Source: Nostoc sp. TH1S01
GTDB taxonomy: Bacteria > Cyanobacteriota > Cyanobacteriia > Cyanobacteriales > Nostocaceae
DNA length: 64,000 nucleotides
Direction of reading: 5' to 3'
Assembly: GCA_018993265.1 (NCBI GenBank)
Contig: JAGKSW010000018.1
Location: forward strand, 124,001-188,000
Each line of letters starts with the position of its first letter. Within the stretch, counting starts at the first letter, position 1. The translations under genes and the position numbers were made by a program. Shown in pieces: positions 1-64,000 of the stretch. The notes under the pieces were generated by a model. It was not told where the DNA came from. It saw only the letters and a list, made by a program, of their open reading frames with translations, and ran no database searches.

Positions 1-2
1 TA

Positions 3-470
3 CGCACACCCGATGCAGATAATTTGCTGTCAATGTACACTCGTACCCGTGCTACTGGCTTTGGAACCGAAGTTAAACGCCGGATTATGATTGGCACCTA
101 TGCCTTATCGGCTGGGTATTATGATGCTTACTATCTCAAAGCTCAAAAAGTCCGTACCCTCATTAAGCAAGACTTTGAAAATGCGTTTAAGCAAGTTGAT
201 GTGTTAGTTACTCCAACTGCTCCCACTACAGCATTTAAAGCAGGCGAAAAAACCACAGACCCCTTGAGCATGTACTTAAATGACTTGATGACTATTCCTG
301 TCAATCTTGCTGGTTTACCTGGTATCAGCGTACCTTGTGGTTTTGATGACAACGGTTTGCCGATTGGCTTGCAAGTAATTGGGAATGTGTTAAGAGAAGA
401 CCAAATTATTCAAGTTGCTTATGCTTATGAGCAATCGACTAATTGGCATTTACGCCAACCAGCACTATAG
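3..470 (+). CDS. gatA: Asp-tRNA(Asn)/Glu-tRNA(Gln) amidotransferase subunit A, C-terminal part (5' truncated by window edge)
   Basis: Open frame from window start; protein [40 protein letters not shown]...[13 protein letters not shown]...[10 protein letters not shown] is typical of the GatA C-terminus. Confidence 0.95.
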
Positions 471-485
471 CGATATGGTTATCTC

Positions 486-543
486 TTGTTATTTGTCATT
501 TGTCCCTTGTTATTTGTATTTACAAGGGATAAATGACCAATGA
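486..543. repeat. Heptanucleotide tandem repeats (TTGTTAT/TTGTCAT/TTGTCCC) followed by partly inverted heptads (AAGGGAT AAATGAC CAATGAC)
   Basis: TTGTTAT TTGTCAT TTGTCCC TTGTTAT TTGTATT read directly at 486-520, then ACAAGGGATAAATGACCAATGAC. Confidence 0.85.
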
Positions 544-637
544 CAGCCTTAACCAGAGAATGGGAAATGTGAACGCACACTAGTACAGTAAGGCGGAAAT
601 AAAGCACCCATGATAAATTGCTGAAAAGCTTACTCTA

Positions 638-803
638 AGAGGATGTTTGGAAAGTCATGAAAGATACTAAAAACCCCTCTCCAAACCTCTCACCGAAGCG
701 GAGAGAGGCTTTGAAACCCCCATTCCCTCGTAGGGAAGGGGGGCTAGGGGGGTTAGGTTTTTCAGATTTTGATGTTAACAATAATACTTTTCAAACATCC
801 TCT
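638..803. mobile_element. MITE-like element with 18-bp TIRs (AGAGGATGTTTGGAAAGT / ACTTTTCAAACATCCTCT, 1 mismatch) and possible TAA target duplication
   Basis: TIRs at 638-655 and 786-803; internal hairpin motifs CTCTCacCGAAGCGGAGAG and CCTTCCctcgtaGGGAAGG-like; no coding capacity. Confidence 0.75.
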
Positions 804-893
804 AAGGGTTTCTTCATTTCATACTAGCCTGCGGCAAGCCGCTAAAAGCGTCTACAGACTTCATACTTCAGCCTTTTTGTACTAGCTGATGAA

Positions 894-1757
894 CTATTGA
901 CCATTGACCCTGGATTGTGGACTGTTGACTTGGGGAGTGAATGTGACTTCCTTGATTTTACCCGGAACTCCTAAGAGAGTTGCTGGTTGATTATTTACCG
1001 AAACCAAGACAACACCTGCATTTCCAGAACGAACAGTCAACTGTTTTTTGGCTGTCCAGGTTTTACGTTGTCCTTTGTTTAAATTGCCTACAAATTCAGT
1101 TTTGCCGTCTACTTTGACTTGTAACCAAGATTTGCCTTGAAGTTCTAACGTGACAGCGACAGTCTGACTTAGATTATTGGTGGGGGATGCAACAACAGCT
1201 AAGGGAGTTGGAGGACTTTGAGTAGATATTGCGGTTTGTTCTTGATTGGTAGATGGCAAAGATTGAGTTTTTGGTAATGGTACAGGAGTAGATAATGCTG
1301 CTGTTGTTTGTTTTTTAGATGTTCCTAAGTTGAATTTTTTGACTAGAGATTCTGCGGAAAATTGGGGATTAAGTACATACATAAGCCCACCCGCCGCCAC
1401 TAATAATAAGACAGCGTAAGGAATAAATAGAGGTAAGGAAAATTTGGGTTTAGGTTCTACGTTATGAATAGAATTTCTATCAACTGTTGCAGTAGGAACT
1501 TCAGTTGCAAAAGTTTTGGCTAAAGCAGCACCATCTAATCCAATAACATCTGCATAACGACGGATAAATCCCTGAATGTACACTGCTTCAGGTAATTCAT
1601 CGAACTGCCCAGCATCTAAAGCTTTTAAGCAAGCGAGGCGAATGTTAGTCTTAATTGCTACCTCTTCGAGTTGAATAGATTTTTCTTCTCTTACCTGTCT
1701 TAAAGTTTTACTTATTTCCTTTAACTGTTCTTTTTGATTTTCTTGTAAGAGGCTCAC
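894..1757 (-). CDS. RodZ-like protein: N-terminal HTH_25, single TM segment, C-terminal DUF4115-like domain
   Basis: LKEISKTLRQVREEKSIQLEEVAIKTNIRLACLKALDAGQFDELPEAVYIQGFIRRYADVIGLDG; TM FIPYAVLLLVAAGGLMYVL; C-term KSWLQVKVDGKTEFVGNLNKGQRKTWTAKKQLTVRSGNAGVVLVSVN. Confidence 0.85.
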   Translation of the reverse strand: MSLLQENQKEQLKEISKTLRQVREEKSIQLEEVAIKTNIRLACLKALDAGQFDELPEAVYIQGFIRRYADVIGLDGAALAKTFATEVPTATVDRNSIHNVEPKPKFSLPLFIPYAVLLLVAAGGLMYVLNPQFSAESLVKKFNLGTSKKQTTAALSTPVPLPKTQSLPSTNQEQTAISTQSPPTPLAVVASPTNNLSQTVAVTLELQGKSWLQVKVDGKTEFVGNLNKGQRKTWTAKKQLTVRSGNAGVVLVSVNNQPATLLGVPGKIKEVTFTPQVNSPQSRVNGQ

Positions 1758-1983
1758 GACCTTCTCCTAAAATTAACTCATGTTTACCATTTAACGGAAG
1801 AATTACTAAATTAATGTCAATTTTTTGACTATTTTCATTCTAGTTGCAAAACAAGTTATGACTCTTTTAAGTTGCATATTTACTTGTGAAGATTGTTGGA
1901 CTGAGAAAAAATTCGCTATTGACTCTATACGAAAAGAGCGAAAACTGCTATACAAGTAATTTTTAAAGCATAAAATTGCCCAC

Positions 1984-2874
1984 ATGAAAATACGTAAGCA
2001 GCAATTGTTATTGTTATTAGGGTTTAGGCTGCTAATTGTTGTCGGAATCATTGCAGCGATCGCTTACTGTACCATCTGTCTATTTCTGTTTGTCCAGCAA
2101 CCCAAATTCATCTTTTTTCCTTCCAGCATCATCGAAAAGACACCAGAATTATTCAATCTGCCTTACCAAGAAGTTTGGCTACCTGTAAAAACTAGCTTGG
2201 GAAAGGTGGAAAAAATCCACGGTTGGTGGATTAAAGCCAACCAGCCCGATGCCAAGGTGTTGTTATATCTGCACGGGAATGGCATTAATATTGGCGCAAA
2301 TATAGCGCATAGCCAGCGGTTTCATCAACTAGGATTTTCGGTACTGCTGATTGATTATCGGGGATATGGCCGCAGCCAAGGCGATTTTCCTAATGAAACG
2401 AGAGTCTATCAAGACGCTGCTACAGCTTGGCAATATTTGACGCAAAAACAGCAAATTCCACCCCAGCAAATTTTTATCTATGGCCATTCTTTGGGTGGTG
2501 CGATCGCTATTGATTTGGCAGTTAAACATCCCCAAGCCGCCGGATTAATTGTCGAAAGCTCGTTTACATCTATCCGCGAAATGATATCTGCTCGGAAATT
2601 GTTTTCGATATTCCCAATCGATTTAATTCTGACACAACGCTTTGACTCTATCAAAAAAGTCTCACAGTTGCGAATGCCAGTTTTATTCATTCACGGGACT
2701 GCTGATTCAACTGTGCCGTCTTTTATGAGCCAAAAGCTCTATGATGCTGCACCTGAACCAAAACAGCTAATTTTGGTTCCCAATGCTGAACATAACGATG
2801 TCGCTGTAGTCTCTGGTGGTAAATATCTGCAATGGGTGCAGTCATTTTTAACTTGGGGCGGGAGTAGGGAGTAG
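1984..2874 (+). CDS. Alpha/beta hydrolase, BAAT/acyl-thioester hydrolase-like, N-terminal TM anchor
   Basis: LYLHGNG, DYRGYGRSQG, IYGHSLGGAIA (nucleophile elbow GHSLG), PVLFIHGTADSTVP, NAEHND. Confidence 0.9.
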   Translation: MKIRKQQLLLLLGFRLLIVVGIIAAIAYCTICLFLFVQQPKFIFFPSSIIEKTPELFNLPYQEVWLPVKTSLGKVEKIHGWWIKANQPDAKVLLYLHGNGINIGANIAHSQRFHQLGFSVLLIDYRGYGRSQGDFPNETRVYQDAATAWQYLTQKQQIPPQQIFIYGHSLGGAIAIDLAVKHPQAAGLIVESSFTSIREMISARKLFSIFPIDLILTQRFDSIKKVSQLRMPVLFIHGTADSTVPSFMSQKLYDAAPEPKQLILVPNAEHNDVAVVSGGKYLQWVQSFLTWGGSRE

Positions 2875-3074
2875 AAATACTATTTCTGAGCGCAACTTAG
2901 TATTAGAAGTCAGAATCAATGAGTGGTGGAAAAATACCCGTCATATCAGATGTTGGCTTCTAAATTCTGTATTATTACTGAGTTATTAATCTTGCGTTTA
3001 CGCCTCGAATTTAGTAAATCTACATAACCAAAAAACAGACAATTTCATTTCCAAGAAATAAATTATTCATCTTG

Positions 3075-3131
3075 TGGGGTAGGCATCTTGCCTGCCCTTG
3101 TGACGGGATGGGTGTCTTCACCCGTCCCCCA
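3075..3131. repeat. Short intergenic palindromic repeat (CTTGTGGGGTAGGCATCTTGCC...GGGTGTCTTCACCCGTCCCCCAAG)
   Basis: Internal hairpins GGCatctTGCC and GGGTGtctTCACCC flanked by CTTGTGGGG/CCCCCAAG. Confidence 0.5.
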
Positions 3132-3234
3132 AGAAAATTTTGAATATTTTTTTACTTACAAGCCCCTAAATATCCGGATGTAAGATTTCAGCCAAAGGAG
3201 AATTTATACAACTTTATCTCTTGCAGTATGGGGA

Positions 3235-4302
3235 GTGACTTGTATCATGACGATGACATCTGCATATTTATTTAAAATTCCGGGAAATCCCACTATTGAA
3301 ATTTCACAAGCCGAACTGCGATCGCTGCTAGCTAAAATTGAGTCAGACCTTCATCGCAGCCAGGTTTATCGTCAAGCTGTGGCTACAGTAGAAAAGCTCA
3401 TTGGCTCTTGTGAAGAAGCCAAAACTTTGTTTAAAGCTGTCGGTAGAGAAGCAATTGGTTTAGCATTCCAGCAATTTGCAAATTATGCCCAAGTTGCAGA
3501 TAGCAATCAACAGACAGATACAGAATTAGAAAACTCTACTGATATAGCTAATAACATCACCAGCAATCATATACATTCCCAACCAACAAACACAGATTTA
3601 TTCTCAACATCTTTGACAACTGAAACTACAAGTAATACCTCAAGCAAACATCCAGAAAATTCAGCAGACAAACATCCTATACCAAAACTTATGAACTGGC
3701 TAAAACCTCATCAAAAAAATGCTCATACTGAACTAGCCAAGCAAAAGTTAGCCGAACAACGTTTAGCAATCATGGCTCAAATTGGTCAACAACTGCGCCA
3801 AGCTCGTGAAGCTAGAAGTTTTTGTTTGAGAGATTTGAGTATCTTCACTCACCTACCAATTCATCAAATGGAAGCGGTAGAAAACGGCGATTTAGACTCA
3901 TTACCAGAAGATATTTTAGTCAGAGGATTTATCCGAGTTATGGGTAATGCTTTGGGGTTAAATGGCACAAGTTTAGCTAATTCGTTACCAATGGTTAACA
4001 CCGCACCATCGGTTATACCTTCTTGGTCTCAACCTAAACATCACTCCCCAGGTTTGGGGTTAGAAGTACGACCGATACATTTGTATTTGGGCTACACAGC
4101 ACTTGTGGCTGGGACAGTGGGAGGATTATCTGTTATGTCTCAACCTGGAAAAATTGACACTACTGTTAATCCTGATGTCGCTCCGTCTTCCTCTATTTCC
4201 CAATCAAACCAAAATGCTGAAACAATTACTAAACCAGGTATCAAATCTACTCGTACTGGAATTAGTGTCGGCTCAGATATTGCCCCACCGGAAACACTGT
4301 AG
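3235..4302 (+). CDS. HTH_25 (RodZ-type helix-turn-helix) domain protein with long N-terminal region and a C-terminal hydrophobic segment (GTG start or ATG at 3247)
   Basis: QIGQQLRQAREARSFCLRDLSIFTHLPIHQMEAVENGDLDSLPEDILVRGFIRVMGNALGL resembles the RodZ HTH. Confidence 0.75.
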   Translation: MTCIMTMTSAYLFKIPGNPTIEISQAELRSLLAKIESDLHRSQVYRQAVATVEKLIGSCEEAKTLFKAVGREAIGLAFQQFANYAQVADSNQQTDTELENSTDIANNITSNHIHSQPTNTDLFSTSLTTETTSNTSSKHPENSADKHPIPKLMNWLKPHQKNAHTELAKQKLAEQRLAIMAQIGQQLRQAREARSFCLRDLSIFTHLPIHQMEAVENGDLDSLPEDILVRGFIRVMGNALGLNGTSLANSLPMVNTAPSVIPSWSQPKHHSPGLGLEVRPIHLYLGYTALVAGTVGGLSVMSQPGKIDTTVNPDVAPSSSISQSNQNAETITKPGIKSTRTGISVGSDIAPPETL

Positions 4303-4375
4303 TAAAAGTATGAAGGGTGAAGTATGAAGTATGAAATTTTATCTTCATACTTAAAAGTTCCAATGCCGAGAAACT

Positions 4376-5557
4376 ATGACCATAGACCCTTATGCTTGGA
4401 TAGAACAATCATTAGCAACCATCCATCGGGCGGACTGGTATCGTGCAGTACAAGCATTGAGCGATCGCCCTGGTGCGACTGTTGTTTTGGCGGGGCGAGA
4501 GGTAATTAATTTTGCTAGTAATGATTATTTAGGCTTGGCTGGGGATGAAAGATTAATTGCTGCTGCTATAGCCGCTACAAGAGAATTTGGTACTGGTAGC
4601 ACAGGTTCTCGCTTACTCAGTGGGCATCGGCAATTACACAGAGACTTAGAAAAAGCGATCGCATCCTTGAAACAAACGGAAGATGCTCTGGTCTTTAGTT
4701 CAGGATATTTGGCAAACTTAGGAGCGATCGCAGCTGTCGTTGGTAAACGCGATTTAATTGTCTCTGACCAGTACAATCATTCCAGCCTCAAAAATGGTGC
4801 AATTCTCAGTGGCGCAACAATCATTGAATATTCTCACTGTGATGTTGTGGCTTTAAAAACTCAACTCAGCCAACAGCGACAAAACTACCGTCGTTGTTTA
4901 ATTTTGACTGATAGCGTCTTCAGCATGGATGGCGATTTATGCCCTTTACCAACATTGTTAGAAATAGCTGAAGAATTTAACTGTATGCTGCTAGTTGATG
5001 AAGCTCATGCAACTGGGGTAATTGGTAAAAATGGTGCTGGGTGTGTAGAACATTTTGGCTGTACTGGAAAGCAGTTAATTCAAATTGGCACTTTAAGCAA
5101 AGCTTTAGGTAGTTTAGGTGGTTATGTAGCTGGCAGTGCCAACTTAATTGATTTTTTACGCAATCGCGCTCCGACTTGGATTTACACCACCGGACTTTCT
5201 CCGGCGGATACAGCCGCAGCCTTAGCCGCAATCCAAATTGTCCAACAAGAACCCCAAAGAGGAAAGCAATTGTGGCGCAATGTAGATTATCTGAAAAATT
5301 TCATGCAGCAGCAATTACCCCACCTCAAATTGCTACCCACACAATCACCTATAGTTTGTTTTCAATTACCCAGTCCAGGCGATGCACTTCGAGTTGGTAA
5401 ACACCTCAAAGAAGCAGGTATTTTTGCCCCAGCAATTCGTCCGCCCACAGTGCCGACAAGTCGCATCAGAATTTCGGTCATGGCTACTCATAAAACAGAA
5501 CATATAGAAGAATTAGTTGCTGCATTGAAACATATAGGAATCCGGTTTGATTTCTGA
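4376..5557 (+). CDS. bioF: 8-amino-7-oxononanoate synthase / AON synthase family PLP enzyme
   Basis: [76 protein letters not shown] (PLP Lys). Confidence 0.93.
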
Positions 5558-5640
5558 ATTTACTTGTGAAGGTAGGGAACAGGGAACGGGGAACAGAAAC
5601 TGTACTGAGTTTTGTTCACAAATCAAATACGAGTCCCATA
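5533..5640. mobile_element. MITE-like element A, copy 1 (TIR ~TATAGGAATCCGGTTTGATTT / AAATCAAATACGAGTCCCATA) carrying GGGAACA heptads; overlaps bioF stop
   Basis: Same TIR and core organisation as 36185-36299 and 47865-48021. Confidence 0.7.
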
Positions 5641-6045
5641 CTAATTAACTGTTAACGTTGAGAGATAATTTCTCAAGTCAACTTTAAATTATACTGCTAT
5701 GGACAGATTTAAATTAGTGCATTGAATTTAGCTAAAAAACCACCTATGCACGCGGATAAATGCAGATGAAACAGATTTATGATTGCAATATTTTAGCATT
5801 GCCACGCCGTTAAAGTGCGTTATATAGCATTCCTAGAGGCTCGCTATAATTTAAGATGAATATATAAAAATTAGTTTATTTAAAATTTTTAAATTAGTGT
5901 AAATAAAATCTTATATTCTTACAACTTTATTTAGTTACACATACATTATTTTTGAGAAATTGACTACTAGCAAAAGGTATTTTTTCATCTACCTAAAGGA
6001 TCTATCTCAAGATAAATGTCCAAAAATTGCAAACTAGCTTAGGGT

Positions 6046-9000
6046 ATGTATATATCCCACCACAAGTATTGGTTGCTTGCAAGTGTTTTCATGCCCTACA
6101 TTCATTATTCGCATTTACTACGTTATTGCTTTGTGGTGGTAATTGTCGCCACAGCACTAGTAATAATGCTCTTGCTTGACCCTATATTAGACATGAAGAG
6201 AGCGCCATTCCTACTATTTTTTAGTGCTGTAATGGTGAGTGCTTGGTATGGTGGTTTGAAATCAGGACTGTTAGCAACCTTCTTGTCAGCAATTGTCAGT
6301 GATTATTTTTTTCTTTCTCAACAGTATGCACTCAATTTAAGCTTATCTAATGGGGTAAAGATACTGTTATTTGCCTTACAGGGATTAATGTTTAGTTTTA
6401 TCTGTGAGGCATTGAGGCACGCGAAACGCAAAGCTGAAATTAATTTCCAGAAACTTAAAGTTAGCGAGGAACGATTTCGCGTCGCCCTGAGTAATTCAGA
6501 TATTGTTGTATTTCAGCAAGACAGAGATTTCCGTTATCAGTGGATTCATAATCTTCAGGGTATAGACACAGTTGCAGCAGTACTGGGCAAAACTGATTAT
6601 GAACTTTTCCCAACGGCAGTAGCACAACAATTAACGACAATTAAACGCCGTGCAGTAGAACAAGGCAGTTGCACCCGTGAAGAGGTTTGTATCACTTTAC
6701 GAGGAGAAGTTGTTTATTATGACTTGCTGGTGGAACCTCTCAAAGACGGAGATGGGGGTGTAACTTGTGTAGGTGTAAATATTACTGAGCGTAAGCAAAC
6801 AGAAATCGAAAAAGCTAAGTTACAAAGCAAACTTCAGCAAGCCCTGCAACAAAAAGATGAATCTTTAGCTTTACTGAATACTTGGTTAACTACTTCCCCG
6901 GTAGCATTGGCATTTCTTGATTCAGAACTCCGCTATGTGTATGCTAACGAAGCTTTAGCAGCTATCAATGGAGTGCCGCTCAGTCAACATATTGGCCGCA
7001 CCTTACAAGAAATATTACCGGAATGGGCAGCACAATTAGAGCCTGTTTTTCAACAAGTAATGCAAACGCGCCAACCATTACTTAACCAAGAAGTCAACGG
7101 TGAAACTTATCCGCCTGGGGTGTATCGGCAAAGTTTAGTCAGCTACTATCCCGTTAGCTTACCAAATGGAAAATTACTGGGAGTGGGAGTTACTGGGATT
7201 GAAATAACACCGCTCAAACAAGCTGAACAAGCATTGCGAGACAGCGAAGCCAAGTTTCGCGGTGTGGTTGAGTCAAATATGATTGGGATTGGCTTCTGGG
7301 AAAGAGATGGCAGAATTACAGATGCTAATGATGCGTTGCTGAACATGTTAGGTTACAGCCGCGAAGACTTAGTGAATGGAGAAGTGGACTGGCGAAATTT
7401 GACTCCTGTTGAGTATTTGCCACTCGATGAGCAAGCACTGAAACAATTTCAACATAGTTCCTTTTGCACCCCTTATGAAAAAGAATATCTTCGCAAAGAT
7501 GGTACTCGCTTACCAGTGTTAATTGGTAGCAGTCATTTTGAGGGAACTTTAGACAGAGGCGCTTTTTTTGTTCTGGATATTACAGAACGCAAGCAAGTGG
7601 AAGAGCAACTGCGTTATGTCGCTGAAATTAGCAGTTTACTATCTACCTCATTAGATTATGAAGAGACTTTACAGCAAATTGCCACAATCTCTGTACCTCA
7701 ATTAGCTGACTGGTGTAGTGTGGAGATTTTGGCGGAAGATGGTTCGCTGCGTCGTTTACCTTTGGCTTATGCAGATCCATCTCAGGCGGAGTTAGCGCAA
7801 AAACTTCAGGAGTATGTGCCGAATTTGTCAGGTACACATCCGATCGCTAGAGTACTGCAAACAGGCAAACCAGAATTAATTTCGCAAGTAACTGATGCAG
7901 TGTTAGTTGCAGCCACACAAAACGCAGAACATTTAGAAATTGTCCGCCAGCTAGGGGTGAAGTCGGCAATGGTGGTGCCGTTAATCGCCCACAAGCGAGT
8001 TCTGGGTTGTATTAGCTTTGCGATCGCTCAATCAAATCGTTGTTACGATGAAACTGATTTAAATTTAGCCACAGATATTGCTTATCGGGCTGCCTTAGCA
8101 GTAGAAAATGCCCAACTTTATCGAGATAATCATCAAGCGTTAATCAATTATGCTGAATCTCTCTCACTATTAGATGCATTGTTAGCAGGCGCACCTGTGG
8201 CTGTCTGCTTTTTAGACCGAGAACTACGCTACATCAGAATTAATCAGGTTTTAGCTGACATTAACGGTTTCCCGGTGGAAGCGCATCTGGGGCGCAAATT
8301 TAGCGAGATATTTCCCAGGATGGCGGCACGGTTTGAAGAGCAGTTACAACAGGTGTTAGAGACTGGAGAACCCTTGCTGAATGTCGAAATTAGCGGGGAA
8401 GTGCCAGGAAAACGAGGAATGTATGGCTATTGGCTGGGTAACTATTATCCAGTCCGCAATGCTTTAGATGAAACTGTGGGAATTGGAATTATTCTTTCAG
8501 ATGTTACCGCCACCAAAGTTGCCGAAATTGCTTTGCGCGAAAGTGAATCGAGATTCCGCGCCATGTTCAACCAAGCAGCGGTGGGTATTGCCTTAGTTGG
8601 GTTAACAGGAAAATTCTTACAAGTAAATCCGGCGTTGTGTGAAATTACTGGTTACAGCCAAGAAGAATTAATCCAAATGAACTTTCAAGATATTACCCAC
8701 CCTGATGATTTAGCAGTTGATTGGGAACAGGCTGGGAGAGTTGTAGCTAAGGAAATTAACGGTTATTCCTTAGAAAAACGCTACATTCGCAAAGATGGTT
8801 CCCTGGTTTGGGTGAATTTGACTTCTTCGGCAGTGTGGGATATTCATGGACAAGCGAAGTATGCAGTTGGCATTATTGAAGATATTAGCGATCGCAAACA
8901 AGCAGAACTAGCGCAAAACTTTTTAGTCGAAGCCAGTAGTCTACTAGCAGCTTCCCTAGATTATCAAGTCACTCTCAATAATGTCGCTAATTTGGTAGTG

Positions 9001-11136
9001 CCTACCTTGGCTGATTGGTGCGTTGTTGATGTGGTTGGGGAAGATCGTACAATTCAACAAATAGCGATGATTGCCGCTATTCCGGCTAAACAAGAAATAT
9101 TAACAGAACTGCGACGACGTTATCCGCCCAAATACGAAAACAACAGTCCGTTTCGAGAAACTTTGCTTCGAGGCAAATCAATCTTCTATCCCGAATTACC
9201 ACCCCAAATTCTGGCAGAGATGGCTGAAGACGAGGAGCATTTGCAATTACTCCAAAGCCTGGGTATGGGTTCTTTGATCATTATTCCCCTACATTTGCGC
9301 GGGGAAGTATTTGGCGTAATTTCTTTAGTGAGAGGCGAATCGAGTTGTGCTTATAATTCAGCAGACTTGGCATTAGCAGAAGATTTGGCTCATCGTGCGG
9401 CGGCGGCTATTGATAACGCTAGACTTTACCAAAAAACCCAGCAGGCAAAACAAGCCGCAGAATTAGCAGTCAGCCGCACTGTACGTTTACAAAAAATCAC
9501 CGCCGCTCTTTCCGAAGCTATCACCCCGCAACAAGTGGCTGATGTTGTGGTTAACCAGGGAATTGCGGCTTTGGGTGCGAGTGCAGGTTCTGTGAGTTTG
9601 TTAGTGGAACATGGCAGTTATCTAAAAGTAGTGCAAGCCACTGGTTATCCGTCATCAGTGCTGGACGCTTGGAAAAGTTTTTCGGTGACGACGGCTGTGC
9701 CTTTAGCGGAAACAGTGCGAACAGGCAAAGCAATTTTTCTCGAAACTCCAGCCGCCTTAGCAGATAATTATCCCCACTTAGCAGAGTTGCCCTCGGTAAC
9801 AGGAAATGCTGCTTTTGCTTGTATTCCCTTGATTGTAGAAAAACAAGTGATTGGGGCATTAGGGTTGAGCTTTGCGACTTCTCAAACATTTTCGGAAGCA
9901 GACCAAGGATTTATGTTGACATTGGGGCAACAATGTGGTCAAGCGATCGCCCGCGCTCAACTCTACGAAGCCGAACGCCTTGCCCGTTCTGAAGCCGAAA
10001 CCGCCAACCGCATTAAAGATGAATTTCTGGCGGTGCTTTCCCATGAACTAAGAACTCCCCTCAACCCGATTTTGGGCTGGGCAAAATTACTCCGCACGCG
10101 CAAAAACGACGAAGCGACAATAGTTAGGGCGTTGGAAACCATTGAACGCAACGCCAAGTTACAAGCCCAACTGATTGAAGATTTATTAGATGTATCGCGG
10201 ATTTTGCGGGGTAAGTTAAGTCTGCATATCCGCACCGTGGATTTAAACAGCACAATTACCGCCGCCTTAGAAACAGTGCGTTTAGCCGCCGAAGCCAAGT
10301 CTATTCAACTGCAAACCTCACTACCCCAGCATAACGTCGAGGTGATGGGGGATGGCGATCGCTTGCAACAAATTGTCTGGAATTTGGTATCAAATGCCGT
10401 AAAATTTACCCCGTCAGCCGGACGGGTAGAATTGCGCTTAGAGCAAGTCGGCATGGAGGCGCAAATTCAAGTTATTGATAACGGTAAGGGCATCACCCCG
10501 GAATTTTTACCCTACGTCTTTGAATACTTCCGCCAAGCCGATGGTAAAACTACTAGAGTGTTTGGTGGGTTGGGATTAGGACTGGCAATTGTCCGCCATT
10601 TAGTAGAACTGCACGGTGGTACAGTTTGGGCAGAAAGCCCAGGTGAAGGGCAAGGGGCAACTTTTACTGTGCGATTACCTTTACATAAAAGTGCTGATCC
10701 CAACCTGTTGAATCCTGAGACTGCACAGATGGACTTGGCAACCCACGATTCATTATTGGCGGGAGTGCGAATTTTGTTTGTTGATGATCAAGCTGATGTC
10801 TTGGAGTTTTTCAGCTTTGCCTTAGAACAGTATGGGGCAGAAGTGACAGCAGTCTCTTCCGCCGCAGAAGCATTAGAAATGCTAGTCCAGTTACAGCCGG
10901 ATATTTTATTAAGCGATATTGGAATGCCCATTATGGACGGCTATATGTTGCTGCGCCAAGTGAGGCAATTACCAAAAGACAAAGGCGGGAAAATTCCCGC
11001 GATCGCCCTCACAGCCTATGCTGGAGAAATCGACTACAAACAAGCAATGGCCGCAGGCTTTCAACGGCATATACCCAAACCCGTTGATCCCCAGGATTTA
11101 GCAATTGCGATCGCCAAATTGATTACTCAACAATGA
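6046..11136 (+). CDS. Hybrid sensor histidine kinase: N-terminal DUF4118-like TM region, multiple PAS/PAC and GAF domains, HisKA, HATPase_c, C-terminal receiver
   Basis: LAVLSHELRTPLNPILGWAKLL (H box), IVWNLVSNAVKFTP (N box), DNGKGITPEFLPYVFEYFRQ, GGLGLGLAIVRHLVELHGG; REC ILFVDDQADVLEFF...DILLSDIGMPIMDGY...PAIALTAYAG. Confidence 0.95.
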   Translation: MYISHHKYWLLASVFMPYIHYSHLLRYCFVVVIVATALVIMLLLDPILDMKRAPFLLFFSAVMVSAWYGGLKSGLLATFLSAIVSDYFFLSQQYALNLSLSNGVKILLFALQGLMFSFICEALRHAKRKAEINFQKLKVSEERFRVALSNSDIVVFQQDRDFRYQWIHNLQGIDTVAAVLGKTDYELFPTAVAQQLTTIKRRAVEQGSCTREEVCITLRGEVVYYDLLVEPLKDGDGGVTCVGVNITERKQTEIEKAKLQSKLQQALQQKDESLALLNTWLTTSPVALAFLDSELRYVYANEALAAINGVPLSQHIGRTLQEILPEWAAQLEPVFQQVMQTRQPLLNQEVNGETYPPGVYRQSLVSYYPVSLPNGKLLGVGVTGIEITPLKQAEQALRDSEAKFRGVVESNMIGIGFWERDGRITDANDALLNMLGYSREDLVNGEVDWRNLTPVEYLPLDEQALKQFQHSSFCTPYEKEYLRKDGTRLPVLIGSSHFEGTLDRGAFFVLDITERKQVEEQLRYVAEISSLLSTSLDYEETLQQIATISVPQLADWCSVEILAEDGSLRRLPLAYADPSQAELAQKLQEYVPNLSGTHPIARVLQTGKPELISQVTDAVLVAATQNAEHLEIVRQLGVKSAMVVPLIAHKRVLGCISFAIAQSNRCYDETDLNLATDIAYRAALAVENAQLYRDNHQALINYAESLSLLDALLAGAPVAVCFLDRELRYIRINQVLADINGFPVEAHLGRKFSEIFPRMAARFEEQLQQVLETGEPLLNVEISGEVPGKRGMYGYWLGNYYPVRNALDETVGIGIILSDVTATKVAEIALRESESRFRAMFNQAAVGIALVGLTGKFLQVNPALCEITGYSQEELIQMNFQDITHPDDLAVDWEQAGRVVAKEINGYSLEKRYIRKDGSLVWVNLTSSAVWDIHGQAKYAVGIIEDISDRKQAELAQNFLVEASSLLAASLDYQVTLNNVANLVVPTLADWCVVDVVGEDRTIQQIAMIAAIPAKQEILTELRRRYPPKYENNSPFRETLLRGKSIFYPELPPQILAEMAEDEEHLQLLQSLGMGSLIIIPLHLRGEVFGVISLVRGESSCAYNSADLALAEDLAHRAAAAIDNARLYQKTQQAKQAAELAVSRTVRLQKITAALSEAITPQQVADVVVNQGIAALGASAGSVSLLVEHGSYLKVVQATGYPSSVLDAWKSFSVTTAVPLAETVRTGKAIFLETPAALADNYPHLAELPSVTGNAAFACIPLIVEKQVIGALGLSFATSQTFSEADQGFMLTLGQQCGQAIARAQLYEAERLARSEAETANRIKDEFLAVLSHELRTPLNPILGWAKLLRTRKNDEATIVRALETIERNAKLQAQLIEDLLDVSRILRGKLSLHIRTVDLNSTITAALETVRLAAEAKSIQLQTSLPQHNVEVMGDGDRLQQIVWNLVSNAVKFTPSAGRVELRLEQVGMEAQIQVIDNGKGITPEFLPYVFEYFRQADGKTTRVFGGLGLGLAIVRHLVELHGGTVWAESPGEGQGATFTVRLPLHKSADPNLLNPETAQMDLATHDSLLAGVRILFVDDQADVLEFFSFALEQYGAEVTAVSSAAEALEMLVQLQPDILLSDIGMPIMDGYMLLRQVRQLPKDKGGKIPAIALTAYAGEIDYKQAMAAGFQRHIPKPVDPQDLAIAIAKLITQQ

Positions 11137-11565
11137 GAACAATAATTAGCGCCGCTGACATGACCGCCACTCATCAAAAACAATCTCTCCTCTGGCTCTC
11201 AGCATTTATCACTCTAGAGAGAATAGGTTTAATCTAATAATAATGATAAACTTTTTCAATTAATTACATAGTTTTATGAATTACGTATCTAGCTATACTA
11301 CCGAAGAGTGCTTGTTTATCAGGCTTTTATCCCTGACTGAACAAGCTTAGTTATAAACTTGACTATTCTGGAAGGTTAAGAGAGACTAACTAATGACAGA
11401 CGTATTGACTTATTAAATTAATAACTTTTGTAAATTTTCTGAGATATTTATTTTGAGAGATGGAACATTAGTTAAAAAATGGCAAGTTTGTGTCTAAGTA
11501 ACAATGTTCCCTGGACAGGCTTTTTAGCATTGTGCTAAGGGTACAGTCCAAGCTTACTATCGTGG

Positions 11566-11787
11566 TTGGCCAAAAGCATGGAGACATTAGAATTCATAAT
11601 TTATCCAGACGGTCGGGTACAAGAGAAAGTCACTGGCATTGTGGGTGCTTCTTGTGCTGAGGTAACAGCGGCAATTGAAGCACAGCTGGGGCAAGTACTT
11701 AGTCAAGAGCCAACCTCAGAATATTTCGCCAATCAGTTACAACAATCTAATCAGGCGAATACCCAAGCTACTTACAGCGAATGGTAA
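11566..11787 (+). CDS. DUF2997 family small protein
   Basis: METLEFIIYPDGRVQEKVTGIVGASCAEVTAAIEAQLG; directly upstream of Ycf35-like and ferredoxin genes, a common cyanobacterial arrangement; start probably ATG at 11578. Confidence 0.8.
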   Translation: MAKSMETLEFIIYPDGRVQEKVTGIVGASCAEVTAAIEAQLGQVLSQEPTSEYFANQLQQSNQANTQATYSEW

Positions 11788-11825
11788 GTTTTCCAACAGT
11801 TTATTGTCGTTGATTTACAACCACC

Positions 11826-12212
11826 ATGTCACACTTTAGCCAAATTAAGACTCAAATCCGTAACCTTGAATCTTTGAAAGATGCGCTAACTGATTTGGGC
11901 ATCGACTGGAAACCCGGCCCCCGTGAGGTACGTGGCTATCGTGGTCAAACCCATCCTGCGGAAGTGACCATTGAGCAAGAAAATGGCTATGACATCGGCT
12001 TTAGATGGAATGGCAAAGAATACGAATTAGTTGCTGACTTACAATACTGGCAGCAAAATCTGTCTGTAGATGGTTTCTTGCGCCAAGTATCCCAACGTTA
12101 TGCTTTCCAAACAGTAGTTAAAGAAACCGCAATGGCTGGTTTTCAAGTTACTGAACAACAAAAGAACGAAGACGGTTCTATTCGCTTAGTAGTACAACGC
12201 TGGAGTGCGTAA
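11826..12212 (+). CDS. DUF1257 / Ycf35-like protein
   Basis: MSHFSQIKTQIRNLESLKDALTDLGIDWKPGPREVRGYRGQTHPAEVTI...GYDIGFRWNGKEYELVADLQYW. Confidence 0.9.
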   Translation: MSHFSQIKTQIRNLESLKDALTDLGIDWKPGPREVRGYRGQTHPAEVTIEQENGYDIGFRWNGKEYELVADLQYWQQNLSVDGFLRQVSQRYAFQTVVKETAMAGFQVTEQQKNEDGSIRLVVQRWSA

Positions 12213-12673
12213 TGGCTGATTTTCTGCCTTCGCCGGAAGAACAGGATGATAATCGTTCCGGTTTGGAACCAGAATTAGGCGGTTTTTTGCGGGATGACCC
12301 CGAACGTTCTGGTTTGGAACCTGAATTAGGTGGAGTGTTGCGGCAAAAAGGTGTTTATGTTGACGAAATCACCTGCATTGGCTGTAAACACTGCGCCCAT
12401 GTTGCGCGAAATACTTTTTACATTGAACCAGATTACGGGCGATCGCGCGTAATTCGTCAAGATGGGGACGCGGAAGAAATCATTCAAGAAGCAATTGACA
12501 CCTGTCCGGTTGATTGCATTCATTGGGTAGATTATACAGAACTGAGAAAGTTAGAAGATGAGCGCAAATATCAAGTAATTCCTGTTGTTGGTTATCCGGT
12601 AGAATTGGCAGTTGCTGCTTCTGAAAAACGACGGAAAAAGCAAAGACTCAAAAACAAAAAATCCCGTTATTAA
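12212..12673 (+). CDS. 4Fe-4S ferredoxin (single-cluster type) with duplicated N-terminal motif
   Basis: CIGCKHCAHVARNTFYIEPDYGRSRVI...CPVDCIHWVDY; overlaps the previous stop codon. Confidence 0.92.
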   Translation: MADFLPSPEEQDDNRSGLEPELGGFLRDDPERSGLEPELGGVLRQKGVYVDEITCIGCKHCAHVARNTFYIEPDYGRSRVIRQDGDAEEIIQEAIDTCPVDCIHWVDYTELRKLEDERKYQVIPVVGYPVELAVAASEKRRKKQRLKNKKSRY

Positions 12674-12701
12674 AATAAACAAATTAAATAATTACACAAT
12701 C

Positions 12702-12730
12702 AGGACTGGTGAAATCCAGTCCTTTTATTT
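12702..12730 (+). terminator. Rho-independent terminator of the ferredoxin operon
   Basis: AGGACTGG tgaaat CCAGTCCT followed by TTTATTTTATT. Confidence 0.85.
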
Positions 12731-12744
12731 TATTAGTAAATTTT

Positions 12745-14000
12745 TTGACATACTCCCCAGCCTAAAGGCGTGGGGATTCTAGGCTCAAACAGCAATTGCA
12801 GTTTCAAACCGACTTACATCGCCTAACCCAATGGTTGATGCCCCAACCATAAGAATATTAACTGCGGCGTTTTCATCCCTGCCATTAATTGACTGACAAC
12901 CTGAACAACGCCATTCTCTAACTGACAATTCAAGACTTTCTAAAACATGCCCACAGCAAGAGCAAGTCTTCGTGGTGGGATACCATTGATCGATGAAAAC
13001 AACCCTCTTTTTCTTCTTTTTGGCAACCCATTCTAGTATTTGCAGAAACTCTCCAAACGCCAAATCCGAGATTTTCCTCCCCCAAAGACGCTGCATTCCT
13101 TTGAGGTTTAGTGTTTCAAAACATAACACATCAAACTTATCAGTTAGTTCATGTGCCAATTTCCACGCGCCATCACGCCGACGATGAGAAATATCTTCAT
13201 GCTTGCGGACTAAATTCTTTCTGGCTCGTTCACGATTAGATGAGCCTTTAAGTTTTTTAGAATGCTGTCTGCTGGCTATTTTGATGGCGTTGAGTGACTG
13301 CTTAAAAAATTGGGGTGATTCAATTTTAGTGCCATCTGAGCAAGTCAGGAATGTCCGCAATCCGAAATCAAAACCAGCGATTTTACCCGTCTTGACTTCA
13401 ATTTCTGGTTTGTTGCCTTCATCAACCACCACCACCATAAATAATTCACCTAATGGTGTGCGTTTAATGGTTAAAGTTTTGACTGTTCCTTCTATGTCTC
13501 TCGATTTCCAAAATTGATATACTCGCTGACCTATTTTCACTCTGTTGCTACCTAAAAATTTATAGCCTGCTTGTTTGAGAGTGAATGATTTGTATTTTTT
13601 AACTTTCTTAAATCCTGGTGGTCTAACTCCTTTTTTGTTGTGTTTAAAAAACAATTGGTAGGCTTTCTCTATGCGTTGACAGATATCTTGTACTGCTTGA
13701 GAGCCTACTGATTGCCAGAATGGATTACGTTTTCTTAATTTGGCAATATGAGACTGAAGTTTTGCACAACTCAAATGTTTGCCCCATATTCTGTAGTAGC
13801 GTTTGTGTAGGGCAATACAATGATTGTAGATAACACCAGCAGCATTAATCATGCGTTTGAGGTATCTATTACTTTTGTGTTGATATAGCTTAAACTTCAG
13901 TGTTTTCATATTAATATTTTACCAAAATATGGAAGCTAAAAATTCCAATTTTTCTTAAATTAAGCAAAGTCGCCCTTCAAGGACGAGGAACCTCAGACCC
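12745..14000 (-). mobile_element. IS200/IS605-type element encoding TnpB only (approximate ends)
   Basis: Right end (minus strand) AATCCCCACGCCTTTAGGCTGGGGAGTATGTCAA hairpin after tnpB; left-end hairpin-like GAGGTTCCTCGTCCTTGAAGGGCGACTTT; no TnpA (Y1 transposase) nearby. Confidence 0.75.
12785..13909 (-). CDS. tnpB: TnpB (IS200/IS605 family OrfB) RNA-guided nuclease-type protein, apparently intact
   Basis: RuvC-like motifs AGFDFGLRTFLT, CFETLNLKGM, GRDENAAVNIL; zinc finger CSCCGHVLESLELSVREWRCSGC. Confidence 0.93.
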   Translation of the reverse strand: MKTLKFKLYQHKSNRYLKRMINAAGVIYNHCIALHKRYYRIWGKHLSCAKLQSHIAKLRKRNPFWQSVGSQAVQDICQRIEKAYQLFFKHNKKGVRPPGFKKVKKYKSFTLKQAGYKFLGSNRVKIGQRVYQFWKSRDIEGTVKTLTIKRTPLGELFMVVVVDEGNKPEIEVKTGKIAGFDFGLRTFLTCSDGTKIESPQFFKQSLNAIKIASRQHSKKLKGSSNRERARKNLVRKHEDISHRRRDGAWKLAHELTDKFDVLCFETLNLKGMQRLWGRKISDLAFGEFLQILEWVAKKKKKRVVFIDQWYPTTKTCSCCGHVLESLELSVREWRCSGCQSINGRDENAAVNILMVGASTIGLGDVSRFETAIAV

Positions 14001-14030
14001 ATGTTTTTGGTAAGTCCTGTGAAAATTCTT

Positions 14031-14429
14031 TCATCCTGACTGACTCATCAAAGATAAAATTTTCAACGTGCGTTGTGCATCTTCTGATTTGACGAACAAA
14101 TGATCATGATAATAAGCTGCAACCACGTTACAACTTATATTTGCTATTGCTAGTTGGTGAGAGATTGCTGCCGTCAGTCCAACTGCTTCCAGTGAAGAAT
14201 GAATAGTCAAAGTTATCCACGCTGCAATAAAAGAATAAGGAATTGAAAACTTATCTGCTTGCTGTTTTGTAATAATTAATGTTAAGCCTTCTACTTCTCG
14301 AAATACACAGACTGGTTCTATATTTACTGGAACTTGATCCATAGGTACAGAGCAGAATACATATTCACCAGTTTGTAATTGGGGTTTCATCCCTTTAATC
14401 AAAGTTGATAGTTCTGTTTCTCCACTCAT
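14031..14429 (-). CDS. ACT-domain-like protein (COG3602-type)
   Basis: YVFCSVPMDQVPVNIEPVCVFREVEGLTLIITKQQADKF...AAWITLTIHSSLEAVGLTAAISHQLAIANISCNVVAAYYHDHLFV. Confidence 0.75.
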   Translation of the reverse strand: MSGETELSTLIKGMKPQLQTGEYVFCSVPMDQVPVNIEPVCVFREVEGLTLIITKQQADKFSIPYSFIAAWITLTIHSSLEAVGLTAAISHQLAIANISCNVVAAYYHDHLFVKSEDAQRTLKILSLMSQSG

Positions 14430-14642
14430 TAGACCTATTGTATGAATCTTTCATGAATTACAGGAGATTTGATGTTTAAGAAGTGCAGCAACTGAATTAA
14501 ATTCAAAGTTTAAAAAGCATCCCTGAAATTGGTTTACCTTACTTACATCAAAAGTGCTGTAAATTGATGACTGCACAAACCACATTTTTCAACTCTGAGA
14601 ACCTGTTTAGGCTGGCTATGCAAGTTTTTTTTGTATAGTTTT

Positions 14643-14670
14643 ATATAGACGCGCTATAGCACGTCTATAT
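14643..14670 (-). terminator. Inverted repeat ATATAGACG...CGTCTATAT with inner GCTATAGC palindrome, just downstream of sir
   Basis: Hairpin read directly downstream of the stop at 14686. Confidence 0.5.
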
Positions 14671-14685
14671 TCCTGAATTCGGCTG

Positions 14686-16653
14686 TTAACTATCTATCTG
14701 CAAGTAAATCTTCAACGCTTCATTGACTATTTCTGTCATTGATTTACCTTGGCTGGTAGCAGTTTCCTTTAACTTGCTATAAACCTCGTCATAAAGGCTA
14801 ATGCGGGGACGGGATCTGCTGGGTGCAGCTTTCTTTTTAGCTGGTGCTGCTGGGGCTGGAGTTTCTGCGGTGGTGAAAGCAATAGTTTCAGGCTGATACT
14901 GTGCTGCAAATTCATGAATAGCATCAAAACCAACCCGTGAGCAAAAATCACCAAAGCTTTCTTCTGCTTGGCGTGATTTCTTGAAGAAAACAAAAATTGG
15001 CTCTAAAAAGCTTTCAATATCGTTGTGGTGCAACTTTTCGACAATTGGTTGTGCCAATCTTGTTTGATGTGGTGAACCGCCTAACCAAACTTGATAAGAT
15101 TCTGGCGCACTACCAACAAAACCTAATTCTGCCATATAAGGACGAGCGCAACCATTAGGACAGCCTGTCATTCTGATGACAAAATGCTCATCCTCTAAAC
15201 CAACTTTATCTAATAACGCCCGGACTCGTTCTAAAATTCCTGGTATTGCCCGTTCTGATTCAGTGATAGCCAAGCCGCAGGTAGGCAAAGCTGGACAAGC
15301 CATTGCATAGCGGAATAGTGGTTCGATTTTGCCAGGGTCAGAGACAACACCGCAACGGTCAAGAATCTCTTGAATAGCTGATTGGTTTTCTGGCGCTATG
15401 TCGCAGAAAATCAAGTTTTGGTGTGGTGTTAAGCGGATAGGTAGGTGAAACTGTTCGACAATTTCCCGCAAGGCGGTTTTGAGTTGAAGTGAACCTTCAT
15501 CCTTAACCCGACCATTGTCAATCGAAATACCTAAAAATAACTTGCCATCACCTTGTTCTTGCCAACCAAGGAAGTCTTCATATTTAAATTCTGGCAGTGG
15601 TTTAAAGGGGGCGACTGGTTTACCAAAATATTCCTCAACTTTGGCGCGGAATTTATCTACACCCCAATCATTAATTAAGTATTTTAGCCGAGCATGACGA
15701 CGATCACTGCGATCGCCATAATCTCTTTGAGTAGCCAGAATGGCTTTGACAATTTCGTAAACATCTGCCTTATCTACATAGCAAATTGGGTCTGCTAATC
15801 TCGCAAATGTTTCTTCTTTGTTGTGGGTTCTGCCTAAACCGCCACCAGCAAAGATATTAAATCCTTCTAGTTCGCCTTGAGGGTTGGTAATAACTACCAA
15901 AGTCAAGTCTTGGGAATATAAATCAATGGAGTTATCGCCCGGCACTGTCACGCTAACTTTGAACTTGCGCGGCATATAGTAGGTACCATACAGCGGTTCT
16001 TCGCTGTCAGTAAAAGTTGTGCCATTACCGTTGCGTTGACGTGCGGCTTTCACCTCTGGGTCTTCTTCCGCACTGATGGCTTTTTCGCCATCTAGCCAAA
16101 TTTCGTAATAAGCGCCAGTTTGGGGAGAGAGTAAGTCAGCAATTTTTTGAGCATATTCCCAAGCATACTGATATTCAGGGCGATTTTTGAAGGGAACTGG
16201 TGGGGCCATAACGTTGCGGTTGATATCGCCACAAGCACCCAAAGTTGAACCCAGATTTTGAATAATAGTCGCAATGGCAGCTTTGAGATTTTTCTTTAAA
16301 ATGCCATGCAGTTGGAAACCTTGACGAGTGGTAGCCCGTAATGTATTGTTGCCATATTCATCAGCCAGCTGATCTAAAGCCAAATATAATTGCGGCGGTA
16401 CCAATCCCCCAGGGTTCTTTGTCCGCAGCATAAATTGGTAATCTTTCTCCTGCCCCTTGACGCGATTGTCGCGGTTATCCTGCTGGTAGGAGCCATGAAA
16501 CTTGAGAATTTGCACCGCATCTTCACTAAAGTGAGTGGTATCCTCAAGGATCTGCGTTGCTACAGGTTCACGCAAAAAATTACTATTTTCTTTGATGCCT
16601 TCTACTTTTGAGGGCTTACGGTTGGCAAGTGGAGGAGGAGCAGATTTAACCAT
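14686..16653 (-). CDS. sir: Ferredoxin-dependent sulfite reductase with C-terminal ribbon-helix-helix-like extension
   Basis: [110 protein letters not shown]. Confidence 0.95.
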
Positions 16654-16985
16654 GAGAGTTGTATAGTATTCTCAATAAAGCAGGGATGAAACCCAAGGCT
16701 AAGTTTTTGGCTCAGTGATTCCCGGTAATTCGGTCGGAAATATGAGGAATACGACAATTGTAACACGGCAAAAAGCCGGCTTTGTCGATAGTTTTACACT
16801 TAACAAAACCAGCATATAGAAGTAGGTGGTATAAATCAACTTCAAGTTTGTTGGTTTTAGCTGACTTTTACGGATAAAGTCTGATATTCCATCAACCTTC
16901 AAAGTTCAACAACACCATTCACCATGTTGAACTGGAATTATCCCAACGTACTTAAGTATTAGTTGATAGCTAATAAATTTTCATA

Positions 16986-17009
16986 TTCTAACATTTGTAA
17001 ATGTTAGAA
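16986..17009. promoter_or_regulatory. Inverted repeat TTCTAACATTT-GT-AAATGTTAGAA between the beta-barrel gene and sir; operator or terminator undetermined
   Basis: 11-bp perfect arms, 2-nt centre. Confidence 0.45.
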
Positions 17010-17066
17010 CTGCTCACCAAAGTTACGCCTACTCAAAAATTAACTTCTCACTTCCGAGAGAGTTAG

Positions 17067-17615
17067 TTATTTAAAGCGATAGCCAATACCACCGTTGATG
17101 CTAACAGCAGAAGCCGGACTATTTTGATAAGCACGTAGTCCAACTTTGGCATTTGTGTAAATCAGGAAATTATTAGCGACTTCTGATTCTACACCAGCAC
17201 CCACGACTACAGAATCTCTATTACCTAAAGGACTGGGTGAACCATCTTTTTCGACAAAAGAATAACCACCAGTGACATAAGCATTAGTTCTATTAGCAAT
17301 TGGCACGTCTACGGAAACTTCTGGAATAATACTAGTCGTCTTATCATTCCAGAGAACATTACCCCGTGCAGAAACTGGGAGGTTTCCTAATTTGACTCTA
17401 CCTGTGAGATTACCGCCAAAGTTAGCTGCATCGTTGTTGAGTCCGCCATTAGTCACGCCTGCTGCAACACCAGCACCAATGTAACTAGCATCAGTCCCTT
17501 TTTTATCTTGAGCCGCAGCTTGTCCTGCATTCATTATCAGAGGCGCAATAACTAAAGAAGACAATGCCGAAATTGCCACGAAAGACCGAAGTAAACCTTT
17601 CATACTTTTGTTCAA
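17067..17615 (-). CDS. Secreted/outer-membrane beta-barrel-like protein, cyanobacterial
   Basis: Signal peptide MKGLLRSFVAISALSSLVIAPLIMNAGQAAAQ; amphipathic strands ending in GGIGYRFK. Confidence 0.6.
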   Translation of the reverse strand: MNKSMKGLLRSFVAISALSSLVIAPLIMNAGQAAAQDKKGTDASYIGAGVAAGVTNGGLNNDAANFGGNLTGRVKLGNLPVSARGNVLWNDKTTSIIPEVSVDVPIANRTNAYVTGGYSFVEKDGSPSPLGNRDSVVVGAGVESEVANNFLIYTNAKVGLRAYQNSPASAVSINGGIGYRFK

Positions 17616-18120
17616 TTTTTTGAATTATTACTGTTATTTACTAGGTCGTAAATTGTGTACAAAGGTTCCGAATAATTTTCAATTTCTATAAAATCGTTGT
17701 TATGATTGATGCTCAAAAGCTAATAGTAAATTTACTATTTTAGCTTGCATAAAATTTGCCGATATTCGCAGCAAAATTTATCTCAGCCGGAACTTTTGCG
17801 AGTAGGCGCTTAAAAAACTGGCACAGAAACAGGAGAAAAGTTAATTTTTTCTAGCATGACTGATGCAATGAAAATTGATAATTTTGCAATTTCAACTAAT
17901 GCCTAACAATTGCCTGTAGCAGTAATAGCAATAACCTATAGCAGAAATATATAAAGTAAATTCATCAGGATTCAGTACCCAGAGGCAGTTATCAGGGTTG
18001 AGTGTGATTTACAGATATTGGGCTGCTTGTGTTCTGACTTTAAAGGGAACAGGGAACAGTGTAGGCTGATGACGAGGACTGTTACTCCCGTCTAAATCGT
18101 CTGTAAAAGTGGTAATCCCA

Positions 18121-18182
18121 AGTAGGGGCGGGTTATCTAAATCTTCGTTAATCACCGATTATTTCGTGAACCCGCCCCTACT
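18121..18182. repeat. 62-bp intergenic repeat with perfect 14-bp terminal inverted repeats
   Basis: AGTAGGGGCGGGTT (18121-18134) / AACCCGCCCCTACT (18169-18182). Confidence 0.8.
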
Positions 18183-18274
18183 TTTGTCCCCATCCAACTG
18201 TTGCCTGTTGCCCGTTCCCTGTTCCCTCGACCGAAAGTCGGTGAAATTTTGGCAATTTTCGTGGAGATGGCATA

Positions 18275-19222
18275 ATGCTAACCGCTACACAAACATTGTC
18301 GGGTTTGATGGGTTTATGTGTCGGTGATGCCTTGGGTGTGCCTGTGGAGTTTACAAGCCGCGCTGAACGAATAAAATTCCCGGTTACGAAGATGCTGGGT
18401 TACGGCACATGGCATCAACCGCCAGGAACTTGGTCTGATGATAGTTCCCTAACGTTTTGCTTGGTAGAAAGCCTTTGCCGAGGGTATTCTTTGGATGCTA
18501 TAGCTTTGTCTTTCTGGCGGTGGTACAAGCAAGCTTACTGGACTCCCAGAGGGGAAATATTTGGCATTGGCCAGAGTACTCATGCAGCTATTATGCGAAT
18601 TAACCAAGGAGTTCCACCTTTAGAGGCTGGGGGAACTAGCGAGATGAGTAATGGTAATGGTTCTTTGATGAGAATTTTACCGATGGCTTATTGTCATAAA
18701 ACCTTAGATTTCCCGGAATTGATTTCACGGGTGCATCAGGTGTCTTGTATTACCCATGCTCATGTGCGATCGCAAATGGCCTGCGGCATTTATACTAGTA
18801 TCGCCATTGAACTACTGCAAGGTGCTAATTTGCCCACAGCTTACACTCAAGGCTTAGAGAAAATTCAAAGTATTTATTCTGCACCGCAATTTCTGGAAGA
18901 AATGCCCCATTTTTCTAGAGTATTCAGTGGTGAAATAGCCAGCTTACCAATTGAAGAGATTAAATCTGGTGGCTATGTAATTGACACCCTAGAAGCATCG
19001 TTATGGTGTTTGTTAAATAGCACATCCTATGCAGAAGCAGTGTTAAAAGCTGTAAATTTGGGTGGACACACAGATACAACTGCGGCTGTCACGGGTGGGT
19101 TAGCGGGAATTTATTACGGTATTGAGGGTATACCTCAACTTTGGGTAAATCAAGTTGCTCGCAAACAAGACATTGTGAATTTAGCGAAGCGTTTTACTTT
19201 AGCAGTTTACACGCACAATTAG
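18275..19222 (+). CDS. ADP-ribosylglycohydrolase family protein (DraG-like)
   Basis: GLCVGDALGVPVEF, GTWSDDSSLTFCLVESL, GNGSLMRILPMAY, ITHAHVRSQMACGIY, NLGGHTDTTAAVTGGLAGIYYG. Confidence 0.92.
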   Translation: MLTATQTLSGLMGLCVGDALGVPVEFTSRAERIKFPVTKMLGYGTWHQPPGTWSDDSSLTFCLVESLCRGYSLDAIALSFWRWYKQAYWTPRGEIFGIGQSTHAAIMRINQGVPPLEAGGTSEMSNGNGSLMRILPMAYCHKTLDFPELISRVHQVSCITHAHVRSQMACGIYTSIAIELLQGANLPTAYTQGLEKIQSIYSAPQFLEEMPHFSRVFSGEIASLPIEEIKSGGYVIDTLEASLWCLLNSTSYAEAVLKAVNLGGHTDTTAAVTGGLAGIYYGIEGIPQLWVNQVARKQDIVNLAKRFTLAVYTHN

Positions 19223-19255
19223 GGAACAGGGAACAGGTGACAGGGAACAGGTAAA
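19221..19255. repeat. Heptanucleotide repeat AGGGAAC AGGGAAC AGGTGAC AGGGAAC AGGTAAA abutting the stop codon
   Basis: Read directly. Confidence 0.9.
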
Positions 19256-19266
19256 ATAGTGTTCAT

Positions 19267-19294
19267 TCCTCCTGCCTCCTGTCTCCTGCCTTTT
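19267..19294. repeat. Heptanucleotide repeat TTCCTCC TGCCTCC TGTCTCC TGCCTTT between convergent genes
   Basis: Read directly. Confidence 0.9.
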
Positions 19295-19296
19295 AG

Positions 19297-20310
19297 TTAA
19301 AGTGCAGACAAAGAGTAGACTTGACCATCAATTAACAGGCGAGTGATGCCTTTGGCTTGGAGGTGAGTCCGTGCCTTGTGTAGCATTCTACTATCAGGAA
19401 CTTTAATCACGCGATCGCGCTTTGTCGAGAAACGTTTTGCTACGCGATGGTTATCAAATATCGGCAGAGTTCGCTGCTGAGTTTCCAGAGTCGGAATTTG
19501 CCCTAAATCACCAAAATCTTTGAGTGGTCTGGTAATTAGCTCGGCGGAACGGTCTATTACCAAATAACAAGTTCTCGGCAAATTAGCTGCCGACAATGGT
19601 AAAACTTGAACTGGTGCTTCACCTAACCTGCGTCTTGTAACTAAAGGTCTTGGCTCCTCAAAGTAATCGTCATCCTCCTCATAATCATCATCATCCAAAT
19701 CGTCATCATCTAGATCATCGTCTAAATCATCTAAATCCTCAGATTCTTCATCGAGCAATTCTTCGCCCAGCATTTCAGCAAAAGCAGCAACTTTGGGACG
19801 TTCTTCATCCAGTATGGGACTAGGAATGCTAGCAATTTCTGGCGGTTGTTCTGGCGAAATGTCTACTTTTTTCACCAATCTTGGTTTTGGTTTTTCTGTA
19901 GTTGCTGAAGAACGTCGCCGCACTCTTCTAATACCAGAATTTGATTCATCTGTATCTTCTTCCGGTTCTGATGGTGCTTCGATGACTGGCTCCTGAGACT
20001 TGAGCTTGGGCAACTCTACAGGTTTGCTTTCGCTCTGAGGAGGTTCCAGTTCCGGCTCTTTATTGATTAACAAAGGCAACTGCTCATAATTTACCTGCGC
20101 CCTACCTTCAGGAGTCCGAGCCGCCCGTTTCAAAGAAACTAAGTATTCGTACTCATCTTCTGGCAAGGTACTTTTGAGCAGACGACTGATAGTTGAGTTG
20201 CTCACGTCATAACGTTCTGCTAAAGTCGAGGTCGTTTCAGCAGTTTCTCGATATAACTTAAGAATTTCTTGTTTATCTGATTCTGTTAGTTTTCTCACGG
20301 TAGACACCAA
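19297..20310 (-). CDS. HTH-containing protein (transposase-like HTH) with highly acidic central linker, cyanobacterial
   Basis: KLTESDKQEILKLYRETAETTSTLAERYDVSNSTISRLLKS; acidic stretch EELLDEESEDLDDLDDDLDDDDLDDDDYEEDDDYFEE. Confidence 0.7.
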   Translation of the reverse strand: MVSTVRKLTESDKQEILKLYRETAETTSTLAERYDVSNSTISRLLKSTLPEDEYEYLVSLKRAARTPEGRAQVNYEQLPLLINKEPELEPPQSESKPVELPKLKSQEPVIEAPSEPEEDTDESNSGIRRVRRRSSATTEKPKPRLVKKVDISPEQPPEIASIPSPILDEERPKVAAFAEMLGEELLDEESEDLDDLDDDLDDDDLDDDDYEEDDDYFEEPRPLVTRRRLGEAPVQVLPLSAANLPRTCYLVIDRSAELITRPLKDFGDLGQIPTLETQQRTLPIFDNHRVAKRFSTKRDRVIKVPDSRMLHKARTHLQAKGITRLLIDGQVYSLSAL

Positions 20311-20312
20311 AT

Positions 20313-21164
20313 CTAAGCTCGTTTACGTCCACGCTCCCGGCGAGTCCGGCTCAATGATGCGTCATGTTCTAGGACTGCGCCCATACCGAATAACACTCCA
20401 CTAAACACCCAAAACACTTCTAATATGTCTCCACTTTGATAATTAGGCCCTTGAGCGAATTTAAACCACATATCTGCAATGTAAAGCGAAAACGCGGCCG
20501 CTGCAATCATTCGCCAAGATTGAGCTACCCGTCCGCCCCAAAAAGCTAAGAGTAAGGTTGTCGCAATAATCAGCAGTACTACATCGCTCACGATGTAAAA
20601 CCAGTTCAAAATTGCGGCTAGTAGTTCTGTTGGTGTTGTTTGTTGCATCGAAATCCACCATGCCACCAAACTGCCAAAGACTCCTATAGCTGATACAATC
20701 AGCCATTGCCATTTTTCGAGATTAATGCGTCTTGATGCCACAGCTAAGATCATGCCTACGCCCAGGGAAATATAAGTCAATACAAAAAATACATCGCCAA
20801 TTGATACATCCGGTTCTTCTTTTAAAACTATTTCTGTATAGCCAAAAAATATCCCTCCCAGGAAATAAGAAAGCATACCAATGGCAATTGCCAACCACAC
20901 ATTTCGACTACTGACGATTTGGGGGCTACGCCAATTCCTTAAGCATAAAATACCAGCACCCAAGTAAGCTAACGCTTCAAAAATATTTGTGCCAATTACA
21001 TACCATTCGGCACGACTTTCTACGCCGTTGGCTCCTGGAATTTTAGCACTAAATAGCAAAAAATATAATAGTGCAGCTACAGCCCAGACAATCCCGGCCA
21101 AAATAATATTGCGATTGCTGAAGATAGATTTAGAACGTAGAGAATTGTTGTATGAGCTACTCAT
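20313..21164 (-). CDS. Multi-pass membrane protein, conserved cyanobacterial hypothetical
   Basis: About 8 hydrophobic segments; 2 bp from the downstream HTH gene, so likely the same transcript. Confidence 0.65.
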   Translation of the reverse strand: MSSSYNNSLRSKSIFSNRNIILAGIVWAVAALLYFLLFSAKIPGANGVESRAEWYVIGTNIFEALAYLGAGILCLRNWRSPQIVSSRNVWLAIAIGMLSYFLGGIFFGYTEIVLKEEPDVSIGDVFFVLTYISLGVGMILAVASRRINLEKWQWLIVSAIGVFGSLVAWWISMQQTTPTELLAAILNWFYIVSDVVLLIIATTLLLAFWGGRVAQSWRMIAAAAFSLYIADMWFKFAQGPNYQSGDILEVFWVFSGVLFGMGAVLEHDASLSRTRRERGRKRA

Positions 21165-21343
21165 AAGAATTGACTATGTATATGCACGCTGGAAGGTTTG
21201 AAGTCTGAAGTCTGAAGGATAAAGTCAGAGTTTATTGGTGTGTGTCTTGGTCGCTATTGGAGCGAAAAAGCTTGTTTTTGCAAAAATTCAGGATAAAAGT
21301 AAGTTTTTCAGACTTCAAACTTTATAATTCATCCTTTTTTATG

Positions 21344-22003
21344 CTATTGCCACAGTTTACTTAGTGAAGATTGATTTAGCCAAGATATAAATAGCGATCG
21401 CTCGCCTTCTGCCATATCCTGTAACCTATCGGCTACTTTATTGGCAAAGTTGGCATTACCAAAATAAGTTTTCCCTAGCTTGTGCAGTTCTTGTAAAAAT
21501 GCAGTTACATGATTTTCTTGCCAAGCCGGAAGTTTAGTGTCTTCTAAGGGATCTATGGTCACTAAGTGTTTAACTGCTTCGGGGGAAGAAGCTTCGGGAA
21601 ATTTCTGCTGTCGGAAAATTTCCCCCATATCTTTTTCAAATAATGTTAATTGGCGAGCGCCTAAAAACTCTTCAATATCTAGATGTACCGCTTGCAATAG
21701 TAAGATACTGGCTTGAATCAGTATGTCTGTCTTACCGTGACCACCAGTATCACTATCTAGCTGTTCTAAGCGGATTTTACCCCAGATGCTAAAACGATCT
21801 GGTTCTTCTAGTAAGACACAAGCTTTGCCGCGATTATCTGTAAAATCTCTCCACAAGGCGCGAGCTTCTTCTTCTTGATTAGCTTTAAATAAACTAATCA
21901 ACCGAAAGGTTTGCCCCTGATAATGGAGGATCGGCACTTGCTGATCCCTTTTTGGGTGCTGAATGCTTGATATTTCAACATCCTGCCGTTTGAGAATAAA
22001 CAT
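21344..22003 (-). CDS. Conserved hypothetical protein
   Basis: Long ORF with cyanobacterial codon usage; no motif recognised. Confidence 0.6.
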   Translation of the reverse strand: MFILKRQDVEISSIQHPKRDQQVPILHYQGQTFRLISLFKANQEEEARALWRDFTDNRGKACVLLEEPDRFSIWGKIRLEQLDSDTGGHGKTDILIQASILLLQAVHLDIEEFLGARQLTLFEKDMGEIFRQQKFPEASSPEAVKHLVTIDPLEDTKLPAWQENHVTAFLQELHKLGKTYFGNANFANKVADRLQDMAEGERSLFISWLNQSSLSKLWQ

Positions 22004-22338
22004 GGCACGCTAAAATAACTCCTCACAGGGGCTTTGTGGATATGCGATCTATAATCTGATTTGGTAACATCGCCAAGAGTGCGATTACTTAGTATGTGAT
22101 TGGGGTAAGTGGTGCGATCGCTCTTCAGCCACTTTAGTGTAAGCTACCCAAAGGATATCTACACCAACATGCAAATAACCCGTCTCGACCACTCAATATA
22201 GCTAATCAATAACTGATTTGCTTTGCTCGACTAGCATCTTAGCCTTGCCATAGCAAATCTGCAATTTTTGATTGCTTATCCCTGGCAATAACGATATAAT
22301 TATATAGATGACTCTAGTCAGAGCCACAATTTTAGCTT

Positions 22339-22411
22339 GGGCGCGTAGCTCAGTGGATAGAGCAATTGCCTTCTAAGCAATCGGCCGCAGGTTCGAGCCC
22401 TGCCGCGCTCG
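22339..22411 (+). tRNA. tRNA-Arg (anticodon TCT)
   Basis: GGGCGCG-TA-GCTCAGTGGATAGAGC-A-ATTGC-CTTCTAA-GCAAT-CGGCC-GCAGGTTCGAGCCCTGC-CGCGCTC-G; full cloverleaf, anticodon TCT. Confidence 0.97.
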
Positions 22412-22444
22412 TTGAAATTAAAATAGCAACTCTTAAGTTAAGTC

Positions 22445-22551
22445 AGGACTTACGCACCAAGATTGTGTGTGGAATTTGAGTTTGGGGGTGAAAGGGTTTT
22501 GGATACATATACGCCTACACCCTTGATTTTCCATGTCACTGCGTAAGTCCT
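22445..22551. mobile_element. MITE-like element B, copy 1, perfect 12-bp TIR AGGACTTACGCA / TGCGTAAGTCCT
   Basis: TIRs at 22445-22456 and 22540-22551; non-coding interior. Confidence 0.8.
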
Positions 22552-23280
22552 AAAAGTATTCAACAGCTTAGTGTGTCGCCGATTTAGTTAAAGAGTCACA
22601 TCTTGCATCTAATGCAAACAACTGACAGTCGCGGCTATTTTAACAATTAAAGTATATCTTTACAAAAAGAAATTATATATAAATCAAACTTAGTAAATAG
22701 TATTAGTAACATCAATGTCATGAATTACTAATATTAATTAGCTGCAAAATAGAGAATATTAAAATAAATTTTTTCAATAAACGTTATTATGTGAAAAAAT
22801 ACTTTGGTTTAAATCTAATTGCTAAGTTTGTTGACTTGTAGCTTTGAATTAGTAGCTTTTAACAAAATTAATTTCTTTATTTAAAAAATATTCAGTAATT
22901 ATTTCCTAATTTATTATAGAATGAGGGCAAACAAAAACTGTAGCGAGAGTCGCTGGCATTTTCTAGAGTGATCAATGCTTGCAGCCTGATCATTTCTACT
23001 GTTTTGACAGTAGTTTAGAGTTAACAGCACCAGCAAAGCTTAGGTCAAAAGCTAGTCAACAATTAGGCAAGTGTAATTCATCACTTTTAAGCCTTATACT
23101 TCAACAGCGTTGAGGGAAAATTGTTGCATCTTTTTGGTCGTGATTCATTGTGCTTGATTCAAGCTTTTGAATTTTAATTCATTTTCACTGCATTCAACTA
23201 TTTTGAGGTTGGCTTCAAAGTTTACAAATGAGAATTTGTAGACTGTTCGCGCACATTTATTTACCCCGAAATTCAATATT

Positions 23281-23382
23281 ATGAATGACTTTCAGTTTAT
23301 CGTAACTGTCTGCATCTTAGCGGTAGCCTATCTATCGAGTATTTACTTGTGGTTAGCATTTTATCAACACACAAATGAATAA
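23281..23382 (+). CDS. Candidate 33-aa single-TM microprotein MNDFQFIVTVCILAVAYLSSIYLWLAFYQHTNE
   Basis: Complete ATG..TAA ORF below the length cutoff of the supplied track; hydrophobic helix; no convincing SD seen. Confidence 0.35.
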   Translation: MNDFQFIVTVCILAVAYLSSIYLWLAFYQHTNE

Positions 23383-23548
23383 CAAGATGACAGCAACAGA
23401 AAATTTATTAATTAACAAGGTCTAATTAAATTTAGGCCTTGTGCCACTACAATAGTAAACTAGTTAATTGCTGAAGCTGCATATTTTATGTCTAATCAGC
23501 GTCAACTCTGATGAGGAGTTGAGTGATCGCTAACTTAATTGATGGAAA

Positions 23549-24640
23549 ATGCTGGTTTTTTTGTCAGAAATATTTACAGATAAAGAAGTACAAATTGGAT
23601 TATTAGGTTTGGTGTTAGGAGTAGGCATATTTTTTATTGGCTGGACAATAATTTTTTTAATAAAAATATTATTCCAACGTTGGAAGTTTATTCAGGTTGA
23701 AGATATATATCAAAAACTATTAAAGCCTCATAAAAATTTGTTTATCACTGTATTATTAATTATTATTATTGATTCGATTATTTTAGTATTACCAAATAAT
23801 TCTTGGACAAATTCGTTAGAAATTATTGTTAGTTTAAGTTTGGTGATCGCCAGTAGTTGGTTAGCAGCACAAATTTTCAAGAGCTTCTTTGATTTTTATT
23901 TACTAAATGCAGCATTTAAGAGTGGACAAAAAATTAGTAGTGAGTTATTGATTCTCTTAAGATGGGTAGCAAATATCACTATTATTGTAGTAGCAATTCT
24001 GATTTACGCTCAAACCCATCAAATTAATATATTAGGTCTATTAGCAAGTTTAGGACTTGGTGGTTTAGCAGTAGCCTTTGCAGCTCAAAAAACTTTAGAA
24101 CAAATTCTTGGTGGTATTGTTCTTTATCTTGACCGTCCATTTGTCATTGATGATTATATCGGGCTACCTGACGGTACTTTTGGCAGAGTGGAATCTATCG
24201 GATTGAGATCCACACGTATTAGAACTTCTGGTAAAGGGACTGTGATGATAGTTCCTAATAGTGCTTTAACTCAATTAAATATTGAGAACTTTACTGGTGC
24301 CAAGAAAGTCATGTCTATACTTTATTTGACATTTCACCGAGCAATTAGCAGTGAAGAACGTGCCTTAATTCGTCAGGTAATTCTTGATAGTACTAATGAT
24401 ATTTTTGGTATTGATTCAAGAAATACCGAAGTAACTTTTAAAACCATTGGTGGAGACATAGAAAAAACTCAAGCTCAAGTTGCCTTTTTTATTTTGGGTT
24501 CTGGTGATGTGTCAATGGAATTGCGTCGTCAGCTTTTAGATTTAGCAACTCAAACTATGACTCAGTGCTTAAAAGAATATGGTATTGCTTTTGAAATAGA
24601 AGAACCAACAATTTATGTGGACTCGCCGATTACAATTTAG
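23549..24640 (+). CDS. Small-conductance mechanosensitive channel (MscS family)
   Basis: LGLLASLGLGGLAVAFAAQKTLEQILGGIVLYLDRPFVIDDYIGLPDGTFGRVESIGLRSTRIRT. Confidence 0.92.
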   Translation: MLVFLSEIFTDKEVQIGLLGLVLGVGIFFIGWTIIFLIKILFQRWKFIQVEDIYQKLLKPHKNLFITVLLIIIIDSIILVLPNNSWTNSLEIIVSLSLVIASSWLAAQIFKSFFDFYLLNAAFKSGQKISSELLILLRWVANITIIVVAILIYAQTHQINILGLLASLGLGGLAVAFAAQKTLEQILGGIVLYLDRPFVIDDYIGLPDGTFGRVESIGLRSTRIRTSGKGTVMIVPNSALTQLNIENFTGAKKVMSILYLTFHRAISSEERALIRQVILDSTNDIFGIDSRNTEVTFKTIGGDIEKTQAQVAFFILGSGDVSMELRRQLLDLATQTMTQCLKEYGIAFEIEEPTIYVDSPITI

Positions 24641-24645
24641 AAATA

Positions 24646-25776
24646 ATGACCAATATTTTACAATTCGTTCTGAACTTTTTTCAGCGTGAAACTACCATCT
24701 TAGCTTTATCTCGATTTGGTGTATTTCTCTGCTTTATTTTTTTATCTTTATTAGCAGGGAGATATACACCAACATTTGTCAGAATTATTACGCAAAGATT
24801 TGCCCCCCAACAAGTAGCTAGTATTTATAATAATCTCGTCGAACCTTTAAGAAATGTATTTAAAATTGCTGGAACTTTAATTTTAATTTCCTTATCTTTA
24901 GCCTGGATTGAAGATTACCAATCTATTTATAATTTTTTATCTCCAATTGTAGATTTAGCTGTAATTATTAGTCTTGCTTGGTTATCTTCTCGACTATTTC
25001 GACAGTTTATTCGTTCTTATGGCATTGAACTAGTTAGGAAATTTGGGCGAGAAGTAGATGAATTACTCTTGGTATTTGAAACTTTAGCCAATGTTATTAT
25101 TGGATTTATTGCTGTTTTAGCTTTTGCTCAAAGTCAACAATTTAATTTAATTGGTTTATTAACTGGCTTAGGAATTGGTGGTTTAGCTGTGGCTTTTGCA
25201 GCGCAAAAAAGCTTAGAACAATTGCTGGGAACAATTGTATTATATTTAGATAGACCCTTTGTGCCAGGGGAATATATTCGGTTACAAAAATCTAATCAAA
25301 TTCCTGAAGGCTTGTTTGGTAGAGTAGAGTCAATTGGTATTAGATCAACCAAAATTAGGACTGCGGCTAAGAGTACCTTATTTATTATTCCTAATTCCAT
25401 TTTGGCAAACTTAGAAATTGAAAACATTACTCGTGGTAAAAAAGTGATGGTGCTACTTTACCTCGATTTTTTACATACCCTACAAGAGCGAGAACAAGCT
25501 TTAGTACAGCAGATAATTGTTGAAAGTACTAATTCTCTGTTTGGGATTGACCCAGGTAGTACTAGTATTACTTTTTTAAATCATCAGGATGAACAGCAGT
25601 TAACTCGCACAAGAGTAACATTTTTTATTTTGGGTTCTAGTGAAAATTCATTGCAGTTGCGGAAACGTTTGTTGGAATTGGCAAACGAAAAAATTTCTAA
25701 AAAGCTTGTTAATCATGGCATTGAGTTTAAGTTACAAGAACCGACAATTTATGTGGAATCACCTGTAACTATTTAA
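24646..25776 (+). CDS. MscS family mechanosensitive channel (tandem paralog)
   Basis: IGLLTGLGIGGLAVAFAAQKSLEQLLGTIVLYLDRPFVPGEYIRL...FGRVESIGIRSTKIRT. Confidence 0.92.
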   Translation: MTNILQFVLNFFQRETTILALSRFGVFLCFIFLSLLAGRYTPTFVRIITQRFAPQQVASIYNNLVEPLRNVFKIAGTLILISLSLAWIEDYQSIYNFLSPIVDLAVIISLAWLSSRLFRQFIRSYGIELVRKFGREVDELLLVFETLANVIIGFIAVLAFAQSQQFNLIGLLTGLGIGGLAVAFAAQKSLEQLLGTIVLYLDRPFVPGEYIRLQKSNQIPEGLFGRVESIGIRSTKIRTAAKSTLFIIPNSILANLEIENITRGKKVMVLLYLDFLHTLQEREQALVQQIIVESTNSLFGIDPGSTSITFLNHQDEQQLTRTRVTFFILGSSENSLQLRKRLLELANEKISKKLVNHGIEFKLQEPTIYVESPVTI

Positions 25777-25779
25777 TTA

Positions 25780-25810
25780 AAAAAACACAGACGAGTAATC
25801 TGTGTTTTTT
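25780..25810. terminator. Bidirectional terminator between convergent genes
   Basis: AAAAAACACAGA cgagtaa TCTGTGTTTTTT. Confidence 0.9.
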
Positions 25811-25814
25811 GTAA

Positions 25815-28118
25815 TTAATGCAACTCAGAAATTTCAGTTAACACACTATCTAATTCCATAGTATTTGCCCAAGCAGGAACAGCGATTTCTGACGTGTTTA
25901 CAACCATCGTGCTTTCTTGGCATAAGTCAAAGTCATACCATTCATTGCGCCATTGCAAGCGGAACTTGAGGCGTGTCCAAGTGGGTGGTAGGTTGGGACA
26001 AGCCATAGGGCCAAACTGTGTCATTCGCACACCGCCAAAGCCAAAGACTACAGACTGCCAAACTCCGCCAGCACTAGCGGCGTGAATACCTTCGGCTGCA
26101 TTCAGTCTGACATCTTCTAAATCTACTAACGCCGCCCGTAAAAAGTGAGTGTAGGCTTGGGTTGGTTGATTCAAGTCACAGGCTAAAATGGCATGAATTG
26201 CCGGGCCGAGGGAAGACCCATAGGAGTGGTCGGTGCGTTGAGTGTAATATTCCCAGTTACTAGTTAGGGTGTGATGATCGCAGCGTTGACGCAGCAAGTA
26301 TAACAGCATCAACACATCCGGTTGCTTGAGAATTTGTTTTTGGTTGGTGGCTTCAATTCCTAACAGACCTTGCAGAGATTTGGTACGGGGTTCGTAGTCA
26401 GCAAGGTTAACATCTTCTAGCTGAAAAAAGCCCTCAAATTGTTCGATTAAACCCGTGGTTGCATCTTGGTTAACAAATATGCGTTCTTGAATGTCTGTCC
26501 AACGATGCAAACGTTCTGTGGTTAAGTTGAGTTGTTGGACTAATTCGGTAGATTTTTCCGGATAGGCTTGCTTGAACCAGTCCCATAATGCCAAGGCAGA
26601 TTGTAAATGCCACTGTACCATGAGGTTGGTAAAGGCGTTATTATCGACGCGATCGTGATTTTCATCAGGGCCGATGACATCTATAATGTCGTAACTGTGG
26701 CGTTCTGCATTCCATTGCACGCGGCTTTCCCAGAAAACGGCGGTATCGAGGATAATTTCTGCACCATAGTCACGCATCCATTCATTATCGTTGGTGGTTT
26801 GCCAATAATGCCAAACTGCATAGGCGACATCAGCAGTAATATGCACTTCAATGTCACCGCACCAAATACGCACTAACTCACCGTTCGCGCCAGGAACCCA
26901 ACGAGGTGTAACTTCATCGCCGGTTGTAGCGCTTTCCCAAGCAAACATAGCGCCTTGGTAGCCGGCTTCTTGGGCTTTACGCCTTGCTCCTGGTAAGGTG
27001 TGATAGCGGTAGGTAAGTAGGTTACGGGCTAAAGCTGGTTGAGTAAAGGTGAGGAAAGGCAGAATGAAAATTTCTGTATCCCAGAAGATGTGACCACGAT
27101 AGGCGAAACCAGAGAGGGTTTTCGGTGGAATGCTGACTCGTTCATCGTGTCTGGGTGCGACAGCCAGGATTTGAAAAAGATTATAGCGGACAGTTAACTG
27201 TGCTTGGCGATCGCCTTCAATAATAATGTCACTGTCTTGCCAAACTTGCTCCCAGGCGGCAATATGGGCGGCTAGTAGGGTGCTATATCTTGGTTCATCG
27301 GCGAGTCTATATAAGGCTGAGGCAATTGGTAGGTTACATTCTCTGGATGTAAACACAGTGACAATTTTTTCTACCGTCACCGTTTTTTGGGGGACGCACT
27401 CTAGAGTAGTGGTTAAAACTGGTGAACCAGAAGTATTTTCGACAAAAATAGGTGCATTATCGTCACCATCAACAACTAACTTCGCAGCCATCCCCAGATT
27501 AATGCCAGAGTGGAGAGTTTTACTTTGTTGCCAAATAATTTGATCAAAGCCACCTTGGTGTACAGTTTGCCAATGAGGAACACCTGCGGTTGTTGGTTCT
27601 GCATCAAATCCCGCTTCGACTGTAATTTCACCTGTAAAATCAATAGATGTGATTTGACAACGAATTGCTAAAACATGTTGATCTGCTAAACCTGCAAAAC
27701 GCTCAAAATGGAAATCTAGGGTATGACCTTGAGGACTGCGCCAACGTACATCACGACTTAGTAAACCCAAACGCAAGTCTAGGCGACGTTCATATTTGAG
27801 AATCTCTCCAGAATCCATACTAAAGCGATCGCCTGCCACAGTCACCGTCAATGGCAACCAATTAGGACAGTTGACAAGTTCTGTATAAGCAATATCAACA
27901 TCATCATAAACACCGTTAATTAGCGTTGCGGCGCTATCTTGTGCATATCCTTCTTCAAAGCTTCCTCGTGTTCCTAAATAGCCATTACTGAGGGTAAAAA
28001 CGGTTTCTTTGTGATGTAGCTGGTTTAGCTCAAATTGTGTTTCTATAACATTCCAGTTATGAGCATCAAGCAGTTGCTGATTATCTATCGAGTTACTCAG
28101 AGATTTGCTGTCAGGCAT
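25815..28118 (-). CDS. Glycoside hydrolase family 65 protein (disaccharide phosphorylase/kojibiose-maltose-trehalose type)
   Basis: TVFTLSNGYLGTRGSFEEG, FWDTEIFILPFLTFTQPALARNLLTYRYHTLPGARRKAQEAGYQGAMFAWESATTGDE, DVIGPDENHDRVDNNAFTN, AAEGIHAASAGGVWQSVVFGFGG. Confidence 0.92.
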   Translation of the reverse strand: MPDSKSLSNSIDNQQLLDAHNWNVIETQFELNQLHHKETVFTLSNGYLGTRGSFEEGYAQDSAATLINGVYDDVDIAYTELVNCPNWLPLTVTVAGDRFSMDSGEILKYERRLDLRLGLLSRDVRWRSPQGHTLDFHFERFAGLADQHVLAIRCQITSIDFTGEITVEAGFDAEPTTAGVPHWQTVHQGGFDQIIWQQSKTLHSGINLGMAAKLVVDGDDNAPIFVENTSGSPVLTTTLECVPQKTVTVEKIVTVFTSRECNLPIASALYRLADEPRYSTLLAAHIAAWEQVWQDSDIIIEGDRQAQLTVRYNLFQILAVAPRHDERVSIPPKTLSGFAYRGHIFWDTEIFILPFLTFTQPALARNLLTYRYHTLPGARRKAQEAGYQGAMFAWESATTGDEVTPRWVPGANGELVRIWCGDIEVHITADVAYAVWHYWQTTNDNEWMRDYGAEIILDTAVFWESRVQWNAERHSYDIIDVIGPDENHDRVDNNAFTNLMVQWHLQSALALWDWFKQAYPEKSTELVQQLNLTTERLHRWTDIQERIFVNQDATTGLIEQFEGFFQLEDVNLADYEPRTKSLQGLLGIEATNQKQILKQPDVLMLLYLLRQRCDHHTLTSNWEYYTQRTDHSYGSSLGPAIHAILACDLNQPTQAYTHFLRAALVDLEDVRLNAAEGIHAASAGGVWQSVVFGFGGVRMTQFGPMACPNLPPTWTRLKFRLQWRNEWYDFDLCQESTMVVNTSEIAVPAWANTMELDSVLTEISELH

Positions 28119-28741
28119 GAGTAGTTAAACCTACAATATCAATGGTGTTTGTCTATAGGATGAAATCTATTTCTAGGAGTTAAAATTACTTAGCTACTTA
28201 CCTTCAATGCCAATGCTTGAATTGAGTTTCACCAGCAAATATTGACTTTCGCTACATGAGAACGCTTTTTATTTCATCCCTCGCTAGATAGATTTTATTA
28301 ATACCTCATATTTATACCGGAAGATTAAGACAGCACACCAATTGATACATTTATTTATTTAAAATTATTTTTATAAACTAGATTAAATTATCAATTATTA
28401 GTACTTAGTTAACTGAGTATTATCGCATCTATATAACTAAGTGAACCTATTTAGACGTTGGAATTGATTTTAAACAATGTTATAGATTTGCCATGAGCCT
28501 ATTAAACATTCTCATGCTTGGGATTCTAGGCCTAGATCAATACCAAATTTTAAACCTGTAATATTACTGTTCAAACTGATTTATTGCTGAGAACGGTATT
28601 GAGCATTTTCAGTTTTTACCAATAACTCAAGCAAATCTGCGCCAAATTATAATCCAACTCACTTTGCTGTGTGTTTGTTATGTCAAATGATTGGCTTCAG
28701 CGTAAATTTACTGAGGCTTTGCATATTTATTTGTTATTAAT

Positions 28742-31228
28742 ATGTATGTAATATTCAGGGTATTTAAAATGACTAGCCTGCCTATTCAGTGTGCAAATTT
28801 AAAAGAGCAAGTTGAATTAATCTTACAACTTTTACAGCAAGAACCTGCTTTACGCTCTCAAGATATTGCACCTGTACAAACTTCTTTAGGTAAAGCAATC
28901 TCGCCCAAGTTTGAAATTGTGTTTGCAGGTGCGTTTAGTGCAGGTAAATCTATGCTGATTAATGCACTACTGGAGAGAGAATTGCTGTATAGTGCAGAAG
29001 GTCACGCCACAGGTACAGAATGCAAAATTGAATATGCAGAACTCGATCAAGAAAGAGTAGTTCTGACTTTTTTAAGTGAGTCTGAAATTCGAGAACAAGC
29101 AAGTTATTTATGTCAGCAACTAGGATTTACAACAGCAGTAAATATCAATCAAACTGAAGTTATTAACTTGCTTAATCAAGGTTGTGAAGTAATTCTTCAG
29201 CAGGAAGGTGGCGAAAGTAAATCTGAACGTGCAAAACAAGCCAAAGCATTAATATTATTACTAGCAGGATATGAAGCAAACCGCGAACATATTCACACAG
29301 TGAATAATGCTACGTATTCAATGGAAAAATTTAACTTTTATAATTTGAAGGAAGCAGCAGGATATGCAAGAAGAGGAAGTAATAGTGCTGTTTTAAAGCG
29401 AATTGAATATTATTGTAATCATCCTCTTTTGGAAGATGGTAACGTAATTATTGATACGCCAGGAATTGATGCACCAGTAGAGAAGGATGCACAGTTAACT
29501 TACAGTAAAATTCAACATCCAGATACCTCAGCAGTGGTGTGTGTGCTGAAACCAGCATCGGCTGGTGATATGACAAAAGAAGAAACTGCACTTTTAGAAA
29601 CAATGCGGGGAAATGGTGGAATCCGCGATCGCGTTTTTTATGTCTTCAACCGCATCGATGAAACTTGGTACAATACCCAATTAAGGCAGCGATTGGATGA
29701 TTTAATTAACACTCAGTTTCGTGATACCAGCAGAGTTTATAAAACCAGTGGCTTACTTGGTTTTTATGGTAGTCAAATTAAACAGACAAGTTTGCACAAT
29801 AGGTTTGGTTTAGATTCTATCTTTGCTGAAAGTGTTAAAGGTTTGAATGGAGAGGAAGAAACACCACAGTTTGTCTACGCATTTAATAACTATTGTGTAA
29901 CTTCCGGTAAGCTTTCCCATACCAATTTTCGGATTTCTCTGAATGGGTTTGAAACTCCCAATCAAAATTATTTGCGGATTTTAGCTGAACAAGGTACACC
30001 GTTAATAAATCAGCTAATTCTTGATAGTGGTATTGAAGAATTTCGTGCAGCCATTACCCGCTATCTCACTGAAGAAAAGCGTCCGCTGCTGTTTCAAAAT
30101 CTGGCTGATGATTTAGAAGATATTTGTATTAAGCTGAAAAAAACCTATCAATCTGCTTATCGAGATTTAGACAGCCAGCCACGAGAAATTGAAGCGATGA
30201 AGTCGCAGGAATTACAAAGACTCAATCAACAATTACAGCAAATTGGCAAAGATTTCAATCAACATATTATAGAAGAAGTTAACCAAATCATTAATAATAC
30301 TTGTGATGCTTTTGAGGCTGATTTTCGCCAATTACAATCACGCATGATTCGGCGTTTAGATGAATTGTTATGTACTTTTTCTGTGGCTGATGCTTATCGA
30401 CGTGCGACTCTCAGTCATTTGCGGAATGCAACTGCACCGTTGCTGGCGATTTTAGTTGAGGCATTTTATTACTTATCCAATCAGTTAGAAGATATTTTAG
30501 TCAACTCCTCCGAACAAGTCGTTGCGAGTTTATTTCAACGATTAATGGAGAAAATTCGCAAAACCGAATACTATCGTCAGTTATATCGCTTATTGGGTAA
30601 TGATGGTGGAATTGAACACAAGATACAAGCTATCGAAAAACAGGTATCATTAGCTTTAGTTAGTGCCGCAAGTGTAGAGTGCGATCGCTTCGTTCGAGAA
30701 AGTCCTAGATTTTATGATGAAGGTACTTTTTCTATTTATCAATTTCGTCAGACTTTGCAGCAAACTTCGCAAAGTTATGACTGTGAAAGTATGATAGAAG
30801 CTGAACCAGCAATTAGGCAATTATTAAAGTTAGATTTTGAACCCAAAGTTTCCCACACAATTCGCAAATCGTTCCGCCAAACTATTAATCAAATTTTGAA
30901 AACACAGTTGTTACCAATGGCGGAACAACAAGCGGATGATATTTTACAGCAGTATCCCCAAGCGCGTGTTTATTTAGAGCAGACTTTACAACACGAAGCT
31001 GAAGAGAAGATTTTGCATAATCGCCGTTTGTTGAGTGTTGTAGAACAAAAAATTGAAAGTTATAACGCCGCGGTATCTGGAATTAATAGTTGTTTGCAAG
31101 CAATGCAATTATATGACTATTTATTGCCAGTAATTACTCTTGGTGAATTAGATGTTGTTGAACAGATTGCGGCTAGTAATGGTGTGGTTGTTTCTGATGG
31201 GTTATTAGATGGTGTTGCACAAATTTAG
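28742..31228 (+). CDS. Dynamin-like GTPase (bacterial dynamin-like protein family); likely start ATG at 28769
   Basis: P-loop GAFSAGKSMLINALL, GHATGTECKIEY, VIIDTPGIDAP, FYVFNRIDETW; long helical C-terminal region. Confidence 0.85.
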   Translation: MYVIFRVFKMTSLPIQCANLKEQVELILQLLQQEPALRSQDIAPVQTSLGKAISPKFEIVFAGAFSAGKSMLINALLERELLYSAEGHATGTECKIEYAELDQERVVLTFLSESEIREQASYLCQQLGFTTAVNINQTEVINLLNQGCEVILQQEGGESKSERAKQAKALILLLAGYEANREHIHTVNNATYSMEKFNFYNLKEAAGYARRGSNSAVLKRIEYYCNHPLLEDGNVIIDTPGIDAPVEKDAQLTYSKIQHPDTSAVVCVLKPASAGDMTKEETALLETMRGNGGIRDRVFYVFNRIDETWYNTQLRQRLDDLINTQFRDTSRVYKTSGLLGFYGSQIKQTSLHNRFGLDSIFAESVKGLNGEEETPQFVYAFNNYCVTSGKLSHTNFRISLNGFETPNQNYLRILAEQGTPLINQLILDSGIEEFRAAITRYLTEEKRPLLFQNLADDLEDICIKLKKTYQSAYRDLDSQPREIEAMKSQELQRLNQQLQQIGKDFNQHIIEEVNQIINNTCDAFEADFRQLQSRMIRRLDELLCTFSVADAYRRATLSHLRNATAPLLAILVEAFYYLSNQLEDILVNSSEQVVASLFQRLMEKIRKTEYYRQLYRLLGNDGGIEHKIQAIEKQVSLALVSAASVECDRFVRESPRFYDEGTFSIYQFRQTLQQTSQSYDCESMIEAEPAIRQLLKLDFEPKVSHTIRKSFRQTINQILKTQLLPMAEQQADDILQQYPQARVYLEQTLQHEAEEKILHNRRLLSVVEQKIESYNAAVSGINSCLQAMQLYDYLLPVITLGELDVVEQIAASNGVVVSDGLLDGVAQI

Positions 31229-31309
31229 GATAAATTAACCGCCGATAGACGCAGATGAAAATAGAGTGAATAATTAGATATGGCATTCCTAAATTATTCG
31301 TAAACAACA

Positions 31310-31342
31310 AGATCCCCGACTTCTTTAAGAAGTCGGGGATCT
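31310..31342. repeat. Palindromic repeat C, copy 1: AGATCCCCGACTTCTTTAAGAAGTCGGGGATCT
   Basis: Perfect hairpin; identical copy at 37940-37972, variant at 32306-32334. Confidence 0.9.
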
Positions 31343-31392
31343 GAATCTAATGAAGTGACTGAGATAATTTTTAATAGTAAATAGAGGTTGAT

Positions 31393-31746
31393 ATGGAAGA
31401 AAATTGGTATTTACAGGAATGTAGGGATGATGATGTTATTTCATCCAAGGAAAAATTATTTAAAGTAGGTAGGTTTCGAGAAACTCTTAATTATGTATTT
31501 ACTCACCGACTTGCGAATATAATTAATGCTGCATTTCAAGAGCGAAAATTGCCAGTAACTAATACACAAGAATTTTTAGATAGTGGTTTAGAATGTGAAA
31601 TTCTTAAGATTGGCTCACAAGGCTGGCAATCAGGAAAAATAAACATAAAAATTTCTGTAGAATTTATTCCTGATGAACAAAATTTGATGGAAAAAGAGTC
31701 ACCACTTGATGACTTACGTCGCATGATTCAGGAAGGAAATTCATGA
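31393..31746 (+). CDS. KGK domain protein
   Basis: DDDVISSKEKLFKVGRFRETLNYVFTHRLANIINAAFQERK...LECEILKIGSQGWQSGKINIKISVEFIPD. Confidence 0.75.
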   Translation: MEENWYLQECRDDDVISSKEKLFKVGRFRETLNYVFTHRLANIINAAFQERKLPVTNTQEFLDSGLECEILKIGSQGWQSGKINIKISVEFIPDEQNLMEKESPLDDLRRMIQEGNS

Positions 31747-31988
31747 ATAAAACGCCGCGTATTCGTATCCCGCCTGAAGTGAGACAATATGTATTTCAAC
31801 GTGATAAATATCAATGTCAAAGTTGCGGAAAGACTGGGGAAGAAATTAATCTGACTATCGACCATATCATTCCGCTGGCGCAGGGTGGTCAGAATGATAT
31901 CAGCAATTTACATACTCTTTGCTTGACATGTAATCAAGAAAAATCAGACAAAATTGATCAGCGTTTTCGGCGACATTTTAAAAGTTAA
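31743..31988 (+). CDS. HNH endonuclease (compact, 81 aa)
   Basis: RDKYQCQSCGKTGEEINLTIDHIIPLAQGGQNDISNLHTLCLTCNQEKSDK; ATGA overlap with the KGK gene. Confidence 0.9.
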   Translation: MNKTPRIRIPPEVRQYVFQRDKYQCQSCGKTGEEINLTIDHIIPLAQGGQNDISNLHTLCLTCNQEKSDKIDQRFRRHFKS

Positions 31989-32023
31989 GCTAACCTAGAA
32001 TAGGCTGTTAGTTTTTAATTTAT

Positions 32024-32272
32024 ATGTCTCGCAAAGTCAACAGCAATTCTCGTAGATTTGGCAAACTTAGAACCACAGCATTTTATTTATTCGCTGCGAT
32101 CGCTATTTTAGCGGTTGCCTTTCCTAAACTATATGAAATTAAAACAAAAGCAGGAATTAATATCTCAAGTAAGTATCACGCTGGCTCTTTTTTAGAAAAG
32201 CATACGCTTGGGTTATTCCGGTGTGAATGGCTTTACCCATATCACTGCGATCGCCATAGAGGAAAAGTTTAA
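32024..32272 (+). CDS. Hypothetical small membrane-anchored protein
   Basis: ORF with hydrophobic segment TTAFYLFAAIAILAVAFP; low support. Confidence 0.4.
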   Translation: MSRKVNSNSRRFGKLRTTAFYLFAAIAILAVAFPKLYEIKTKAGINISSKYHAGSFLEKHTLGLFRCEWLYPYHCDRHRGKV

Positions 32273-32305
32273 TCAATAAAATCTCAATTATTCGCGCTCA
32301 ACAAG

Positions 32306-32334
32306 ATACCCGACTTTGCTAAGAAGTCGGGTAT
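32306..32334. repeat. Palindromic repeat C, variant copy: ATACCCGACTT tgctaag AAGTCGGGTAT
   Basis: Compensatory change in the stem relative to the other two copies. Confidence 0.85.
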
Positions 32335-32378
32335 ATAATTTAGCACAAGTTACTGACAAATTTAAAATTATTTTTTCG

Positions 32379-33431
32379 CTAAACAGCGCCACTTCTTCTG
32401 TTAAACAAAATAGCAACAGTTTTAAAAATTAACTTTAAATCGTACAGCAAACTCCAATTTTTTTGATATTGCAAATCTAGGCGAATCACATCTTCAAAAC
32501 TACGGACTGTAGATCGACCGTTAACTTGCCATTCTCCAGTCATTCCTGGTTTTACATCTAAACGCTGCCACTCTGGTACTTCATAACGCTCAACTTCATC
32601 AGGCGTAGGTGGTCTAGTGCCTACTAAACTCATATCACCTTTTAAAACATTCCAAAATTGTGGCAATTCATCTAAACTTGTGCGACGTAAAAATCTACCT
32701 ACCTTGGTAATTCTAGGGTCGTTTTCATTCTTGAAAAATGCACCCTGCACTTGATTTTTAACTAAAGCTTTTTTGGCTTCCGCATCTACACACATAGAGC
32801 GAAATTTCCAAATTTTAAACCGCTTACCCATCCAGCCACATCGGGTTTGACTAAATAAAATCGGGCCAGGATCGTCAATTTGAATAGCAACTACAATCGG
32901 GATAAACAAAATTCCTGTAATCACTAAACCCACTAATGAACCAACTATATCGATCCAGCGTTTCATCCAAGACGCTATCGAGGGGTGAGTTGTGGGAAGC
33001 TGTTCTTCTAGTTTACGAGAACTATTTTTAGACGCTTCTATAAGATTTTCAGCCGCGATAAATGCTGCTTCGCCACTAGACTCCATCGGAAAAAGTTTAT
33101 CTAATCCTGTCAGGCTTAACACCGCCATTACTTGCGGAGTAACATCCCGCAGAATGATAGTAATTCCTTTTTCTTGAGCAATTTTGTAATTACTAACCAG
33201 AGCGCCTAAACCACTACTATCCATAAAAATAGTTTGGTGAAAATCAACAATGATTTTCTTCAGGTGCGGGTTTGCTTCGATTAAGTCTTGGCAGGTTTGC
33301 TTAAAGCCGACTGCTTCTAGCACGCTTAACCGCGCGGACACCTGCACTATCGCCGTTTCATTTAGGGAAGTAACTGGGAAATTTACCTCTGTGGGTTGGC
33401 TAGTCATGAAGCTCTGCACTTTCGTTGCCAT
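32379..33431 (-). CDS. STAS-domain / bacterial sugar transferase fusion (polyprenyl-phosphate sugar phosphotransferase family)
   Basis: STAS: KKIIVDFHQTIFMDSSGLGALVSNYKIAQEKG; transferase: KRWIDIVGSLVGLVITGILFIPIVVAI...GPILFSQTRCGWMGKRFKIWKFRSM...RRTSLDELPQFWNVLKGDMSLVGTRPPTPDEV. Confidence 0.92.
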   Translation of the reverse strand: MATKVQSFMTSQPTEVNFPVTSLNETAIVQVSARLSVLEAVGFKQTCQDLIEANPHLKKIIVDFHQTIFMDSSGLGALVSNYKIAQEKGITIILRDVTPQVMAVLSLTGLDKLFPMESSGEAAFIAAENLIEASKNSSRKLEEQLPTTHPSIASWMKRWIDIVGSLVGLVITGILFIPIVVAIQIDDPGPILFSQTRCGWMGKRFKIWKFRSMCVDAEAKKALVKNQVQGAFFKNENDPRITKVGRFLRRTSLDELPQFWNVLKGDMSLVGTRPPTPDEVERYEVPEWQRLDVKPGMTGEWQVNGRSTVRSFEDVIRLDLQYQKNWSLLYDLKLIFKTVAILFNRRSGAV

Positions 33432-33583
33432 GTAAATTTAATCTGCCAAACATTATTGTGTCCTAGAAAATCACTGAACCTCAAATCTAAAGGGTAAGAA
33501 CAAAGACTAATTTTTACCTGTAGTTAGAGAGGTTAGGAAATTTTGAAAGCGTGAGTGCTAAGAATAGTAATATTTTTATCTCA

Positions 33584-33611
33584 TGCCTCCTGCCTTCTGT
33601 CTTCTGCCTTT
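33584..33611. repeat. Heptanucleotide repeat TGCCTCC TGCCTTC TGTCTTC TGCCTTT
   Basis: Read directly. Confidence 0.9.
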
Positions 33612-33728
33612 TGCTGTAGTTATCTGGAGTAAGAGCGGAGATTGCCAAGGACAATTCACAATAGAACAAGAACTAAAAAATGTACTTGCTTTTATATCGC
33701 TACAGCGCGATCGCTTTGCTACTATCCC

Positions 33729-34529
33729 ATGACTGCTAACACTACCGTTGAACCTACTGCACGCCTGATTGAGGTCTTTTCTGCTATTCAAGGGGAAGGA
33801 TTGAATGTCGGGACACGTCAAATTTTTATTCGCTTTGCTTTGTGTGACTTGCGCTGTCATTTTTGCGATAGCTCCCACACATGGAATGCACCCACTACCT
33901 GTAAGGTAGAACGCTCACCTGGATCACGAGAATTTGAAATTCACTCTAATCCCGTCCCCTTAACCATATTACTCGAATGGATTAAACGTCAAAATCTACC
34001 GTTGCTACACGATAGCATTAGCTTGACTGGCGGCGAACCGCTTCTACATACGCCTTTTTTGCATGAATTTCTGCCCCAAGTGCGATCGCTTACTGGTTTA
34101 CCTATATACCTAGAGAGTGGGGGACATCGCCCAGAACAACTGGCTATGATTTTGCCTTACCTAGACTCTGTGGGTATGGATTGGAAGCTACCCAGCGTCA
34201 GCGGCGAGACTTATTGGCAAGAACATACAAAATTTCTCCAATTATGCCACAACAACCAATCTTTGGATGTTTTTGTCAAGATAATTATTTCGCAAAGTAC
34301 AAATCCAGATGAGTTGCAAAAAGCCGCTTTATTGATAGCAGATATCAATGCAAATATTCCTGTTTTTTTACAGCCAGTTACGCCTCTACCTGTTTCTGAG
34401 CAATTCACTTCCACACCAATACTTGCTCCAAATCCCGATCAAGTATTGATATGGCAAGCTTTAATGAAAAAGTTTTTGGCTCATGTCCGAGTTGTGCCGC
34501 AAACCCATAAAATGCTCAATCAACTGTAA
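33729..34529 (+). CDS. queE: 7-carboxy-7-deazaguanine synthase (radical SAM)
   Basis: IEVFSAIQGEGLNVGTRQIFIRFALCDLRCHFCDSSHTW (CX3CX2C), SLTGGEPLLH; ATG at 33729 preferred over the ORF-track start. Confidence 0.92.
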   Translation: MTANTTVEPTARLIEVFSAIQGEGLNVGTRQIFIRFALCDLRCHFCDSSHTWNAPTTCKVERSPGSREFEIHSNPVPLTILLEWIKRQNLPLLHDSISLTGGEPLLHTPFLHEFLPQVRSLTGLPIYLESGGHRPEQLAMILPYLDSVGMDWKLPSVSGETYWQEHTKFLQLCHNNQSLDVFVKIIISQSTNPDELQKAALLIADINANIPVFLQPVTPLPVSEQFTSTPILAPNPDQVLIWQALMKKFLAHVRVVPQTHKMLNQL

Positions 34530-34695
34530 AGAGTGCTGAGTTTTGAATAGTGTGAAAGTTTGATGAAGATGTTTCCAAGTAAAAACCGCATTCTATTAAG
34601 TAAATATGTGCTATTAATCACCTTAATTTTGAGTTAACTTTTCCTTAATCTAGAAGTCCAAAGCTGAAAAAACTGTGTCTTTTTGGGAAGAGTAC

Positions 34696-36183
34696 ATGAT
34701 TTCTGTAAAGCATTGGATTTCTGGATTCAGCTTTTCGCTGGTAGCTGCCATAGTTAGTATTACAGGAACAGCAACCACTGCTAACGCTATTTCTCTGGTT
34801 AATGGCATCACAATTCCTGGCGGTAGTACAGATTTATCTGCTTCTAGTACGAATAGTGCCAACACTAATCGCCTGGGGTTTTTCTCTGACCTGTACTACG
34901 ATCGCTACAATAATGTGTACTACAGCCTCGCCGATCGCGGCCCCGGTGGCGGTGTCATCAGCTACAACCCACGAGTGCAGAAATTCTCTTTAGATGTTGA
35001 CCAAAATACAGGTGCAATCAGTAATTTCCAGTTATTAGACACGATTCTCTTCACCCAAAATGGTCAAAACTTTAACGGCTTGAATCCTGCCATACTCAAT
35101 GGAAATGCCAGCATTCTTGGTCGCAGTTTTGACCCAGAAGGATTTGCGATCGCGCCGAATGGCAATTTCTACGTTTCGGATGAATATGGCCCCTCTGTAT
35201 ACGAATTTAGCCCCACTGGTTCCTTTATCCGAGCATTTAATACCCCCAGCAATCTAATCCCCAGACAAAGTGACGGCACAATTAACTACGTTGATGGTCG
35301 TCCAACTATTTCCACGGGTCGTCAAGACAACCGCGGCTTTGAAGGCGTAACCCTCAGTCCAGACGGTAGCCGCCTATTTGCCATGCTGCAAGACCCTTTA
35401 GTTAACGAAGGTTCCCCCGATGGACGGCGCAGTCGCAATTTACGAATAGTAGAATTTGACACTAACACTGGTAGTAGTACTGCTCAATACATCTATCAGC
35501 TGGAAAGCTTGACAGATATTAATGCTCGTGTGCCTGATAATGCTTTTGGAAATAATGCCCAAGGACGCAATATTGGTATCAGCGCCATCACAGCCTTGAA
35601 CAATAACGAATTTTTAGTTCTGGAACGGGATAATCGGGGTATTGGTGTCGATGATCCCACAGGTAACACACCTGTTTCTACCAAACGTATCTACAGAATT
35701 GATTTGACTGGTGCAACCAATGTGACTGATATTAGCTTGACAGATATCAATGATTTACCTGCTGGAGTCACACCCGTCGGTAAGACTTTGTTTGCGGACA
35801 TTGCCGAATTTCTGAGAAATGCTGGACAAACTATTCCTGAAAAATTTGAAGGTTTGGCAATTGGGCCGCAACTTGCTGATGGTTCTTACGCCTTAATATT
35901 GGGTACAGATAACGACTTCAGCGTTACCCAAAATGGACAGAATGTACAATTTGACGTGTGTACAGATGGGACTAACTTCTCTCAAGTCCCCATTGATAGC
36001 GGTTGTCCTACAGGACAATCTTTAATTCCGACGTTTGTTTACGCCTTAAAAGCCAGCCAACAAGAATTGGACGGATTTGTACCACCACAAAGAGTCCCAG
36101 AACCAACCACAACTGCTGGACTAGTCTTACTGGCTGCTAGTAGTTTCTTTTTCAAGCGGCAGTTTAAATCTATGCAAAAGTAA
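34696..36183 (+). CDS. Secreted esterase-like/phytase-like protein with PEP-CTERM sorting signal
   Basis: Signal peptide MISVKHWISGFSFSLVAAIVSITGTATTANA; SFDPEGFAIAPNGNFYVSDEYGPSVYEF, DNRGFEGVTLSPDG; C-term VPEPTTTAGLVLLAASSFFFKRQ. Confidence 0.88.
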   Translation: MISVKHWISGFSFSLVAAIVSITGTATTANAISLVNGITIPGGSTDLSASSTNSANTNRLGFFSDLYYDRYNNVYYSLADRGPGGGVISYNPRVQKFSLDVDQNTGAISNFQLLDTILFTQNGQNFNGLNPAILNGNASILGRSFDPEGFAIAPNGNFYVSDEYGPSVYEFSPTGSFIRAFNTPSNLIPRQSDGTINYVDGRPTISTGRQDNRGFEGVTLSPDGSRLFAMLQDPLVNEGSPDGRRSRNLRIVEFDTNTGSSTAQYIYQLESLTDINARVPDNAFGNNAQGRNIGISAITALNNNEFLVLERDNRGIGVDDPTGNTPVSTKRIYRIDLTGATNVTDISLTDINDLPAGVTPVGKTLFADIAEFLRNAGQTIPEKFEGLAIGPQLADGSYALILGTDNDFSVTQNGQNVQFDVCTDGTNFSQVPIDSGCPTGQSLIPTFVYALKASQQELDGFVPPQRVPEPTTTAGLVLLAASSFFFKRQFKSMQK

Positions 36184-36184
36184 A

Positions 36185-36299
36185 TATGGGAGTTCTATTT
36201 GATTTTTGAAAAAAACTCAGTAAAGTTTTTGTTTCCTATTCCCCGTTCCCTGTTCCCTAGCTTCACGACTAAGTTCAGAAATCAAATCGGATTGCTATA
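36185..36299. mobile_element. MITE-like element A, copy 2, carrying CCCGTTCCCTGTTCCC heptads
   Basis: TATGGGAGTTCTATTTGATTTTTGAA ... TTCAGAAATCAAATCGGATTGCTATA. Confidence 0.75.
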
Positions 36300-36346
36300 A
36301 ATGCTTGTTTGGGTGGGTATTGCCCACCCAAGATAATTCTCTAAGG

Positions 36347-36991
36347 TTACAGTTCGCTGTCCTCTGGAGACCGAGATTTAGCTTTTGCCTTGTTGGCGCT
36401 GCGTTTGAGGGCAGAAAGTCGTGCTTCATAACGAGACCGTTGGCGTTTGCTGGGAGTAGTATCGATTAAGGTTTTCAAGGCGCTACCAAGACTCTTGTAG
36501 GCATTAGGGAGACTGTAACCAAAACGAGTTGCTAGTGCGATCGCTTTTTCATCAGCATCCAACAATTCTCGCATTTGCTTTTCGCCATTATTTTTTTGAT
36601 AAAGTCGCCAACCAGAAACGCCACATAGCGCCAAGGCTAACACAAGCAACAATCCATCTTGTACCCACAACTCACCCACAGCACCGCCTAAACCAATAGC
36701 TAATGCTGCCATTTCCCAACCATCTTTGGGAATGGTGTCATTTTGAATGCGGGCAACTTCATGCCAGAAGAGCAGATTACGCTGATCCATAGCGAGAGCG
36801 TCCCATTTCACCAAGTCAATTTGAATTTCTACCTGGTCTTTACCAATTTCTTCGCTGCGGATCAGGGGTGGATTGACCTCAGTTGTGCCTTCAACTGTGA
36901 CCCAGCTTTGCAATTCTGGTGGTAGTAAGCCTTTTAATCGCCGGAGTTCACTCATTTCTGCTTTGGCAGAGGAGGTTGCATAGGATGTCAT
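36347..36991 (-). CDS. DUF3318 family protein
   Basis: ELRRLKGLLPPELQSWVTVEGTTEVNPPLIRSEEIGKDQVEIQIDLVKWDALAMDQRNLLFWHEVARIQNDTIP. Confidence 0.75.
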   Translation of the reverse strand: MTSYATSSAKAEMSELRRLKGLLPPELQSWVTVEGTTEVNPPLIRSEEIGKDQVEIQIDLVKWDALAMDQRNLLFWHEVARIQNDTIPKDGWEMAALAIGLGGAVGELWVQDGLLLVLALALCGVSGWRLYQKNNGEKQMRELLDADEKAIALATRFGYSLPNAYKSLGSALKTLIDTTPSKRQRSRYEARLSALKRSANKAKAKSRSPEDSEL

Positions 36992-37068
36992 AAAATCCAG
37001 CCCTAGAAAATTTCAGTATATAGTGAGGGTATCACTTTGGAGTATAGCTATTTAAGTGGTGATCCGCC

Positions 37069-37626
37069 TCATTCACTTGGAAAAGTCCCCCGCTTTTTTC
37101 TAGCCTCCATTGCCTTTTCTAAAAGTTCTAGTAAACCGGGTGCTTCTTCCTGAATACTGAGTAACATTCTTTCGCCAATTTCTATGTTTCCTGGATCTTC
37201 TCCTGTAGCCATCACTTCTTTCAACCGAGGGATAGCAATGCTATCGACAATCTGAATTAATCCACTCAAACAGCGTTGAAATTGCTTTTCTGTCAAAATC
37301 GAGTCTTCCAGAGGAAATTCAATAATCGCACGGATTTCGCCGTCGGATGGGTCATATTCCCATTGCAGCATTTTGGTTTCCCAAGAAATGGCTAACATTG
37401 TCTGGAGAATCGCCGCTTTGTAAGGATGGTCTTGCACTCCAGCCAAAACTTGAGGCGCAAAAATGCGGAAAAATTTTCCCTCCTCATCCAGTTGAACAAC
37501 TATCAGAAAATCTTCTAGGTTATCAGCTTCTACCCCGGTGATAATACGGTCTTCTTCATCATCAAAGCGGTAGTCCCAACCTAGTTTGTCTAAGTAACTG
37601 GCAATCTGTTCGAGAGTTGCTCCCAT
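37069..37626 (-). CDS. YbjN-domain protein
   Basis: LEQIASYLDKLGWDYRFDDEEDRIITGVEADNLEDFLIVVQLDEEGKFFRIFAPQVL. Confidence 0.75.
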   Translation of the reverse strand: MGATLEQIASYLDKLGWDYRFDDEEDRIITGVEADNLEDFLIVVQLDEEGKFFRIFAPQVLAGVQDHPYKAAILQTMLAISWETKMLQWEYDPSDGEIRAIIEFPLEDSILTEKQFQRCLSGLIQIVDSIAIPRLKEVMATGEDPGNIEIGERMLLSIQEEAPGLLELLEKAMEARKKRGTFPSE

Positions 37627-37939
37627 AAAAGCCTCATAAGAAATGGTGGAGCGGCTGTCACCAAAACTAGTGTAACCTGCTAGGTGTCTATGTTTAGGTT
37701 GATGTGGCGACTTCTGCTTGTTGAGAAGTATGCAATAGCTTGCTACATAATTTCGGATTTTTTCGACTGATATGTCTAAATTCTATGAAATAAGAAAATT
37801 GTGTGAGAGAAAGTACCCATAAGGACAAAATATTTTGCAATCTTTGTATCTCAATAATCAGTATTTCAAGTAATAGTTAAAAATCTCCATATCATGAGTA
37901 ATAAAAACCCAGATAGATTGCAAATTTTTAGTAAAAAAT

Positions 37940-37972
37940 AGATCCCCGACTTCTTTAAGAAGTCGGGGATCT
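37940..37972. repeat. Palindromic repeat C, copy 3 (identical to 31310-31342)
   Basis: AGATCCCCGACTTCTTTAAGAAGTCGGGGATCT. Confidence 0.9.
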
Positions 37973-37992
37973 AAAGCCTGCTGATAATGCGA

Positions 37993-38217
37993 TGTGCAAC
38001 TTATTCTTGAAACCACTCTCCAAACCTCTCACGCCAGTCGCTACAACGGAGGGAACCTCCCTTCGGGTTCACCACTTTGCTTATGCCGGGAAACCCGTCC
38101 ACCGCAAGTGGTTCACCGCAACGCGCTGGCTCCCCGAAGCGGAGAGAGGCTTTGAATCTTGCTCCCCTTCCCTCGTAGGGAAGGGGTTGGGGGTTAGGTT
38201 TTAGAGACAGTTGCACA
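37993..38217. mobile_element. TIR-bounded repeat element with nested ~102-bp insertion (38033-38134)
   Basis: TIR TGTGCAACT (37993-38001)/AGTTGCACA (38209-38217); core homologous to 670-765 but split by GCCAGTCGCTACAACGGAGGGAACCTCC...ACCGCAACGCGCTGGCTC. Confidence 0.7.
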
Positions 38218-38372
38218 CGGCGTTGCTGATAAGCAAAATCAAATAAAACTGCTCTACAACACAGATGTTAAAAAATCTCCAAAAAGTCTTATATTACAAA
38301 CATCGACTGATTTTTTACCAAAATATTGTAGTCGTCAACACATTTTTTAGGGTTTAATATTCACGAAAGTTT

Positions 38373-39416
38373 ATGTGGAAATCAGCTTGGATTCTGGCGA
38401 TCGCACCTTTAATCTTGACACTTACTGCTTGTAGTGGAGAATCAGGACAAACAGCAAAGACAGCCAGCGATCGCACTGATACAGTGAAAAGTCGTGGTCA
38501 GTTAATTTGCGGTGTGAGTGGCGAAATTCCCGGTTTTAGCTTTGTCGGTACTGACGGTAAATACAGTGGTATAGATGTAGATGTTTGCCGTGCTGTGGCA
38601 GCAGCAATGTTTGATGATCCCAATGCGATCGAATTTCGCAATCTCAACGCCAAAGAAAGATTCACCGCCGTCCAAACTGGGGAAGTAGATGTTCTCAGTC
38701 GCAACACAACTTGGACACTCAGCCGTGATACCTCCGTTGGTTTAGAATTTGCACCTGTTGTCTTTTATGATGGTCAAGCCATCATGGTTCGCAACAGTAG
38801 CAATATTAAGTCTTTGGCAGACTTAAAAGGCAAAGCAATTTGTGTGCAAACTGGTACAACTACCGAACAAAACTTAGCCGACCAGATGCGGAAACGCGGT
38901 ATAACTTACAAACCCGTTGTTTTTGAAGATGTGAATATTACCTTCGCTACCTACGCTGAAGGACGTTGTGACGGTGTGACAGCCGACCGTTCCGCCTTGG
39001 TTTCCCGCCGGACAACTCTACCTAAACCAGAAGACAACGTGATTTTAGATGAAGTTATTTCTTCTGAACCCCTCGCACCAGCAGTTGCCAAAGGAAACAC
39101 AAATTGGAACAACATTGTGAAATGGGTAGTTTATTCTCTGATTAAAGCCGAAGAGTTGGGGATTACTTCTCAAAATGTGGCGCAAATGGCTAACAGTAAT
39201 GATCCAGATATCAAACGCTTTTTAGGCACGGAAGGCAACTTAGGTGAAGGACTTGGCTTAAGCAACGATTTTGCAGCTAGAGTTATCAAACACGTTGGTA
39301 ATTACGCTGAAGTATACGATCGCAACCTCGGCCCTAAAACAAAATTCAATCTCGCCCGTGGTCAAAATCAACTCTGGTCAAAAGGTGGATTACTTTATTC
39401 TCCACCATTTAGATGA
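38373..39416 (+). CDS. natF: Amino acid ABC transporter substrate-binding protein (NatF-like)
   Basis: Lipobox LTLTACSGES; RGQLICGVSGEIPGFSFVGTDGKYSGIDVDVCRAVAAAMF...FRNLNAKERFTAVQTGEVDVLSRNTTWTLSRD. Confidence 0.88.
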   Translation: MWKSAWILAIAPLILTLTACSGESGQTAKTASDRTDTVKSRGQLICGVSGEIPGFSFVGTDGKYSGIDVDVCRAVAAAMFDDPNAIEFRNLNAKERFTAVQTGEVDVLSRNTTWTLSRDTSVGLEFAPVVFYDGQAIMVRNSSNIKSLADLKGKAICVQTGTTTEQNLADQMRKRGITYKPVVFEDVNITFATYAEGRCDGVTADRSALVSRRTTLPKPEDNVILDEVISSEPLAPAVAKGNTNWNNIVKWVVYSLIKAEELGITSQNVAQMANSNDPDIKRFLGTEGNLGEGLGLSNDFAARVIKHVGNYAEVYDRNLGPKTKFNLARGQNQLWSKGGLLYSPPFR

Positions 39417-39483
39417 AGTGTGAAGTATGAAGTCTGAAGTCTGAAATTTCATACTTTAATCGTCTACTTTTGACAAAGGACAA

Positions 39484-39504
39484 ATGACAAATGACAAATG
39501 ACAA
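39484..39504. repeat. ATGACAA heptanucleotide repeat overlapping the natG start codon
   Basis: GACAAAGGACAAATGACAAATGACAAATGACAAACC; ATGs at 39484, 39491, 39498. Confidence 0.9.
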
Positions 39505-40417
39505 ACCCCCCATTTGGCGTGATAATCGTTTTTGGCAAATCACCGCACAATTCATTGCTGTATTTTTAGCCGCGATTTTATTAACAATACTTTGGAGTAA
39601 CCTGAACCGTAACTTACAACAATTAGGTATTCAATTCGGATTTGATTTTCTCAAGCAGCAAGCATCTTTTGATATTGGTGAAACGCCAATTGCTTACAAA
39701 GCAACTGATACCTATACCCGTGCTTTATGGGTGGGATTAATTAATTCCTTACGTGTGGCGATCGCAGGCATTTTTTTCACGACAATTGTTGGCATAACCG
39801 CCGGGATAGCGCGGTTATCTGATAATTGGTTAGTGCGAAATATCAGCTTAATTTATGTAGAAATTTTTCGGAATACGCCTTTACTGTTGCAATTACTATT
39901 TTGGTATTTTGCTGTTTTCTTGAGTTTTCCCAAAGTCGAAAACAAAGTTTCTTTGTGGGGTTTTGTTAGCTTTAGTCAAAGTGGCATTGATTTACCTTGG
40001 GTTCATTTTTCCCCAGAGTTTTCGGCTTTACTGTTGGGATTGATTTTTTACACAGGTGCGTTTATTGCAGAAATTGTCCGGGGTGGGATTCAATCAGTAC
40101 CTAAAGGACAATGGGAGGCGGCGCGATCGCTTGGCTTAAAACCAGGATTAGTAATGCGGTTGGTGGTTTTTCCCCAAGCCTTGCGGGTAATTATTCCGCC
40201 ATTAACAAGTCAATATCTGAATTTGACAAAAAATTCCAGTTTAGCGATCGCTATTGGTTATCCCGATATTTATTTTGTGGCTTCCACCACCTTTAATCAA
40301 ACCGGGAGAGCCGTAGAAGTAATGTTACTACTTATGCTCACTTACCTTACCTTGAGCTTAACCATCTCTATGATTATGAATTTGCTCAATCGTACCGTAC
40401 AAATCCCAGAGAGATAA
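39491..40417 (+). CDS. natG: Amino acid ABC transporter permease (NatG-like)
   Basis: EIFRNTPLLLQLLFWYFAVF, EIVRGGIQSVPKGQWEAARSLGLKPGLVMRLVVFPQALRVIIPPLTSQYLN. Confidence 0.9.
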   Translation: MTNDKPPIWRDNRFWQITAQFIAVFLAAILLTILWSNLNRNLQQLGIQFGFDFLKQQASFDIGETPIAYKATDTYTRALWVGLINSLRVAIAGIFFTTIVGITAGIARLSDNWLVRNISLIYVEIFRNTPLLLQLLFWYFAVFLSFPKVENKVSLWGFVSFSQSGIDLPWVHFSPEFSALLLGLIFYTGAFIAEIVRGGIQSVPKGQWEAARSLGLKPGLVMRLVVFPQALRVIIPPLTSQYLNLTKNSSLAIAIGYPDIYFVASTTFNQTGRAVEVMLLLMLTYLTLSLTISMIMNLLNRTVQIPER

Positions 40418-40438
40418 AAGTAATATCTAAAATAACAA

Positions 40439-41587
40439 ATGATAAATTATCAATTAACTTGGCTGCGTAAAAATTTATTTAATACTTGGTACAACAGCTT
40501 GTTAACTGTTGTCTGTTTAGTATTTATATTTTGGGGATTATATAACGTAATAACTTGGGCAACAACTCAAGCACAATGGGCAGTAATTCAAGTTAACTTG
40601 CGCTTATTCTTAGTCGGGAGATTTCCCCAAACCCTATATTGGCGTGCTTGGATTGTTTTGGCGATCGCGTCTGTTTTATTCTCTATAACTAGCGGTGTTG
40701 TATTTAATAAGCAGCAGATTACTAAGCTGGGATTTACAATTTTTGCTTTTATTTATAGTTTATTATTAATTTTTCTACCTTTGGATTTCACCTCGCGTAG
40801 CTGGTTACTATTTATTGCAGCATTAACATTAACAAGCTTTTGGCTGGGCAAAAAATTTTATAAAACCATAACTCCTTGGCTGTCTCCACTCTGGCTATTA
40901 TCATTTCCTGTAATTATCTGGATAATTGGTGGGGGATTGGGCTTACAAACTGTCCCTACAAATTTATGGAATGGTTTACTACTCACTGTTTTAATGGCAG
41001 TCGTGAGTATTATACTTTCGTTTCCTTTAGGTGTTTTATTAGCTTTAGGACGTACTAGTAATTTGCCTATTTTACGTTGGTTTTCTATTCTATATATAGA
41101 GATTGTGCGGGGATTACCACTAATCGGTATCTTATTTCTCGCTCAAGTCATGTTACCTTTATTTCTCCCACCAGCTTGGCGGTTAGATAGAGTAATTAGA
41201 GGAATTGCAGGATTAGTTTTATTCAGTGCGGCTTACATGGCAGAAAACGTCCGTGGCGGACTGCAAGCCATTCCTCGTGGGCAAATTGAAGCCGCGAAAG
41301 CATTAGGTTTAAAAACACCATTGGTAATTTTATTAATTGTCCTTCCTCAAGCTTTACGGGCGGTTATTCCGGCAATTGTCGGACAATTTATTGGCTTATT
41401 TAAAGATACTTCACTATTATCTTTAGTAGCTTTGGTAGAATTAACAGGTATTTCCCGTTCCATCTTGGCACAGCCACAATTTATCGGGCGCTATGCAGAA
41501 GTTTATTTATTTGTTGGGTTAATTTACTGGCTATTTTGTTATTCAATGTCGTTAGTCTCCCAGCGTTTAGAAAGACAGTTTAATTAA
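40439..41587 (+). CDS. natH: Amino acid ABC transporter permease (NatH-like)
   Basis: YIEIVRGLPLIGILFLAQVMLPLFL, ENVRGGLQAIPRGQIEAAKALGLKTPLVILLIVLPQALRAVIPAIVGQFIGLFKDTSLL. Confidence 0.9.
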   Translation: MINYQLTWLRKNLFNTWYNSLLTVVCLVFIFWGLYNVITWATTQAQWAVIQVNLRLFLVGRFPQTLYWRAWIVLAIASVLFSITSGVVFNKQQITKLGFTIFAFIYSLLLIFLPLDFTSRSWLLFIAALTLTSFWLGKKFYKTITPWLSPLWLLSFPVIIWIIGGGLGLQTVPTNLWNGLLLTVLMAVVSIILSFPLGVLLALGRTSNLPILRWFSILYIEIVRGLPLIGILFLAQVMLPLFLPPAWRLDRVIRGIAGLVLFSAAYMAENVRGGLQAIPRGQIEAAKALGLKTPLVILLIVLPQALRAVIPAIVGQFIGLFKDTSLLSLVALVELTGISRSILAQPQFIGRYAEVYLFVGLIYWLFCYSMSLVSQRLERQFN

Positions 41588-42528
41588 TTATTGCGTGGTA
41601 TCACTTTCATCAGATAAGACAGCCAGAAATTCTGCCAAAGAACTGACGGTAATAGCGGCATCCATGAAATTTTCTAACTGTTCTACACTTGCACTTTCCA
41701 AACTTGCGACTACCGAAGGTGGAACTTCACCAAAGCGTCGTTGCAACACCCGGATTAATTGCCGTCGCGCACCTTGCTCTAAGCCTTGTTCTAAGCCTTG
41801 CTGAAGACCTAATACTTTACCTTCAGTTAAAATTTCTTGATACCAAGGTGATTCGTGTAATACTGTCATATCCCACCTCATAATTTGCTGTACTAAAGGT
41901 GTCTCTAACACAAAACTAGCAAAAAATGCCAGCAATGATTCTAACTGGTTAAACTGGTCATCTACTCGTAGTATTTGTAGTGCGCGTTGTACAACAGATG
42001 CTTCTCCTCCGCCTCGCAATATTGGCACGAATGGTAATAAAGATGGTATTGGTTGCTGAAACACAATCTCAGCATCTACTTCCCACAAATTAATCACGCG
42101 ATAATCTTGGATAGCACGTAATCCGAAAAATTCTTGCTCGTAACTACTGACAACTGTTACTGTCGTTGGCGGTGGCAAGATGTTGATTAATACTGGATAA
42201 GTAGGCAGTTGGTAACGTTCCTCTGCCAAAGCCGCATAAGCTCTCATCCTTAAAGGCATTTTGTTTGTGTAGCGCAATTGCAATTCGTGAGTACTAAAAA
42301 ATCGCCACACACCTCACTGTATGCTTGTACAAGCACATCTGTTTCGCGGCTAATCCACTGAAACTCAGAACCTAAAATTTCTTTTGCGACAACTTCTGGG
42401 CGCTGAGTCACCCATTTTACCCAGGCATCGGGAGCGAGACTAATTAATCGCTTACCACCTGTATCTGCTGGTTTAGACACCGACTTTTTTGTAACATTAC
42501 TAAGATTTAATAATACATCAATTGCCAA
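41588..42528 (-). pseudogene. Rpn/PD-(D/E)XK-type putative transposase/nuclease (DUF4351-like C-terminus), frameshifted near 42286-42289
   Basis: N-part VKWVTQRPEVVAKEILGSEFQWISRETDVLVQAYSEVCGDFLVL in one frame, continuation ELQLRYTNKMPLRMRAYAALAEERYQLPTYPVLINILPP in another; one missing base restores LVLNELQLRY. Confidence 0.8.
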
Positions 42529-42614
42529 TTTTCAGAGCCTTTAATTTGCTACAATTCAGGCAATATTTTTATTTAATAGATGTTGTTAAAAATACAATTT
42601 AGGTATAAAAATTA

Positions 42615-43358
42615 ATGATGACAGATAAAGAATCAATTATTATTGCTGAGAATGTTCATAAATGGTATGGAAAATTTCATGTCCTCCAAGGTGTGAGTTT
42701 AACTGTTAACCGAGGAGAAGTAGTAGTATTAATGGGGCCTTCTGGTTCAGGAAAATCAACTTTTATTCGGACATTTAATACTTTAGAAGAATATCAAAAA
42801 GGAAAAATTATTATTGATGGTATTACCCTGAGTAATGACTTGCGGAATATTGAAGCAATTCGGCAAGAAGTGGGAATGGTTTTTCAACAATTTAATTTGT
42901 TTCCCCATCTCACCGTACTGCAAAATATTACCCTAGCGCCAATTTGGGTACGTCGCTGGTCAAAAGCGAAAGCGGAAGAATTGGCAATGCAACTGTTAGA
43001 AAGAGTAGGAATATTAGAACAAGCGCGGAAATATCCCGGACAGTTATCTGGTGGACAACAACAACGGGTGGCGATCGCGCGTGCATTAGCTATGCAGCCT
43101 AAAATTATGCTATTCGACGAACCCACCTCAGCTTTAGACCCAGAAATGGTACGCGAAGTATTAGATGTGATGCGTACTCTAGCCCGTGATGGAATGACGA
43201 TGGTTGTAGTTACCCACGAAGTTGGATTCGCCCGTGAAGTTGCTGACCGAGTAATTCTCATGGATAGTGGTTCTCTTGTAGAGTCAGCAACACCCGATAT
43301 CTTTTTTACCAACCCGCAAGAGGACAGAACGCGCCAATTTTTATCTCAAATTCTTTAA
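42615..43358 (+). CDS. bgtA: Amino acid ABC transporter ATP-binding protein (BgtA-like)
   Basis: Walker [27 protein letters not shown], Walker [17 protein letters not shown]. Confidence 0.9.
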
Positions 43359-44509
43359 CTACGTAGCTGCACCGGCATCGCTAAATAAGTCATCTTCAAC
43401 CCTCCCAGTGGTGTAAAAATGACTGGTGTGAGGTTTTGATTAATGTGCATTTGAATTTCGGAAGATGGCAAAGCTTTTAGGCCTTCCATTAAATATTTCA
43501 CATTAAAAGCAATTTCGATATCTTCGCCAGAGATTTCCGCAGGTATGGACTCTCGACCGCTGCCCATTTCTTGCGCTTCACAAGATAATGTTAATTCTTG
43601 GGCAGCATGATCAATGGTGAGTTTAACTATATTATTCTTTTGATCTGCTAGTACAGCAATTCTTTCTAAAGTACTTAAAAATTGTTTGCGGTCAACTGTA
43701 ACTTGTCGCTCAAATTGGCGGGGAATGAGTTGGCGATATGCGGGATATTGCCCTTCTAAAGTGCGGCTAGTTAAGCGTTGATTTTGCCACTCAAAGACAA
43801 CTTGACCTTGATCTAAATATAAAGCGATCGCATCCTCAGCCGCAGCATTATGCGCCAACATTCTCTCTAGTTCTCGTAAGGCTTTACTGGGTACTGTCAC
43901 TTCTAATTGACCACCACCAGCCAAAGGACTCTCGTTTGTGGTTTCTACAACAGCTAGGCGATGTCCATCAGTCGCACCAAATTCTAGAGTGTCTTGTTTC
44001 ACACTCAAATGTACACCTGTGAGAACTTGCTTGGTTTCATCAGCACTAGTAGCAAATAACGAACCCCGTAGTCCTTCAATTAAGGCGGCGGCTGTTAAAT
44101 TAATTGGTTCTGCATCTTCAATTATCGGGAGTTCGGGAAAATCTTCCGCACTCATGGCGCGTAATTGATAATAGCCGCTTTTGGGTGTGAGGGTGACAAT
44201 TAAACCTTCACCAGTAGATGCTTCTGGGGCTTCATCATCTAAGGTGATTTCCCCTTCTGGTAGACGCGAGGTGATATCTACCAAGAGTTTAGCAGGTAGG
44301 GCGATCGCACCTCCTTGCCAAACTTCTGCACTAAAGCTGGTACGGATACCCAAACTCAAATCAAAAGCTGTTAAACTGACTTGGTTATTTTCCGCATCCG
44401 CTTGTAAAAGTATATTCGCCAACACTGGATGATTCGGTCGTGAAGGTACAGCACGGCTAACAAGGGAAAGGTTAGTACTGAGGTCGCTTTGAGAGCAAAG
44501 TAATTTCAT
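43355..44509 (-). CDS. dnaN: DNA polymerase III beta subunit (sliding clamp)
   Basis: [38 protein letters not shown]...[17 protein letters not shown]...[11 protein letters not shown]...[23 protein letters not shown]. Confidence 0.96.
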
Positions 44510-44520
44510 AGGTGAGGAAC

Positions 44521-44577
44521 TAGAGGCTAGGAGTTAGGGGTTAGAGGCTAGGGTTAGAGGTTAAAGATTAAAGGTAG
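44521..44577. repeat. TAGAGGC/TAGGGGT-type heptanucleotide repeats upstream of dnaN
   Basis: TAGAGGC TAGGAGT TAGGGGT TAGAGGC TAGGGT TAGAGGT TAAAGAT. Confidence 0.8.
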
Positions 44578-44806
44578 GGATGAGTATTTTTGACTTTAGT
44601 CAATATTCACATTTTCTAGCTATTCCCTCACAGGTAATAAGACCATGAAAATTTCTCTAGTACAGGTCGGCGGAAATAAATATATCATTTCAAGTTAGTA
44701 AAAAGCTTGTGATATAAGCTTTTTGACTTTTGACTTTTGACTTCCGCGTAGCGGTACTAGCCCCTAGCCTCTAGTCTCTAACCTCTTAATAAACAGTGTT
44801 AATACC

Positions 44807-45016
44807 TGTGGAAAACTTGTGGAAAACTTTTAGGGGTTTTCCACAAGGTAATTATACTGGATGAAGTTTTCCACAGAATTGTCGGGTTTTTTCCACAAAA
44901 AAGAATTGTTTTTCCACAGAGAGATTTAATTTTAATCGTTTTTTATACTTAACTTAATATTTTAAATTTATTCCTTAACCATTTAGATCAGTAATTAGTG
45001 TGCAGGCTGTGGAAAA
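44807..45016. promoter_or_regulatory. Putative oriC: cluster of seven TTTTCCACA-type DnaA boxes plus AT-rich segment in the dnaA-dnaN intergenic region
   Basis: TGTGGAAAA at 44807, 44818, 45008; TTTTCCACA at 44837, 44867, 44889, 44910; AT-rich 44920-44990. Confidence 0.8.
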
Positions 45017-45023
45017 CTCCAGA

Positions 45024-46415
45024 TTAATTTCTTGATGATTTTTGAGAACGGCTGGTCATGTTAATTTGATCGCTCAGTTGACGCAGAGTGTTTCCTAAGT
45101 TGCGATCGCTTTCTTTGAGTTGAGTAATTTTCTCACAACTATACAACACCGTTGTATGATCCTTTCCTCCAAACTCCTCACCAATTCTCGGTAAACTTAA
45201 ATCTGTGTGTTGACGCATTAAATACATCCCGATTTGCCGCGCCCAGCTAATTTCTCGCCGTCGTGAGTTTCCTTTGAGGTCTTCAATTGACACATCAAAA
45301 GTAGCAGCAACAGCGTTTAAAATCGCCTCTGGAGTCGCAGCAACTTTTTCGCTTGGTGTTTCTAAAACTGGGGTAATATTTTCTACTGTCATAGGCAAAC
45401 CCCAAATCGAAATATAAGCTAAAGCCCTGATCAATGCTCCTTCCAATTCCCGAATATTCGATTTGTAGTTAGTTGCTATATACTCAATCACATCCCTAGG
45501 CAAACGGATATTTTCATACTCCGCCTTTTTTTGTAAAATCGCCATTCTCGTTTCTAAATCAGGCGGTTGAATATCCGCTATTAATCCCATCGAAAACCGC
45601 GAAGATAATCTCTCTTGCAATTGGGGAATTTGGTTAGGCGGACGGTCAGAAGCAATTACAACTTGCTTACCAGCTTCATGTAATGTATTAAAAGTATGGA
45701 AAAATTCTTCTTGGGTGTACTCTTTACCTTCAATAAACTGAATATCATCAACTAACAATACATCCGCAGCCCGATAATGTTCTCGGAAACTTTGCATACT
45801 ATCTTTGCGGATAGCGGTAATTAAGTCATTGGTAAACTGCTCTGTGGAAACGTAGAATATTTTAGAATTGGGGCAAATTTCCCAGCGATAATGCCCTATG
45901 GCTTGCATAAGGTGAGTTTTTCCTAAACCAACACCACCACATAAAAACAACGGATTAAATTCCCTACCTGGATATTCTGCAACGGCTAAGGATGCTGCGT
46001 GCGCCATCCGATTATTCGCACCCACCACAAACCGGGAAAAGACATACTTTGAATTTAATTCCGCATTAGTCTGAGTTTTTTGCGTTAAGCTTTCAGACAC
46101 GAAACTAGAATTATTCAATTCCTCCGTACTTTCTCGATTGTCTATAGGCGAAACTTCCCCACCTTGAGCGACGGTAATGTAAATTTCTACCGGATACCCC
46201 AGAATACTTTGCACGACATTTGCAATGGTATTGATGTAGTACTTTTGTAACCAATTGCGTGCAAAGGGGTTCGGCGTAATAATCACTAAACAATTATTCT
46301 CTAACCGCTCTGCATTAGCAGTTTTAATCCAAGTTTCAAAGGTTGGACGGGATAATTCTAGCTGTAATCGCTCTAGCACCTGAGACCACAGATTGTCAAG
46401 AGAAATTTCCATCAC
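45024..46415 (-). CDS. dnaA: Chromosomal replication initiator protein DnaA
   Basis: [78 protein letters not shown]-terminal [24 protein letters not shown]. Confidence 0.97.
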
Positions 46416-46579
46416 ATATCACCTTTGCTGCTAATCGCCAAAATAGAAGATATGAGCAAGCACCAATTTAGCATTCAGATACTCTAGACCTAAGCTAAAC
46501 TTTGAGTTCTAATCATTTTGGGACTACCCAGTAGGCAATATCCTACCACCCACTGACCAAGACGGAGAAGCAAAGACAC

Positions 46580-47821
46580 ATGAAGACAACAGTGCATAAT
46601 AATATTGATAGCTGGGATTGGCTGTGCAGTAAGACATTTAACAATGTGAAGTTAATGCTGCTCAGTGGAGTAGCAGTGGTGTCCTTGGGGGGCTGTAGTC
46701 TGCTACCAAGCAAAACCTTTGAAAATGCGACCAATCAACCTTCAACTAGCGCAACTAAAACATCCGATTCCGAATCTGCGATCGCACTTTCACCCCTTTC
46801 ATCTGGTGATCCCAACTTTGTTGTAGGCGTGGTGAAAAATGTTGGCGGTGCAGTTGTGCGAATTGATTCCGCCAGAACAATTACATCTAGCGTTCCAGAC
46901 GAATTTAACGATCCCTTTTTTCGGAGGTATTTTCGAGATGTCCAACCTAGACAAAGAGTTGAGCGGGGTAGTGGTTCAGGATTTATCATGAGTTCCTCTG
47001 GGCAAATTTTGACCAATTCGCATGTAGTTGATGGTGCTGATAAAGTAACAGTTACTCTCAAAGATGGCAGAAATTTTGACGGTCAAGTTTTGGGAGAAGA
47101 CCCTGTTACCGACGTAGCTGTCATTAAAATAAATGCTAATAACTTGCCAACTGTACCGTTAGGCAATTCGGAAGTTTTACAACCAGGGGAGGCGGTAATT
47201 GCCATTGGCAATCCTTTAGGTTTAAACAATACTGTGACATCAGGGATTATTAGTGCTACAGGTCGATCTAGTAGTGATATTGGTGCTAGTGACAAGCGTG
47301 TTGACTATCTGCAAACAGACGCAGCGATTAATCCGGGGAATTCTGGCGGCCCATTGCTAAATGCACGCGGTGAAGTAATTGGGATGAACACAGCAATTTT
47401 GCGTGGCGCTCAAGGTTTGGGATTTGCCATTCCTATCAACACAGTGCAAAGAATTGCCCAAGAATTAATTTCTAAAGGCCGCGTTGATCATCCTTATTTG
47501 GGTGTGCAGATGGTGACGCTTACACCAGAAATTAAAGAAAGGATAAACAATAGATTTGGCGATCGCATTAATCTGACGACAGATAAAGGTGTGTTGTTAG
47601 TGCGTATTGTGCCTCGCTCTCCTGCTGCTGCTGCGGGACTGCGAGCAGGAGATGTAATTCAACAAATCAGTAACCAGCCTGTTACTAAGGTGGAAGAAGT
47701 GCAAAGACTTCTGGAAAATAGCCAAATCGGTAATCCTTTACCTGTACAAGTAGAGCGTAACGGACAAATTACGCAAGTCACCGTTCGTCCTGCACCTCTA
47801 CCTGTGCAACGGGAAAACTAA
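46580..47821 (+). CDS. HtrA/Deg-type trypsin-like serine protease with PDZ domain, lipoprotein signal
   Basis: VVSLGGCSLLPS; GSGFIMSSSGQILTNSHVVDGADKV, DPVTDVAVIKI, QTDAAINPGNSGGPLLNARGEVIGMNTAI; PDZ GVLLVRIVPRSPAAAAGLRAGDVIQQI. Confidence 0.95.
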   Translation: MKTTVHNNIDSWDWLCSKTFNNVKLMLLSGVAVVSLGGCSLLPSKTFENATNQPSTSATKTSDSESAIALSPLSSGDPNFVVGVVKNVGGAVVRIDSARTITSSVPDEFNDPFFRRYFRDVQPRQRVERGSGSGFIMSSSGQILTNSHVVDGADKVTVTLKDGRNFDGQVLGEDPVTDVAVIKINANNLPTVPLGNSEVLQPGEAVIAIGNPLGLNNTVTSGIISATGRSSSDIGASDKRVDYLQTDAAINPGNSGGPLLNARGEVIGMNTAILRGAQGLGFAIPINTVQRIAQELISKGRVDHPYLGVQMVTLTPEIKERINNRFGDRINLTTDKGVLLVRIVPRSPAAAAGLRAGDVIQQISNQPVTKVEEVQRLLENSQIGNPLPVQVERNGQITQVTVRPAPLPVQREN

Positions 47822-47824
47822 TTG

Positions 47825-47863
47825 AAGTGTGAAGTATGAAGTATGAAGTATGAAGTATGAAGT
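47825..47863. repeat. Heptanucleotide repeat (TGAAGTA)n
   Basis: TGAAGTGTGAAGTATGAAGTATGAAGTATGAAGTATGAAGTTT. Confidence 0.95.
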
Positions 47864-47864
47864 T

Positions 47865-48021
47865 TATAGGACTCATATTTGATTTATGAAAAAAATCAGT
47901 ACACCCATGTCAGGCTTCTTTCCTACTCCCTACTCCCCATTCCCTACTCCCTGCCTATCGCGCTTGCGCTGCGCTTGGCGCACCACACAACTAGATTCAG
48001 AAATCAAATCGGATTCCTATA
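47865..48021. mobile_element. MITE-like element A, copy 3, carrying CCCTACT-type heptads
   Basis: TATAGGACTCATATTTGATTTATGAA ... TTCAGAAATCAAATCGGATTCCTATA. Confidence 0.8.
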
Positions 48022-48169
48022 TGACTTAATACTTTAGGTTAAAAAACTTAAATTTTACTTATTAGTAAATCTTATGTTTGCAAAAATTGACAAGGGTGCA
48101 TTGTCAATTTTTATTTAATTAGCCACTCTTTTGATTAATTATCTACTAGTTCCAAGTGGAGTATTTGAT

Positions 48170-48721
48170 ATGGCTGAATTATTACCAATTGTGCAGTTAG
48201 GCGACCCAGTGATTCGGCAAAAAGCTTCTTGGGTTGATAATATTCATGATGAGAAAATTCAACAATTAATTGATAATTTAATTGCCACAGTTTCTCAGGC
48301 TAATGGTGTAGGAATTGCTGCACCACAAGTTGCAGAACAAAAGCGTTTATTTATTGTCGCCTCTCGTCCAAATCTTAGATATCCCAATGCGCCGACAATG
48401 GAACCCACTGCCATGATCAACCCTAAGATAGTGTCACATTCAACGGAAATTGTTAAAGGTTGGGAAGGTTGTTTATGTATCCCTGGTATTAGAGGATTAG
48501 TACCGAGATATCAAGTTATAGAAGTTGAATATTATGACCGCTACGGACAATTACAAAAGCAAGAATTAACTGACTTTGTAGCACGAGTTTTTCAGCATGA
48601 GTACGATCATCTTGATGGGATTGTATTTATAGATCGCGTTGAAAGTACTCACGATATCATCACTGAGCAAGAATATCAAAAACAAATAGTTAACATTACT
48701 TCATCTAAAAATAAATCTTGA
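48170..48721 (+). CDS. def: Peptide deformylase
   Basis: GVGIAAPQVAEQKR, EGCLCIPGIRG (EGCLS-like), HEYDHLDGIVFIDR; ATG at 48170 preferred. Confidence 0.95.
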   Translation: MAELLPIVQLGDPVIRQKASWVDNIHDEKIQQLIDNLIATVSQANGVGIAAPQVAEQKRLFIVASRPNLRYPNAPTMEPTAMINPKIVSHSTEIVKGWEGCLCIPGIRGLVPRYQVIEVEYYDRYGQLQKQELTDFVARVFQHEYDHLDGIVFIDRVESTHDIITEQEYQKQIVNITSSKNKS

Positions 48722-48800
48722 GGATGATTTCAAATACGGAATTTTTAGGTTATATTTAACCTATTGTTAACCTTCAAGCCTTGGTGCAACTATCGAGTAA

Positions 48801-49940
48801 ATGACAAAAACTCTCAGTAGTCGCGGATTAAGTTCGACAGAGGCTTTGTCTCCTGACTTAATCTCTACTCAGCGTCACAGTGATCAAGTAAAAGTGAATA
48901 AACATACCAGTTTGGCAACTGCAAAGTTAGAGACGCATTTACCAACTGGTGGGTTAGAAATTGTCCATGCAACCCACGGTCGCATTCGTATCCGCGCTAC
49001 TGACGGCAGTTTAAACGCAAACTTAGAATTAGTATCCCAACATTTAGAACAGTTTAAAGGAGTCACTGAAGTTACGACCAACGAGCAATTGGGCAGTTTG
49101 GTCGTTAATTTTGACGAAAATTATTTGACATTACCTCAGATGTTGGGAATACTAGAAAAACTGAATATTAACCCTTCTCCAACTTCGCCTCAATCAATGA
49201 GCAGCAAAGATCCCTTTGCAGTGTGGAAATCTCCAGATTTTTGGATGGAGCAAACCATCTCCTTTATTCCTCTGATGACTGGTTTAGCAGTCACAGGAGG
49301 TCTAGGAATTAGTGGATTTGCATCGATCCCAGTCTATATGATTACCGCAGATGCCACACGTCGGGTAATTGACTATCTAGAACCGCAAATTGCTAAGTCA
49401 GACAGCAATAGCCAATCTGCAAAACCAAATAACACAAGCAAACAACCGAAATTGACACAAGCAGTCACTAAAGCTGTTGTTGAACAAGTTAGGCAAGACG
49501 TAAAATCGTCAGCAAATATTGCCTATACTGTAGTTCATAATATTCCTGGCAGGATTAGGTTTCATGTACCACGCATTGCTCAGGATCAAGCCTATGCCAG
49601 AAGACTGGAAAGGTTATTAAAAACAGACACTCATGTAACTAACGTGCGGATGAATTGTGATGCAGCATCAATTGCGATCGCATATCATCCTGGTCAAGTT
49701 GCAGTTAACCATTGGGTCAAACTGATGGAATTGGCGGTGCAAACAAATCCACATACACCTAGCGTCCAAATTGCAGAGCCACAACAGCCTGTAGAACAAA
49801 TTACTCAGCCTGTTGTAGCGGCTGATACAACAAAAACATCAGCAGAAAGTAACAATCTAAACATATCTAGTATATGGGCTGACATGAAGCCCGCAGCTAT
49901 GTCTTTTTCTTTAGCCTATATGGCGAACTTTCCGTTGTAG
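48801..49940 (+). CDS. Protein with two cysteine-motif-free HMA-like modules flanking a TM segment
   Basis: GGLEIVHATHGRIRIRATDGSL... and NIAYTVVHNIPGRIRFHVPRIAQDQAYARRLERLLKTDTHVTNVRMNCDAASIAIAY; TM around TISFIPLMTGLAVTGGLGISGFASIPVYM. Confidence 0.8.
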   Translation: MTKTLSSRGLSSTEALSPDLISTQRHSDQVKVNKHTSLATAKLETHLPTGGLEIVHATHGRIRIRATDGSLNANLELVSQHLEQFKGVTEVTTNEQLGSLVVNFDENYLTLPQMLGILEKLNINPSPTSPQSMSSKDPFAVWKSPDFWMEQTISFIPLMTGLAVTGGLGISGFASIPVYMITADATRRVIDYLEPQIAKSDSNSQSAKPNNTSKQPKLTQAVTKAVVEQVRQDVKSSANIAYTVVHNIPGRIRFHVPRIAQDQAYARRLERLLKTDTHVTNVRMNCDAASIAIAYHPGQVAVNHWVKLMELAVQTNPHTPSVQIAEPQQPVEQITQPVVAADTTKTSAESNNLNISSIWADMKPAAMSFSLAYMANFPL

Positions 49941-49966
49941 ATCGTTCCGTCAAGGAACACAGGAGG

Positions 49967-50767
49967 ATGAAAATGGAGGGTTCTGTATCCTCATCGGCAT
50001 CGCAGCCTCCTGGGCCTAGCCCCTGGAAAATAGCAGCCAAACCAAACCACATCGCCCACAAGCAATCTGTCACAGTAGCGTATAGTATTACTCTGGCACT
50101 TCCCGGCAAAGTCGCATTTTGTGTACCAAAAATTAATGATGATCCCCAATACTTGCAACGCCTCCAAGCGTTGATCAAAGAGCAACAATGGGTGATTAAT
50201 CAGCAAGTTAATCGAGAAGCGGGATCAGTCGTCATTACCTACAAAACCGGGATGATGTCTGACTTTGAAATGCGCTCAAATCTAGCTAGTCTATTGCAGA
50301 CTGCTGAAACAGTTCAAGTAGAGGAGCAAGGGAGCAGAGGAGCAGAGGAGCAAGGGTGCAGGGGTGCAGAGGAAGAAAAAAATACTCAGCACTCAGCACT
50401 CACAACTCAGCACTCAGCACTCACAACTCAGCACTCAGCACTCACAACTCAGCACTCAAAAGTAGCCTATAGTATCGTTCACGCCATTCCTGGACGAATT
50501 AGGTTTCATATACCGCAAATAGCTTGCGATCGTCAATATGTGCAACGCTTAGAGAACTTGCTCAAAGCAGATCCAGTAGTGACAAGTGAGCGCATCAATA
50601 AAGATGCAGCCTCAGTTGTGATCACTTATCAAACTGGAAAACTGCGAGACTCTCAAGAGCGAATACACAGCGTTGAAGAAGCAGCAAAAACATATTTAAT
50701 TTGTTTGATTCAATCTGCCAACGAAGCAACGGCAGGTATCGCCGCCAACCCAACCAGCAGAATTTAA
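49967..50767 (+). CDS. Protein with two HMA-like modules joined by a heptad-repeat-encoded linker
   Basis: VAYSITLALPGKVAFCVPKINDDPQYLQRLQALI... and KVAYSIVHAIPGRIRFHIPQIACDRQYVQRLENLLKADPVVTSERINKDAASVVITYQTGK; SD AGGAGG just upstream, ATG at 49973 possible. Confidence 0.8.
   Translation: MKMEGSVSSSASQPPGPSPWKIAAKPNHIAHKQSVTVAYSITLALPGKVAFCVPKINDDPQYLQRLQALIKEQQWVINQQVNREAGSVVITYKTGMMSDFEMRSNLASLLQTAETVQVEEQGSRGAEEQGCRGAEEEKNTQHSALTTQHSALTTQHSALTTQHSKVAYSIVHAIPGRIRFHIPQIACDRQYVQRLENLLKADPVVTSERINKDAASVVITYQTGKLRDSQERIHSVEEAAKTYLICLIQSANEATAGIAANPTSRI
50320..50458 (+). repeat. In-frame heptanucleotide repeat: (GGAGCAG-like)n then (CTCAGCA CTCAGCA CTCACAA)n; encodes EEQGSRGAEEQGCRGAEEEKN(TQHSALT)n
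   Basis: Read directly; 21-nt period = 7 aa. Confidence 0.95.
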
Positions 50768-50960
50768 CAATATATCAGCAAATTTTTATTGCAGTAGCTC
50801 ACCAGTCTTCAGTGATTGGAGAGAAAAATTCACTCTCAAACATAAATACCAACTTGGTTGGAGTGGTCGATTAATTTAGACTTCAATCTAAAATCCAAAA
50901 TTGGTATGAGAGCCTACTGCGTTATGAGTCAAATTTTTCATCACTTTAGCGAGATCAGGA

Positions 50961-53306
50961 ATGACACCATTGACAGCACAACTAGTATCGCCCGCAGTTC
51001 AAAAATCTTCGGAAACTGAAGTTAAAGAAGAGGTACCTTTGGGTGCGAAGGCTTATGAAACCGTCAATACAGTGGTTTTAGCCCAATCAAGTTACAAGAC
51101 TAATGGCAAAGCTTCTCTAGCTAACTTAAATGGACGCTCTCATCAGCCAGTATCCAAAGTTGTCTATAGCGTTGTCCATGCAGTTCCCGGAAGAATGCGG
51201 TTGCGTATCCCACAGTTGCGTAATAACACCGCATATATGCAACGCTTACAAACTTTGTTAGAAGTTGATCCCCTCGTTACCAGCGTCAGAATTAAACCTG
51301 CGGCGGCCTCGTTAGTTGTTACTTATAAAACTAGTCAAGTCAGCGATGCCAAAATGCGATCGCGTCTGAGTTGTCTGATAATGACAGCTAATGATGCCAA
51401 CGTTGTGCTGTTGGATCAGAAAAAACCCATTAATGCAAAGCCAAACGAGGATGCTGAAGAAGGCGCTTGGCCTGGCTTGCAACTTTCGGTAGTAGCCACC
51501 GGTTTAGCAGTGTTAGGTGGGCCTTTGGGGTTATCTGTACCACCAGTTATGGTGGCTGGAACAATTGCTCTAGCAACATTACCCGTATTTCAACGAGCTA
51601 TAGTCGGGGTGGTGATGCACCGGAAACTGACAATTGATGTGTTGGATTTCTTGGCAATTGTGATTACCACAGTTCAAGGTCAGTTTCTCACTCCAGCATT
51701 GATGCTGAGTTTAATTGAAATTGGCGAAAATATCCGCGATCGCACTGCCCGTTCTTCTAAAATGCAGACATTAGACTTGCTCAATTCTCTAGGGCAATTT
51801 GTCTGGGTAGAACGTGATGGTGAAAAGGTGCAAATCTCCATCAAAGAAGTCAAGAGTGGTGACACTGTAATTGTCTATCCAGGTGAACAAGTCCCGGTGG
51901 ATGGCAGTATTCTGCGGGGTAAAGCCTTACTAGATGAGCAGAAACTCACTGGCGAATCAGTACCAGTCTTGAAGAGCAAAGGACAACATGTTTTCGCTTC
52001 TACACTGGTACGAGAAGGCAGTATCTATATCTTGGCCGAACGCATAGGTAACGATACCCGCGCCGGACAAAGCATCAAGCTTATGGAAGAAGCCCCCGTC
52101 CATGACACCCGGATGGAAAACTACGCCATCAAGATTGCCGAAAAAGCAGTGCTACCCACCTTACTGCTAGGCGCAGGAGTATTCGCAATTACCCGCAACG
52201 CCGCCAGAGCCGCCAGCGTCCTCACCCTAGATTTTGCCACAGGGATCAGAGTATCTGTGCCGACAACAGTCTTGGCAGCTTTGACTTATGCCGCCCGCCA
52301 CGGTATTCTCATCCGTAGTGGTCGCGCTTTAGAACAACTGGCAGAAGTTGATACCATCGTTTTTGATAAGACTGGTACTTTAACTAAGGGCGAAGTTGCA
52401 GTTATTGGCGTTGATAGTTTCAATCCTGAAGTTGACAGCGATAGAGTTTTGGCTATCGCCGCCGCCGCCGAGCAACGGTTAACACATCCAGTTGCGGAGG
52501 CTGTCATCCGCTATGCCGAAGCTCAACAAATCGTCATTCCTAGCCGCAGTAAGTGGAATTATAAACTAGGTTTAGGTGTAGAAGCTGAAATTGATGGCGC
52601 AGCTATTTATGTAGGTAGCGAACGCTTCTTGCGTCAACAAGGCGTAAACATGGAAGCTCTCAACGATAGCAACCGAGTAAATTCTGTAATTTATGTCGCC
52701 AGTAATGGGCAACTTCTCGGTAGAATAAGATATAGTGATATTCTGCGAGAAGAAACACGAGAAGTAATTAACCACCTGTTGAGCGTCGAAGGTGTAGAAG
52801 TTCACATGCTCACCGGCGACAACCAACGCACAGCCAAAGCTGTAGCGGCAGAACTCGGAATTGCCCCAGCCAATACCCACGCAGAAGCATTCCCCGAACA
52901 AAAAGCCGCCGTTGTCCGTGAACTGCACGAACAAGGCAAGACAGTGGCCTTTGTGGGAGATGGAATTAACGACTCCCCAGCTTTAGCTTATGCCGATGTT
53001 TCTATATCCTTTGCTCACGGTTCAGAAATTGCGCGTGAGACAGCAGATGTAGTGCTGATGGAAAATGACTTACATGGAATTTTAGAGGCGATCGCCCTAG
53101 CACGCAACGCCAAAAAACTAATTCGCCAAAACACCAGTATTGTTGCTATTCCTAATATTGCAGCAATGGCGATCGCTGTGCTATTTGGACTTAACCCCCT
53201 AGGTGCAACAGTAGTTAACAATGGTTCAACAATCGTTGCAGGCGTTAACGGCTTGCGTCCAATTCTTAAAAATTCCCCAAAGAAAGCTCTACCATCAGCA
53301 AGATGA
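50961..53306 (+). CDS. P1B-like (heavy-metal-type) P-type ATPase with N-terminal HMA-like module but no CPC/SPC/CPS motif
   Basis: TGESVPV, FDKTGTLTKGE, RLTHPVAEA (HP), MLTGDNQRTA, FVGDGINDSPALAYADV; TM6 region reads LTLDFATGIRVSVPTTVLAAL. Confidence 0.92.
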   Translation: MTPLTAQLVSPAVQKSSETEVKEEVPLGAKAYETVNTVVLAQSSYKTNGKASLANLNGRSHQPVSKVVYSVVHAVPGRMRLRIPQLRNNTAYMQRLQTLLEVDPLVTSVRIKPAAASLVVTYKTSQVSDAKMRSRLSCLIMTANDANVVLLDQKKPINAKPNEDAEEGAWPGLQLSVVATGLAVLGGPLGLSVPPVMVAGTIALATLPVFQRAIVGVVMHRKLTIDVLDFLAIVITTVQGQFLTPALMLSLIEIGENIRDRTARSSKMQTLDLLNSLGQFVWVERDGEKVQISIKEVKSGDTVIVYPGEQVPVDGSILRGKALLDEQKLTGESVPVLKSKGQHVFASTLVREGSIYILAERIGNDTRAGQSIKLMEEAPVHDTRMENYAIKIAEKAVLPTLLLGAGVFAITRNAARAASVLTLDFATGIRVSVPTTVLAALTYAARHGILIRSGRALEQLAEVDTIVFDKTGTLTKGEVAVIGVDSFNPEVDSDRVLAIAAAAEQRLTHPVAEAVIRYAEAQQIVIPSRSKWNYKLGLGVEAEIDGAAIYVGSERFLRQQGVNMEALNDSNRVNSVIYVASNGQLLGRIRYSDILREETREVINHLLSVEGVEVHMLTGDNQRTAKAVAAELGIAPANTHAEAFPEQKAAVVRELHEQGKTVAFVGDGINDSPALAYADVSISFAHGSEIARETADVVLMENDLHGILEAIALARNAKKLIRQNTSIVAIPNIAAMAIAVLFGLNPLGATVVNNGSTIVAGVNGLRPILKNSPKKALPSAR

Positions 53307-53371
53307 GATAAGACCTTGGGTAGAGTAAGCTAAAAAGCTTTCTAACAATCTTTCAATCTAACTGGAGATAC

Positions 53372-53683
53372 TTGACTATGCCGAAAATTACTGATTTTGT
53401 TGAAGATGCTGGCGCTCCTGGAATTATAGCTGGTATCGGTGCCGTTTTACTTGCACCCGTCCTAATTCCTGTTGTGGCAGGAATTGGTAAACCCATTGCT
53501 AAATCCATCATCAAAGGCGGAATTGTCGCTTACGAAAAAAGCAAAGGCGCATTTGCAGAACTAGGTGAAACCTGGGAAGACATCGTAGCTGAAGCTAAGG
53601 CCGAACTCGCAGAAGACAGAGAACCCCCATTATTTGAAGCAGCGGCTACTCCGGTTGACAGCGCATCTGATAATGGTGCATGA
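53372..53683 (+). CDS. DUF5132-type small glycine-rich membrane protein
   Basis: VEDAGAPGIIAGIGAVLLAPVLIPVVAGIGKPIAKSIIKGGIVAYEKSKGAFAELGETWEDIVAEAKAEL. Confidence 0.8.
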   Translation: MTMPKITDFVEDAGAPGIIAGIGAVLLAPVLIPVVAGIGKPIAKSIIKGGIVAYEKSKGAFAELGETWEDIVAEAKAELAEDREPPLFEAAATPVDSASDNGA

Positions 53684-53767
53684 GTTAGGCTGTGTTTTGG
53701 AAAGAATGAAAGATCAAGTTTCATGCTCAATAATTCAAACTTTCCGACAACTTAAAAATAAATGAGG

Positions 53768-53795
53768 AGATGGGTGAAATACCCATCTTTCTCAA
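53768..53795 (+). terminator. Rho-independent terminator
   Basis: AGATGGGT gaaat ACCCATCT TTCTC. Confidence 0.7.
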
Positions 53796-54083
53796 TTCTG
53801 TGGGTAAAGTCACACTCGCATAAACAATCAAGGGTTTTGTCTGTGTGCAAGATGAACCGCAACTTTACTCGCTTGGTGCAAGACGTGAATGGATACAGTA
53901 TTTTTCATCTGGATGAGGTACATTTTTCTAGTCTCTAGCCCCTAGCCTCTCTCCCCTTGAAAGTGTACTGCAAAAAACTGAGAAAGGCTGTAAAACAAGG
54001 CTTTTACTCAGCACTTCGCTACAGCAGACTGGTAAGTGAACCAAACTCAAAAGCATTCAAAGTTATTACTCAGGAGGGTGGAT

Positions 54084-54683
54084 GTGTTTACAAATAATCA
54101 TGGTAACGTCACTATGATGCCTAACGTTGTGGAGGCAGCCGCCTTGAACACCCCATCCAAGCCTATCTCTACAAAAATTATTAGTGATACCCCAGGCAGA
54201 CTACGCTTAAGAATTGCCCCGTCTCATCGCCACACTGGGGAAATGAAACGCATTGTCAAGATGTTGAATGCTCAACCCAACATCAGTCAGGTAAATACTA
54301 ATATCCAAAATGGCAGTATCGTGATTTATCACGATCGCAACGATGAAAGCTGGCAAAATCTAGTATCTACACTCAAAGACATTGGCATAATTTTCGCCGA
54401 CGTAACTACCGGAAGTGAAAGCCACTCCGAAGCAGCCGCTACAGTTGCTAATGCTGTTTTTGACTTAAACGACAGAGTAGAACAAGCCACAAAAGGCGTA
54501 GTTGATTTACGCTTTATCTTTCCTTTAGCACTGGGATGTTTATCGGTGAGACAGTTGCTAATTAAAGGTTTGCAACTAGAAATTATTCCTTGGTATGTCT
54601 TGGCATGGTATGCCTTTGATAGTTTTATAAAACTGCATGGAGTCAAAAAACCAGAACCCATTAGTGCGTCTGAGAAACAGTAA
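54084..54683 (+). CDS. Protein with N-terminal HMA-like module and C-terminal hydrophobic segment
   Basis: SD CAGGAGGGTG before GTG at 54084; ISTKIISDTPGRLRLRIAPSHRHTGEMKRIVKMLNAQPNISQVNTNIQNGSIVIYHD. Confidence 0.75.
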   Translation: MFTNNHGNVTMMPNVVEAAALNTPSKPISTKIISDTPGRLRLRIAPSHRHTGEMKRIVKMLNAQPNISQVNTNIQNGSIVIYHDRNDESWQNLVSTLKDIGIIFADVTTGSESHSEAAATVANAVFDLNDRVEQATKGVVDLRFIFPLALGCLSVRQLLIKGLQLEIIPWYVLAWYAFDSFIKLHGVKKPEPISASEKQ

Positions 54684-54719
54684 CAATAAATATAGTGAGT
54701 GCCTACGTGGACTATCTTC

Positions 54720-54745
54720 AAACCCGCGCAGGCGGGTTTAGTTTG
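54720..54745 (+). terminator. Terminator AAACCCGC gcag GCGGGTTT AGTTTGT
   Basis: Hairpin read directly after the HMA-like gene. Confidence 0.8.
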
Positions 54746-54746
54746 T

Positions 54747-54775
54747 ATAGCCCCAGACTTCAGTCTGAGGGCTAT
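54747..54775. repeat. Near-perfect palindrome ATAGCCCcAGACTtcAGTCTgaGGGCTAT
   Basis: Read directly. Confidence 0.7.
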
Positions 54776-54871
54776 TTGCTGAACGTGGATGTGGATAAGC
54801 TAATAGTCATTTAAATTGCACCATGCTCATGGTAATGAAAGCTGCAAACTCTCTCCCCTGACCGAAGCAAT

Positions 54872-54900
54872 TTTAGATTTTAGATTTTAGATTTTGGATT
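54872..54900. repeat. Heptanucleotide repeat (TTTTAGA)n
   Basis: ATTTTAGATTTTAGATTTTAGATTTTGGATT. Confidence 0.9.
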
Positions 54901-55048
54901 AAATGAAAATTTGAAATCTAAAATATTTGGTCTCAAGCAGTGGGTTAACCCAGAAGAAAAACAAAAATTTTTCAATATTTAAGCCTCTTCTTTATAAGGA
55001 GAGGTTAATCCAAAATCGTAAATCCAAAATCCAAAATTGAGTGACCCC

Positions 55049-55255
55049 CTACGGTGTACACACAAATCTGGGTTGAGTGCATCTGTCCCGCCTCGGAATA
55101 AATTCCGAGTCTCACAGCGCAAGTCCTCTTGGGAGGACTCAACAAGAAACTCATTCCAGTCCACGCTTTGTGGACTTTCGCTATGAGCCTGGAACTTTAG
55201 TTCTAGGCGGGATGCGTTTCATACTGCCTATTTTCGACTTGTGTGTACACCGTAG
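55049..55255. mobile_element. 207-bp MITE-like element with perfect 17-bp TIR and at least four internal hairpins
   Basis: CTACGGTGTACACACAA (55049-55065)/TTGTGTGTACACCGTAG (55239-55255); stems 92-99/102-109, 122-128/133-139, 158-164/170-176, 187-195/200-208 (+55000). Confidence 0.85.
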
Positions 55256-55305
55256 CCCCTGCCTCCCTGCGGCCTCAATGTTCAAATTAAATGCTTAACA
55301 GCTTA

Positions 55306-56364
55306 TTATTTATTCCTCTGTGCTGCTTGCAGAGCATTAATAGCTAAACTCACGCTGGCTTTTTCGTTGTTATAAAAATGATTTTGTGGGTTTTGTAAGA
55401 TTGTCTGGATAGTTTGTAATTCATCTATGGCATTCAAGTCAGATGTAGTGAAGAAATTCGCCCTGGCTTTTTCTTGAATGTTTGTAACAATTCTCACAAT
55501 TGCTCTAGCTGCTTTGTTACGTACCGTCCAATCTGGGTCTTGTAGACCTTGGATTAAATAAGGCAAAGTGGCATTAGTATTTGTATCAATACTACCAATA
55601 GTCTCCAAAGCTAACCCTCGTACTGATGGTTCGCTGTGTTGCAACGCTTTAGCAATACTGGGCAGAATAGGAGTAACTTCAGTACTGATGGTATTTAAGT
55701 TTTCGGCAGTAGCAAGGCGAGTTTGTGGATCATTAGTATTGCTGAGATTGGAAATCAAGCGAGATACAATAAAAGAAGATTTTGTATTTAATTTCACCAA
55801 AGCTGTAGCTGCACTAAAACGCACCGAAAAGTCCTGATCTTGTAGCGCGTCCACTAAGTAACTCGAAAACTTAGCAGCTTCTATCACCGTATTTGCACCA
55901 TTAGGATCACCAGTATCTTCTGCAACAATATTGCCAATAGCTCTAGCGGCGCTGCTGCGGACAAACCAATTCTGGTCTTGCAGCGTCTTGACTAAGGTAG
56001 GTAAAGCATCTTTAACTAATACACCACCTTTTTGAGCCAAAACTAAGGCTGAACCACTACGCACTCGCCAATCAGGGTTAACTAAAGCTTGCTTGAGCTT
56101 TTCTAATGCTTCGCTACTAAAATCTCTATCGTTGAGGTTGCCTAAAGTTGTAGCACTATTCAGTTGTTCTAATAAATCTTCGTTGCTAAAACTTTGGATT
56201 AACTGATCAACTCTCTGTCCACTGGGAGTTTGTGCCAAAGTTTTATAACTTGTACTACTAACAATGAAAGGTGATACAAAAGTCAACACACTTACTGCCA
56301 TTCGATGTGCTAACAACCAATTAGGAACTCTAGCCCAGAAGCTGAAGTAAATGTGTTTTGCCAT
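55306..56364 (-). CDS. Secreted HEAT-repeat protein
   Basis: Repeats ALVNPDWRVRSGSALVLAQKG, TLQDQNWFVRSSAARAIGNI, ALQDQDFSVRFSAATALVKL, ALQHSEPSVRGLALETIGSI, GLQDPDWTVRNKAARAIVRI. Confidence 0.88.
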   Translation of the reverse strand: MAKHIYFSFWARVPNWLLAHRMAVSVLTFVSPFIVSSTSYKTLAQTPSGQRVDQLIQSFSNEDLLEQLNSATTLGNLNDRDFSSEALEKLKQALVNPDWRVRSGSALVLAQKGGVLVKDALPTLVKTLQDQNWFVRSSAARAIGNIVAEDTGDPNGANTVIEAAKFSSYLVDALQDQDFSVRFSAATALVKLNTKSSFIVSRLISNLSNTNDPQTRLATAENLNTISTEVTPILPSIAKALQHSEPSVRGLALETIGSIDTNTNATLPYLIQGLQDPDWTVRNKAARAIVRIVTNIQEKARANFFTTSDLNAIDELQTIQTILQNPQNHFYNNEKASVSLAINALQAAQRNK

Positions 56365-56453
56365 AATAAGGTACTTCTGTATACACGAATGCCATTTTGT
56401 ATCCTCAGTGCTTCATATTACCATTCAAAATCTTGATGCACAAATACTATTGA

Positions 56454-56574
56454 TAGGAATTACGTATGAAAACGAGCAATTAAGGTTTGGATCAGGGCGC
56501 AAGGGTATGTAGATATAGAAGTTTTAAACCTTTACACCCAATCTCAACAACTAACCTTTGTGTGTAAGTCATAG
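56454..56574. mobile_element. MITE-like element B, degenerate copy 2
   Basis: ATAGGAATTACGTA...CCTTTACACCCAATCTCAACAACTAACCTTTGTGTGTAAGTCATA; interior alignable with 61513-61633. Confidence 0.6.
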
Positions 56575-56610
56575 AATAGTGATTACAACTGCTGTGATTC
56601 CTACCTACCA

Positions 56611-57660
56611 GTGAAAGCTCCTACTAGAAATTCCGGACAAACTCAGTCGCGTAAAGCAGATCATATCCGTATCTGTTTGGAAGAAGATGTTCAGTGCCGT
56701 GAAATAACCAATGGATTAGAAAATTATCGTTTTATCCATTGTTGTTTACCAGAAATAGATCGCAACGATATTGATATCAGCACAAATTTTTTAGGCAGGG
56801 ACTTACTAGCACCACTGCTCATCTCTTCCATGACAGGAGGAACCGAAGAAGCAGGCAGGATTAACCGCCGTTTAGCCGAAGTCGCCCAACACTACAAGCT
56901 AGCGATGGGTGTGGGTTCTCAACGGGTTGCAGTGGAAAAACCCCAAGTAGTGGAAACTTTTGCTATCCGCAAGTATGCACCAGATGTTTTATTGTTTGCT
57001 AATGTGGGCGCTGTGCAACTGAACTACAAATATGGTCTGGATGAATGTCTGCGGATTATAGATATGCTAGAAGCTGATGCTTTGATTTTGCATATTAATC
57101 CTCTGCAAGAGTGCATTCAACCTAGAGGTGATGTAAATTTTCGCGGCTTGCTTGACAAAATCGCTATTTTATGCTGCAAATTGGATGTACCTGTGATTGC
57201 GAAAGAAGTAGGCAATGGTATTTCAGGTGCAATGGCAGAAAAACTCCTCTCGGCTGGGGTAAAAGCAATTGATGTTGCTGGTGCGGGGGGAACTTCTTGG
57301 GCGAAAGTAGAAGGAGAACGAGCAGAAAATGACTTGCAACGAAGGTTGGGTAGAACATTTGCCGATTGGGGTATACCAACAGCAGAATGTATTACAAGTG
57401 TACGTGCGATCGCTCCGAATATTCCCTTAATTGCCTCTGGTGGCTTGCGTCATGGTTTGGATGTGGCTAAAGCGATCGCTTTAGGTGCAGATATTGCGGG
57501 TTTAGCTATGCCTTTTCTGCAAGCCGCAGTAATCTCAGAAACTGCTATCTCGGAGTTAGTTGAAGTTTTAATCGCAGAAATCGTCACAGTGTTATTTTGT
57601 ACTGGTAACGCTAACTTACAGCAGTTAAAACATTCTGCCAGTTTACAACGCATACAATAA
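56611..57660 (+). CDS. fni: Type 2 isopentenyl-diphosphate delta-isomerase
   Basis: [102 protein letters not shown]. Confidence 0.95.
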
Positions 57661-57705
57661 AACAGTAGTAATTTGTCTTTTGTAGCAAATCACTCACCAT
57701 TACTC

Positions 57706-57741
57706 TTTATTGACTAATAACTATTGACTAATGACTAATTT
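57706..57741. repeat. Heptanucleotide repeat ATTGACT AATAACT ATTGACT AATGACT overlapping the sppA start codon
   Basis: Read directly; ATG at 57731 lies in the last unit. Confidence 0.9.
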
Positions 57742-59560
57742 TCTTAAACAAACTGTTGCTAGTTTAATTGGCAGCTTACTAGGTTTATTTATTTTCTGTG
57801 GGATTGGGACAACAGGAATATTATTACTACTGTTTGCGATCGCAGCTTCTCAAGAGGTTAGCCCAATAGTCAAAGATAAGTCTGTGGTAGTGTTTGACTT
57901 ATCCATGAAGATTACCGATAGAGAACCTAGTGCGAGTGAAGAGTTACAAAGAACCTTATCAGGAAACTCAGAAGACAGGATCACACTCCGCAAAGTTCTA
58001 GAGGCGATTGAAAAAGCAAAACAAGATCCGAAAATTGTCGCTATATATTTAGATGGCACAAAAGGTTCAGGTAGTAACCTTGGCTTCGCATCCCTGAAAG
58101 AAATTCGCAAAGCCTTGGAAGAATTTCGCGCCACCGGGAAAAAAGTAATCGCTTACGGTCAAGACTGGGGTAAAAAAGAATATTATCTTAGTTCTGTAGC
58201 TGACACCTTAGTACTAAATCCCTTGGGAGCAATAGAAGTCAATGGTTTGAGCAGCCAACAAATGTTCTTGGCGGGAGCATTGCAAAAGTTTGGCATTGGT
58301 GTACAGGTTGTGAGAGTTGGGAAATTTAAAGGTGCTGTCGAACCATTTATTCTCAACAAACTGAGTCCAGAAAACCGCGAACAAACCCAAAAATTACTTG
58401 ACGATGTGTGGAGTGAGTGGCGGACTACAGTAGGCGCAAGCCGGAAAATCAATCCGCAAAAATTGCAGGCGATCGCCGATAATCAAGCAATAGTAGAAGC
58501 ACCCGCAGCCAAAACTAATGGTTTAGTAGATCAAGTTGCATACCAAGATCAAGTAGTTGCCGATTTGAAAAAACTCACTGGTAGTGATCAAAATGAGCCA
58601 ACCTTCCAGCAAGTTGACCTGTTAGAATATGCCAAATTTCTTGATAAATCCCAAAGTGCCGAGCGGGAATCAAAAAATCAAATTGCTGTGGTTTATGCCG
58701 AAGGTGAAATTGTCGATGGTAAAGGTGATGATAATGAAGTCGGAGGCGATCGCTTTGCCAAAATCTTCACCAAAATCCGCCAAGATAAAAATATCAAAGC
58801 TGTTGTTTTAAGAATTAATAGTCCTGGTGGTAGCGCGACAGCCGCCGAAGTCATGCAACGGGAAGTCCGGTTAACTCATGAAGTCAAACCAGTAGTAGTA
58901 TCTATGGGTGATGTGGCTGCCTCTGGAGGTTACTGGATTGCTAGTGATTCTAGCCGGATTTTTGCCGAACCGAATACAATTACTGGTTCAATCGGTGTAT
59001 TTGGTATCTTGTTCAACGGGCAAAAGCTGGCGAATGACAACGGTATCACTTGGGATGTCGTTAAAACAGCACGCTATGCTGATACTCAAACTGTGGCTCG
59101 TCCCAAATCACCCCAAGAAATCGCACTTTATCAGCGCAGTGTGAACCGTATTTATAGTTTATTTCTCAATAAAGTTTCCCAAGGACGCAAATTACCAGAA
59201 CAAAAAGTTGCAGAAATTGCCCAAGGACGGGTTTGGTCTGGTGTAGCCGCTAAACAAATTGGTTTAGTAGACGAAATTGGTGGACTAGATGCTGCTGTAG
59301 AATACGCTGCTAAACAAGCAAATTTAGGTAACAATTGGCAGTTAAAAGAGTATCCCAAAGAAAACAGTTTAAACGAAATTTTGTTTGGCAAAGCTGAAGA
59401 AGCCAGTACAGCTTTAAAGATTCCGGGACAACAAGTCAAAGCAGCTAACCCTCTCACAGCAGAATTCCAAAAACTGCAACAAGAATTAGCAGTATTTCAA
59501 AGCATGAATGATCCTAACGGAATTTATGCTCGTTTACCGTTTAATTTAAAAATAGAGTAA
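57731..59560 (+). CDS. sppA: Signal peptide peptidase SppA, 67K type
   Basis: KVIAYGQDWGKKEYYLSSVADTLVLNPLG, GVQVVRVGKFKGAVEPFI, INSPGGSATAAEVMQREVR, VVSMGDVAASGGYWIAS. Confidence 0.95.
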   Translation: MTNFLKQTVASLIGSLLGLFIFCGIGTTGILLLLFAIAASQEVSPIVKDKSVVVFDLSMKITDREPSASEELQRTLSGNSEDRITLRKVLEAIEKAKQDPKIVAIYLDGTKGSGSNLGFASLKEIRKALEEFRATGKKVIAYGQDWGKKEYYLSSVADTLVLNPLGAIEVNGLSSQQMFLAGALQKFGIGVQVVRVGKFKGAVEPFILNKLSPENREQTQKLLDDVWSEWRTTVGASRKINPQKLQAIADNQAIVEAPAAKTNGLVDQVAYQDQVVADLKKLTGSDQNEPTFQQVDLLEYAKFLDKSQSAERESKNQIAVVYAEGEIVDGKGDDNEVGGDRFAKIFTKIRQDKNIKAVVLRINSPGGSATAAEVMQREVRLTHEVKPVVVSMGDVAASGGYWIASDSSRIFAEPNTITGSIGVFGILFNGQKLANDNGITWDVVKTARYADTQTVARPKSPQEIALYQRSVNRIYSLFLNKVSQGRKLPEQKVAEIAQGRVWSGVAAKQIGLVDEIGGLDAAVEYAAKQANLGNNWQLKEYPKENSLNEILFGKAEEASTALKIPGQQVKAANPLTAEFQKLQQELAVFQSMNDPNGIYARLPFNLKIE

Positions 59561-59603
59561 ATCAAGCTGATACTTAATATCTTTCTCTGAGGTTCGTAGC
59601 AAA

Positions 59604-59870
59604 ATGCCCTGGTTTGTCAAGATAGAGTCGGGAAAAGTTGATAAAACCATCTTTGACCAATACGTACCTGCTCACAAAGCATTCGTACAGGATTTAATTG
59701 CCAAAGGACATAAAGCCAAAACAGGCTATTGGGCCAAAATGGGAGGCGGGATGTTGCTGTTTGAAGCTGCTTCTATGGATGAGGCTCAAGCCATTATTGC
59801 TGTTGACCCCTTGGTAAAAAACGGTTGTGTTGACTACCAGCTTTACGAATGGAAAATTGTGGTTGAGTAG
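59604..59870 (+). CDS. YciI-like protein
   Basis: MPWFVKIESGKVDKTIFDQYVPAHKAFVQDLIAKGHKAKTGYWAKMGGGMLLFEAASMDEAQAIIAVDPLVKNGCVDYQLYEWKIV. Confidence 0.85.
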   Translation: MPWFVKIESGKVDKTIFDQYVPAHKAFVQDLIAKGHKAKTGYWAKMGGGMLLFEAASMDEAQAIIAVDPLVKNGCVDYQLYEWKIVVE

Positions 59871-59917
59871 GACACACTTATGAACTTTTAGTGTTATTAT
59901 TTTATTAGACCTGGATC

Positions 59918-60006
59918 TATGCGACTGCAACGCCTAAACCTTGTCAGAACCGGAAGGTAGCAGCAATACGGGATGCTTGTAGTAGGCGTAGTCTCCGGGT
60001 CGCCCT
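59918..60006 (+). ncRNA. ffs: Signal recognition particle RNA (4.5S type)
   Basis: Conserved apical domain TTGTCAGAACCGGAAGGTAGCAGCAATACGGGATG flanked by GCGAC...GTCGC; approximate boundaries. Confidence 0.9.
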
Positions 60007-60029
60007 ATTTTTAGGAGCGATCAGCAGCA

Positions 60030-60413
60030 ATGCCTGGTTTTGGAGATATTGTACAAAAAGCTTTTTACCTCGGTGTTGGGTTAGCTTCTTACGCAGGTGA
60101 GAAAGCTGGAGGGAAATTAGCCGAATTGCGATCGCAAGTCCAAAAACTGGCAGATGAAATGGTAGCGCGGGGCGAAATGAACACAGAAGAAGCCCGCCGC
60201 TTCGTTGAGGATATGATGAAGCAAGCGCAACAGCCACAAACACCTGCTGACAACGCTGAAAAAACAACTCCTTCTGAACCTCGTCGCATCGAAATCTTAG
60301 AGGAAGACGAAGAGCCAACAGTAAAAGAGACCTCGACTGAAAATGTGGATAACTTGCGTGACCAAGTGCTAAAACTGCAAGAAGAATTAAAAAGGCTACA
60401 ACACGATCAGTAA
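60030..60413 (+). CDS. Small helical protein, phasin-like conserved hypothetical
   Basis: MPGFGDIVQKAFYLGVGLASYAGEKAGGKLAELRSQVQKLADEMVARGEMNTEEARRFVEDMMKQAQQ. Confidence 0.7.
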   Translation: MPGFGDIVQKAFYLGVGLASYAGEKAGGKLAELRSQVQKLADEMVARGEMNTEEARRFVEDMMKQAQQPQTPADNAEKTTPSEPRRIEILEEDEEPTVKETSTENVDNLRDQVLKLQEELKRLQHDQ

Positions 60414-60571
60414 ACGGCAGTTTTTAACTTCAGCATCAGCAGCAAATAGCACTAAAACTCAGCGTCGCACCCAGGAAGTTGACAACATACATTGCATAGA
60501 ATGTATAAATCTACTTCAATTTGGGTAGTTATTAGCATCCTAATTTTATAGCCAGTAAGAGTGTCAATTTT

Positions 60572-60967
60572 ATGGAAGAGTGGCAAAAAGATTTAATGGG
60601 AATCGTAGAAACAGTGGCAGAGGAAGTAGAACGCTTCTTTCAAGGAATGAATGATATGGTTGATAGCTTTTTTGACCTCACAGAAGAATTGACCGAGCAA
60701 GTACAAAATAACATTGCCGCTGACGTAGAACAATACTTACAAGAAATATCTGCACCCTTCTTAGAAATGTATTGGGAACTCGAAGATGTAGTTGCAGATG
60801 CAGACCCAGGCTTTCCCTACTCACTGGAAGCTACACCAGAACAAAATCCGGCTTGTATAGGTTGTACTAACTATCACGGCCAAGTTTATGGTGGAAACTT
60901 GCTAGTTTGTGCTATGCACCCCCACGGCTGGGATGATCAAAACTGTCCCGACTGGGAACAAGAGTAG
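60572..60967 (+). CDS. Conserved cyanobacterial hypothetical protein with C-terminal Cys/His motif
   Basis: C-term NPACIGCTNYHGQVYGGNLLVCAMHPHGWDDQNCPDWEQE. Confidence 0.75.
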   Translation: MEEWQKDLMGIVETVAEEVERFFQGMNDMVDSFFDLTEELTEQVQNNIAADVEQYLQEISAPFLEMYWELEDVVADADPGFPYSLEATPEQNPACIGCTNYHGQVYGGNLLVCAMHPHGWDDQNCPDWEQE

Positions 60968-60974
60968 TACAACA

Positions 60975-61018
60975 AGGCGAAAGTAAAAAGGTGAAAGTAA
61001 AAAGGCAAAAGGTCAAAG
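60975..61018. repeat. Heptanucleotide repeat AAAGTAA AAAGGTG AAAGTAA AAAGGCA AAAGGTC
   Basis: Read directly. Confidence 0.9.
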
Positions 61019-61065
61019 AATTTTTGTCTTAATCAGCTTTTCGCCTATTATTGTTGAGGCGACAG

Positions 61066-61095
61066 ATGACCAAGGACTATTGACCCATGACCCAG
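61066..61095. repeat. Heptanucleotide repeat ATGACCA AGGACTA TTGACCC ATGACCC overlapping the queF start codon
   Basis: ATG of queF (61087) is the first base triplet of the last unit. Confidence 0.85.
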
Positions 61096-61485
61096 GATGC
61101 ATCAGAAGTAAAGTATGGCGAACGCAATATTGCGGAAGGTAGTTTAATCACCTTTCCCAATCCGCGAGTAGGTAGGCGATATGATATCAACATTACTTTG
61201 CCGGAATTTACCTGTAAATGTCCATTTTCTGGCTATCCAGACTTTGCCACAATTCATATTACATACATACCAGATGAACGGGTAGTAGAATTAAAAGCCC
61301 TCAAGCTTTACATTAACAGTTACCGCGATCGCTATATCTCCCATGAAGAATCTGCCAATCAAATTTTAGATGACATGGTTGCAGCTTGTGATCCCCTAGA
61401 AATTACTGTTAAAGCCGATTTTGCTCCTAGGGGAAACGTGCATACAGTTATTGAAGTATGCCACCAAAAAGCATCAGCGAATTAA
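61087..61485 (+). CDS. queF: NADPH-dependent 7-cyano-7-deazaguanine reductase
   Basis: FTCKCPFSGYPDFATIHITYIPDERVVELKALKLYINSYRDRYISHEESANQILDDMV, ADFAPRGNVHTVIEV. Confidence 0.95.
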   Translation: MTQDASEVKYGERNIAEGSLITFPNPRVGRRYDINITLPEFTCKCPFSGYPDFATIHITYIPDERVVELKALKLYINSYRDRYISHEESANQILDDMVAACDPLEITVKADFAPRGNVHTVIEVCHQKASAN

Positions 61486-61512
61486 ATCACTAATGCTTAA
61501 ATAACAAAATTA

Positions 61513-61633
61513 GCACTTACCCAGTGAGACGAAAAATCAAGGATGTGGGGTAAGGTAAAGAGGCATAAGTTTTCAAAATCCCTACACCCTTACACCCATT
61601 CTCTACAGACAACCTTTGATGCGTCAGTCCTGA
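61513..61633. mobile_element. MITE-like element B, degenerate copy 3 (inverted relative to copy 1)
   Basis: Reverse complement of 61514-61543, CCTTGATTTTTCGTCTCACTGGGTAAGTGC, aligns with CCTTGATTTTCCATGTCACTGCGTAAGTCC at 22521-22550. Confidence 0.7.
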
Positions 61634-61637
61634 ACTA

Positions 61638-63209
61638 TTAACGACGACGGCGACGCAAATTCAGCATTCCAAATGCGCCTAAGCCTAAAAGTGGCAGTGT
61701 AGCAGAAGGTTCTGGTACAGCAGATGTTTTGAAATTATCTTTACCAAAGTCAACAACAAAAATTGCGTCGTTGTAATCTTTATCGCCAGCTTTGCGTAAA
61801 TCTTCAAAACCCATGAGCAAATAATTACCAACCTTCCAACCCATTAAGTGTTGTAACCCATCAGGGTTAAGGCTTGGGTCTGCACCATAAATCTCGCCAT
61901 TTTTTGGTGTTGTACTGTATCCATCAGCTTTGAGTAAGAAATTCATCTGTGTACCAGCTTTCAAACTACCCAAATCTACAAAATCACCGATATCTAAAAC
62001 ACCATCTTTCTCTCCTTTTTCGCACTTATTTTTGCTGCTGTCGCAAGAGATATTTTCAAATATCATCCCTTTATCGTATTTGTCACCCCGAATAGATTCA
62101 TAGGCTAACTGGTTTTTATAGCTAGCGCCTTCATTCAGGAACCAAACACGTACATTGTGCTTTTGTTTCAAAAATAGTTGAGAAAAGTCTACTTTCTGTG
62201 CCTTGATTTGATCGGCGGGAATCGCCACACCATCTTTTTGTACTAAAGCTTGAAACTGGGGAAGTATAGATAAGAAATTTTGATCTTCTGACTTATCTTT
62301 GATAGTGAGTCGCTTCATCGTACTCCAGTCACTAGCCTTTTTGGCAGCTTCTTGCGCTTCTAGGGAATACTTAGCCGCATTGTCTGCATCTAATTTAGCT
62401 TGATTTCTAGTATCTTCAGCATCTTTAACTTGCTTGTCAGCATTTTCAGTGACAGTTTTCACTTGTTCGCTAGCTTGATTTCTAGCTTGTTCAGTTGTGG
62501 TACGCTTACTTGTCGCATCACTCAACTTAGTATTTGCAGTGTTAAATTTAGTGGTTGCATCACTCAACTTGGTATTTGCAGCGTTAAATTTAGTGGTTGC
62601 ATCACTCAACTTGGTATTTGCAGTATTAAAGGTTGTAGTAGCGTTAGTAACAGCTTGTTGTGCTGCACTTTTTTGAGCTTGAGTTTTAGCAGCGGCGAGG
62701 CTGGCTTTCGCATCAGTTAAAGCCTTATTAGCTGCATCATATACTGTTTTGGCATCACCCAAAGTCTTATTAGCCGTATCATATACTGTTTTGGCATCAC
62801 CCAAAGTCTTATTGGTCGCATCATACGCTGCTTTGGCCCCAATAAAATCTGCGTCTGCTTTTTGAAATGTCTGTTCAGCAGAAGTTAAAACCTTGATGGC
62901 ATCTTGTTTAGCTTTTGTGGCGGCTTGTATAGTGTTTGTCAGTGTAGCTTCGGCTTTGTTGAGCGCATCTGCACTGTCTTTCGCATTTTTGGCAGCTATT
63001 GGCGCTTCCTTGATGGCTTGTTGAATGGTAGTTACTTTTGTAGATGTAGTATTGGTAGTTGTTGCACCTGCTGAACCCATACCGAACAATGTGTAAGTTA
63101 AAGTAGCAGCAGCAATCAGTCCAAAGCGGATTTTATGCATGTTTGTCATAGATATTGATACGCACTTAACTAAGTTTTGATTTCTTTTCATCAAGTAATG
63201 AAGTCTCAA
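61638..63209 (-). CDS. Secreted protein with alanine-rich coiled-coil repeats, DUF4114-like domain and PEP-CTERM anchor
   Basis: Repeats TTKFNAANTKLSDA / KTLGDAKTVYDTAN; HNVRVWFLNEGASYKNQLAYESI...GFEDLRKAGDKDYNDAIFVVDFG; VPEPSATLPLLGLGAFGMLNLRRRRR; signal region IRFGLIAAATLTYTLFGMGSAGA. Confidence 0.85.
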   Translation of the reverse strand: MRLHYLMKRNQNLVKCVSISMTNMHKIRFGLIAAATLTYTLFGMGSAGATTTNTTSTKVTTIQQAIKEAPIAAKNAKDSADALNKAEATLTNTIQAATKAKQDAIKVLTSAEQTFQKADADFIGAKAAYDATNKTLGDAKTVYDTANKTLGDAKTVYDAANKALTDAKASLAAAKTQAQKSAAQQAVTNATTTFNTANTKLSDATTKFNAANTKLSDATTKFNTANTKLSDATSKRTTTEQARNQASEQVKTVTENADKQVKDAEDTRNQAKLDADNAAKYSLEAQEAAKKASDWSTMKRLTIKDKSEDQNFLSILPQFQALVQKDGVAIPADQIKAQKVDFSQLFLKQKHNVRVWFLNEGASYKNQLAYESIRGDKYDKGMIFENISCDSSKNKCEKGEKDGVLDIGDFVDLGSLKAGTQMNFLLKADGYSTTPKNGEIYGADPSLNPDGLQHLMGWKVGNYLLMGFEDLRKAGDKDYNDAIFVVDFGKDNFKTSAVPEPSATLPLLGLGAFGMLNLRRRRR

Positions 63210-63869
63210 TCATTCACTTGATCACCGTTGGAAAATACTGGTTGTATAGTAGCTACTTTTTTTCGGGTAACTACTTTGTATCCCATGAATATTTTTAACG
63301 TCTATAGTTGAAAGTGGTTTTTGCAAAGTCTTTATAACGAAATATCAACTGAGCAAAGAGATATCATGATTTGGGAATAATTGTAATTTTCAAGTAAATG
63401 TTAGTTAGCTAAAATTAGTGAATATACAGATAAAATAAGCTGACAGTTTTGAGGAATTAACGTTCATCTCAGTAGTGATGAAATTACCATATTAATTAAT
63501 TTGGATAAGAGTAAATTAAACTCTATACATCAGATAAATAGGCTTTTGTTGTATAAAGTAGACTTCAAATTTAGGATTAAGTTAGATGTTGGAAAAAGAA
63601 CTTCTATAAAAAACTAGAGTAAATATATAGGATAATTTGGATTCTAGGATAAAGAACAATAGGTTTTTGCTATATAAAATTCAAAAAAACATAGCATTAG
63701 CTAGATTTCTCAGTAATTAACAATATTATTCTTGGCAATCAAAATATAAAAGCTGAATAATTACAGTGAAGATACAGAGAAAATCACTATATTTATTCAG
63801 CCTTCATAATTTATGTGCGTGTTTATTTTAGTGGAGAGGTCATCAATAAAGAGAGTAAAAATTTCAAAT

Positions 63870-64000
63870 CTACCCTACTGCTGCCGTTGACTGAGAATTC
63901 AGTCCATTCAAAATCTCCAACACTTCTTTTTCAAAAGCAACTTGAGCGCGATTAGTTTTACCACCTACATACAAGCGATCGCCTTTTTGTAATGCCCAAA
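63870..64000 (-). CDS. C-terminal end of a protein continuing beyond the window (product unknown)
   Basis: Minus-strand open frame ...[42 protein letters not shown] to the window edge. Confidence 0.55.

Follow-up and report, generated by a model that had tools for sequence, protein, structure and literature searches.

A Nostoc gene cluster that looks like an unrecognised relative of mycobacterial pump platforms and iron-storing ferrosome systems

What is a divergent P1B-type ATPase doing in the company of HMA-like modules that carry no metal motif, and of a small membrane protein of the DUF5132 family? Are these genes one membrane-associated unit, or simply neighbours? The questions were raised by an earlier note on a 64,000-nucleotide stretch of DNA from Nostoc sp. 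TH1S01 (the window). Five genes lie at 48801-54683, all on the plus strand: those for protein 1, protein 2, the ATPase, the DUF5132 protein and protein 5, in that sequence. A peptide deformylase gene precedes them. Their features are:

48801..49940, plus strand: protein 1, 379 aa; two HMA_2 modules with a predicted TM hairpin between them, then a C-terminal helix (Pfam, model)
48945..49166, plus strand: HMA_2 module 1 of protein 1, HATHGRIRIRAT (alignment and model)
49515..49745, plus strand: HMA_2 module 2 of protein 1, VVHNIPGRIRFHVP, with one isolated Cys (alignment and model)
49967..50767, plus strand: protein 2, 266 aa, two HMA_2 modules (Pfam)
50069..50302, plus strand: degenerate first HMA_2 module of protein 2, LALPGKVAFCVP (alignment)
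50320..50458, plus strand: tandem repeats, a 24-bp unit (50320-50373) and a 21-bp unit (50384-50458), encoding the linker that joins protein 2's two modules
50453..50671, plus strand: HMA_2 module 2 of protein 2, IVHAIPGRIRFHIP (alignment)
50961..53306, plus strand: P1B-type ATPase, 781 aa, P1B6 lineage, N-terminal HMA_2 (TIGR01525, trees, model)
51153..51389, plus strand: HMA_2 module of the ATPase, VVHAVPGRMRLRIP (invariant H/R residues)
52230..52250, plus strand: TM4 site D424-F-A-T427-G-I-R430 (motif comparison, trees)
52365..52379, plus strand: catalytic phosphorylation motif DKTGT, D469 (motif)
53217..53222, plus strand: TM6 N753-N754, replacing the HN motif (motif comparison, trees)
53372..53683, plus strand: DUF5132 protein (protein 4), 103 aa, ATG at 53378 (Pfam, 6.9e-18)
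54036..54683, plus strand: protein 5, 215 aa, HMA_2 module then TM hairpin (Pfam); 54084 is an internal GTG and the first ATG is at 54114
54720..54739, plus strand: terminator-like stem loop, 37 bp 3' of protein 5 (weak evidence; the region has 10 terminator-like sites, where chance predicts 7.3)

A promoter scan of the region was uninformative (14 sites, 13.3 expected).

What are the modules? The earlier note had recognised six of one kind in four genes, and Pfam agrees: its family HMA_2 (PF19991, gathering cut-off 30 bits) finds all six, far beyond chance, and proteins 1, 2, 5 and the ATPase all score above the cut-off at 38-65 bits. The matches cover two stretches of protein 1 (1.2e-17), two of protein 2 (3e-14), the N-terminus of the ATPase (1.5e-9) and, over positions 10-150 of the 154 in the profile, protein 5 (3.4e-12). 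The modules had been called cysteine-free. CxxC is indeed absent from all six, but three contain one isolated cysteine each, in the contexts MNCDAAS, FCVP and IACDR. The basic signature, said to be conserved, holds in five of the six; in the first module of protein 2 the His is absent, and so are most of the arginines. In the ATPase module H73, R78, R80 and R82 are invariant among 32 cyanobacterial ATPases. A predicted TM hairpin follows the module of protein 5, which had been called TM-anchored, and protein 1 has another between its modules; the hairpins, like the repeats that encode the linker of protein 2, had gone unreported.

Do the modules fold like HMA domains? The predicted structure of protein 1 is reliable inside the modules only (pLDDT about 80-90; overall pTM 0.28). 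There, module 1 has strands 52-58 and 61-66, helix 69-83, strands 88-94 and 99-104 and helix 111-120, and both modules follow the order strand-strand-helix-strand-strand-helix, that is, the HMA order with one extra N-terminal strand; elsewhere the model has helices at 145-167 and 172-198. Foldseek, with the whole protein as query, matched mainly HMA domains (RAN1, MerP, ATP7B, Atx1, PacS) with a probability near 1 and E of 0.02-0.3; archaeal RNA polymerase subunit L, similar in shape, was also among the top matches. Model, matches and basic residues together support the proposed HMA-type fold without the metal motif. CoBaHMA domains are defined by an HMA-type fold, an additional N-terminal strand, conserved basic residues and no CxxC. 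HMA_2, which we take to be CoBaHMA, is presumably the domain known from the calcyanin N-terminus. The window's modules share the fold, the extra strand, the lack of CxxC and the conserved His/Arg in place of cysteines (one of the six without the signature), but differ in belonging to multi-module membrane proteins tied to DUF5132. A literature search, conducted mostly outside subscription journals, found no paper naming CoBaHMA, DUF5132 or PF19991. It is very probable that the HMA_2 modules are not soft-metal carriers.

Is the cluster a unit? A comparison of 80 related loci shows that Nostocales share one arrangement, protein 1 - (protein 2) - ATPase - DUF5132 - protein 5, and that more distant cyanobacteria retain HMA_2 protein - ATPase - DUF5132 in whole or in part. 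The closest loci are those of Nostoc spongiaeforme and a Nostoc sp., with ATPases 92-95% identical. Since the 80 loci had been selected by their ATPase, a second test was begun from the families DUF5132 and HMA_2, in 194 cyanobacterial genomes drawn from the phylum. DUF5132 occurs in 32 of the 194 and HMA_2 in 33; all 32 are shared, the extra HMA_2 match lying below the cut-off (Fisher p = 8e-36, kinship uncorrected). Moreover, of the 42 DUF5132 genes, 31 have HMA_2 no more than 5 kb away, against 0.34 expected. The window's own family includes genomes with both and genomes with neither, and because of this patchy presence shared descent alone is an unlikely cause of the co-occurrence. The neighbourhood survey that the earlier note had suggested thus favours the single membrane-associated unit it proposed, as do the kept gene order and the fusions. 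Conserved flanking genes (a deformylase, an HtrA-like protease, DnaA and DnaN) were considered as further parts of the cluster and rejected; they are common to the Nostocales loci and in no distant locus, and were taken to be background synteny.

All five genes are under purifying selection. The dN/dS of DUF5132 is 0.05-0.08, the lowest of the cluster in every pair, followed by the ATPase at about 0.1, protein 1 at about 0.2 and protein 2 at 0.21-0.35 in most pairs, rising to 0.73 against a truncated copy (locus L101). Could these nevertheless be neighbours without joint function? Protein 2 is missing or truncated in many relatives, as such a reading would allow; it is contradicted already by the co-occurrence in 32 of 32 genomes, and adjacency, fusions and purifying selection go against it as well, which makes it extremely improbable. 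The five-gene cluster is a real unit.

What kind of pump is at its centre? The ATPase, which the earlier note had described as divergent and P1B-like, is an intact P1B-type ATPase, and the gene behind it is a DUF5132 gene, as had been proposed. The catalytic motifs of the ATPase (TGES, DKTGT, HP and GDGxND) are complete on a P1B core. The protein matches NCBIfam TIGR01525 ('heavy metal translocating P-type ATPase') with 514.6 bits against a cut-off of 346 (3.8e-154), and its model is closest to the solved structures of CopA (4bbj) and ZntA (4umw). Two trees place it in a cyanobacterial clade whose sister is a Deinococcus plasmid protein (100/100). Cyanobacterial and Deinococcus ATPases then join those encoded next to DUF6110 or in fez-like clusters, in an 18-row clade (97/92, some long branches) that stands apart from CPC, SPC and DUF1490-linked pumps. 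DUF6110 genes typically accompany P1B6 ATPases, which are marked by an HN motif in TM6 (PMC9374683). In the P1B6-type relatives TM4 reads D-x-(S/A)-C-x-x-K and TM6 has HN; the window ATPase, despite grouping with them, reads A-T-G in place of S/A-C-x, and N-N in place of HN. Without the TM4 Cys and the TM6 HN it is a sister variant of the P1B6 type and not a member. Both this kinship and the changed membrane site are new relative to the earlier note.

What does the altered site say about the substrate? D424, T427, R430 and N754 are invariant in the 32 cyanobacterial sequences. A paralogue in the same genome (locus L041, 55% identical) and other cyanobacterial members have T/R in TM4 and retain HN, and on the simplest reading of these sequences the Cys was lost first and the His later. 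With the membrane Cys, and here the His, gone, the pump probably moves a different ion than its relatives; the oxygen and amide ligands that are left would suit a hard cation more than they would Cu+, Zn2+ or Cd2+. Might it still be an ordinary soft-metal exporter of the Zn/Cd/Cu type, with degenerate metal-binding domains? The TIGR01525 match and the likeness to CopA and ZntA would fit. Against them stand a TM4 without CPx, SPC or SCP, six modules all without CxxC, replacement residues that are invariant, and a genome that encodes separate CPC and SPC pumps, so that this reading appears quite improbable.

Who is the pump's small partner? In alignment, the DUF5132 protein consists of a Gly/Ala-rich membrane segment (invariant G23, A28 and P29) and a charged E/A-rich helix (invariant A62, E63, E66, D70, A73, E74 and E78), with lysines K40, K44 and K48 between them. 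Small proteins beside related ATPases have a similar layout. Is this more than a resemblance of composition? The DUF5132 profile matches the profile of the fez-like partners with P=9e-5 (score 32.9, whereas none of 60 column-shuffled versions exceeded 18.6) and the Deinococcus partner protein with P=1.2e-4. When it was compared with 60 neighbour proteins from nine plasmid loci, ranks 2-7, after DUF5132 itself, went to small ATPase-partner proteins. One DUF6110 sequence gave P=0.17, so direct similarity is not significant; the fez-like partner profile itself matches DUF6110 (P=2e-5) and a Priestia protein (3e-8), and the link from DUF5132 to DUF6110 runs only via the fez-like group. No DUF6110 was found in the 194 cyanobacterial genomes, in a search where control sequences gave no match either, leaving absence unproven. 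Two other candidates were discarded: the glycine-rich fez-like protein as a relative of DUF5132 (P=0.22), and DUF5132 as a glycine-zipper protein of the calcyanin type, the conserved part being the Lys-rich and charged helix region. At the level of profiles, then, DUF5132 shows a weak but significant similarity to the small membrane proteins that partner P1B6-lineage ATPases, fez-like and Deinococcus, a kinship that the earlier note did not have, and a still weaker one to PacL (DUF1490).

How far does the likeness to PacL go? In Mycobacterium tuberculosis, DUF1490 proteins belong to efflux platforms with CtpC, CtpG and CtpV (PMC9374683, PMC13043812). As there, a P1B ATPase gene adjoins the gene of a small protein that has, judging by sequence, a TM segment and an E/A-rich charged helix; the profile similarity is weak (P=0.003), and in Pfam the window protein matches DUF5132 only, with no match to PF07371 (PacL, DUF1490). 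PacL1 binds metal through a DLHDHDH motif (PMC9374683). Some DUF5132 proteins have such a DHDH-type tail (HxH in 9 of 78, several reading THDHDHG), though not that of the window; the tail may be inherited or convergent. Further differences are that DUF5132 is a separate Pfam family encoded downstream of the ATPase, whereas PacL and DUF6110 are upstream, that the window pump is without CPC and HN, and that there are several extra HMA_2 proteins. Pairs of DUF6110 and P1B6 ATPases have also been named as possible platforms (PMC9374683); their ATPases group with that of the window and they too have a small TM protein beside the pump, the missing direct DUF6110-DUF5132 similarity being the difference.

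Would the cluster then build or fill a membrane-bound compartment for iron, or another metal, like a ferrosome? The nearest relatives include P1B6-like ATPases from clusters of five to six genes that also encode HMA_2, Pro-rich, Gly-rich and small TM proteins; these clusters are found in Cereibacter with FeoA, in Arcobacter with a DUF2202/rubrerythrin-like protein and in Vibrio. Their fez identity is putative, the label being given from ATPase motif and gene content. The marks of a ferrosome are the P1B6 ATPase FezB, other Fez proteins and iron granules bounded by a membrane, and ferrosomes are linked to anaerobic iron starvation; the host here is an aerobic phototroph. Rhodopseudomonas has six known fez genes, and FezB putatively transports ferrous iron (PMC10979944, PMC12016538). 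The window shares with fez a P1B6-lineage pump, a small TM partner (that of the fez-like clusters resembles DUF5132) and, in the plasmid clusters compared, an HMA_2 protein, but has lost the SCP-like TM4 Cys and the TM6 His of the HN motif, and has no iron gene and no Pro-rich/Gly-rich fez-like set. We regard a ferrosome-like function as unlikely. The comparisons of plasmid-borne DUF1490, DUF6110 and fez-like proteins do hint at a partner-protein family that may be common to mycobacterial effluxosomes and ferrosome-type systems.

Where else do the modules occur? A second association, absent from the earlier note, is with Ca2+-type ATPases. In the same genome (locus L137) and in others (L139-L141), DUF5132, either on its own or in fusion with the protein 5 TM hairpin, directly precedes ATPases of the P2A type (PMR1/SERCA-like) whose PEGLP and NLVTD motifs are intact and which carry an N-terminal HMA_2-like domain, sometimes below the Pfam cut-off. 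HMA_2 is also fused to a PAP2 phosphatase, both in this genome and at roughly a dozen Nostoc loci close to the cluster; these phosphatases look active, judging by their complete motifs (K-x6-RP, PSGH and SR-x5-H-x3-D). The modules therefore follow membrane proteins and not soft-metal proteins, for which reason we favour docking, to partners or to anionic lipid, over binding of metal. The earlier note's suggestion of a role in lipid or phosphate binding, though still putative, is indirectly supported by the PAP2 fusions. That the modules bind anionic lipid specifically is possible, though on balance we lean against it. Could they be membrane-lipid sensors, in a cluster that manages phospholipid charge, with a pump regulated by or acting on phospholipid instead of metal? 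The PAP2 fusions and the invariant Arg in TM4 would be compatible with this. Lipid binding is putative, however, P1B ATPases are cation pumps and the same modules sit on P2A ATPases with intact Ca2+ motifs; the reading is rather unlikely. A broader proposal, which we also consider unlikely, makes HMA_2 a general membrane-lipid docking domain, and the P1B pump with its altered TM4 and TM6 one switched to a hard cation or lipid-linked substrate, within a DUF5132-scaffolded platform that would also organise Ca2+-type ATPases and PAP2 in the same cell.

Which reading explains most? We favour a cyanobacterial platform of membrane-bound proteins for pumping cations, related to the P1B6-ATPase (fez-like) and mycobacterial PacL/Ctp systems, and give it about an even chance of being right; that estimate covers the platform as a whole, the precise substrate being what we are least sure of. 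In its favour, plasmid relatives of the ATPase adjoin DUF1490, DUF6110, YtxH-named or HMA2 proteins. In such a platform the pump would almost certainly run an ATP-driven P-type cycle, given its intact motifs. It is reasonably likely that DUF5132 acts as a PacL-like scaffold or stabiliser: it would self-associate in the membrane via the Gly/Ala-rich segment, while its charged helix would hold and stabilise the pump, by analogy with PacL1 and CtpC. The Arg/His face of the HMA_2 modules on the ATPase N-terminus and on proteins 1, 2 and 5 may dock pump and partners to one another or to the anionic membrane surface. For the substrate, the chances of a hard divalent cation (Mn2+, Ca2+ or Mg2+) are evenly balanced, as the membrane-site Cys and His are replaced and only Asp, Thr and Asn remain. 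Export from the cytosol is a good deal more probable than compartment filling. No experiments on any cluster member were found in the literature, in a search mostly outside subscription journals.

What is new is the likeness of DUF5132 to pump-partner proteins, the altered TM4 and TM6 of an ATPase that is sister to the P1B6-type group, and the company that HMA_2 and DUF5132 keep with Ca2+-type ATPases and HMA_2 with PAP2. DUF5132 and HMA_2, both of unknown function, are now tied to a class of systems that is understood in mycobacteria, and cyanobacteria gain a testable rule: where one of the two families occurs, so does the other. The P1B-lineage pumps, for their part, present a transition-metal site dismantled stepwise, from C/H to T/H and then to T/N, a natural series in which a switch of substrate by P-type ATPases could be tested directly.

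The linker of protein 2 of the cluster, which joins two HMA_2 modules (PF19991; HMA-like, without CxxC), is encoded by two tandem-repeat arrays with 24-bp and 21-bp units (window 50320-50458), similar to repeats that are usually intergenic in Nostoc; in many relatives this protein is missing or truncated. Of the 80 related loci chosen by their ATPase, 27-29 have dihydroxyacetone kinase genes (Dak1 and Dak2) 3' of the cluster and in its orientation (for example L063:15166-17255 and L075:22286-23257, coordinates counting within each compared locus); these genes are absent from the window. About 7 kb 3' of the cluster, Nostoc loci carry a gene fusing HMA_2 to a PAP2-family phosphatase, adjoining another HMA_2 protein. 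Such fusions retain complete active-site motifs (L144:3533-4510, from Nostoc sp. TH1S01 itself; L070:13219-14343; L124:18252-19274).

What other company do DUF5132 and HMA_2 keep? A second DUF5132 gene of TH1S01 is solitary, with neither HMA_2 nor ATPase nearby (contig C62, L138:3755-4048). DUF5132 proteins of Calothrix-type loci, among them L090:13255-13554 and L095:13326-13628, end in THDHDHG, a C-terminus that in sequence resembles the metal-binding tail of PacL1, the small DUF1490 partner of the mycobacterial P1B ATPase CtpC. An HMA_2-like domain also heads Ca2+-type (P2A) ATPases (L137:1979-5702, L140:2562-6135, L141:3127-6575, L139:3408-6982), directly preceded 5' by DUF5132 or by a DUF5132-like part fused to a TM hairpin of the protein 5 type.

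In Cereibacter, Arcobacter, Vibrio and Azospirillum, plasmids carry clusters labelled fez-like (after the ferrosome genes) by ATPase motif and gene content (L133:2614-6623, L132:2007-6483, L150:1259-5028, L149:398-4588), in which a P1B6-type ATPase is adjoined by HMA_2 and small TM proteins, with Pro-rich or Gly-rich proteins in some; the Cereibacter cluster adjoins FeoA. On a Gloeothece verrucosa plasmid, near an active pump and DUF5132, an HMA_2 protein (L135:9795-11363) otherwise resembles a P-type ATPase minus the actuator domain and DKTGT; judged by these features, it looks like a pseudo-ATPase.
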